From: Xestospongia bergquistia
Lineage: Eukaryota > Porifera > Demospongiae > Haplosclerida > Petrosiidae
Length of the DNA: 64,000 bases
Direction: 5' to 3'
Assembly (NCBI GenBank): GCA_963965975.1
Contig: OZ014418.1
Location: forward strand, 1,004,501-1,068,500
Each line of letters opens with the position of its first letter. Position 1 is the stretch's first letter. The position numbers were made by a program, and so were the translations under genes. Of the stretch, positions 1-64,000 are shown piece after piece. The notes beneath the pieces are model-generated. The model was given only the letters and a program-made list of their open reading frames with translations. It was not told the origin of the DNA and did not search any database.

Positions 1-114
1 TAAAATTTAATATTTATTATGTGGGTGTGGTCAAAGGGTTATGAATTTTAATTTTGTAACGAAGTGTAGTGTGTTTTTAATTTCTGACGTTATTTTCTAC
101 AACTCGCGAAAATA

Positions 115-2477
115 ATGAACTCAAGTAAGTACAACTTTAAAAAGAGAGTGACTTTATCTCTCGTTATTGACCACACCTAGGTCATTGGCTATCCTTCTTC
201 GTGGAAGCTGGTATCCCTTCTCCTTCAGCTAAAAAGTCAGTCATTTTTGAATTGCCACTATTCATCTAGTCTCTGTTGTATTTTTACAGATATGCTGCTG
301 CATTTGAAGATAATCGTATGACAAAAGAGATGTTACCAGATTTAGATAAAGTAAGGTGGCAAAATTAAGAGCTGTCTATCAAAAAATAACTTTAATTGTG
401 TAATTATAATATTAATAGAATATTATATAGTATAATTTACTAAAGACTGCAATGTTGTAGTTTATGACCATTGAAGTATAGCCACGCCCCTCTATTTAAT
501 GCCATGTGCTATTAACTTTGTTCTTAACATTTACTTTCAATATTCTATTATGTGTGCTAGGGTAGTCTGGGAACGAGACTATGCTGGGGCTAGGGTAGTC
601 TGGGAATGGGACTATGCTGGGGCTAACCCACTGATATTATACTTTAATAGGAAATTAATGTATTTAGAGTCTAAGGTGTAAAGTTTAGAGTCCAAATTGT
701 AGTGATGCAGTATATTACACAGAGAAAGGGAATTTTCACTTGTAGCAAACACATGATTTTATTAATAAATAGTAACTAAATATTTGGGTATTATATCAAA
801 GCTGAGTCACTTTTCTCATTTTATTTGATTTATATCCCTTTCATTGTCTAAACTAATAGATCAAAGATATATGTGATTAAGATGTTTATGCCCTTTACTG
901 AAAAATATCCTTTGATATATTACATGCACTATATTACATACACTATCAGTTACAATAATACTTTGTAGACATTCTGGGATTTGGATTAGACATTATAGGG
1001 ACAGCCCTATAATATATTATATTACTGGCAAAATAGAAGGGACTGTTTTAGAAACACGCACGCACTCACAACTTCTAATCTAGTCTACTTTCTCATATAG
1101 GACATTTTACGCGAGATAGGGATTACAGTAATGGGTGATATTATTGCTATATTAAAGCATGCTAAAAAGGCACATCAATTGGTATGTTAATAGTAACACA
1201 ATAATAATTGTTTATTATTTAACAATCTATACATCTTAAAATAGGAAATTAAAACTCAAGATAAAGAAGCATTGGTCAGTAATAAAAAATCTGCTGTTGT
1301 TGTGGCACCAATGAATGTCACTCCTGTTGCTACTCCTCTCACAGTTAATAATGAAGGTATTTGAAAGCTATAAGAGATATTTTCTATATACCTTCCTCTA
1401 GGTTCAAGAGAAAAGGGGGTGTGGCAGCACAAAACCACGCCCGCTCCAAAATCTGATCCACCAAATGATGTTCAGTATACTACAGCTACTTATCAAAAGA
1501 AATTGGCCCAGCAAGATAGTGTGGGCGTGGCAAGTGAACAGCATGGGACATTACATTCTGACAGGATTAAAATTGAAGAACCAATACAGAATAGAACTGG
1601 AGATGTCCCATTGTCTCCTAGAGAACCAATGGTAAGTATGTAAGTGCTAATTCTTACCTTTCCATCAATTTCCAAGATAACAATTTGAATAGTCTATATT
1701 CTTTTTATAAGTAAAGAATTTATTATTTTATGTTATAATAGGTACTTGAGGAATATACTACAGCCACTTATGAAGCTCGGCTGAAGATGAAAGTAATGCT
1801 AAACATAATAGAGTATTCCTTATTGTCTCTTTATCAGAGGACTGCTGCTCAACCTACTGTAACTACCAAAGTAATCAAGTCTCAACCTGGTCCAGAGAAG
1901 AGAACTCGAGTGATTGTTCTACCTTCTGAAGAAAGAAAAAGTGATAATCCTGCTGCAAGAAGTAGAAGACTCTTGGAAGCTGCCGGTTGCTATGGAGCTG
2001 TCACAGGTATGAAGTGATACATAGTCTACTATGCATCCATATGTTCTTTTATTCATCCATTCTTTAGAAGAGCCTTTTGTTCCTTCAGCAGTCCCAAGAC
2101 AGTCTGTCTTTTCACGTTTAGAGATTCCATTAAACAGAGCTCATAGTAATAATACTGAAAGAGGAAGTGATGTCAAGAGTAGATTAGGAATTAAAAAAGA
2201 ATCTCCTCCTCTTTCATCTCCCCCGGCTAATAAATACAGTAAATTGTACTCAGAACATGAGACTATAAATGTCCACAGTCGTCTTGGTCCAAAGAAGTCT
2301 CTACAATCTGCAGAGGATACTCAATCTGATTTTGTACCTAGTATGGTAGCAGATTGTATTAGTAAGCATTCTGATGTTCATGCTCGTCTCAAGAAGCAAG
2401 GTATCACTGTTACAACACCTAAAGGACCTTTAGGAAAGCGGTTAGGAAAACATGCGGTGTTTCAAAGACTGGAATAA
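115..2477 (+). CDS. SAM-domain protein, C19orf47-like
   Basis: Exons 115-124, 181-235, 290-350, 1101-1181, 1245-1356, 1402-1631, 1742-1792, 1838-2006 and 2068-2477 give a protein of about 392 residues. The N-terminal 70 residues form a SAM domain (WLSFFVEAGIP near the start, then MGDIIAILKHAKKAH), and the C-terminal half carries short spaced repeats of the type VFSRLE, VHSRLG, VHARL and VFQRLE. Both features and their order match the vertebrate C19orf47 family as I remember it; its molecular function is unknown, and SAM domains usually mediate protein or RNA contacts. The first exon is only 10 nt (ATG AAC TCA A), chosen because it joins in frame to the start of the SAM domain. The 45-bp stretch 1793-1837 has GT-AG ends but is also open in frame, so it could be a retained intron. 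Confidence 0.85.
556..621. repeat. 33-bp tandem repeat, two units
   Basis: Two near-identical 33-bp units (each GCTAGGGTAGTCTGGGAA followed by a G-rich tail) lie in the third intron of the SAM-domain gene. The units carry AGTCTGGG...GAGACTA, the same terminal motif as the palindromic elements at 28817 and 51126, so this may be a rearranged copy of that family. Confidence 0.7.
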
Positions 2478-2584
2478 ATGATAATTGCTTTTTTGGATAT
2501 TAACAATAATTATAATAATAATAATAAAATATGGCTGGGTGTGGCTTAGAAACTAGTTGGAGGTGTGGCTGAAATTGCCTGAAC

Positions 2585-2928
2585 ATGGATGAGGAGAAAC
2601 ACGATGAAGACAAGCAGATATTATTAGATGTGGAGGAAAAGACGGAGTCTGTTCTCTTCCCTGTTGATAGATACAGAGGAGAAGATATCAAATACAGTTG
2701 GTCATGTCTGTGGGCTGAGATCAAGTGAGATATGATCTTACAAAACACTATATGTGTTATATATATCTATCATATCATAGATGATACTCCAGGTACATAC
2801 TTCCTATATTGTTAGGAGCACTGGTTGTTATTGTATTATTAGTAGTAGCGGTATTATTAACAACTAAACTGACTGACAGCTCCTCCAATCATCGTGATCC
2901 AGGCTCTGGTGCACTCGCTACATCATAG
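2585..2928 (+). CDS. small single-pass membrane protein
   Basis: Two exons, 2585-2724 and 2793-2928, encode 91 residues. The first 47 residues are acidic and hydrophilic (MDEEKHDEDK at the start) and there is no signal peptide. Exon 2 opens with one strong hydrophobic helix (ILPILLGALVVIVLLVVAVL) followed by a short Ser/Asn-rich tail. The intron has a GTGAGA donor and a CAG acceptor; without splicing the frame closes just after the donor. This looks like a tail-proximal single-pass protein, topology uncertain. I do not recognise the family. It sits 107 bp after the SAM-domain gene on the same strand, with GGGTGTGGC about 40 bp upstream of its ATG. Confidence 0.6.
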
Positions 2929-3294
2929 ACTTTTGACATTGATAATAGAATGATAACAGAAGAGGCATTAGTTACTAAAAATAGACTGTTTTTATAGTAA
3001 CTTGTTCAGCTTGTTCAGTCAGTCCATAGTCTTGTTTAATTGTTTGAAAATGTTGTATAACAAGATATTGGTTTCAGTTCATATGTTGATGATGGCGCCT
3101 TCAAAAACTTTCATGTTTGGAAGAAGAAGACGCCAGACAATTGTCAATACATATGACTTGATATATAATATGTCAACAATGCAGGCGATGTGGAGCCACG
3201 CCCACTATCCACCCACCTTCATCATGCTAATTCTTATTATAAATTCTCCCAAGCCAATTCCAGTTTTGCAAATCCAGAAGACAAAATTAACATT

Positions 3295-7507
<4,213 letters not shown>

Positions 7508-7780
7508 AGGGCTCATATCATAGGATCTGCATTTAGTTTGATTCTTCTTTCCTTCCTATTTCCTTCACCATTACTAAATTTTGCTGTTATCTTCATTTTA
7601 TAGTGGAAAGGAACATATCAGTTACTCTTACTAGAATACTGATAGTAATTAACCCTTTTGTAGTTGTTGTGTTAATGTTGTTTGTGGTTCTTCCTATCTC
7701 TACAATTATTACAATAACAAAATAATATAGTAAAGAGAGGAGTTAAATAAAATTAATGTACATCCAATTGTCTATAACCT

Positions 7781-8084
7781 AGTTATGTAATAACTAGTAA
7801 TTAACCACATCCTTTATTTCAATAATAACAGCTACAATACAATAATATGAGGGTTAAAATAATGAAGAGTTAAAATAAATTTTGTGTTATGAATTATTTC
7901 ATATTTTCACTGAACACACGTTTTGTTTTCTCTAAGATCTTAGTTATGTAATAACTAGTAATTAACCACTTCCTTTATTTCAGCTACAATACAATAATAT
8001 GAGGGTTAAAATAATGAAGAGTTAAAATAAATTTTGTGTTATGAATTATTTCATATTTTCACTGAACACACGTTTTGTTTTCTC
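7781..8084. repeat. direct duplication covering a gene end
   Basis: Two copies of a ~145-bp segment, 7781-7933 and 7942-8084, differ by a 9-bp deletion and a few bases. The second copy holds the last ~13 codons, stop codon and 3' flank of the minus-strand oxygenase gene ending at 8046; the first copy is therefore a fossil of that gene end lying in the 3' flank. Confidence 0.9.
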
Positions 8085-11000
8085 ATGTTTGCCCAGTTTC
8101 TTAGAGAGGACTTCAAACTTGCTTCGTAAAAAGTCAATTTTGACATATAAACCCTTTGGAGAGCATGAGAAAGAATGGAAAATATCATTTTATTAGAGAC
8201 ATTCATATCCTCATGACTATAAATACTAACACACCCATTCAACAATGAGCAATAAATATACTTAAATAGTACAATGATTATTAACATGTATTGGTTGCAA
8301 ATTGACAATATATATTACTTTTAACACTACATATTATGCATCAAGACATGCTAACATTTAATGTAGTCAGTTATTCCTAACCTGTAAATGTCTCATTCCT
8401 CCGTTGAGCACAAAGGCATTTCTGGCATGAAGGAGGCGACGATTGTTGAATGTCATGGCTTCTCCTGGTTGGAGCCTATGAACTATCTAAAGTAACAGAC
8501 AACAGAATATGGCAATGAATGGTAGTAGTTAGAAGATATCTGGCAGTCAGCCAATATATCCATCTGGCCATCTATCCTCCCTCTACATACTTTCCACTCT
8601 GATTCATCAAAGAGTTTAGAGAGCAATGTGAAAGCCTCATAATAGTCTTCCACTTGATCCTAAAGATAATAACAACATTATAACTAGAAAATAACTTAAC
8701 TTAGAACTTTAATACCTCAGGTATATCTAGAGGGTAGTGACCATGTGGATTCCAGTTTATGGCTGAGATCTAATAATAAAATATTATGACAGTTAAATAG
8801 AGGATCTTCCCACCTGACCATCTTTGTCTAATACAATGTGTGGGCGGGCAAATTTCATGTCACAAGGATTGTTGTCATGAGAATGATGGACGCGATAAAA
8901 TGTAACAGGAACTTTAGTAAGTGTGTCAAATTGTCTGGGGTATTTCTCTCTCATCTCCTTGACCACGGGATAAGCATCTAACATAATACTCTCCCCTCCT
9001 TTAATACAAGGATCATTTCTAAGAGAAAACTTATTATTAATTCATCATGTCGGTAGACCATCATTTACAAAACTAACCAACTAACTAACCAACTAACCAA
9101 CTGACTAACCAACCCTTCCTACCTCACACAATGTAACATTTGGATACCAGGTGGTGACTCATAATACAACAGGTCCATATGAAAATTAAGATCTGAGAAT
9201 CCATAGGCCAAATTCACTGGCTGTTCTTTACCAATCACATCAAAAAGCGTTCCATAAATTGTCTCCTGAATATATCCAATTTTTTTAGCCACCTAAAAAT
9301 TGATAAATACAAAGTCATCAGCTGAAATATGACTACATTGTACTAACAGAAATATAAACTGAGTACAACATAAACAATATAGAATATAATATAACACAAA
9401 TGTTACTACAGTGATGAGTGTACTTCAGTAAGAGGAGGCCTGGGTAGACCAGCCACATAATTTGACAACTCCATATATGGTCATGATTTCATTCCTACAT
9501 ACTTCACATATCAAGTGTAAGATGTAGCGCATGATAAAAGTTATTTTAGAAATGCAAGTCAATGGCTACTTTCGTTATCAAATCAGTCAGTCATGTGATC
9601 AATTCAAACAATTTCTGCCTAAATACTAACCTTTGACATGAAAATAAATTAGATAAATTACTTTTCAATCAAATAAATCGTAACAGACAATGCAATTCCT
9701 GACAACAGACGCAATGAGTCTTCATTTGCTGTGAATATATCTTATGTGTGAGAATGTGGACATACTTTGACAAATTTACAGACTTGTGTGAAAATCAGAG
9801 CAGCAGTAACACAACAAAGCGCAAGCGAAATTTAACATTTATCATGTCATAAATTTAAGTCCATTACGTTGTTGTGTTTTTAGTTGTGCATGTACCTAAG
9901 AACAAGATTTTTATCTTTTTTTCCTAAATTCTATTAAACTCCTAAATCAATATTGTTATTATTATTATCATTACTATTATTAAAACTCATGTGCTACTCT
10001 ACCCAGACCTCATTTACACTTTCTTTGACAATGAGGGAGTACTTGATATGAAAGAGAATCCAACTTCTCAAATTACTAGACAAAAATGATACCTCTTTAA
10101 TAGTGCCATGTTCAGTGGGTGTGTTACATAACAGAGACACTCCATAATAATTGAGCTGCTTTAGCCAACTGTAAAAATAATAATTCATTTAATACTAGAC
10201 GCTTATTGAAGGCTCACTCCACCCACTAAAAGTGATACTATCGCACTTGTGCTCAAAATATAATCAATATCACACAATGACCAGCAGGTAATATTTACAA
10301 TAGTAATGTGCTGTCTCATTTAAACACCATAGCATTTATTGCACTTGGAGCATTTTTTGACACAGCATGTAAGATACAGGTATTTATTCAAGGTAGGCAT
10401 TTATTTCTTATCTGTCTTTCAGAGTCATTTTATAATAGTGAAAGCATTAACCAATCACAGATGCATCTAAGTTCAATACGTCTTTAAAACATGACACAAT
10501 AAGAGCCAGTTACTTCATCTGAGCCAGTTACTTTATCTGATAAACTTGTTTTTTCTTAATTAGCTATATGCAGCTGTGTTAGTTGAACTATCTCGTGTTT
10601 CAAGACCTATTGCACATACACGCTGACAAGAACTTTAAACGACCACACTCAGCCAAGCATTTAGTTTAGTCAGTTAAAGTTTTTGCTCCTGGTGTTTAAT
10701 CAAGGCAGGATTTTTTAAAGCAATCATAGAAATGTAGTAATAACATGCTCAATTTGTCATAGTTACTCAAAGTCAATGTCCAATACATAACAAATACCAT
10801 ATATGGTATATCATAATAAATGTAATTAAATCAAATAGTCTCTTCAAGTTAACTTGACTCTGTAGCTTAATTTACAGGCTTCATTATAATTTTAATATAC
10901 TATTATGGTAATAATTTGCCTATAAATAATACAGCTGTCTTTAGAATAGGAAAACTACGTGCTTATACTACATATATGAAAATGTTATTGGCATTTTATA

Positions 11001-11804
11001 ATTGGAAATTAAATAAGGATTATCAGAAGAAAACAATGGTCAAAGTTAACGAGAACAACCCATATGTAATTAACAGTTGTGAAAATGTAATCTTTAGTGA
11101 TTGTTGCATTGTTAACTAACTTGTAAAGACCTTCCTCTGTTTCCATGACATCTCTATAGTCAGACACAGGAAGTGTTTTCTGTATAGAAAAATTTAGTGT
11201 TATTAATGGCACTATGCTGTGTATTTGTCAACATGTAGTTGATTTAACATACTGTCACAAGAGGTTCAGCGTCTTCACGCTTTCTTTTCTGAAAATCTGA
11301 ATCTGAGTAGCTGTGTTCAATAAGCCAATTAATATTGTATGTTCCAACATGTCCAGAATTAAATGTAACGTAAACATTGTCATCTAGAAAGTGCATGTGT
11401 GAGAGAGTTAAAACATGGATAACATTGATACCTTCAGTGTTAGCTGAAATAATACGAAGATCTTTAGTCAATGCATCGGGATGAACTGTGGAGAATTGTG
11501 CAGACTGGGAGTAACACTCGGGACATCTACAATTATGTCTTAACCAAACGCTGTGATATCTTCTCTCTGGATCTCCTTCTGTTAGCAACTGCAGTTTTTT
11601 GCCATTATCAGTCACTGAGACGAAGCCACTACCACCACACGTAGGAGTCGCAGCAACATTCAAAGAATATAGTCTTTTTCCTTCGTTACAGGCAATACGT
11701 CGAATGGATATAAATGGACGTTTAGTGACAGGAGAGAGATATTGCGAAGCGAAGAGTCTCAGCGAAAACGCCCGCAGTAACTTAACGGCAGCCATTGTAA
11801 ACAT
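8046..11804 (-). CDS. BBOX-like 2-oxoglutarate dioxygenase, copy A
   Basis: Ten exons (11432-11804, 11253-11383, 11121-11179, 10093-10168, 9123-9292, 8814-9018, 8716-8769, 8591-8659, 8382-8486, 8046-8153) encode 449 residues. The protein has the gamma-butyrobetaine hydroxylase/trimethyllysine hydroxylase fold: an N-terminal zinc site (CRCPEC, then a His in the GH-NINWL strand), the iron ligands H251 and D253 (NFHMD), and the distal His 399 (NNRRLLHAR) followed by GGMRHLQG. The family hydroxylates small trimethylammonium acids in carnitine synthesis using iron, oxygen and 2-oxoglutarate. The first ~45 residues are Arg/Lys-rich with almost no acid, like a mitochondrial presequence; MFTMAA at 11804 or the second Met could be the start. 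It lacks two introns present in copies C and D. The substrate is not certain. Confidence 0.9.
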
Positions 11805-11906
11805 TCCGTCACTAACAACTCAAACCTAACATATTCACGTGGGGTGCATTTGGGCGGATGAATGAATAACACGTGATGAGCACAAAACACAACATGAAAA
11901 TGAATA

Positions 11907-14819
11907 CTAGATATTATAACTGAATATATTTTTAGATTCTTCCTTTTTGTTAAGTACTGCACCCAACACCAAAAACTGACTACGTAAATAGTCAATGTTG
12001 ATATATACTGACTAGAAAAGGAGACATTTTATTTCAAACACACCTGACATTATACAACAACTGACATTAAAATGTCGGACGCCGCCATTTAACTTGAACC
12101 CATTTCTTGAATGTAGCACACGACGATTATTAATGCAGAGAATTTCTCCTGGCTTCAATCGATGTTGTATCTAATAATAAAATTAATTAAGAAAGAATTC
12201 TAATTTTAAAATATACAAGATATACCCTATAACTAGATTCATCAAATAGTTTTGCAAGACATAAGAAAGCTGAATAGTAGCCTTCGACTTCATCCTGATA
12301 TAGTAAGAGATAATTCCATTGATAAAGAATACTATATTAAGGGTACTCACCTCATTAGTACAGAGTGGTTCTGGATGGTGGGTATTCCAGTTAATGGCTG
12401 TAATCTATAGACAGAAAGAGTAAGTAGGAAAAAATTCAGTCATGAACCTCACCTCTCCAAATCTGTCTAGTTGAATGTGTGGCCGTCCAATTCTCATATC
12501 AGCTCGATGTTCTTTAACTCTACAATAAAGAAAGTTGTGCAATAATATATGAATTTCCAATCACTTAAAATCAGAAGTAAGTGACTACAATATATTGCAT
12601 TGTGTGTTGAATGAACTTAACAAAATTTGTACTGGAAGATCAACTCTGCATATTCTCTATATAATAATCTATGCATGTATAACTTGCCATTCATTCACTG
12701 TGAATATAGGTGTAGTAATCCTACCAAAAAGGAGTTACTAGTAAGTATTGTTTAACAAATGTGGAAAAGACTTTGAGCTCCACTACATGAGTGACAAAGA
12801 TTTTTATTAACTACTAATTAAAATTGTCCATAATAATCGTCGAGTGCCTTAGAGCGAGGCAACTAATCTGAATGGTGCACACTTAGCTTAGGAATGTGAT
12901 AATTGCTTTACCAGAACCCGGAATCACTGGTATACACAAAAGCATACGATCAGTTATATTCATAGTGAAAATGTTTACTTGAAGATTAGTGATGCAATAA
13001 ATTGAAGAAAGGAAAAAGCAGACATATTTAAAATAATTCAAAGATGTGTACAAGATGTCTAGAGCTGCAGTGTGAAGGTGAATACGATCAAAGACTAAGT
13101 TAGAAGCTAAGTATACAGAAAATACTATGCTACAAATTATGTTACAAATGCTAACATTTACTTTATAAATGGACAGACTAGAGATCAAAGTCTCATTTAT
13201 CATTAAATCTAGTCTATCGCTGTGCGAAACAAAGCCCGAGTATCCATCCACATATACATTCTAGTTATATTATTTATAACACAAACTAAATAAACTTATT
13301 GTCCCTTACTTTCCATGGTAGTATCTCTGAAACGTTACAGGAACTTTAGTTAATGTATCAAAGTGTTTGGGGTATTTTTCTCTCATCTCTTTGACTACAG
13401 GATAACTATCTAATAGAATACTCTCACCCCCTTCAATGTAAGGATCATTTCTATAAAATAAAATAAAAACAGAAAGAGGTAATGAAAGAGATGAGTAATG
13501 GAGGGATTGATCAAGTGGAAGGCACACTAACCTGATACAATGAAATAGCAAAATACCAGGAGGTGATTCATAAAACAGCAGATCCTGATGAAAGTGGAGA
13601 GCCCCAGTCCCATACCCCAGATCAGAGGAATCAGCCTCTGGCAATGTCATTAGAGGAGCAGTATAACCATAAAAGGTTGGTTGAACATGTGGAAATTTTG
13701 ACAAAACCTATTTGATAATAATAACAGTCTCTAAATAATTGACATGGACACAACATTTTTAAAGCAGGAGCATATAATTATAAATATCAATTGCAAGCTC
13801 CCGTTTCTGACTTAATCAATTAAATTTACCTTCTCTAAATTTTGTTCATCAGTTGATGCATTTTGAACTAAAGAGAATCCATAATAATTTATCTGTTTCA
13901 GCCAGCTGTGTATAAAGTACAAAATATGATGTATTTGTTCATAGAATAACTGACTTGTAAGTACCCTCATCACTTGATATTAAGTCTGAGTAGTCAGTAA
14001 TAGGCAGAGTGGTCTGGAATAGGAATGAGGATCAGTAAAACAGAAATGAGGATGAGTGGAATGGGAACGAATTATTGTGAAAATGAGAGCAAGAGAAAAA
14101 GAAATGGAATCAAGAACAAGAATAACATAAGATGTAATAAGTTATATATATCACACAATGGTGGTATTGAGTGTCTTACAGTAACTAAGGGTTCAGTGTT
14201 CTTTCTATGTTGATTCCAGCGAGAACTATAATTCGAATAATCTTTATCCTTCAGCCATTGTAATGGAAAATAACCACCATGACTGTCCACTTGAGATGAG
14301 GTCCAGTTAACGTGAAGGATATCATCTATCAAGAGAGATATCAGTTATGTATAATAAAACAAATATACAATTGTGCCCATTTTCCTATTGTACAACTTCC
14401 ACTACTTTTTAGACAAAAGTCTTTATGTTCCTACAATGTCCTACATCAAACACAATCTGTAATACATAATTACACATAGACTACATTACTTCTCATACAA
14501 CAGAAACATATCAGTTTTAATTCTTGCCTTTTAGTTCAACTGATTCCACTTTAATGTCAGCAGATAATTCATTAGGATGGACCTGACTCATATAGATATC
14601 GTGAGAAAAGCACTGAGGACACTGACAGTTATGCCTCAGCCATATACTGTGGTAACGTCTTTCTGGTTCTCCATCAATCAACAACTGCAGCTTTTTGCCA
14701 TCTTCAGTGATTGATACATTAACAGCCGCATGATTGAGTATGTTAGTATGTAGTAATCTACGATAGACAAAGAACAAGTTAGTTTGAAGATGTCTCCACA
14801 TGACAAACAGATTACTCAT
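11907..14819 (-). CDS. BBOX-like 2-oxoglutarate dioxygenase, copy B
   Basis: Eleven exons (14528-14819, 14180-14325, 13955-14013, 13830-13905, 13532-13707, 13310-13450, 12453-12519, 12351-12404, 12226-12294, 12066-12170, 11907-12011) give 429 residues. Zinc site CQCPQC is kept; iron ligands are H231 and D233 (HFHQD) and H380 (NNRRVLHSR). The segment TFYGYTAPLM before the HxD is nearer in length to vertebrate BBOX than the other copies, but the cage Trp is replaced by Ala. The N-terminus (MWRHLQTN, VYRRLLHTN) is basic and mitochondrial in character. The first intron uses a GC donor (AAAAG|GCAAGA). The last exon was found by its motif YINIDYLRSQF and closes in frame 103 bp from the start of copy A. 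GTGGGCGGTGC lies ~50 bp upstream of the start. Confidence 0.88.
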
Positions 14820-15192
14820 CTAATTAATCACCTTTGGTTTAGAAGGTGGAGCTGATATTAATTAAGCGAGTGGGCGGTGCCTGTGATAGAGAAGGAGGAG
14901 TGGCATTTGATTTGAGAGGGACTTTAGCAGTAATGCAATGTAAATATAGTTTTATACATTTGTTAATAGTTAACTGAATAATTTGTATTATTAGAATAAT
15001 AAACAAAAGTGTTCTGTTGATTTTATATGAAATTCTTAGACAATACACAATCCACAATTGAAAAACAGCAAAAACTCTTACACCAAAACTAATAAAAAAT
15101 TATTTCAACCAAAACTTTATTTAATGTTAAACAAAAACAACAAATAACTTTCTATAAAGAAGAAATATATACAAGTCATCATGTGATTGATT

Positions 15193-18100
15193 TCAAGGGC
15201 TCCAGCTGAAGTTCAACAAATGTTTAGTACGATCACCAGTACCTAATTGTTGGGCCAGAGTCTGGAACTTACTTCGGAAATCATCCAAATTAATATATAC
15301 TCCCTACATTAAGTTAGAAAGGCATAGTACATAATACAGCTGGTTACTGTAACATATTTATTTATTTATTCCATTATACTCTATTTTATTATAAAACAAT
15401 AAATTATACAATATATTTAAATTACTAACATTATACAGAGATTGGTAAATAAATACTCAAGGGAAGTCCACTCACTCTATCTCTCTACTCACCTCTAAGT
15501 AACGTTCACCTCCATTTCGCGAGAACTTAGTTCGAGAATGCATCACTCGACGATTGTTGAAAGTGATTGCTTCACCTGGTTCTAGACGATGATGGAGCTA
15601 TAAATAAAGATGGACTTCTCATTTAATTGTTAAAATTGGAATTTACCTTAAACTCTGACTGATCAAACATTTTAGATAATAGAGTGAAGGCCTTGTAGTA
15701 ATCTTCAATTTCATCCTATACATTGAAAGTTAGCTAATTTGTCACAACAATGACATCATATCTACTGCTTCTAAATTTAGCAGTATTGTTTATTGGTTTC
15801 ATATGCTAATAAATGAAGAACATTTCTCTCACTGACTATCCACTTTCAAACTGTATATATATATATTTAAGTGTGTAGTAAATCTAGATATATACAACCA
15901 AAGGACTTAGTAAAATTGCTAAAACCTTTTTCTAGTAATTCTCACATACTGTACAGTGTAAAATTCAGTAAGAGTAACATTTGGCAAATCGCTTCCAAAA
16001 CAATGTTCGACATGTTAAAATTTGTCCATATTTATATGTTATTACTCACCTCATCGACAATAAGAGGTCCATTCAATTGAGGACACCAGTTAATTGCAAC
16101 GATCTATAAACAAAGAAAATTAAAGAATAATTACAACAATACTCGATAACTCACTCTGCCATCTCTATCTAAAGCAATTGTAGGCCGTTCGAACTGATAA
16201 TCAGCAGGATCGTCCCTATAATTAAAACAATCAAGTTACCTTACCAGCACCATAGTGTTGGATGGCCAGTTTTATTAGCAAGTAATGGTAACACAATGAC
16301 TATTATCATTGTATAATATCAATGAGTGAGTTAAAACCTAAAATGTGACCATGCCTGACAGAAGGATTCTTATTGAGCAAGAAAGTTTGAATGAACACTT
16401 GCATACAAACGGTTGCTATGAAGTCATCTTAAGCAGAAAGTTTGGTATGTAGAAAGCATAATGATTGCCCTTCACAATATAAGTGTCCATAGAGTTCCTG
16501 TTTAAGATGGTTGCATGGCAACCATTTAAATGCTTGTGTTTGTTTCAATTTTTTTTGCATGATACGAGCCATTTTGTTAGACTTGGTATTCCAATATTAC
16601 ATACTATACAGTAATTATAGTTGAATTAATTATGATTGTTAGAAGTTCTAAATAATAGGATAACTAACCTCTTGTAATGGACACGCTGAATACTAACAGG
16701 GACTCGAGTTAGGGTCTCAAACTCTTTTGGATATTTTTCTCTCATTTCCAAAACAACAGGATAAGCATCCAACAATATACTCTCTCCTCCCACAACAACT
16801 TTATCATTTCTAGAACAACAATATATGGACATTATAAGTTATGAAAATAAAAGAGTAAAACACAAAACAAATGATAATAAAATATACAGCTGTTAGATAT
16901 ACTAATGTCACCTTTTAAACACAGTGACAGTTATTACAACAAATATAATTATTATAGCTGAAGTATATTTACATGCGTACTGTATATCCTGTTATTTTCT
17001 CCTGGTAATAAATCACACCTAAAACTGTCACATTTTTGATTACCTATGATATAACCATAATATTGTTCTATGCATAATTGTACATTACAAAATGTTACAG
17101 ATCAATTCTTGTCATGCTACGCAAATAACTTTGGTATATATAATATAATCCAGATTTAATACCTACTTTATGCAATGTAGGAGTTGGAGTCCAGGCATGG
17201 CCTCGTAAAACCCTTGATCCATATGAAGTATCAATGAATCATCACTGAAAGCTTGATTAATGGGCGTCTCAGAGGTTACAACATCAAAGGTCTAATAATA
17301 AATTATGCACGTGTTAAACATCAGGGCTATGAATATTGTTAACACCAAACCTCTCCATAAATTGTGTTCTGAATAACTCCAATTCTTTGAGCAACCTTTA
17401 TGAGAAAACAACAAAACTTTAATACTTGGTAAATAAAATCATTTGATAAATGACACAGGCACAATGATTTTCCACTGAGACAAACCTTAGCTATCACACC
17501 ATTATTTGCAGGCATATTTTGTATAAGGGACACACCATAATAATTGAGTTGTTTCAACCATCTTTAGTACATTTATTATAACACACATCAGTGACACACA
17601 TAGCATACTTGTATAGACCTTCATCTGTCTCCATTATTGCTTTAAAATCACAAGTTGGAAGAGATGACTAAAGTAAAAAAAAATCATTTAATTAAACCTA
17701 TTAAAGAGAGCTGTACAGAACTTTATACCAGACAACTAGACTATCTATTGTGTAGTGTCCAGAGCGTCAAAACTAAATGCTATACTTCAATAAAAAAAAT
17801 TAAACCCAGGACTCTCACAACCTAATGCATTAATTTACAATGAAAGTATAGGACCCAATTATTGGTGTTCCGGAGACTACCATTTTTGTTCACATACAGC
17901 AACAATAGGTTCTGCGTCATTTCTCCTTTTCACTCTCTCATTGTTACAATAGCTAAATTCCTTTAACCAATCAGTAGGGCAGTAGCCATTGTGAGTAGCT
18001 CCTAAGGATTGACTTTCAACAGTAAAATAGACCACATTATCTAGTTGAATAAACGAATAACGAGACCATAAAACTTGTAAAACCAGTTGTGCCAAGACAC

Positions 18101-18406
18101 GTGGTATAGAAACAAAAACTTACCAACTACCTCTGCAGACGTTATCTTGGTGTCGAAAGTTAACGAGGCCACAGGTACAACGACTTGATCAGTGAACGGA
18201 GAAAGACACTTGGGACATTGGCAGTTGTGCTTCAACCAGACACTGTGATATCTTCTCTCTGGTTCTCCGTCAATCCACAAATTTAGTTTCTTACCATCTT
18301 CAGCCACTGACACACTGGTACCTTTAACTGTGACAGTAGAATGAAAATATCGAAAAGAAGAGAAGACTCGTGGTCTCGCGAATTGATGTATCAAAGAACG
18401 TAGCAT
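15193..18406 (-). CDS. BBOX-like 2-oxoglutarate dioxygenase, copy C
   Basis: Twelve exons (18124-18406, 17898-18040, 17609-17667, 17486-17561, 17351-17395, 17167-17291, 16669-16809, 16155-16215, 16050-16103, 15647-15715, 15493-15597, 15193-15303) give 423 residues. The leader MLRSLIHQFARPRVFSS is a textbook-like mitochondrial presequence. Zinc site CQCPKC; iron ligands H225 and D227 (ILHMD) and H372 (NNRRVMHSR). Unlike copies A and B it has an intron after TIYGE, shared with copy D. Protein ends GDRTKHLLNFSWSP. GCGTGGGCGGT lies ~60 bp upstream of the start, matching the box before copy B. Expected role as for copy A, substrate uncertain. Confidence 0.9.
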
Positions 18407-19381
18407 CTTTCTTTATAATTATTAGCAATGAACAAGACTATTAGAAAAGTTATCATAATTAAGTGCGTGGGCGGTAGTAATTGGATCCTTAATTGACAAT
18501 TTTCCTTCTGCTAGTTTCTTGTAATAATAAGTTAGTACACAGCCTAGAATAAAATTTTGTATCAGGTCTGCTGTCAATGATGATTCAAATCGGGACACAG
18601 TGTGTAGATTCAGTTCGAATAACCAGAACTGATACAGATACGGTAAAATGACGCTCTTCAATCAGAATATACTAGGATACAACTTAATGAATATTCATAA
18701 TGTTTTAATAGTATTCATATCTTTTAAAAATTATAATTATCATAGTATATGTTTAAGCAACAAGGTTTGAGTAGTTAACCTTTGTCTATCACATGACACA
18801 AACTACTGCATACATGAGCTACTAACAAAGAAGACAATAGAATAGAGGAAGACAATAAAACAAACAAACTAGTTGTAAGTTGAAGTAGGTAATCAAACTC
18901 TGTAAGTAGAGCTAATATATTTACTGTGGTTTGTTTTCAACTCCCTCACAATACAACTATCACTGGATGTTCACAGATCATTGAAAGTTCTGTTAAGACA
19001 TCTAAAGAATCACAATTAACAGTATAAAGAGTAGCTATGGCTTGACCTCTGCACTGTTGATTTTGACAAATAAATACCCATTGTCTTCACATATCTTCCT
19101 TAAGTTTCAGGTGCATAAATTGGCTATCTTGATAAAGAGGAACAGAACTCAAGTATATTTGTACTTGAGGACTGTTGTAAAGCTCTTTAAGTCCTTGTCC
19201 ACTCCTCCTTGTTGTTTACTTTAAACATCATATTTAGTTTATATATTTATTTACTCACTTTACAATGAAAATAATAACTATTAACAATTTTTATTACTTA
19301 AAAGCAATGAATAACAATTAGATGAAAATATTACATCACTGTGACAAGTAATAAATTGGTTGAAAATGGTTCCATTGATCA
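18407..19381. other. intergenic, no gene found
   Basis: The 975 bp between BBOX-like copies C and D hold the copy C promoter region (CACCC-type box at 18465-18475) and AT-rich DNA. A 79-codon minus-strand frame at 18422-18661 has no recognisable domain and no splice continuation; I see nothing else. Confidence 0.5.
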
Positions 19382-21855
19382 TTAAGCTATCCAACTGTGA
19401 TTGAAAACATGTTTTGTATTCTCTCCAGTTTTCAATTGATTAGCAAGCACAAGATAACGACTTCGAAAAAAGTCAATATTAAGATATAGCCCCTACAAAG
19501 AGTAGTACTTGAATTAATAAACCATAAGTTAATAGATTGTGTGTCACTATTAATGTACAATATTAACCTGTAAATGACGTACACCTCCATTCAGTTTGAA
19601 TGAATTCCTAGCATGAAGTACACGACGATTGTTAAAGGCAATAAGATCACCAGGTCTAAATCGATGTTTAATCTAGATCAGAGAAATGATGATGATCACT
19701 GTAGCCATAGTCCATCCATTCATTTTTGACCTGTACCTGTTCATCCATCCATTCATTCATCCATTTATCTATCAATCTTTTTCACATACGTTCAATTGTC
19801 TACCTTTAATGGTGAGTTTTCAAACATACTTGAGAGCAAAATAAAGGCATTGTAATACTCCTCTACTTCATCCTGTGATAACAACATTTAATATAACACA
19901 TGTGGCATTAAAAATAACACTTTTACTTCTGGTACTTGTAATGGCGCATGATATTGAGGTGACCAATTGATACCTACAATCTATAAAGAAGACAATATGT
20001 TTATATAATGGTAACAAAATGATCTAGAGTTAGTAGGAAATTATCTAGAGCTAGTATGAAATCATCTAGAGTTAGTAGGAAATGTTTCTATAACAACCAG
20101 ATAGACATTATTATGTTATATGCAAATTGACCCTGTCGTTGCGATCAAGGACTATATGAGGTCTTCCATATTGAATCGATATAGGATCATCCCTACAAAG
20201 AGAATGATAAAAAAACTGTCACATGATTACAAAATTAACATAAAAATCTCGTGATTGCATGATCAATACAAAGTGTTTTTGTAAAAGAAACCATACAGTA
20301 GCATAAGAAAGGTCAGTGATTACATTCATTAGTTGAGGTATACTGCTCATTTCAATAGTTCCATGCAACAATAGCAAATTAAATACACAAATATTATGTG
20401 GACTAAAACTGACTACTGTCTGATGATCACTCAACTGGTTGTTTAAAGATTGATGCACTCTCTGGACCCAATAAGGAACTTGAGTTAATGTTTTAAATTG
20501 TTTAGGGTAATCTCTTCGTAATTGCTCTACTATTGGAAAGCCATCCACAAATAATGTTTCTCCTCCTTCTACGCAATCATCAAATCTGAATAAATAATAA
20601 TAACTAAATATATTTTAGTTAGGACTTACTTGAGACAGTGTAACACTTGAATCCCAGGGGAAGATTCGAAGAACCCTTGATCCATGTGCATAATAAGATC
20701 ATCTGAAGAATAAGCAGCATCATCAAAATCTTCTTTAGCAACAACATCAAACACCTATGTAGACATTTGTAATATAAACCTTTCTCCCTCCCCCCCTCTC
20801 TCTCTGTCTCTCTCTCACTGTCTCTCTCTCTCTCTCCTCTCTCTCTGAACTCACTTGAATATACGCATGGATCTGAGGATCAGCAATTTTCTTAGACACC
20901 TGCATTGATAGAAACATAGTGATTTGTTTAACAATCTCCTCACATCTTACCCTCTCAATCTCTCTATCAACAGTAGGAACATTGGTAAGGAGAGAAAGTC
21001 CATAGAAATTTATTTGTTTTAACCATCTGTTTTAAAGACAGTGAAAGTAATGTACAATATAATCAATTAGACAATCATGAAACTAGAAAGTAACATTTGT
21101 ATCTAACTGATAGTTTAAGCACATGGTTGTTTGAACCTACTTGTAAAATCCTTCCTTGCTAGATATGACTTCTTTGTAATCTGTTTCTGGGAGGGTGTCC
21201 TATAGCAATTAAAGCAAAGAATGAAGCAAGATAACTTGTCTTTTCGTCTTACGCACAGTCACTAACGGATATTCCTGTGAGCGTCTCTCCTCGTGTATAC
21301 CAGGAGATGTATAATCATATTCTATAAGCCATTGAATATCAAACTGGCAAGAGTGAGGACCAGTTGCACTATCCCACTTCACTTCAACAGAACCCTCTGT
21401 TTTCAAGAAAGACAAATTAAATAAAAGCTGTATCCTAGCAAAAAAGTCATACTTTTAATGTGAAATTAATACATTTAGGTTCCAAAACTTAGGTTTAGGG
21501 TCTGGGGTATAGCATTAATTTCACATTGAAGTATTGCTTTTAGACTGTATACAAAGCATTACTTAATGATCATACCATCTATAAGGTTAGCATCACTAAT
21601 TTTCAAATCCATTAAATGGCTGTGATGGACAATGTTCTGCCATGAAGTAGGAGACAAACATTCTGTACATCGACAGTTATGCCTCAACCAGACACTGTGA
21701 TATCGTCTCTCCAGCTCTCCTTCTGTTAATAAATGCAACTTCTTCCCATCTTCAGCTACTGATACGCTAGTAGCCTGAGAGAGATTAGTGGAAGCAAATC
21801 TAAGTAGAGAAGGCCGCGAAATTAGCTTGGATAAACGCCACATATTCCAGAGCAC
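19382..21855 (-). CDS. BBOX-like 2-oxoglutarate dioxygenase, copy D
   Basis: Twelve exons (21576-21855, 21257-21396, 21141-21199, 20951-21026, 20855-20899, 20630-20754, 20436-20585, 20132-20192, 19927-19980, 19804-19872, 19568-19672, 19382-19492) give 424 residues. Zinc site CRCTEC plus His in GPHSCQFDIQWL; iron ligands H223, D225 (IMHMD) and H373 (NNRRVLHAR). It shares copy C's extra intron. The family motif IYG before the active site is HAY here, so part of the substrate cage has changed. The leader (MWRLSKLISRPSLLRFA) is mitochondrial in type. The donor of exon 2 is an unusual GTGCGT, accepted because phase and neighbouring copies require it. It is the oldest-looking or fastest-changing copy at the substrate pocket. 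Confidence 0.88.
21438..21541. mobile_element. fold-back (MITE-like) element in intron
   Basis: In the first intron of BBOX-like copy D, about 30 bp at the left (core AATGTGAAATTAAT at 21457-21470) is repeated inverted at the right (ATTAATTTCACATT at 21514-21527), with imperfect pairing extending outward to both ends. No coding capacity. No clear target duplication seen. Confidence 0.6.
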
Positions 21856-21966
21856 TGCACTGCGGACGACTGACTAATCATAGCGCAGTAATTTATGTCG
21901 CTAATTAGTAGGTCTGGACGGAAGTTAAAATCGTAGGAACACTCCCTTACCGTAGCGACTTTTGGA

Positions 21967-22391
21967 ATGGCTATCTCACGACGAGGCTGGCTCTGTCTTC
22001 TTGTTCTGACATGTTTTGCTGTCTGTATTTACAGTCAAAACATAAGTAATAGAAAACAAAGCCATTGATAATGATCGTTGTTTATTTGTTTTTTCTTTCT
22101 CTCTCTAGCTTGTGGTGATCAGACGTGTCCAGGAAACAATCCACCAGATGGTAATGGTGACCCTCTGAATCAATGTTGTAGTGAATATATAACTTTCCTT
22201 TCTGGATGCTGTTCTGAATCTCGTAACGACTATTTGAAGTTAATGTAAGTGTTTATCTTCATGACTGATTCTCTACCTTGTGATATATCCTGTATACTTT
22301 TTTTAGCCGAGATATTGTGATTGGTGTGAGCGTCGGTGTTGGTGGATTGATTTTGATATTAATTCTTATTTGTATCTGTTGCTGTGCTTAG
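21967..22391 (+). CDS. small Cys-rich type I membrane protein
   Basis: Three exons, 21967-22045, 22109-22244 and 22307-22391, encode 99 residues. A signal peptide (GWLCLLVLTCFAVCIYS) is followed by a ~40-residue ectodomain with seven cysteines (CGDQTC, QCC, GCC), then one hydrophobic helix (IVIGVSVGVGGLILILILIC) and a tail that is only CICCCCA, a likely palmitoylation site. Splice phases (1, then 2) restore the frame at both introns. The CC pairs beside a single helix recall Shisa-type or related small adaptors, but similarity is too slight to assign. It lies 111 bp from the divergent start of BBOX-like copy D, so the two may share a promoter. Confidence 0.65.
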
Positions 22392-23425
22392 GCCCCACCC
22401 CTTTCCTTATTATTTAATTGTTACAAAGTAAAAACCCTGTCACACTTTACAATAATGCTACATAATATGTTATTTCATAATAATAAGAATTGATGTGACT
22501 TCTTTCTTTGTTAGCTTAATCATATTTATTATTACCCAATTGCTATTATTATTGTGTGATCTCACTAATAACAGCTAAGCAAGTAACAATATTATTCATA
22601 GTTCTCTATATAGTAGACTTACCCATAAAAGGATAATGACAACATTGTGATAAGTATGTTGAAATAACAAATTGTCTCTAGATCAACTATAAATAACCCA
22701 TTGGGTCAGACCTACATTTACACACATAGTAATTACAAGTAACATTATTTGGTAACAATTAGGCTGTCTGATGTACGAGACAATATGTCTTGGATGTGTA
22801 ATGGACCATCCTTATAGTCGATATTGAGTAACTCCTCCAATAACTAACACTAACAAGAATTACTGTCTCATAGTATGTATGATGTTAGATGTTTAGAACA
22901 GCAAATAGACCCATACTAAATGATCAAGACCAATTTAACAAAATTACTATTATAAATATAGTTGATTGTTAACAAGAGAGAATTAACTAATGACACAGAC
23001 ACAATATGAAGTGACACTATAATCAATGACTATATTACAATTACAATCTAATTAACCAATAACAATAATTAATAACTGATCGACCAGTTTGTAGATGAGG
23101 TGAAGGACTTTCATGAGACATACACAATGAGTGGGGATGAGAGTGACGCACGACATGAGATGACAGCTGGTTTCATGATAATGAGGGCGGAGATGGGGTG
23201 TGGTCAGATGATAGATAAAGAAAAGGAAGGTATATCATGAAACTGTCGTACAATATCATATTTGGAAAATAAAATACTTTTAAGCCATAAAATGCTAAAA
23301 ACACAACAGTAATAGATTATATAACAAACAGATACCTGTTTGCTCAAACATAATTTATTTAACAATCTTCAAAGAATGAAAAACTAAACCTAGAACTCCC
23401 AACTCACCAAGTATTGTCATCCTCT
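22392..23425. other. convergent intergenic region
   Basis: About 1 kb between the 3' ends of the Cys-rich protein gene (+) and the KH gene (-). AT-rich, with a G-rich island near 23100-23240 that holds GGGGTGTGGTC. No open frame with a recognisable domain; probably the two 3' untranslated regions. Confidence 0.5.
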
Positions 23426-24694
23426 TCATATCAGTCCTTGTTTTCGATATGTCTCAGAATCACGAATAATATTCTGCATTATCATAAGGTGAGCAGATTG
23501 CACTGACAAGATCGGACCTGTTATAGTCAGTTTGCGATTATAGGTCCCCGGAATGTAGTCTCCTTTCCCAGACAATTGGATACGAGTATTTGTTGTCTGC
23601 ATTAGTTCTGAGACTAAGCTTGCTCCAACACCAAGAACTGAATTGATCATGACTTCAGGAATAGCTATTTCAAATGTTGCAAGAGTTGCTCCTGGTACAG
23701 TCAAGTTAACACCATCTATCATAACTGGAGCATAACGTGAGAAATAAGCACTATTTGATGAGAGAGACTGAGAATACATGTATGCTAACATTGCCTGAGT
23801 TAAGGCAGACCCACTATCCGAAGCACTTCCACTGCTCTGATACCCAGGACCATTTGGTAGCGAGGTAGAAGACTGGAGAGAGGTGAGCGCTGAGTATGAA
23901 GGATGCTGAATCATGGACTGAATAAACGAGGAATAATCACCAGCTGTCGTTGATCCAGATGAAGACACATTCCCACTTCCACCTCCCCCTCCAGAGGAAG
24001 TCACTACGTAACCACTGTAAGTCATTAATCGCTTCCATTTGTCAGCCTCTGGGTCGTGAAGAAGACGTGTTAAAATATCTTTAACAGCTGCTAATAAATA
24101 CTCAGAGGATTCTGCCGAAATAGTCATTGTTCTTTCTGGAAGACCTTTAGTTTCATCTTTGTTTGTGATTTGAATGCGTACATTACAAGTTTGTTGAATT
24201 GTTTTAATTGTCCCACCGGATTTACCAATAATCATACCAGATGCAATGTTAGATATGATCATTTTCAACGTCTTCAAAATGTCTTGATCATTAATGTCTG
24301 AGGTTCTGACTTTATTGAAAATACCTCTCAAAGCTGCAATGATGTTCTTAATTGTTCCCATAATACAGCACACACGATCTTGTGTGTTGGGATAGAGTTC
24401 ACGGCCTGGAGAAAACTTGATGTTCGTATTGGTACGACTCATTAGACTGCTAATCTCCACACCGTCTTTGCCAATGATGAGACCAACTATGAAACTGGGG
24501 AAAAGAAACTTAGCAAAAGTTTCGTGAGATTCTAGAAAAGTAAAATATAAAATTAATTTTAAATAAATAAATGTAAAACAATGTACAGACTTGTGATATA
24601 AGTCACCTTCTTCATCTATACATATTTTCTTGGATCCAACGCCATGATCTTCGTCCTCAAGTCCTCTTTTTAGTGAGTTCACACCGTCCGCCAT
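23426..24694 (-). CDS. three-KH RNA-binding protein, NOVA/PCBP-like
   Basis: Two coding exons, 24607-24694 and 23426-24531, give 397 residues; the 75-bp intron is itself open in frame. KH1 is at residues 38-104 (GLIIGKDGVEI), KH2 at 117-186 (GMIIGKSGGTIKTI), then a ~125-residue linker rich in Ser, Gly and Gln, then KH3 at 316-386 (FEIAIPE, TRIQLSGKG, PGTYNRKLTITG). Order, linker and the C-terminal position of KH3 match NOVA, a splicing regulator binding YCAY-type RNA, with PCBP as the nearest alternative. In KH3 the RNA-contact loop is GVGA where the family has GKGG. The start codon lies inside CCGCCATTTTG, a YY1-type site. Head to head with UGP2 copy 1, 77 bp away. Confidence 0.85.
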   Translation of the reverse strand: MADGVNSLKRGLEDEDHGVGSKKICIDEEGDLYHKSVHCFTFIYLKLILYFTFLESHETFAKFLFPSFIVGLIIGKDGVEISSLMSRTNTNIKFSPGRELYPNTQDRVCCIMGTIKNIIAALRGIFNKVRTSDINDQDILKTLKMIISNIASGMIIGKSGGTIKTIQQTCNVRIQITNKDETKGLPERTMTISAESSEYLLAAVKDILTRLLHDPEADKWKRLMTYSGYVVTSSGGGGGSGNVSSSGSTTAGDYSSFIQSMIQHPSYSALTSLQSSTSLPNGPGYQSSGSASDSGSALTQAMLAYMYSQSLSSNSAYFSRYAPVMIDGVNLTVPGATLATFEIAIPEVMINSVLGVGASLVSELMQTTNTRIQLSGKGDYIPGTYNRKLTITGPILSVQSAHLMIMQNIIRDSETYRKQGLI

Positions 24695-24771
24695 TTTGAA
24701 GGAGTGATTCTAACACGTGTCTTTGTATTGAAATTAATGAATATTAATTAATATCTTTATTCTGCTTCAAA
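24695..24771. promoter_or_regulatory. 77-bp divergent promoter, KH gene and UGP2
   Basis: Only 77 bp separate the start codons of the KH gene (-) and UGP2 copy 1 (+). The interval has a YY1-type CCGCCATTTTG overlapping the KH ATG, an E-box-like CACGTG (in AACACGTGTC), and an AT-rich middle with ATTAATTAATAT. Promoters for both genes must lie here or inside the transcribed regions. Confidence 0.6.
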
Positions 24772-28189
<3,418 letters not shown>

Positions 28190-28317
28190 CATTTTAAAGC
28201 CACTGATTGTAGTGACCTTTTGTATCTTTTTATAAGTAAATCATTTTGTTTTTTTCTTTTGATTCATTGATTTCCTCATTAATAAAGTTATTAATTACTA
28301 GTTATTAAATTGATCCA

Positions 28318-28622
28318 ATAGCTAAGGAGGTAGTAAAAAATACTGTATAAAGAGCACTTGAGATAATTGAAGTCCAAACAAGATCTTCTAAAAGATTAGC
28401 AAATTTTCTATGAGATTTTGTCTTAACCATAAGCAATTCTTCCCAAACAGGTTTCCAAATCTGGTTGGACTTGTAATAATAATATTAGATCAAATTAGGA
28501 CCTCCGTGTTGAATATTATTCACAGTTTCTGCCATCTTCAAGAGCTAGTCAATTTTTTCATCAACTAACAAATACTGGCATCGTTCTTTTCCTCTGAAGA
28601 AAAAGGTTCACAGACAAAGAAT
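28318..28622 (+). pseudogene. decayed ALKBH2 copy
   Basis: The DNA matches the start and end of the intact ALKBH2 gene at 33438: the initiator is ATA where the intact gene has ATG, several frame-breaking changes follow, and about 440 bp of the middle are deleted, joining CATCAACT directly to the segment equal to the gene's end (TGG-TATCATTCTCTTCC region). It lies after UGP2 copy 1 just as ALKBH2 lies after UGP2 copy 2. Confidence 0.9.
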
Positions 28623-28654
28623 TGGAGTCTTATAATTTAAACATATCAATAATT

Positions 28655-28763
28655 ATATTAATGGAGGAATCTTAACAATACCTTATGAGGAAGTTGCACA
28701 GCTTCAAAAAAATGGTTAAATGACTACAGTAAAATCATCCTTTTCATAATCTCCAATTCCTGT
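28655..28763 (-). pseudogene. fragment of SGNH lipase exon 12
   Basis: About 105 bp closely match intron 12 and exon 12 of the lipase copy at 37543-40295 (around 38184-38290), including AAAATCATCCTTTTCATAAT, with indels that break the frame. It is the remnant of a lipase gene in the first copy of the UGP2-ALKBH2-lipase block. Confidence 0.85.
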
Positions 28764-28816
28764 GGAAAAACATTTGAGGTTCTTGAATTTCCGCCTAATG
28801 AAGGAGTGACGTGCTT

Positions 28817-28883
28817 TAGTCTCGTCGCCAGACGCCTACTATAGAGAAGGGCGTTAGCGAGTGGGCGTCTGGGAGCGAGACTA
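28817..28883. mobile_element. 67-bp palindromic element with 8-bp target duplication
   Basis: The ends TAGTCTCG-TCG-CCAGACGCC and GGGCGTCTGG-GAG-CGAGACTA are inverted copies, enclosing ~27 bp. ACGTGCTT at 28809-28816 is repeated at 28885-28892 on the other side (one extra C lies between), an 8-bp target duplication as made by hAT-type transposases. No coding capacity. Confidence 0.75.
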
Positions 28884-28943
28884 CACGTGCTTGTCGCTCC
28901 TTGAAAATCCACTGAATATTACTATAATTATTTCTCCTTCAAT

Positions 28944-33323
<4,380 letters not shown>

Positions 33324-33437
33324 CATTTAAAGCAGCTGATTGTACTGACCTTTTGTATCTTTTTTATACCTTTAGTTTGGTCAATTGTTTTATCCCTCAT
33401 TAATAAAGTTATTAACTACTAGTTATTAAAGTGATCA

Positions 33438-34241
33438 ATGGCTAATAATGTAATAAAAAAATACTGTTTAAAGAGAACTCGAGAAACTGAAGCTCAAATA
33501 AGACCTTCTAAAAGATTAGCCAACTCTCTAGAAGATACTTGTTCTAACCATGAGGAAATAGCAAGCCTTCCCAAACAGGTCTCTAAAACTGGTTGGACTT
33601 GTAACACAAGTATTGTTACACGTTTTATTAGACCAAATCAGGACCTCCATGTTGAATATTATCCACAGTTTCTGCCATCGTCAAGTGCTAGTCAAATTTT
33701 TCATCAACTCCAAACACAATTACAACCTTATTTAGACAAGAGTCCTAATATTGTCAAACTCTTTGGAAAAACCATGACAATCCCTCGTAAACATACCGCC
33801 TTCGGTGAGCTAGGTCTCTCGTATACATTCTCAGGTGTAACGTTACCATGTAACCCATGGTTACCATTGATCGAAACATTGAAAGTCACTGTAGAAGAGG
33901 CGATAGCTGGGGAGACTTTTAATTTTGCCCTTGTTAATTATTATAAAGATGGGGCAGATTACATTGGAGAACATCAGGACAATGAAGCAGAACTTTTTCC
34001 AAAGTCATCTATTGCTTCCCTCTCCTTTGGACAAGAGAGAGACTTTATATTTCGTCACAAAGATAGCCGTGGGAAAATGTCCACTAGAAAAGAGATAGCC
34101 CCAGTTAAAGTTTTTCTAGACCACGGTAGTTTGCTTCTGATGAAACCACCTACTAATAAATATTGGTATCATTCTCTTCCTGTGAGGAAAAAAGCTCATA
34201 GACCAAGAATTAATATCACATTTCGAAAGATAATAAAATGA
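33438..34241 (+). CDS. ALKBH2: ALKBH2-type DNA dealkylase
   Basis: An intronless 267-residue gene. ALKBH2 repairs 1-methyladenine and 3-methylcytosine in nuclear double-stranded DNA using iron, oxygen and 2-oxoglutarate. Seen: the substrate-flipping segment LFGKTMTIPRKHTAFG, YTFSG, then NFALVNYYKDG, iron ligands H179 and D181 (IGEHQDNE) and H245 (YHSLPVRKK), and the 2-oxoglutarate arginines R257 and R263 (PRINITFRK). FIFRHKDSRGK also matches the vertebrate protein. The N-terminal ~65 residues are basic, polar and not conserved. It follows UGP2 copy 2 by 114 bp and converges on a lipase gene 114 bp away. Lack of introns in a gene-dense, intron-rich region is notable but the decayed copy at 28318 lacks them too. 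Confidence 0.96.
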   Translation: MANNVIKKYCLKRTRETEAQIRPSKRLANSLEDTCSNHEEIASLPKQVSKTGWTCNTSIVTRFIRPNQDLHVEYYPQFLPSSSASQIFHQLQTQLQPYLDKSPNIVKLFGKTMTIPRKHTAFGELGLSYTFSGVTLPCNPWLPLIETLKVTVEEAIAGETFNFALVNYYKDGADYIGEHQDNEAELFPKSSIASLSFGQERDFIFRHKDSRGKMSTRKEIAPVKVFLDHGSLLLMKPPTNKYWYHSLPVRKKAHRPRINITFRKIIK

Positions 34242-34355
34242 AGCAAACAAAATATCCATTTAAAAGCTATAGGAAATAAAAAATTATATAAGAAAGTAAA
34301 ATTCTACAGTATATTATTTAACAATCAATTTTTGTCCTTCATAATAAAAACATCT

Positions 34356-37300
34356 TCAACCAATAAGAGGGATTTTCTCAGTCCTAACAGAAGTACTATG
34401 ATGTCGTATTTTATATGTTACCATAGCAATAACTATAATAATAATAATAAAAACAGTTACAGCCACTGTAGTACCAGCTATGATGCCAACATATTGATTT
34501 CCACCATGTTGATCATCTTCTGTGTTTTGATTAGAGCTAGCTGGTCCTTGTGCATAAAGGCCAGGTTGAGGACTATTTTTACTTGTATATAAGTACTTGT
34601 TGTCCTGTTAAAAATGAAATTATACCAGAATAAACACAACCTTTAGTCTTATTTATGTGCATAGCCAATTAGGATTGACTCAAAGAATATACTTAATTCA
34701 AAATAGTAACAGAGTTATGGCATATTAAATAATAAATCATTGTACCTCTGTAGGACAATAGAGAGGTCCTCCTATCTTCCATCCAGATGTTTTTGATCCA
34801 ACTGGTTCAAACTGTCATAGAAAGTTAAATATAAAAATATCTTAGAGAATATATCATACCATATTTAACCAGAGTGCTTTAGCTCCTTCTGCATGACCTT
34901 TGGCACTGAAGTGGAAACAATCTGGAGCAAAATAGCTATTATCAGGTTTGCCATCCTATATTAACAAAGGTTTAGAGCTATTCAAATGAGTAATTTAGAC
35001 AATACTTTGTATGGAAGTTCTATGTCTTCAAAGAATGGCTGAATGACAACAGTGAAATCATCTCGTGTGTCATAAACACCAGTGTTAATAAGTTGAGAGA
35101 GCTCAATCTACAATATATCAAATATATTTTAAATTTTAAGACAAAAATCTGCTAAGCAGTCATATATAATACCTGATAAAAAGCAGAGGCATCACTAGTA
35201 TCCCCTGAATCATCCAAACAGCAAGGACATCCACATCTATGTACTATAGTACACAATAGTCCACCCTTGAGTGGAGCTAGACGAGTAACATCTATAATTT
35301 GAACAAGGTTAACAAATGCTCTGGGAAGCTGCAAAGCAGGAGGGCAAAATTTGGATGACTGATAGTTTCTCTTTATAGGCATTTCATACATTGTCATGAA
35401 GAATATCCAAAGCAACCTTTATACTTTCAACATACTGCTCAGGAGAATTGTACTCTTTCTATTGTAACAGAATCATATTTAAATTTTATACACAATTAAA
35501 AAGCTCACATTTTGACAATATTTACACAAGTTATTTCCACCAATCCATAGTGTTATTATCTTCCAGTCATTCTCAAAATCAATATCCTATCTCAATGTAC
35601 AAAAAACATGACTTATTATACATAGTAACATGTTAAGTTATAACACATACAGGGTCAGCTTTCATTTTATCCACTAAATGTTGTGCTTGAGCAGGCATAT
35701 TTCTATTTGAAAGGAGATCACTATAATAAACAAAAAGAAAATAGTGTTATTACTAACTGAGCAACAGCTCCAGACACTGCAACATTAAATCGTGTATTAG
35801 AACTGCCAGTTCCAGTAGAAAATCCTTTAATATCAGGATTGTATTTCTTTAGGATATCTACATTAAAAATTTTAATTCGATATCAAAACCTAAAATTGTT
35901 CTCTACTTGGCAATGTAGTCACTGAATCCAAATCACCATCTCCTCCAATGCTATATACACTCAATCGTGACAGTCTATAATTAAAGACATATATACTCAC
36001 CTCCATGACAATCCTCGATATTCAGTAGTCATTTGAAAGACATTACTAGCCCCTGCACCTATTCCAGTCTAATGATATATGTATATTCCTGCATGTGCAT
36101 AATTACATCACTTACAGTTACTGAATCTCCCAAAGCTGCCACAACCTTAATATCAGCAGGAGTTAGTGCATGAACTGCAAAGAATAATTATAGCACTTAT
36201 TCTAAATCTTAGATTCATACTATTTGTACATACCACTGTTAGCTCCAGTAGGAGTTAAAGGAATACAGTCAAAATCCGTTCCTATCTACAGTGGAAATAA
36301 ATGCATTCTATTTGGATGTACTAACCTCAATATCTCCAGTTATTTCTATGATTTGGTTAACTGAATTGTTCTGAGTTTGTTTCAAGTAAGTTTCAAGAGC
36401 ATCTTTCATCATCTCTTCATAACCATCTATAATGTGGAATGAAAGTAAGACTCAATTAACAAGTCATTTAATTGTTACTAATAAAAAAATTAACAGTGTA
36501 TATAGCTTATCTCAGACTGCATGAATTGTTGTGTTAACATACTCTAGCACTTTGTATGGAATGCATGCTTATTATGATAGCATATAATACAAGTTAAAAA
36601 CACATGGACATTTCTAACTCCATCTCCTCCAAAAACTAAGTATATTATTATTGGTTTGTTTTTATCTATAATATAATATTTTTGTAAAGAATGCAAAGGA
36701 TATCACAATTAGCATAGCTATAATCAACAGTGGACACAGACAAACATATAGAGACAACTAGTAGGGGAAATTATATCTTTGTAAGTAACTTTTAAAAAGG
36801 TTAATTGATGGAGCTGTGGTAAATTTATAAGGTAAAAGTTTCCAGAGATAAGTTACATGATGTCAAGGATAAATATAGAAGTTTCTATGAGCAAAAGGTT
36901 GACTCAAAATAATAGATTGGGCTCTAGTTATTGTAAGGTGGATGGATAGTTATGGTTTCAGTAATTTGGATCATTATTTTAGTTATGTTAATGGAAATAA
37001 TTATGAGAATGTAGTAATTTCACATGAAAGTGTGGTGTTCATGATCACATTCCAACACTCTAGACACTTCAATAAAATTATTACAGATAAATTAATATAA
37101 AATCTTACTTCTCTGGATAGTGTACACTAGATGTTGAAGTGTATATTATAACTTCTCACACATACACTGTTAATTCTATATATTATTATATTATTATAGA
37201 TATTAGAATAGAACACAAAGAGATAGACTGGTAAAACAAGAAATGAGGCTACAATGATTTACCCAATTGTACATGTTGAAATGATCTAATTGATTGTGTT

Positions 37301-37379
37301 TCGACTTACTGACATCAGCCTGAGCACTTGAAAACAAACCAAACAATGTTAGTATTATACAGATCAGCTTGAGCTCCAT
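34356..37379 (-). CDS. membrane-anchored SGNH lipase, PLB1-like, copy 1
   Basis: Fifteen exons (37310-37379, 36326-36426, 36234-36285, 36116-36174, 36001-36068, 35907-35950, 35758-35857, 35651-35720, 35509-35586, 35390-35458, 35173-35328, 35006-35107, 34860-34955, 34746-34811, 34356-34604) give 459 residues. A signal peptide ([19 protein letters not shown]) precedes an SGNH/GDSL hydrolase: Ser 92 in [26 protein letters not shown], and the catalytic pair D335/H338 in PDCFHFS. A single helix ([20 protein letters not shown]) and a ~25-residue basic tail follow, so the enzyme faces out of the cell or into a vesicle. [15 protein letters not shown] and YRGLSWSIGGDG are phospholipase B1 motifs; PLB1 removes acyl groups from phospholipids and glycerides. 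The long first intron is 37309 down to 36427. Confidence 0.93.
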
Positions 37380-37542
37380 GTTTACAACACTAGTGTATGT
37401 CTCTGCCCAGACTTCACCGTATGATCGAATCTATAAAAAGAGTGGGCGCCCCACGCAATTATAACGTATTTTATTTTTGACACTAACACAGGATAAAAAA
37501 ATACAACAGAATAAATCTTATGTTTCTCAGAATATATAAATT

Positions 37543-40295
37543 TTATAGTTTGGTATTTATAAGAGGGATTTTCTCAGTACTAATAGAAGTACCACGATGT
37601 CGTATTTTATATCTTATCATAGCAATAACTATAATAATAATAATAACAAATACAGCTGCAGCCACTGTAGTACCAGCTATGATACCAACATATTGCTTTC
37701 CACCATGTTGATCATCTTTTGTGTTTTGATTAGAGCTAGTTGGTCCTTGTGCATTGAAGCCAGGTGGAGGACTATTTTTACTTGTATATAAGTACTTGTT
37801 GTCCTGTTAAAAATGCAGAATAATAATACTTGGATGACTCGATGTGTTACTGATATGTATATATACTTTAGTGATGAGTCAAACAAAATGAATAATTCAA
37901 AATAGTTAGAGTTATGGCATATTACATAATGCATCATTGTACCTCTGTGGGGCAATAGAGAGGTCCTTCTAGATCCCAACCAGACGTTTTTGATCCAACT
38001 GGTTCAAACTGTAGATGTCATAGAAACCTTAATATAAGTATCTTACAGAAATATGTCTTACCATGTTCAACCAGAGTGCTTTAGCTCCTTCTGTGTGACC
38101 TTTGGTGCTTAAATGGAAGCAATCTGGAGTAAAATAACTCTTATCTGGTTTGCCATCCTATATATAATATAAGTATATCAATGTATTAATGGAGAAGTCT
38201 TGACAATACCTTATAAGGAACTTGCACGCCTTCAAAAAATGGCTGAATGACGACAGTAAAATCATCCTTTTCATAATCTCCACTGGCAATCAATTCACTT
38301 AACTTTTCCTGTATAATATGGTATTAAGTCATTAATGTAGTAAACTAGATCATTGCATGTACAAGTAGTGAAATTGACCTGATATTGTGTTGATGCAAGA
38401 CTAGTTTCATCATCATTATAACAAGTGCACACAAAGAAATGAACAGCATCACAGAGAAGACCTCTTAATGGAGCAAGACGTGTTATATCAATAACTTGTA
38501 CAAGATTGACAAATGTTCTGGGAAGCTATAGGGGGGACAAGACAAAATTTAATATAATAATAACCAAAGGAGTCCTGTTTTGTTACATTGTCATGAAAGT
38601 AATCCAATGCTGTCTTTATATTGGCAACATAGTTTTCAGGTGAATGTTTGTTTTTCTATAGAATACCATATTAACAAAAATATATTAAGATTTTGTTTAA
38701 AGCTCACATCTTGGCAATATGCACATAGGTTGTTTCCACCAATCCACAGTGTTATTAGCTTCCAATCATTCTCAAAGTTAACATCCTGTATAAGAATAAA
38801 AAAATATATGGTGACAATTGTTTGTTATTTATTGACAGTTAGCAGCTCATACAGAATTATCTTTGATTCTTTGCACAAGATCCACTGCTTGGTTGAGCAT
38901 ATCTCTAAAACGAAAAAAAAATCAATAATGAGATGACAAATTATTTTAGTACTGAGCTATAGCTCCTGACACTGCAGCATTGAATCTTGCATTTATGCTG
39001 GTTGCACTTCCAGTTTTAATAGAAAAGCCTTTGAGATCTGGGTTATACTTTCGGAGGATATCTGGGAAATAAATGCAAGTAATCTATTATTAATTAATTT
39101 AGCAAATTTGTTAGCTTAAGTATTGCAATAATTACTAAATTTTTAAATTTATGTAAAATTTTTATTGAATAGGTGTGACTGGGAATTGATACACACTAAA
39201 TTTAATAGATGCAATTAATAGTAGACTTAACTAATTAAGCTATAGTTTGTCATATTGGTTAATATTGCACTCACTCGGCAGTGTAGTGACTGAGCTCAAA
39301 TCATCATCTCCACCAATACTGTTGGAATTAGGAATTAAAATTAAAGGAATGTCAACAAACAATTACTCACCTCCATGACACTCCACGGTAATTAGTTAAA
39401 ACAGTGAATATGGTGCTGGATTTAGCTCCTTGTGCAGCCTTGTATGCATACATTGAAGTAGTAAGAAAAAACAATATATTTTAACATACAGTCATTGAAT
39501 CTCCAATTGCTCCAACAACTTTGATATCAAATGGAGTTAGCTCATTCACTGTCAGTTAGTGATGAATACTGTTACTAAATATAGATAAACGTACCATTAG
39601 TTGCCTCTGTATGAGAGAAAAGCTCACAAGGAAAGTCAGTCCCTTGAGCCTATTGTAGTAATAGATGTGTTATATATTTCAGATAAATGGTTTACTAATG
39701 CTTCATTTATTACCTCAACATTCCAGGAAGTTAAATTTGTATAGTCAGTAATCTCACTTTGTTCTTTAACTGAACTGAAAGCTTTCTGCAAATTTTCATT
39801 AAAACCATCTACAAGGATGGATTATGGTACATTAGCTGTTATTATCTGTCATGTCATATGATGGCATAAGCTTTTATTTAGAACAATCACTGAACAAACA
39901 ACGCAAGCAAAGCAATTGTTGTTACAACCATCACATCACATGAGAGTTGTAACACAAGTGTGATAACAATAGCATAGCTATTAAGTGATCAATTAATAGC
40001 AGCTTGAATATGAATATTAATAAATCTGTTATACCTGGCATTTAAAGCAGTTACTTTTGGCTTACATGCAAATTTTGTAAATGATTAAAATCCATAGAAT
40101 AAATAATGACTATCTTCAATTAAAAGACTGTATATTTGTGTCAAGAGCAATAGCTTGTTCGTTCAAAACAGGTAACAGAAGTGTGCTATAGTAGTCATTA
40201 TATGATATATATTAGCTATCTTACTTACTGACATCAGCCTGAACACTTAACAACAAACCAAACAATATCACTGTAGAGATCAGTTTGAGCTCCAT
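37543..40295 (-). CDS. membrane-anchored SGNH lipase, PLB1-like, copy 2
   Basis: Fifteen exons (40229-40295, 39714-39808, 39595-39649, 39490-39548, 39371-39438, 39275-39318, 38953-39061, 38853-38904, 38708-38785, 38587-38655, 38379-38525, 38210-38308, 38062-38157, 37943-38008, 37543-37803) give 454 residues with the architecture of copy 1: signal peptide, SGNH domain (Ser 90 in GAIGDSMT; D326/H329 in PDCFHLS), helix and basic tail ending [10 protein letters not shown]. The region after the catalytic Ser is AAQGAKSS where copy 1 and PLB1 have TGIGAGAS, so the oxyanion or lid region differs. Exon phases equal those of copies 1 and 3. Closest source of the lipase fragment at 28655. Confidence 0.93.
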
Positions 40296-40458
40296 GTCAG
40301 CAACACTAGTAAAGTAAATCACACTATGTCATATGATCTATAAAAGGAGATTCATAAAGGAGCCCCACCCCCTAAATATTAACTAGAGTATTATTAATTT
40401 AAATCATTTACAAACAAGCTTAAAACATCATGATTAAATTTCTCAGAATATATAAATT

Positions 40459-43178
40459 TTATAGTTTGGTATTTATAAGAGGGATTTTCTCAGTACTAAT
40501 AGAAGTACTACGATGTCGTATTTTATATCTTATCATAGCAATAACTATAATAATAATAATAACAAATACAGCTGCAGCCACTGTAGTACCAGCTATGATA
40601 CCAACATATTGATTTCCACCATGTTGATCATCTTCTGTGTTTTGATTAGAGCTAGTTGGTCCTTGTGCGTTGAAATCAGGTGGAGGACTATTTTTACTTG
40701 TATATAAGTACTTGTTGTCCTGTTAAAAAAAGGAAGAGGTCACTGGTTAAGCTACTGAGAAGACATTATACAATAGATTCTGAGCATGAATGGAATGAAA
40801 CAATGTCAATGACAGAGTATGCAGTGGTTTCTTGATTGCTAAGTATGCATAGAATCCTACTTATATGTAAAATATGTACGCATATAGGAATGAGAGCAAC
40901 TTCATGAAAACAATCTGTACTATAGTTTTAATAAAGATATTGTTGTATGTACCTCTGTGGGACAATATAGAGGACCTCCTACTTGCCACCCTGATGTCTT
41001 TGATCCAACAGGTTCAAACTACATACAAAAATTTGACATCCTATTATGTATTTATTTATTATACCATATTCTTCCAGAGTGCTTTAGCTCCTTCCATGTG
41101 ACCTTTGGTACTGAAATGGAAACAATCTGGAGCGAAATAACTCTTATCTGGTTTATTGTCCTATAAAGTACAAAGGATAGATAGAGCTGTCGATATATTA
41201 ATTTATTTAAATACTTTAGTTAAAGGGATCTCCACACCTTCAAAGAATGGCTGAATGACAACAGTAAAATCATCCTTTTCATAAATGCCACTGGAAATCA
41301 ATTTATCTAGTTGTTCCTACATGTACATAATATAAACTCAAGCATTTCACTCTAACTAGCTAAGCTACTGTACTATATATGAAATTGACCTGATATTGTG
41401 TTGATGCAAGACTAGTTTCATCATCATTATAACAAGTGCACACAAAGAAATGAACAGCATCACAGACAAGACCTCTTAATGGAGCAAGACGTGTTATATC
41501 AATTATTTGAACAAGATTGACAAATGTTCTGGGAAGCTATAGGGACATGATAAACATGAACACATCAATTACAACGAGTGGATATTACATTGTCATGAAA
41601 GTAATCCAATGCTTCTTTGATATTGGCAACATAGTTTTCAGGTGAGTTTTTGTTTTTCTATGAAACTTATCAATAAAGTACATTATAGTGTTGGCTTACG
41701 TCTTTGCAATATTTGCATAAATTGTTACCACCAATCCACAATGTTATCACTTTCCAATCATTCTCAAAGTCAATGCTCTATATACAAAAGAGAAAATAGT
41801 GACAATTAATATTATTTGCTAATATAGTCCATCATATAACAGCAGGTGTATACAATATAAAATACACACTGACTTACTGAGTCATCTTTCATTTTTTGCA
41901 CAATATCCTTTGCTTGATGGGGCATATCTCTACGCAAAGCAAAACAAACTAATAAATCAATAAACTTTTCTTAATTTACTGAGCTATAGATCCTGATATT
42001 GCAGCATCAAATCTTGCATTTTTGGTGGTTGCATCTCCAGTTTTGACAGAAAAGCCTTTGAGATTAGGATTATATTTTCGAAGAATATCTGGATAGGATA
42101 TATGCATAATACAGTAGTCATTATGCTATAGCTAACTTGGTAGTGTAGTGACGGTACTTAGATCTTCATCTCCGCCAATACTGTTGGAATTATTCAATAC
42201 TTTAAGTGAAAAAAATTGATATAATAATTAACCTCCATGACACTCCACGATAATTAATCTTATCAGTAAGAAGAGTGCAGGCTTTAGCTCCTTGAGCAGC
42301 CTATGTATTTATTTGCAGTATATATATAGAAGTAGTATAGTATTCTTAACATACTGTCATTGAGTCTCCAATTGCTCCAACCACTTGAATATCATAAGGA
42401 GTTAGTTCATTAACTGTCAGTTAGTCATAACAAGTGAATTAAGAGGTGTTACTAAGAATAGATAGACTTACCATTAGTTGCTGTTGTATGAGCGAATGAT
42501 TCACAATTAAATTTAGTTCCTTTACCCTTTAAATATATAAAAAACAACAAAAAAAGTTGTTTCAAACACTATACTATCTAAAACTTGCATATGTATACCT
42601 CCATATTCCAAGATGTTAGATTTGTATAGTCAGTAATCTCAGTTTGATTTTTAATTGAGGTGAAAGCATTTTGCAAATCTTCATTAAAACCATCTAGAAA
42701 TAAAAATAGTATATAATACTAGTGTTTTCCTGTTGCTGCATATATGCTAGTACTATTTAGTACAATCACTGAATGAGTAATGCAAGCAATGCAGTTATTA
42801 CTTCTTGTTACAACTATGTACATGCACTGATCACATGAATTGTGATAAATATATCTTAAGTATGCATGACAACAATAATATTGTAGTATTCTCTTATTTA
42901 ATGCAATAATGAATAATGCAATAACCACCAAACATCTGCAATCTATATACTAATAGTAGCAATATATGTAGTTGTTGTGCATCCAACAGTTAGTTGGTGA
43001 ATATAGTATACTGAGTTTATAAGCCTAAATGACTAACATGCAAAAAATATAATTGCATTGCAAACATATGATTAATATATCCTACAGCAGTCAACTTACG
43101 GTCATCACTTTCACTGTATGCACTAGAAAGGCCTCTCAATAGCAAAAGTACTGCAATATACAACATCCTTAGTTGCAT
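40459..43178 (-). CDS. membrane-anchored SGNH lipase, PLB1-like, copy 3
   Basis: Fifteen exons (43100-43178, 42599-42693, 42482-42536, 42355-42413, 42233-42300, 42137-42180, 41980-42088, 41878-41929, 41700-41777, 41589-41657, 41390-41536, 41215-41316, 41065-41160, 40953-41018, 40459-40719) give 459 residues. Signal peptide [20 protein letters not shown]; Ser 94 in [20 protein letters not shown]331/H334 in PDCFHFS; C-terminal helix rich in Ile and tail [10 protein letters not shown] as in copy 2. Like copy 2 it has AAQGAK after the catalytic Ser block. An upstream in-frame Met (43211) exists but the signal peptide fits 43178. It is divergent from the C/EBP gene, 351 bp away. Confidence 0.93.
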
Positions 43179-43234
43179 TATGGCTTCACTACTGCAACAG
43201 TCATGTGACATCAGTTCAAGCCACCCAATTTTGT

Positions 43235-43249
43235 ACGCATGCGCATAAG
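43235..43249. promoter_or_regulatory. NRF1-like GCATGCGC motif
   Basis: TACGCATGCGCATAA between the divergent starts of lipase copy 3 and the C/EBP gene resembles the NRF1 consensus (GCGCATGCGC), a common element of animal divergent promoters. Motif match only. Confidence 0.45.
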
Positions 43250-43284
43250 GTGAGAGGTTCTATTAATAGAAAATGACGCTAGAT

Positions 43285-43292
43285 TGACGTCA
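43285..43292. promoter_or_regulatory. perfect CRE, TGACGTCA
   Basis: A palindromic TGACGTCA, with a further TGACG half-site 11 bp upstream (43274), lies about 15 bp before a TATA box and upstream of the C/EBP gene. CREB/ATF bZIP dimers bind this sequence, and bZIP control of C/EBP genes is well known in vertebrates. Confidence 0.65.
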
Positions 43293-43300
43293 TTCTGTTT

Positions 43301-43310
43301 CTATATATAA
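43301..43310 (+). promoter_or_regulatory. TATA box of the C/EBP gene
   Basis: CTATATATAA, placed so that transcription would begin near 43330-43340. A 5' untranslated exon then runs to a GTAAGT donor at 43417, and its acceptor is at 43522-43523, seven bases before the ATG. Confidence 0.6.
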
Positions 43311-43529
43311 TTGTGCCTTCATAGCAGTAACGTATTGCATCAGTAAGAAGAAAGAGCTATTCCTGGTTATAAAGAACACTTTCCCCTGTCCTTCCCTCGA
43401 TTAAGTAGTTTGCTATGTAAGTGAAAATATTAAAAAACCATTAAAAATACATTTGTCTAATATTTTATGCTAACTAACTCAATACTATGAATTGAAAATA
43501 ATGTCTTCTTTTGGCGTCTTCAGATTTTT

Positions 43530-44285
43530 ATGGAAGGGAGTTTCTACGATCCGAATCAGCTGTTTGTAGCTACTAAGGAGCCTAGTGTCATCTACGACCT
43601 TCCCCTGGCCCCCATCTCTAGCTCACAGCATCAACCATTTGATATCTTCCCAAACGAAGAATCAGTTGATTTCTCTGCCCTAGTTGAGGCTTGTGAAAAC
43701 CCATTGACCATTTCCCCTAATCGATACAGCACTCATAGTAGCACTAGTAACGGTCCTCTCAGCTCAGCTGGACTTTTTGATTCATCTGAGACACAAGCAT
43801 TTACATTTGATAATAAATATATTGGGATGTACAACGAAACAGGGTTCCTGCCCACAACCTCCCTCTCTCATCATATGGACTTCTCACCTCAACCATCACT
43901 AATAACTAGTACCTCAATTGGTGCTACTCCTCAAATCCCAATGAGTCCATTAGTCGGTGCTGACCCAGCTCCAGGCAAATCACCTCGTGCTAAAACTGGT
44001 AAGAAAAAAACGATGGATAAAAATAGCATAGAGTACAGGGATAAAAGAGATCGCAATAATGTTGCCGTCAGAAAGAGTCGGAATAAGAGTAAGTTAAGAG
44101 TCTTGGAAACTGAACAACGTGTTAAAGAACTTGAAGATGAGAACAAACTCTTACAAAACAAAATTGCTCTCTTGTCAAAAGAACTTAACGTTTTGAAGAG
44201 CCTTTTTGCCAGCGCAGGTGTAACTCAACCACCAGTTAAAATGGAACTAGGTGATCTAACCTCCTGCCAGGCGTCTTCAAATTAG
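43530..44285 (+). CDS. bZIP transcription factor, C/EBP type
   Basis: One coding exon, 251 residues. The C-terminal third is a bZIP domain: basic region RDRNNVAVRKSRNKSK (the C/EBP signature NNxAVRKSR) followed by a leucine zipper with heptad Leu and Val (LETEQRVKELEDENKLLQNK onward). The N-terminal 160 residues are Ser/Pro/Thr-rich with acidic and aromatic patches, as in activation domains. C/EBP factors bind TTGCGCAAT-like sites as dimers and control stress, immune and metabolic genes. A 5' untranslated intron (43417-43523) fits. The single coding exon matches vertebrate C/EBP genes, which are also mostly intronless. Which paralogue group it equals cannot be said. Confidence 0.93.
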   Translation: MEGSFYDPNQLFVATKEPSVIYDLPLAPISSSQHQPFDIFPNEESVDFSALVEACENPLTISPNRYSTHSSTSNGPLSSAGLFDSSETQAFTFDNKYIGMYNETGFLPTTSLSHHMDFSPQPSLITSTSIGATPQIPMSPLVGADPAPGKSPRAKTGKKKTMDKNSIEYRDKRDRNNVAVRKSRNKSKLRVLETEQRVKELEDENKLLQNKIALLSKELNVLKSLFASAGVTQPPVKMELGDLTSCQASSN

Positions 44286-46419
44286 ACTGCTCCTACTCAG
44301 GACTCCATCCAATTGACACTTGGAGGATTGTCGAAATGATTCTCTCTCCTCTTAACACCATACCGGCTATTGTTTTTGACCTCTTGTTTGGACAACGGAT
44401 TTGAATAGACCAAGAAAAACCTAACCTTTTGTTTTTTTTCATTTTGTTTTTTTTATCGACATCTTATTGACCATCAATTACTTTTGAAGACACACATTGT
44501 ATCCCTGAAGAGACCAATGAAAACAACAAAGTATTCTCTTTAAGGATATTGTTTATGTTATTGTGTTTGTTATTGTGTTCGTTTTGTTATTCCTTTATAT
44601 TTCATTTTTCTACTTCTCTTGTCTGTGTAATTTTTCTTGCTACTACAAATATATGAATTCTTTTAGTGTACTCTAAACATTTGTTTGCAAATATTTCCAA
44701 TTAATGACAAAAGAAATTAATTTTTAATAAATTACTCAGGTACGTGCTGTATTATTTATTAATTAAGTTTACTAACTATTATGTTTGTAAACTAATTTAT
44801 TAGTTGTGGTTGATATTAAACACTATGTTTATTTCCTGTGCTGATAAACACATATTAGTCATCTTGTAGGAATGATAAGTATGCCAATTTATAATACTTC
44901 TTTATTGAAATTGAAACTATAATATGTAGAGGAAAGCCTTAATTAAATAATATTTACACCTTTTAACAATACCACGTTTTACTGATATAATGGTGTATCT
45001 TATAATAACAAGCTAAATTAAGAGGGGCACATCCTTTATTCAAGCTACTTGTCCTATTTCCATGGTAACACCTAATTTAACCAATGTATTTTGGACTCTC
45101 TACTAAGTCAGTGTCCAGGTGTCAGAATAAATGTTAAAGATTTTAAAATAAGATTCACTATATACTACTATAAGACAAGAGAGTCAATCATACTATTAGT
45201 AGTATAATTGTGTTATTAGAGAATAATAAGGGAAAAGTCAGTAGTAGCTAAACCGCTTGACTATCATGGAAGTTAAACATTTCTAAATAGGAAAACTTAC
45301 ATGATGGAAGACTGTTCAAAAGTCAGTGGTAGCTAAACCGCTTGACTATCATGGAAGTTAAACATTTCTAAATAGGAAGACTTACATGATGGAAGACTGT
45401 TCGAAACGTCAGTGGTAGCTAAACCACTTGACTATCATGGAAGTTAAATTCTTTAATATTAGCATTAAACCTAATCATAGAGATAGCACTAGGTCTAAGT
45501 CAACATTGACCCCTGGTTCTATCAATACTGAGTCTTGTTTCTATGGCTATCATTAGATTCCATGCATTAAAAGTGCCATTAAAAACTGGCTTATCAATGG
45601 TTGATAGAATTTCATATCTAATTTTTTCAAAACTTAGGACATCAACCCACGAAAGTAGATTGTTATTTTTTCCTATGGAGAGTGAATTCCATAGACTTAA
45701 CAACCAACAAATACTAACAATAATATGTTGATCTTCAAAATCTAAACAAAACATTGAGAAAGTTGGTATCTAAATAGTTGATATGTGGAAAGCTTTCACT
45801 ATGTCAATAAAATTTGGTATGTTTAATGCACAAGTACCAATCCATCAGATGTACCATGTTTCATTGACTTCTCACTCAAAACGACTTCATAGTAACAAAT
45901 CATATAGGAGTGTTTTTTGTTTAAATTTTTCGCATGGCAGATTCAATTTTTGTTCATTTTTAGTTATATTCTATGCCTTTATTATTTGGCTATTTTTATT
46001 TGAATAATTTGGACAGCTGCTAAGAAGACAGTTGACTTATAAACTATTGAAATGCATGACAATTTAAAATAAGTTGTTTGGTAAATAATAATAACATTAG
46101 AGAGTGATTTAATACTAGTCAACTAACATTTTGGTAAATTTTAATAAAGATTATTTCAAACTTTACATAATATCCTAAAGACAACTCAAGTAACATATAT
46201 CATCACCAAAGTAGAACTAACATTTCTAGTTCCAAAGAACATTTTTCCCCCTCTTTCCCATAACATATATCATCTCAATATATCAATCAGAACTAACATA
46301 GAAATCAAAGACAAGGATATGTATGATGAATGTTAATTAACAATGTATCTAGGCAACAGGGAACTAACATGTTGGAATTTACATCAGTTTCATTTGAGTG
46401 GGTGCCATTTGAGTGGGAG
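44286..46419. other. intergenic, repeats but no gene
   Basis: About 2.1 kb between the convergent ends of the C/EBP and kaptin genes. It holds the likely 3' untranslated region of C/EBP (to ~44740, with AATAAATT near 44726), a 2.4-unit tandem repeat (45237-45448) and AT-rich DNA. Short frames at 45500-46010 show no domain or splice support. Confidence 0.5.
45237..45448. repeat. 85-bp tandem repeat, 2.4 units
   Basis: Units start at 45237, 45322 and 45408, each beginning GTCAGT(A/G)GTAGCTAAACC and continuing CTTGACTATCATGGAAG. The first two units are nearly identical; the third is cut after ~40 bp. Confidence 0.9.
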
Positions 46420-47064
46420 CTATTTGAGTGGGAGCAAGTGATCTAATAATATACCTTGTAGTCTTGTAAGACACAATTCACTTATTTGTTTTAAATTATG
46501 CTAAAAAAATAAAATAAGATATCATTTGTTTTTTCATCATCTGCCCATCCATCAATCCATCTTTCCATCCATTGATCCATCTTTCCATCCATCAATCTAT
46601 TATCAACTTACTTGAAGTATATGTATTCCAGCAGTAGAGAGCACAACAATCTCAGAGACACCATCACATGTGATATCACCAGTCCAGACAAAATGAATAG
46701 GATGAGCAAATCCTATCTCATATATTAACTCTGATTCATAACATCCAGGAACACCTATGCCATTAAGATTAGATGAATGGATAAATAAGTCAGGTGACAG
46801 TCAGGTGACAGACAGTCAGATGAGTTGAGGTCATTACAAAATACAATGACATGTTGTATATAATAATATGATCTCATATGTTTTGTACTATAGTTCATTG
46901 TATAAGGTTTCAAACAATAGGTTATAATTTCTCCCAAAAATCAAAGTCTAGGAATGATAATAAACATTGCCAAACATCTTTTCAAATCTCCCTAGAGAAG
47001 CTAAAGGAACTTACCTCGTTCCAAAAACTTGTAAATAAGCAGTTTCTGGAATTGTATGGTATTT

Positions 47065-47098
<34 letters not shown>

Positions 47099-48404
47099 AA
47101 TGATATTGATTTGACAATTTTAGTCACAGCTTATTAATAATCTTCATATTGAAATGATAATGATATCAACAAATCCTATTTAATTATTGATTATAATAAC
47201 ATTGGAAAGTCATGAGTAATAAATGTAATAATATTACAGCTGTAATAATACTACAGCTGTAATAGTATAACATTACAGCTGCTATCTGAAGCCAATTGCT
47301 GAATGTAATAGTGTGACTTCCTGTATACACAAATATGGACATGTAACTGAAAATAGTATTACAGTTATTATACAGACAATATAGCTTATAAACAAAGGAT
47401 GGAGTGTGTGTTACTAAAAATAGATATACTATTCTTAGAAACAAATTACTTTTCCATAAGTTCCTAATATTAATTCTTGTTGACCGTTACAAGTAATGTC
47501 ACCCAATGTAGCACAAAGGACACTATCATATTGATCTGACGAAGGTAACAAAAGGGGATGTCCTTCCATACTGGACCGAAGAACATCACTAAAGTAGAGA
47601 CCATACTTATAATTGATACGATACTAAAGAAATTATTTCATAATCAATAGCCTATTAGGCATATCATTTCAAAATAATACACAGCTGGTATTAATGGGTC
47701 CAATTAAGATATTACAAGTCCTTGCTTGCATGCTTCTATAGACTTTGTAATATAATAGTCCTATTGTTTGGTATTAGAATAGAACACCTTATGAGGCACT
47801 TCACACAGTGACAGTCTATAATAAATATGGTTTTGTGGATCAGCACCTGTATCCTGACAGGATGCTATCAGTTATTAAATCATAACCATAATAATATGCA
47901 GCTGTATTTCATAAATAGATATAACAATGGTAATAATTTTGTTATTACATAATAATTAGATTCAATTAAGTCTATTAAAATTAAGTTTGTGTGTTTCTCA
48001 ATACTAGTTCATAATAAAATGAACTATTATAGTAAAAATACAATGACTTACGGAAAAACAGATCCAATTTCAACGGCTGAAGTCACTAATAAATGAACAG
48101 CATTCTCTGTAGATGAAGTCATAATCAATTTTATATTACATGTACATGTATAGATATAACCCTTACATGTGTACATATGTACTTACATGCATTGTCATGT
48201 ATAAAGACATCTTTTGTTTGTGTCAATACCATATATAAACAAGAAGTGTATCTTAGCAACTGAATTATTAACCTTGTTGAGAAGGAGAGGTAAATAAATT
48301 AACAGATGTGATTGGTCCATCAAAACAACTGGTATCAACATACTGCAACAAAACTAGAGAGATAAACAATAAAAAATACATCAAATAATAGATAAGTATT
48401 GGTA

Positions 48405-48452
<48 letters not shown>

Positions 48453-49907
48453 ATACTCATAACACAAACCGTTATTATCCACATCAACTAATGAACATTT
48501 GATATATCCATTTTGACAGCCATAAACAGTAAGTCGACGTGATCCGTTAAGATAACAAAACTCTATATCGGTGATACTACTGGGTAAGTCCTGTAACTCA
48601 GGAAACCAAGTATCAACAGATAATTCCTCCTGAAATAAGACCTGATGAAGATAAGAAATGAGATTGTAAGGAAGTAAGGTATTATTTATCTCTTACCTCT
48701 CCAGATATGAAGACTTGTCTATAGAGGTGAACTTTAAGGTCATCTCCAGAGAGTAAAAAAACATTCTCTACGTTATCTCCACATTTAATTCTAGAGGAGA
48801 AACAAGAGAGCTATCCATCTATTGAATCCATTCATACATCCATTTACCAAATCAAAATGTTTGTTAAGTTGATCGTTATCAATATTTGATATGCATTTTA
48901 CTAATTAAATTAAACTAATGAAAGGGGAATACTCATACACTACAGTGTACAAATGATACATTATCCTGAATCAAGAAAAACTTTGATTAAAGATCCTAAA
49001 TTGAAAACCAACATTCATATATAAAAAATCTGAATTACTTCATAATGACTCATCTATCTACCTCCTACACAAATACACAATGTTTACTGAAGAATTAATC
49101 TTGAAAATTAACAGCTGTGATATATTGATATTTATTGACCTCATGTTAGGATTAGATATATATCATGATAACATAAAAGACAAAAGGCTGCTTAATAAAT
49201 AGTTAAATATGCAGTTAATTAATAGTTAATAAGTAGTTAATATGTGGTTATTATTTAGTTAATAAATTAAATAGTTATGGTGTTTTTGAGTACATTTCAA
49301 GTATTAAAGCTGCCAGATTTTAAGTCTCTTCCTTGTTCTTAAAGTTTAACTGTCACTTTCAGTTGACATTCCAGAAATGTAAATCATTATTAGAATACAA
49401 TAATCAATTAGCAGATCACTAGTAGGTTCCCGCCCACGCATTTTAATTAACATGTAGCAGTCAGTTGGCTGATTTCTACTTGGATACGGTTACTATGACA
49501 ACTATGGAAGCAGGAATATTCCCAACAGTCATTGTGAAAACAAGTTCATAGACAACAATAAAAGGTTAGAGTAAATACAATATTTATAATGTATTCTATT
49601 GATACAGAACCCACTTTATTAAGGCAATAATTATATAAAGTAATTCTTTATAAGTGCAGATCATTCTTTTGTCTTTTTGTCCTACAATTAATTATCATGT
49701 GACTATCCCCATGAAATCATTGTCCATTACACCATTCATACGAAATCAGGTCTTTCAAAATGTTTCATAATCTAACATTCAAGATTTATGAAACATTTTA
49801 TTAATGTCATTCTTTGTCAGGTACTTTAGACCTAAATACTCTAAAATCTTAATTCTTGTCTTTAAGTTAATAAATCTGAAAACTTAAGCATTTAGAAATT
49901 AATATGG

Positions 49908-49943
<36 letters not shown>

Positions 49944-51043
49944 GTAGATCTAAATTAAGTGGATTATAGACTCTTTACATCAAAATAGATTACTAATGGT
50001 CACTGCAGACATTGTTAATTTTGTATAAAGTAGTACATTGCCAAACCACACCTTAAACGTACTGCTTAGAGTTAACTATTGAACTAACTGTGTATGTGTA
50101 AGTTTGAATGGTATAAACTTTAGATTTATAGGTAACCAGTCCTCTAGAAAACAAAAGAAAAAATACAAATTTTGTCATTTCATAAATCAATGCATTACTT
50201 TCATGGAGTAGTTGATATGCATATGAGTACCTGCTATCTTGTCCCAATCAAGAGGTAAAGTTGGCCCTGAATGTAAACCATATATATTGAAATATACTTC
50301 CTTTGGTTCAATGGTCTAATGTAAATAATAAACAAGTTTATTTTTCAGACTGGCTACAAGTGAGAAGTCTATCCTGTTAGCGTTATTAGCTATCCATGCA
50401 TCCATTCATCCAGTTATCTATCCATTCATACCTTAATTAATGTCACACCCACTACTGGACTATTAGGTTCACGAACAAAAGCATCCAATGAGATAATTTC
50501 AGCATCAGCTAAGTTATCACACAATATAAATTATATATATATATAATAGAACTGAAAGAGTTTATATAATATAGATATATGTATAAACTCTTTCAATTCA
50601 ATAGTTTGGTGCCCTTAGTATTAGCTTATTGCTATTGCTATCCTTTGCAATAAAAAATGAACTAAAACTTAGCAGGTGCAGCACCATTAATGAAATGATA
50701 TATGAATCTACAATAAAAGTGTGTCAGTACCTGGAATGTATGAAAAGGTTATTAATTTGTACGAAGCTTGTAGAGTTTTAGGATCAAATTCTAGTCGATA
50801 GATTTCACCCCGAACAGTAGCAACAAGAAGTTTATTGTGTCCATTTATTTGTATATTGACAAATCCATAAATATTGCTTTGATTTGGTAGTGGAAAGAAA
50901 TTTAATTCATGAAATGTCAAGTTTTGCTGTGTACTTAAACTTGGGCCAGAAGACTCTATGCTCAGACTCAATTTGGTACTAATTTCAAGAGGATCATTCC
51001 CTCCTCTTCCTCCTCCTCCTTCTGAATCTTGATATTCTGACAT
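46420..51043 (-). CDS. KPTN: kaptin (KICSTOR subunit)
   Basis: Twelve exons (50731-51043, 50432-50508, 50231-50315, 50089-50143, 48697-48790, 48470-48641, 48273-48353, 48052-48106, 47450-47588, 47015-47045, 46612-46754, 46420-46500) give 441 residues, near the 436 of the human protein. Kaptin is part of the KICSTOR complex that places GATOR1 on lysosomes and restrains mTORC1 when nutrients are low; it has also been linked to actin. Seen across its length: QSNIYGF, FSYIPADAEIISLDAF, VENVFLLSGDD, RRLTVYGCQNGY, LLLPSSDQYDSVLC, LILGTYGK, IHILQHNLKQISELCLTRLQ, all as in kaptin. The 31-nt exon 10 is the smallest. Start is the ATG at 51043 (MSEYQDSEGGGG). The stop lies in a 17-bp repeat (46390-46437). 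Confidence 0.93.
47232..47283. repeat. CAGCTG palindrome repeats in kaptin intron
   Basis: Three copies about 20 bp apart of (A/C)TTACAGCTG or CTACAGCTG; the first, ATTACAGCTGTAAT, is a perfect 14-bp palindrome. CAGCTG is a bHLH E-box, so it could be regulatory or simply a degenerate satellite. Confidence 0.5.
48405..48451. repeat. CT microsatellite
   Basis: (CT)n with one interruption in a kaptin intron; on the coding strand it is GA-rich, so unlike the CT runs in PLEKHD1 it is not a polypyrimidine tract. A GA run at 47065-47100 lies in another kaptin intron. Confidence 0.9.
49909..49943. repeat. ATT microsatellite
   Basis: About twelve ATT triplets in the long fourth intron of kaptin. A similar (AAT)n run is at 62297-62327. 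Confidence 0.9.
50549..50599. repeat. inverted repeat in first kaptin intron
   Basis: GAACTGAAAGAGTTTATA (50549-50566) pairs with TATAAACTCTTTCAATTC (50582-50599), 17 of 18 positions, around a 15-nt AT-rich loop. Could be a small fold-back element. Confidence 0.6.
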
Positions 51044-51125
51044 TTCCAATTTTCATCAGTTTCGGACTCAGTCTCAGTCAAGAGGGGGTGTGGTAGAAGG
51101 TGCGGTCAACATGTTGATGAACCAA

Positions 51126-51174
51126 AGTCTCGTACCCACACGGAATATTTTGCGTACCGTCTAGGTACGAGACT
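51126..51174. mobile_element. 49-bp palindromic element, AGTCTCG ends
   Basis: AGTCTCGTACC at the left and GGTACGAGACT at the right are exact inverted copies around 27 bp. The end motif is shared with the element at 28817. It sits in the kaptin-SEC23 divergent promoter. No clear target duplication. Confidence 0.6.
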
Positions 51175-51197
51175 AGATAACACGTTTACCACGTACA

Positions 51198-54995
<3,798 letters not shown>

Positions 54996-55112
54996 ATATT
55001 ACATGACTTGTATGAAATTTTAATAGTTAATATTATTTAAGTTTTATTATTATTAATAATTATTAATGTTATAAGGATAGTTGATGGGGAAATCCCCACC
55101 CATTCCTAGCAA

Positions 55113-56675
55113 ATGGCTACATTGCAGGACGTTGTAGATGCTGAACTTCGTTGTGCTATATGTCATGACCGTTTAAAGAGCCCCAGAGTTTTACCTTGTC
55201 TCCATTCATTCTGTGAGGCATGTCTAGATCAAGTAATAGCTCGAGTTCAGCCAACAGGCAATGTTAATTGTCCCCTTTGTAACGCTTCTCACCCTAGACC
55301 TTCTAATGGAGCGAAGGGCTTCAGAGCCAATTTTACTCTAAGTAACATCATCGAGGCACGAGAACTCCACGACGCAGAATTGGAAACTCTACAATTAAAA
55401 TGCGAGAATGGTTTAGATTCTGATCCGGGAGTTGCTCGTTGTATTGATTGCGAATGTTATCTCTGTGTCTCGTGTCGTGATCAGCATATGAAGCTCAAAG
55501 CAACACGAACTCATCGTATCATTACATTAACTGACATCAAGAATGATGTCCGTAAGTTAGAGTACAAACGTTTCTGTATCGATCACGAGGAAGAGGAACT
55601 GAGGCTATACTGCAAGGATTGTGAGGAGGTCATTTGTAGAGATTGTACTATTGTGACTCATAAACCACATAATTATGATTTTATTAAGAATGTTCGACCC
55701 GAGTTAGAAGAAAAGATGCGCAGGCTTCTCCTTGAAGTTGAACGAAAATCCATTGAGTTTGATGACCACTTGAACTATCTAAATAAAGTAGAAGGTGATA
55801 GTAGCGATAATTTCCTTCAATCTGAACGACAAGTACGTTACTACTTTGAAGAGTATCGTGAAAGACTTTTAGCACAAGAAGAACACCTCCTTCAAACCTT
55901 GAAGGAGGCACAAGGTGAAAGAAGCAAACAGCTCTGCCATCATAAGGAAATTTTGGAAACTTCTAAAGCTAAACTAGAGAGTGCTAAAATGTTCGCTGAA
56001 CAACTTTTAGGGAAAGGTATTCCAGTAGATATTGCTATGATGAGCAAGCAGACATGTAAACGTCTTGAAGATCTTCAGACGGAAAATTGGGATCGTAATT
56101 CCATTCAACCTAGTCAATGGGCTTTCATGCCTGATGATGATCCTTTCAAGGCCAAAATTTGTGGTGGAATTAGTCGTGGTGATATCAAAGTTGAAAATCT
56201 TGGACAACCAATAAAGGGTTCCAATGAATTTATTGTGCATTTAAATTCTGACATTGACTCCACCCACAGTAATCTAGTTGTCTCTGTAACAGATAATAAT
56301 GGACAACCTCTCCCAAACATTCAAATCAGAAAAGAAGACAAACACAGCTGGAAGGTGACTTATAACATAACTACTGATGGTATTTACAAATTCTCAGTTT
56401 CTGTGGATGGTATTGATGCTGCTAAGAGTCCTTTTGTTCGTGAGTGGGCTGCAAAATTGTCACGAAACATGCGAGTTCGACGTGGTAACGATTGGAAATG
56501 GGGAGACCAAGATGGTGGTCCTGAGGCTTGTGGGACAGTCATGGGTTGGGCCGAGGAGGTTGGAGCATCCAATAACTGGGTCAAAATCAAGTGGGATAAG
56601 ACCAACCGACAAAATAACTATCGCTGGGGAGCTGAAAGTTCATATGATTTGCAGATTGTTGTTCGTCACGAATAG
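55113..56675 (+). CDS. TRIM-filamin protein with MIB/HERC2 domain
   Basis: One exon, 520 residues. RING finger at 14-56 (CAICHDRL, CLHSFCEAC, CPLC); B-box 1 at 97-134; B-box 2 at 155-186 (CIDHEEEELRLYCKDC); coiled coil ~195-300; a filamin-type Ig repeat ~355-445 (ISRGDIKVENLGQPIKGSNE, GIDAAKSPF); and at ~452-517 an MIB/HERC2 domain (RVRRGNDWKWGDQDGGPEA, WVKIKWD, NNYRWGAESSYDLQIV). The RING predicts ubiquitin ligase activity; in Mind bomb the MIB/HERC2 domain binds substrate tails such as Notch ligands. RING-B-box-coiled coil-filamin is known (TRIM45 and the TRIM-NHL group), but I do not know a TRIM ending in MIB/HERC2. It starts 117 bp after SEC23 on the same strand and has CCCCACCCA just before its ATG. 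Confidence 0.92.
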   Translation: MATLQDVVDAELRCAICHDRLKSPRVLPCLHSFCEACLDQVIARVQPTGNVNCPLCNASHPRPSNGAKGFRANFTLSNIIEARELHDAELETLQLKCENGLDSDPGVARCIDCECYLCVSCRDQHMKLKATRTHRIITLTDIKNDVRKLEYKRFCIDHEEEELRLYCKDCEEVICRDCTIVTHKPHNYDFIKNVRPELEEKMRRLLLEVERKSIEFDDHLNYLNKVEGDSSDNFLQSERQVRYYFEEYRERLLAQEEHLLQTLKEAQGERSKQLCHHKEILETSKAKLESAKMFAEQLLGKGIPVDIAMMSKQTCKRLEDLQTENWDRNSIQPSQWAFMPDDDPFKAKICGGISRGDIKVENLGQPIKGSNEFIVHLNSDIDSTHSNLVVSVTDNNGQPLPNIQIRKEDKHSWKVTYNITTDGIYKFSVSVDGIDAAKSPFVREWAAKLSRNMRVRRGNDWKWGDQDGGPEACGTVMGWAEEVGASNNWVKIKWDKTNRQNNYRWGAESSYDLQIVVRHE

Positions 56676-56885
56676 ATAAGTTTGCTTATTTTTATATGGA
56701 GGATGTACCACAGAAACCTTATATTTTCCTAATGAATTATTTAGTGTGTTTATTATAAACTGATTATATAAGACACACAGAACAATAATAGACTTTCTGT
56801 TGATGTTTGATATTTTTTGTTTTTCTTTAATAATTTTTGTATAAACAAGCTCATGTGATCAAAGAGTGGGTGGATCATATCCTCA

Positions 56886-59434
56886 ATGGCTACAGAAGAG
56901 AGTAGACTATTTCAAAAGTACTTCAGTGACATTAGTAGTGCATTGACAGCTAATCATCAATCTTGTCTTGTCTTAGCTAATCTTTGTTGTTCCAGATATT
57001 TGATTGATCAGCAGGTCAGAAATCAAATCCAAGAAGAAAAAGGGATCTATGCAGCTAACACTTTACTAAAATGCTTAGAAGCAAAGGTGGTCGTCGAGCC
57101 TTCTTGCTTTGAGGCGATTTTAGATGTATTAAAAGAGGAATGCATGTTGTGTGCGATAATTGAAAACATGCAAAAAGACTACAAAGATGTTGAGCGGCTT
57201 GAGCCTACAGCAGACCTACCTCACCCCAATATTGGTAAGTTCATCTATATGATTTACAACTCAATTTTTCTTTTAATTCAGTCATTGCTGAGCTTCAAGA
57301 TGAAATTCAATCAAAAACTGATATGTTTTCCCAGATTGAGGGTTTATGCAACAAGTTTGACTGCCTTGTTGCAACTATTAAAACAGTAATGCGTACACGT
57401 GGTATTAATGTCGAAGATCTCAAGACCCCGCTAGAATCAAAGCTTTCTCGAGCATCTAACATAGTTCAGGTATCTTATATGCCTTCATTGAAGAAAGTCA
57501 AAACAGTTGAAGAGTTTTTTAATTTCATTTTGCAACACAAATTTTGTGGGTTTTTGAATTTCAGCCTCCTTACAATATATGCTGAAAAACATGGCAATGA
57601 TGAGGCAAAGAAAGAAATTAAAGATTACAATTCTGCATTTCAGAATTTTGCAAAAGCTGTAAAAATGGATGAGCTACTAAAAGCAATTTTGAATAAACCT
57701 GGACTCCCAAAGCCTTTTGCTCCAATTGGTCTCCCTATTCTTGAATTCACACTTGAAGAGTCGTGGTACCAACGTAGTTATAATGTTTTCACGGAAATTC
57801 TGAGTGGCTTTTTCTCATGTTCAAATGCATTATTGTTTAATTCGATTGAAGAAAATTGCATAAAAATATCTTATTGCCTCTTTCCTGATGTTTTGGAGTC
57901 TGTAATGCAGGATCTAGACAATTCAAAGCAACTGAAAATGTTAGGAATTGATGTGGTCCTACACACAGAGCAAAAACAGAAAAATTCAAGTAATTTTAGT
58001 ATATATGTTGTTGACTAAAATATTTAATTTCATTTTAATTTTTCACAGGACCAAATACTCATTATATCAGAATGAAACAATGTCTCACATGTCCAATTTG
58101 CAAAGAGATCTTCAAAGATCCAAAGGTCTTATCCTGTCATCATTCATTTTGTTTGCAATGTCTTTCTTCTGTTAAAGGAATACATTCAGGTTTGTTCATA
58201 AGTATATGACTTGAGTTATCTTAAAACTGATCATTTAGGTAAGATAGAATGTTCCATGTGTCGAAAAATTGAAGTGCTTCCTAAAGAAGGTATACAAGGA
58301 TTATCTCCAGCCCATCACCTTTCTGCCTTTATTGAATTGCTATCAATTGAGGAGACTCCTATAGCTGCTCGTACAAGTACAGGATGTAGCAGTGACAACT
58401 GCAATAATCTTCCAGTTGCTTGGTGTGAAATGTGTGAAAATCTTTGTAAAAATTGCGTGGAGAGCCATGGGAGAATGAAGGCAACCAAAAGTCACGAAAT
58501 TACGTATATTGAGGAAATTAAAAGTTCTGGCAGAGTACCGGCATCTGTTTTGCTAAAATGTCCTAAGCATGGAGAATTACTCAAGCTTTATTGTGAAGAT
58601 TGCAACAAGATTGGATGTCGTGAATGTTTTGATGACGTTGATCATGATTCCCAAAAAGATTCAGTTGAAGAGCAAACTATTAGAAGTAAAGAAAGAAAAG
58701 AAAAACGTCATGATTTACTCTCATTGAATGGTTTGGTGAAGGAGGGAGAGAATAAAAGCAAACATTTAAAAGAAAACCAGAGAGATCTTGATTCTACTGA
58801 TAAAGCAGTGACTCTTTATATTGAGGACTTGAAGATGAGTACAGGGAAACTCTCCAATAAATGGAAAGATATAATCCAAGCAAAAAAAGAACAGCTGCAA
58901 AAAGAAGAAAGTGGACTCAATGAAGCCTATGAAAATGCTAAACGCTTCATCAATGCTAAGGAAAACACTCCATCAGCTAGTGCTCCAGAAGTGATGTTCA
59001 AAAAACTAGTGGAGTGGATAAATACGGAAGACAAACCTCCAACAAAGCCATGGCTAAGTTTGTCTGACACTTCAGCTAATATCGAAATTGTTGAACGACT
59101 TCCCTCTGACTCAATTCTTGTCACATTTCCAACTAATCCTCCGTCACTTAGTGTGGGAGACAATTTCTTTCACGTCAGTGTTATCAATTTTATACCTGTC
59201 AAATCTGCTCCTCAGCCAATAATAACAATTACTGGAAATCAATCCGAGTGTGTGGCACATATTAGAAAAGTTGGAAACCTCACCTGGTATGTATTGTTTC
59301 ATACTGAGGATTCTAAAGTTTCAATCACTATAACCATTGATGGAGTAACTTCCAATACTGATGGTACCCCAATAGTACTAGAGCACCCTTTCAATGATAG
59401 TAGTACTTCACAGGCACAAACAATAGCATTCTGA
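56886..59434 (+). CDS. CARD-like, helical and TRIM-filamin fusion protein
   Basis: Exons 56886-57234, 57282-57989, 58049-58189 and 58239-59434 join in one frame, 797 residues. Residues 5-100 look like a CARD/death fold: five helices, with [19 protein letters not shown] and [13 protein letters not shown] in the usual places. Residues ~155-350 are a module with [19 protein letters not shown] and, nearer its end, [20 protein letters not shown]. Then RING 367-407 ([22 protein letters not shown]), B-box 1 at 449-486, B-box 2 at 508-536, coiled coil ~540-650, and a diverged filamin-like end. The join at intron 57990-58048 has a GTAATT donor and TTTTTCACAG acceptor and keeps frame. The alternative is two genes: a CARD protein ending at 58018 and a TRIM starting at the Met at 58073. 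I favour one gene. Confidence 0.75.
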
Positions 59435-60164
59435 TAATTTATTCAAGATATATAAGTCTCAAGATATTGATGTTTTACTAATTGTATTTACTAAACATAG
59501 TTTAGTAAATATTACTTATTGTTACTAACAGTGCAATTTGTACACTGTTTATTGTGCTCTATTTTATATATTAATTAATTTTAAATTATTGTGTGTATAA
59601 ATTTTAGCAATTGTCATTTAAAAAGCTATGTCTGATTACTGGATTATAATGACTGACCATATGTCCTAAATCTCAAAATTGGCACTGCAAATTAATAAAG
59701 CAATATATGGATTCACACTGATAGCTAATATTTTATTCATTAAAAAATAGTAGCTATATATAAGTGGAGTATGATTCATGGTGTAACTACTGTCTTTTGA
59801 CGAACTGGATTTTGGTTGCTGGGGCATTGCATGCAATCTTGCAATTATAATAGTAATAATTATTAGTGTACATTTTTTGCAGGTTACTGACATGTCATAA
59901 GTATGTGTATGTTATATTTATTGAACTAATAGTAAGAGAGATTTATTATATAGAAGTATTAAATATCTAATTATATTAATATTGTTAGTTTCCTCGGTAT
60001 CTTAGTAATCTATATTTGTATACTACTGATAACTCGACCTCTACGTCATAAATGGCTCTATGCGCAATAGAATTTCCTAATGCGCGAAGGATGGCTATGA
60101 GGAGTGGCAACGCGAGATTAGCCCGTCGACAGTAAAGGGTTAATATTACTTTCACTAGATTAGC
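59435..60164. other. intergenic with hairpin and TRIM promoter
   Basis: 730 bp of AT-rich DNA. ATTTACTAAA and TTTAGTAAAT (59487-59510 with a short CATAG centre) form a hairpin ~50 bp after the stop of the CARD-TRIM gene. The last 120 bp before the next ATG are less AT-rich and contain TATGCGCAATAG and AATGCGCGAAGG, NRF1-like half-sites. No gene seen. Confidence 0.5.
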
Positions 60165-61575
60165 ATGGCTGGTCAATCTCTTGAAAAGTGTATTCACGAA
60201 GAACTCACTTGTCCTGTTTGCCTGGAAATTTTCGATAAACCCAAAGTGTTACCATGTCAGCACTCTTTCTGTACAAAATGCCTTCAAACAATCGTTTTTC
60301 AATCTCCCAATAAAGGTATAACGTAGTAAGTATTTAATATTACAATATTATGTTCTTTTCTTAGACGTAATAATTTGTCCACAATGTCGAATTGAGCATC
60401 CACTGATTGATTGTGATGTGAATCGTCTCAGCACTAACTTCACACTGTTAAATCTAATCGACATTTTAAATCGTCACCATGACAATGAGAGTCAAGATAC
60501 CACTACTACAAATGATGAGAACACTATACAGACATCTGAAGTTTCAAAATCAGTAGAACATCTTTCATTACTCTGTTCCGAGCACAAAGAGGAAAGACAA
60601 TTGTATTGCATACCTTGTGAATTAGTTCTATGCCATTTATGCACTCAAACTGAGTCTCATAAAGGTCACAATATAATGAATGCTGACAAAGCAAGGGACT
60701 ATTTGCTGGCGGAGATGAAACGTTTGATAGCAGAAGTTGAAACAAAAGAAAGTGAAGTAGAAACATGTTTATCTCAAATATCAAAAGCTCAAGAGACCGA
60801 TGCAATCTCTGTTAATACATGCAAAGAGGAAATGAGTAGTTTTTTTGATCAGAACATCAGTAAAATTAATGGTAAAATAAGTTATTATCAAGAAAAATTA
60901 GCACGGGTTAAAGAACAGCAGGACTTGTTAATGACAAAACTGGGCAAGTTACAATCTAGTCAAATAAAACAACAAGATGCCAACATTCAAACATTAGAAC
61001 AATCATTAGCAGATATCACCTCAGCATTAACAGCTGCTAGAAATCTCCATTCAACAAACGATAGCAACGATACTGATCCAAACAAAATACTCTGTCAGAT
61101 GAATGAAGTGACGAAACAACTAAAATCAGTCGCTGATTTTCGGAGATATTTGTTGGAAGTACCTCCTCTACAATTATCATTTTATCGAAATGATCCAGTT
61201 AAAACAGACATTATTGATAAAAGAAGCATATCAGTTAAGGGATTAAAAAGAGCTAAAGTTGGTATCAATACGTTCACTATATCATATGGGCAACCCTTAG
61301 TCTGTCAGGATCCTAACATACAGGTAACAGTGACATTACCCAATGGAAAACCCTGTGACCCTGAGGAGATCAAAGTGAAATCCTCTGGAGAAAATTCCTG
61401 GGAAGTGACTTTTTACATTTCTGCTAGTTCCATTCGTTTCTCCGGGTTGTTCACTAGCAATCACATGATCACTGTCGTTGTAAAGATGGGCGGAGTTGAT
61501 GCTATTGGGAGTCCATTTAGTGTTACTTGTGATAAACTATTAAGTAAAGACTTTTTGACTGATCTCGTTGTGTAA
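60165..61575 (+). CDS. TRIM-filamin protein
   Basis: Two exons, 60165-60315 and 60365-61575, 453 residues. RING at 16-58 ([28 protein letters not shown]), split by the intron at the same place as in the CARD-TRIM gene; a single B-box 2 at 121-152 ([22 protein letters not shown]); coiled coil ~165-300; filamin-type repeat ~345-440 ([34 protein letters not shown]). No B-box 1 and no NHL repeats. Expected to be a RING ubiquitin ligase scaffold. The shared RING intron groups it with the CARD-TRIM gene rather than the intronless MIB/HERC2 one. Confidence 0.93.
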
Positions 61576-62292
61576 CTAACGTCTCCCCAGACTGCCACAC
61601 CCCCCAATCTAAAAGGCAGTTGTGAATGAAACTAGTTAATATTATTTAATTTTTTTACAATGTGTGTAAGTGTGTGTTGTGTTGACAATGAACATTCTTT
61701 TTCAAGATTTTCTTTGTAACAAATGTCGATTAAACCATCTTTAACAACAATTTGTGCGTTTGGTATAGCTCCCTTTCATAAATCTATTGTTGATCAGAAC
61801 CAAAAAGTAAAAAAAATCACTTACTTGTGGAATAGTTTACAATAATTATTGTGCTGTGCAAGTAGTCAATTAATATAATACCTTTGCATTTGTAATCAAG
61901 TTTACTCAATATATACCAGTAATCACTTAGCAATTAATGTACAGTTTGTCTACTTGGGAAACTACTGGTTAGTTGATGCCACTTTTTTATTTTATTTCTC
62001 ATTATTCATAAAATAATTCCATTTCTAAATACAGTAGATTAAAGGGAGATCTTTGGCCAGTATTTATTATAACATTATATATTATTACAATAGATACACA
62101 TAAACATGAAAGATTTTATGAGCTCAAATTGAAATAAAGTTGTATTAATTAAATATTGATACACAAATTTTTTAAAGATATAGTAGACAATTAATAATAA
62201 CACACAATATGGATTTGTGTGATAACCTAATAATAATAGACACATATTACATAATGCTACAGTTAATTAGTGCTACCTCTGTTTAATTAATT

Positions 62293-62327
<35 letters not shown>

Positions 62328-62401
62328 TTGGGTTTGGAAAAAATCCAAGTTACTGAAAACTTGCAAAAAGATGGACATCTCACAAACAAACAAGTTTTGT
62401 C
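61576..62401. other. convergent intergenic region
   Basis: 826 bp between the 3' ends of the TRIM gene (+) and the MARK kinase gene (-). It is AT-rich, with an (AAT)n run at 62297-62327 and AATAAAG near 62134. No gene seen. Confidence 0.5.
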
Positions 62402-62780
62402 TCATAGTCTCATTTCGTCAGCTATTCGAGAGGCAATTTGTTTAAATGCCATTGTATTGCCCGATATTCGTTTAAAACGAACACCATTTAATGAGAGGCG
62501 TGGCAACTTGCACACCTCCATTTCCCATTGAATAAGATCTCCACCTTCTCCTTCACCATTAGCACAGAGAATGAGATAACGATCTCTTTGTTCATAGTCA
62601 ATAGACAAGAGATCAAGAACACGTTTGATTTCAACAATCATATTGTAAGCATCCATTGCAGAGGTCGTTTTCATGCTCCATGTGAACCGAAGAGATCTAG
62701 GTTTTTCCTGTTGTTCTGCTACTGGTGTGGATGATGATCCTCTGAAAAGAAAAATGGTAATAACATTTTGTCTACCTCTC

Positions 62781-62815
<35 letters not shown>

Positions 62816-63997
62816 TCCTGCTAAACCTTGAAGGTATTAATCTCTTAAAGAAACCACTTTGTCCTTGAGGATGACCCTGAGAAGCACTGGAATCTAGATC
62901 GTGAGTAGGACTTTGAGAATTTACATGAGTCATACCAGAAGGCCTAACAAAGAGAGAGGAAAGTAAACAATCCAACTCTTTTTCATTGCATTTTTACCTG
63001 ATACGAGGAGTATGAGAGAAAGTACTCCGAGAAGGAGTCTGCCGGACAAAAGGTTGATGAGATGAAGAAGTAATGAGAGCATTGGGGGTGTGAGGAGGTG
63101 GCCGGTGATGGGCAGTACTAAAAGATGGAAGGAATATAATGTGTTTGCTTGCATCTTTTTAAGTAGATGTACCTGGGTCTGAGAGGATCATGAATATCAT
63201 CAATGGGAGGGAGAGAACCTCTTCCTTTTGCCCTCGGTTGTCTAGAAGAGTAGGAACGTTGGAAATGAGGTCCACTTGAAGTTGTAGATGTCACTAATGA
63301 CTCTCGAGGAGGTGATCTAATTATTAGGGGTGGAGTCGGTTTACTAATATAGTGGGACCTTTTAAAACTTACGATTCTTGAGATGCGTGAAATTTGGTAG
63401 TGTCAATGTGATTGACGCCATCGAAATGCATTGTCGCTCTTCTTGTGGATGACTGTAATAAAGTGAACATCAGTACTTACCACAGTGACCTAGGATAGCT
63501 ATCATTAGTAAGCTCTAGACTAGTGAACATCAGTACTTACCACAGTGACCTAGGATAGCTATAATTAGTAAGCTCTAGACTAATATATAATAAACACCCT
63601 ATCCAATACTTCTATGTGTAACAGTGATGATAGTAAGTACAATCAGATAACTAACTGGATCATATGATCCTTTTCTTCTACCCGGAGGAATTTCTGCTCT
63701 ATTAGGATTTGAAGCAGTTCCTAATTTGTTACTGGGACTACCAGAACTATCTCCGCCCCCCATTGAATTATGATGAATACTGTTCATGGCAGTTGTATAA
63801 TGATTCCGGTCATGATGATCTCGGGACGTTGTTCGATCTATGTTCTCTATCACAACATCGGGATTAGTTCTACTGTTACTAGTCGGGGTGTGGCTTCCTC
63901 GAGAAGAACCAGTATGAGGCATATGTCCATAATCTGCATATCTTCTGTGCGAGCTACTACCAGGTTGCCTCATTGAATGACTACGTCCTTTGGAAGA
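62402..63997 (-). CDS. MARK/PAR-1 kinase, C-terminal part
   Basis: Partial: the gene continues beyond the right edge. Six exons (63656-63997, 63373-63452, 63173-63316, 62998-63117, 62815-62943, 62402-62741) give the last 384 residues. The C-terminal 100 are a KA1 domain with [49 protein letters not shown] and [20 protein letters not shown], almost as in MARK1-4; KA1 binds acidic phospholipids and restrains the kinase. Upstream is the family's long Ser/Arg/Pro-rich spacer, and [12 protein letters not shown] just before KA1. MARK/PAR-1 kinases phosphorylate microtubule-associated and polarity proteins. The first exon edge is inferred from an AG at 63998-63999 (coding strand TAG) and is tentative. 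Confidence 0.93.
62784..62812. repeat. CT microsatellite
   Basis: (CT)n in the MARK intron between the last two exons; on the coding strand it is a GA run just after the splice donor. Confidence 0.85.
63463..63582. repeat. 60-bp tandem duplication in MARK intron
   Basis: Two 60-bp units (63463-63522, 63523-63582) differ at one base. On the coding strand each contains TATCCTAG, then GTCACTGTG, then GTAAGTACT, i.e. acceptor, 9 nt and donor, at 63481-63489 and 63541-63549. Confidence 0.9.
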
Positions 63998-64000
63998 CTA

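Follow-up and report, generated by a model that had tools for sequence, protein, structure and literature searches.

A probable CARD-TRIM fusion gene in the sponge Xestospongia bergquistia, from a large gene family that resembles TRADD-N proteins in layout

The ubiquitin ligases cIAP1/2 hold a CARD and a RING ligase in one chain, the CARD lying between the BIR domains and the RING, and have no B-box, while TRADD recruits its ubiquitin ligase as TRAF2. Kaur et al. (2021) report 357 NCOA6-clade TRADD-N proteins in Amphimedon, most of which carry one to three Death-like domains in front, TRADD-N behind these, and a C-terminus that varies (PMC8195603). The same text describes DEDD2-clade TRADD-N proteins whose fusion partners include AIG, sacsin and TRIM E3 domains, characterizes the TRADD-N fold as RRM-like, and proposes that TRADD-N bridges and restrains the domains that flank it (PMC8195603). 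Three other papers place a PYD at the position of the RING in pyrin/TRIM20 (PMC4455283) and filamin in TRIM45 (PMC3503706), and report NLRs that carry CARD or DEATH from Dysidea avara (PMC12909245).

We analyzed a stretch of 64,000 nucleotides of the X. bergquistia genome (C8:1004501-1068500, hereafter the window), using the 146.5 Mb of that genome, in 21 contigs, for searches. The initial annotation had traced in the window an exon chain that keeps one frame from an N-terminal death-fold-like domain into a RING, and this chain is real: rebuilt as four exons on the + strand, it runs in one frame from the ATG at 56886 to the stop at 59432-59434 and encodes 797 residues with no internal stop or frameshift. 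We read it as probably a single spliced gene that would encode, in order, a CARD, a module whose second half is probably TRADD-N, a RING, B-boxes, a helical region and an unrecognised C-terminus. The gene and its relatives in the genome fit the published TRADD-N layout closely, and the protein is an example of that layout, not a new kind of protein. The family had been thought undescribed, a view that the 357 Amphimedon proteins and the DEDD2-clade TRIM fusions in the text of PMC8195603 overturn, since the class is described there. Those DEDD2-clade fusions are alike in having Death-like, TRADD-N and TRIM ligase parts in one chain, but according to that text they belong to the other clade, usually have a DED and not a CARD, and come from other invertebrates (PMC8195603). 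The exact sponge order of CARD, TRADD-N-like part and TRIM was not found in the literature searched, the source data of Kaur et al., which may include the gene, lying outside this comparison.

All three introns of the chain (47, 59 and 49 bp) have GT-AG borders and are in phase 1. Exon 1 (56886..57234; residues 1-116), assigned as CARD from profiles built with its relatives, ends in phase 1 and is followed by intron 1 (57235..57281, 47 bp, GTAAGT...ATTCAG), whose donor ranks in the top 6.2% of 3575 GT sites and whose acceptor ranks, by pyrimidine content, in the top 2.1% of AG sites. Exon 2 (57282..57989, 708 bp), which holds the module, is symmetric (1-1). The joining intron, intron 2 (57990..58048, 59 bp, GTAATT...TCACAG), leads to exon 3 (58049..58189), which comprises a linker and the start of the RING from C367 to C390. 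Intron 3 (58190..58238, 49 bp) falls inside the RING, and exon 4 (58239..59434) holds the end of the RING, the B-boxes, the helical region, the unrecognised C-terminal region and the stop.

CARD is the best call for exon 1, and it comes through relatives rather than from the single sequence, which matched zero Pfam families. PDB profile searches with exons 1 and 2 returned no CARD or TRADD-N match, and a fold search with the AF2 model of exon 1, a poor, low-confidence model made from the single sequence (pLDDT 49, five helices), returned nothing at E 0.001 and is given no weight here. Within its own genome, exon 1 matches C15:670098 (E 0.008). That relative, used as a query, recovers 49 places with E no higher than 0.05, window exon 1 among them (E 0.0015, 32% identity). 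In a set of 50 sequences, a small database whose E-values are not genome-wide, phmmer matched the window exon to L084, L106, L015, L062 and L061 at 1.1e-8 to 4.2e-5 and to 0 of 13 recognised CARDs. When the window exon and eight relatives were aligned by hhalign with 13 Pfam-recognised CARDs of the same genome (drawn from 16 places above the Pfam cut-off), the probability was 95.1% (E 3.1e-8), compared with E 0.2 against nine Death exons and a best E of 0.042 among 100 column shuffles, so the death fold claimed for the N-terminus is supported through the relatives and narrowed to CARD. The same comparison minus the window exon gave E 1.7e-8, and the window exon alone failed against the CARD profile (E 0.079); because the profiles score equally well without the window exon, it is kinship with those relatives that carries the CARD call. 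A second set, which includes L015 and three NLR-side exons, aligned to the CARD profile at E 3.8e-9 and to the Death profile at 0.06 (best of 60 shuffles, 0.0031). The window's group is also linked, at hhalign E 1.2e-15, to a family of related CARD-like exons, at least 150 in number; when 16 of them were compared with Pfam, CARD matched 10 (best 1.3e-4) and SHOCT_2 matched seven (best 0.0021). An alignment holding three unrecognised helical first exons was kept out of the CARD evidence. We consider it very unlikely that exon 1 is instead some other small helical bundle, a reading that the lack of a direct Pfam or PDB match and the poor AF2 model would favor: the CARD profile scores beat the shuffled and Death controls, and NACHT domains stand behind the exons at L062, which the window exon matches, and at L060, which is related to L015.

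Several observations on the CARD-like exons stand apart from the window gene. At least 150 copies are found genome-wide (for example L063-L082), several of them with stop codons, and by reading a Death-type exon precedes the CARD-like exon in 13 of 20 loci. At L060:1119-3229, a Death-like domain (0.0031, below the cut-off), a CARD-like exon related to that of L015, and a NACHT follow one another in order, the composition of an NLR.

The initial annotation had left the module encoded by exon 2 unnamed. It is present as an exon, but it is not unique, and belongs to a large gene family: with exon 2 as the query, 61 other places were found at E up to 0.01 with 19-32% identity, a count that leaves out the window's own two places and includes a few that match chiefly the CARD part. 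Death exons precede the module copies L018, L019, L020, L024, L025 and L027, all six scanned frames matching Pfam Death at 2.3e-6 to 3.9e-4 (three of the six above the cut-off). Other modules are preceded by an unrecognised helical exon, by a CARD-like exon (L015) or by nothing within 1.5 kb. The unrecognised helical first exons that were scanned (L011, L014, L016, L017 and L034) match neither Pfam Death nor CARD, and eight such exons show a weak likeness to the CARD profile (E 8e-4, compared with 0.33 against Death). Behind modules we found frames for sacsin (L018, 1.1e-32) and AIG1 (L031, 1.1e-18); these Death, module and effector joins are adjacencies of frames, not proven transcripts. The family thus appears, from frame adjacency, as a large expansion of an N-terminal unit placed before changing C-terminal parts, and two units stand in tandem at L012, L026/L064 and L034. 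Among loci of the CARD-like exon family, 19 of 20 show, by reading, a second module type behind the exon; an hhalign comparison across 185 columns (84.7%, E 6.7e-6) makes this type a homologue of the module in the window gene. A module found with the exon 2 query lies within 3 kb of only seven of the 150 CARD-type places listed and of only one of the 48 exon-1-type places. In the window gene a Death-like domain likewise lies directly before the module, as a CARD exon followed by a module exon. We read exons 1 and 2 as a copy of the unit that this large family, probably of the Death-like plus TRADD-N type, repeats in front of variable C-termini.

Two further module copies were noted in passing. 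An AIG1/GIMAP-like GTPase frame (L031:2-856, -) lies about 570 bp behind its module copy, and at C1:26904670-26905605 (-) of the genome (G000) a CARD and module are matched without an intron and with one stop, perhaps as a retrocopy.

The C-terminal half of the module (57737..57961, +) is probably TRADD-N-like, with a profile match that is weak, sub-threshold and confined to relatives. The Pfam profile PF13820 (NCOA6_TRADD-N) matches three of ten module C-terminal halves at E 0.034-0.14, over profile positions ~16-83 and below the cut-off, and does not match the C-terminal half of the window copy. Across the whole genome, where eight candidates were scored, PF13820 picked out four places with E no higher than 1 (0.18-0.46, each below the cut-off). 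Every one of them sits behind a CARD-type exon at a distance of 478-497 bp, as the C-terminal halves of modules do; that they overlap the module is judged from this spacing and the length of the frames. Single members also match unrelated families with scores about as good (EIF_2_alpha 0.025, WH_RGF3 0.014, Cnd1_N 0.015), and when whole modules of the second type were scanned, one of ten matched PF13820, at 0.065 and behind several unrelated families. Such matches, together with the empty PDB searches of the module, the lack of any Pfam match above the cut-off in the members scanned and the lack of a TRADD-N profile match in the window copy, would suit a distinct domain, other than TRADD-N, that goes along with Death-like domains. 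We regard that alternative as rather unlikely, and set against it the position of all four genome matches behind CARD-type exons, the layout shared with the published Amphimedon family, and two structural features. Single-sequence AF2 of exon 2 (pLDDT 44) predicts a helical N-terminal half and a beta-alpha-beta-beta-alpha-beta C-terminal half, a low-confidence topology that would agree with the RRM-like fold of PMC8195603. By reading, Ser or Cys occupies the presumed beta2-beta3 turn in 20 of 22 rows, with a one-column offset between the two module types; the window turn (EENCIKISY) has NC where the motif is uS, with S sometimes C, so that its Cys is allowed and its N is not tiny.

Exon 2 may include a second Death-like domain (57485..57637, +), for which relatives match Pfam DED weakly: three of 14 first-type modules match, with a best E of 0.0071, far below the cut-off, and the window copy does not. 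Two of the 20 DED matches in the genome lie in module frames.

Taking the C-terminal half as probably TRADD-N-like, the window gene and its relatives resemble the Amphimedon NCOA6 clade, as its text describes it, in an N-terminal Death-like domain, a probable TRADD-N, a variable C-terminus and many copies (PMC8195603). The many TRIM, CARD-like, Death and module copies of the genome likewise recall that expansion. The differences are that the TRADD-N match of the window family is weak, and that the text of the paper does not name TRIM as a C-terminal domain in Amphimedon (PMC8195603).

The TRIM part begins with a RING (58090..58261, +, interrupted by intron 3) that matches Pfam zf-RING_UBOX (PF13445) at 2e-8, above the cut-off, and keeps, by reading, all eight zinc ligands (C367, C370, C382, H384, C387, C390, C404 and C407), in agreement with the RING claimed earlier. 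Two B-box-like stretches follow (58397..58645, +). The second is a zf-B_box above the Pfam cut-off (1.2e-5, residues 505-535), although its last ligand position is, by reading, not His; the first has a sub-threshold ANCHR-like match only, best over residues 453-487. The filamin-like end that had been proposed is not recognisable in the C-terminal region (59084..59401, +). Pfam gave no filamin match there, and hhalign against nine filamin repeats of the same genome gave 1.1% (E 0.046), within the range of shuffles (best of 60, 0.026), while a neighboring TRIM reached 90.6% in the same test. Pfam also found no B30.2 in the window gene.

These features separate the gene from its nearest TRIM and RING counterparts. 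The chain shares a CARD and a RING with cIAP1/2, which are set apart by their BIRs and by the absence of a B-box. With TRIM45-like TRIMs it shares RING and B-boxes, but the filamin end reported for TRIM45 (PMC3503706) was not found in the window gene. With pyrin/TRIM20 (PMC4455283) it shares a death-fold domain mounted on B-box and coiled-coil parts, the coiled coil being putative in the window gene; pyrin/TRIM20 differs in having a PYD in place of the RING, no ligase, a B30.2 end and no TRADD-N mentioned in the passages on it, whereas the window gene has a RING and no B30.2. The same protein qualifies the earlier statement that death folds and TRIMs are separate proteins in vertebrates, as it joins a death fold to a TRIM scaffold (PMC4455283).

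The TRIM part lies in a run of TRIM genes on the + strand (55110-56675, 58072-59434 and 60165-61575). The TRIM gene at 60165-61575 has an intron in its RING that agrees with intron 3 in both residue and phase. The RING matches of this pair end at profile positions 25 and 26, and among the 150 RINGs listed only C11:6736422 (25) and C2:6333782 (29) end as early. TRIM genes have thus probably duplicated locally, although the neighbor is absent from the 95 genome matches of the TRIM part.

The surroundings of the gene offer observations of their own. The gene at 60165-61575 (+) is a two-exon TRIM with a filamin-like C-terminal region (90.6% by hhalign), and the open-frame TRIM at 55110-56675 (+) combines RING, B-boxes and filamin with an unusual end, a C-terminal MIB_HERC2 (8.3e-19). 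At 62402-62776 (-) lies a KA1 domain (3e-21), in a frame that we take to be probably the end of a MARK/Par-1-type kinase gene.

Whether the locus is a fusion depends on intron 2, and sequence features around it make it likely that exons 2 and 3 are joined by its splicing. Rows could be read behind the module for 23 of 26 module loci (L022 and L028 being one frame), and an NAG/GT donor was in phase 1 in 18 of the 23 readable rows, in phase 2 in two and in phase 0 in none; three further module rows have AAA/GTAAGT in phase 1. The window donor, CAA/GTAATT, is also in phase 1 and is weaker than the NAG/GT of most relatives, but ranks in the top 6.4% of GT sites by a matrix from 17 family donors, like that of intron 1 (6.2%). 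Scored by pyrimidine content, the acceptor falls among the best 2.1% of AG sites. Between 58048 and 58107 there are four AG sites, and only 58048, which gives the 797 residues, keeps the whole RING; use of 58105 would keep the frame and yield 778 residues with the first RING cysteines lost, and the remaining two lead to early stops.

The competing explanation is that two neighboring genes have been read as one, a CARD and module gene that ends at 58018 and a distinct TRIM gene, part of the TRIM run, that begins at 58072. TRIM genes do flank the locus on both sides, the RING intron position is common to the TRIM part and the neighbor at 60165, and an in-frame stop and an ATG are both present, the unspliced frame stopping at 58016-58018. 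We further estimate that the frame would be kept by chance about 1 in 4 times (1/3 for phase, multiplied by ~0.7 for seven stop-free codons ahead of the ATG). However, the 53 bp between that stop and the ATG at 58072 would have to contain both a gene end and a new start, and neither AATAAA nor ATTAAA occurs on the + strand between 57692 and 58517. The alternative ATG lies 6 residues before the first RING Cys, closer than in any of 18 TRIM loci, where the nearest Met is at least 8 residues away, and most of the family copies read continue beyond the module via a phase-1 donor. We therefore judge two separate genes to be unlikely and retain the joined chain.

A second fusion locus was not found: no RING lay within 10 kb downstream on the same strand of any of 61 module, 150 CARD-type and 48 exon-1-type places, among the RINGs listed. 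That search left out the window's own rows (two module, one exon-1-type) and used 150 RINGs scored of 334 candidates, so that weak or split RINGs may be missed; minus-strand CARD-type rows were placed by their low coordinate, with an error of ~300 bp. One module place has a listed RING 13.2 kb off (C13:2049035). The absence of a second fusion copy among the listed RINGs, the non-His last B-box ligand (by reading) and the unrecognised C-terminus could point to a decayed or artefactual copy, yet 797 codons without a stop or frameshift, the retained RING ligands and ordinary splice sites make this the least credible of the explanations that we weighed, and a very unlikely one.

For the joined gene we propose that a phase-1 exon pair encoding a Death-like domain and the module was joined to a TRIM, which would serve as its C-terminal part. 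As the most likely mode of action, the predicted CARD may dock on partners that carry a CARD (NLRs or caspase adaptors, for example) or polymerise with them, while the TRADD-N-like part would bridge and restrain both ends. Assembly could then bring RINGs together and lead to ubiquitination of the complex or of its captured cargo, and the assembled partners may themselves be substrates. This would resemble the action of TRADD, but with the ligase in the same chain. We infer ligase activity, partners and an immune role from sequence. Taken whole, a complete TRADD-plus-ligase device in one chain, in which the CARD recruits, TRADD-N bridges and the ligase is built in, and which arose as the phase-1 exon pair was joined to a resident TRIM, is a tentative reading that falls somewhat short of probable.

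If it is spliced as modelled, the gene is a clean case of a sponge building new immune-type proteins, in which a CARD and TRADD-N-like unit, set off by introns in phase 1, picks up an effector that is already complete, in this instance a ubiquitin ligase. If this is true, the gene would let the action of TRADD-N on a ligase in the same chain be probed.
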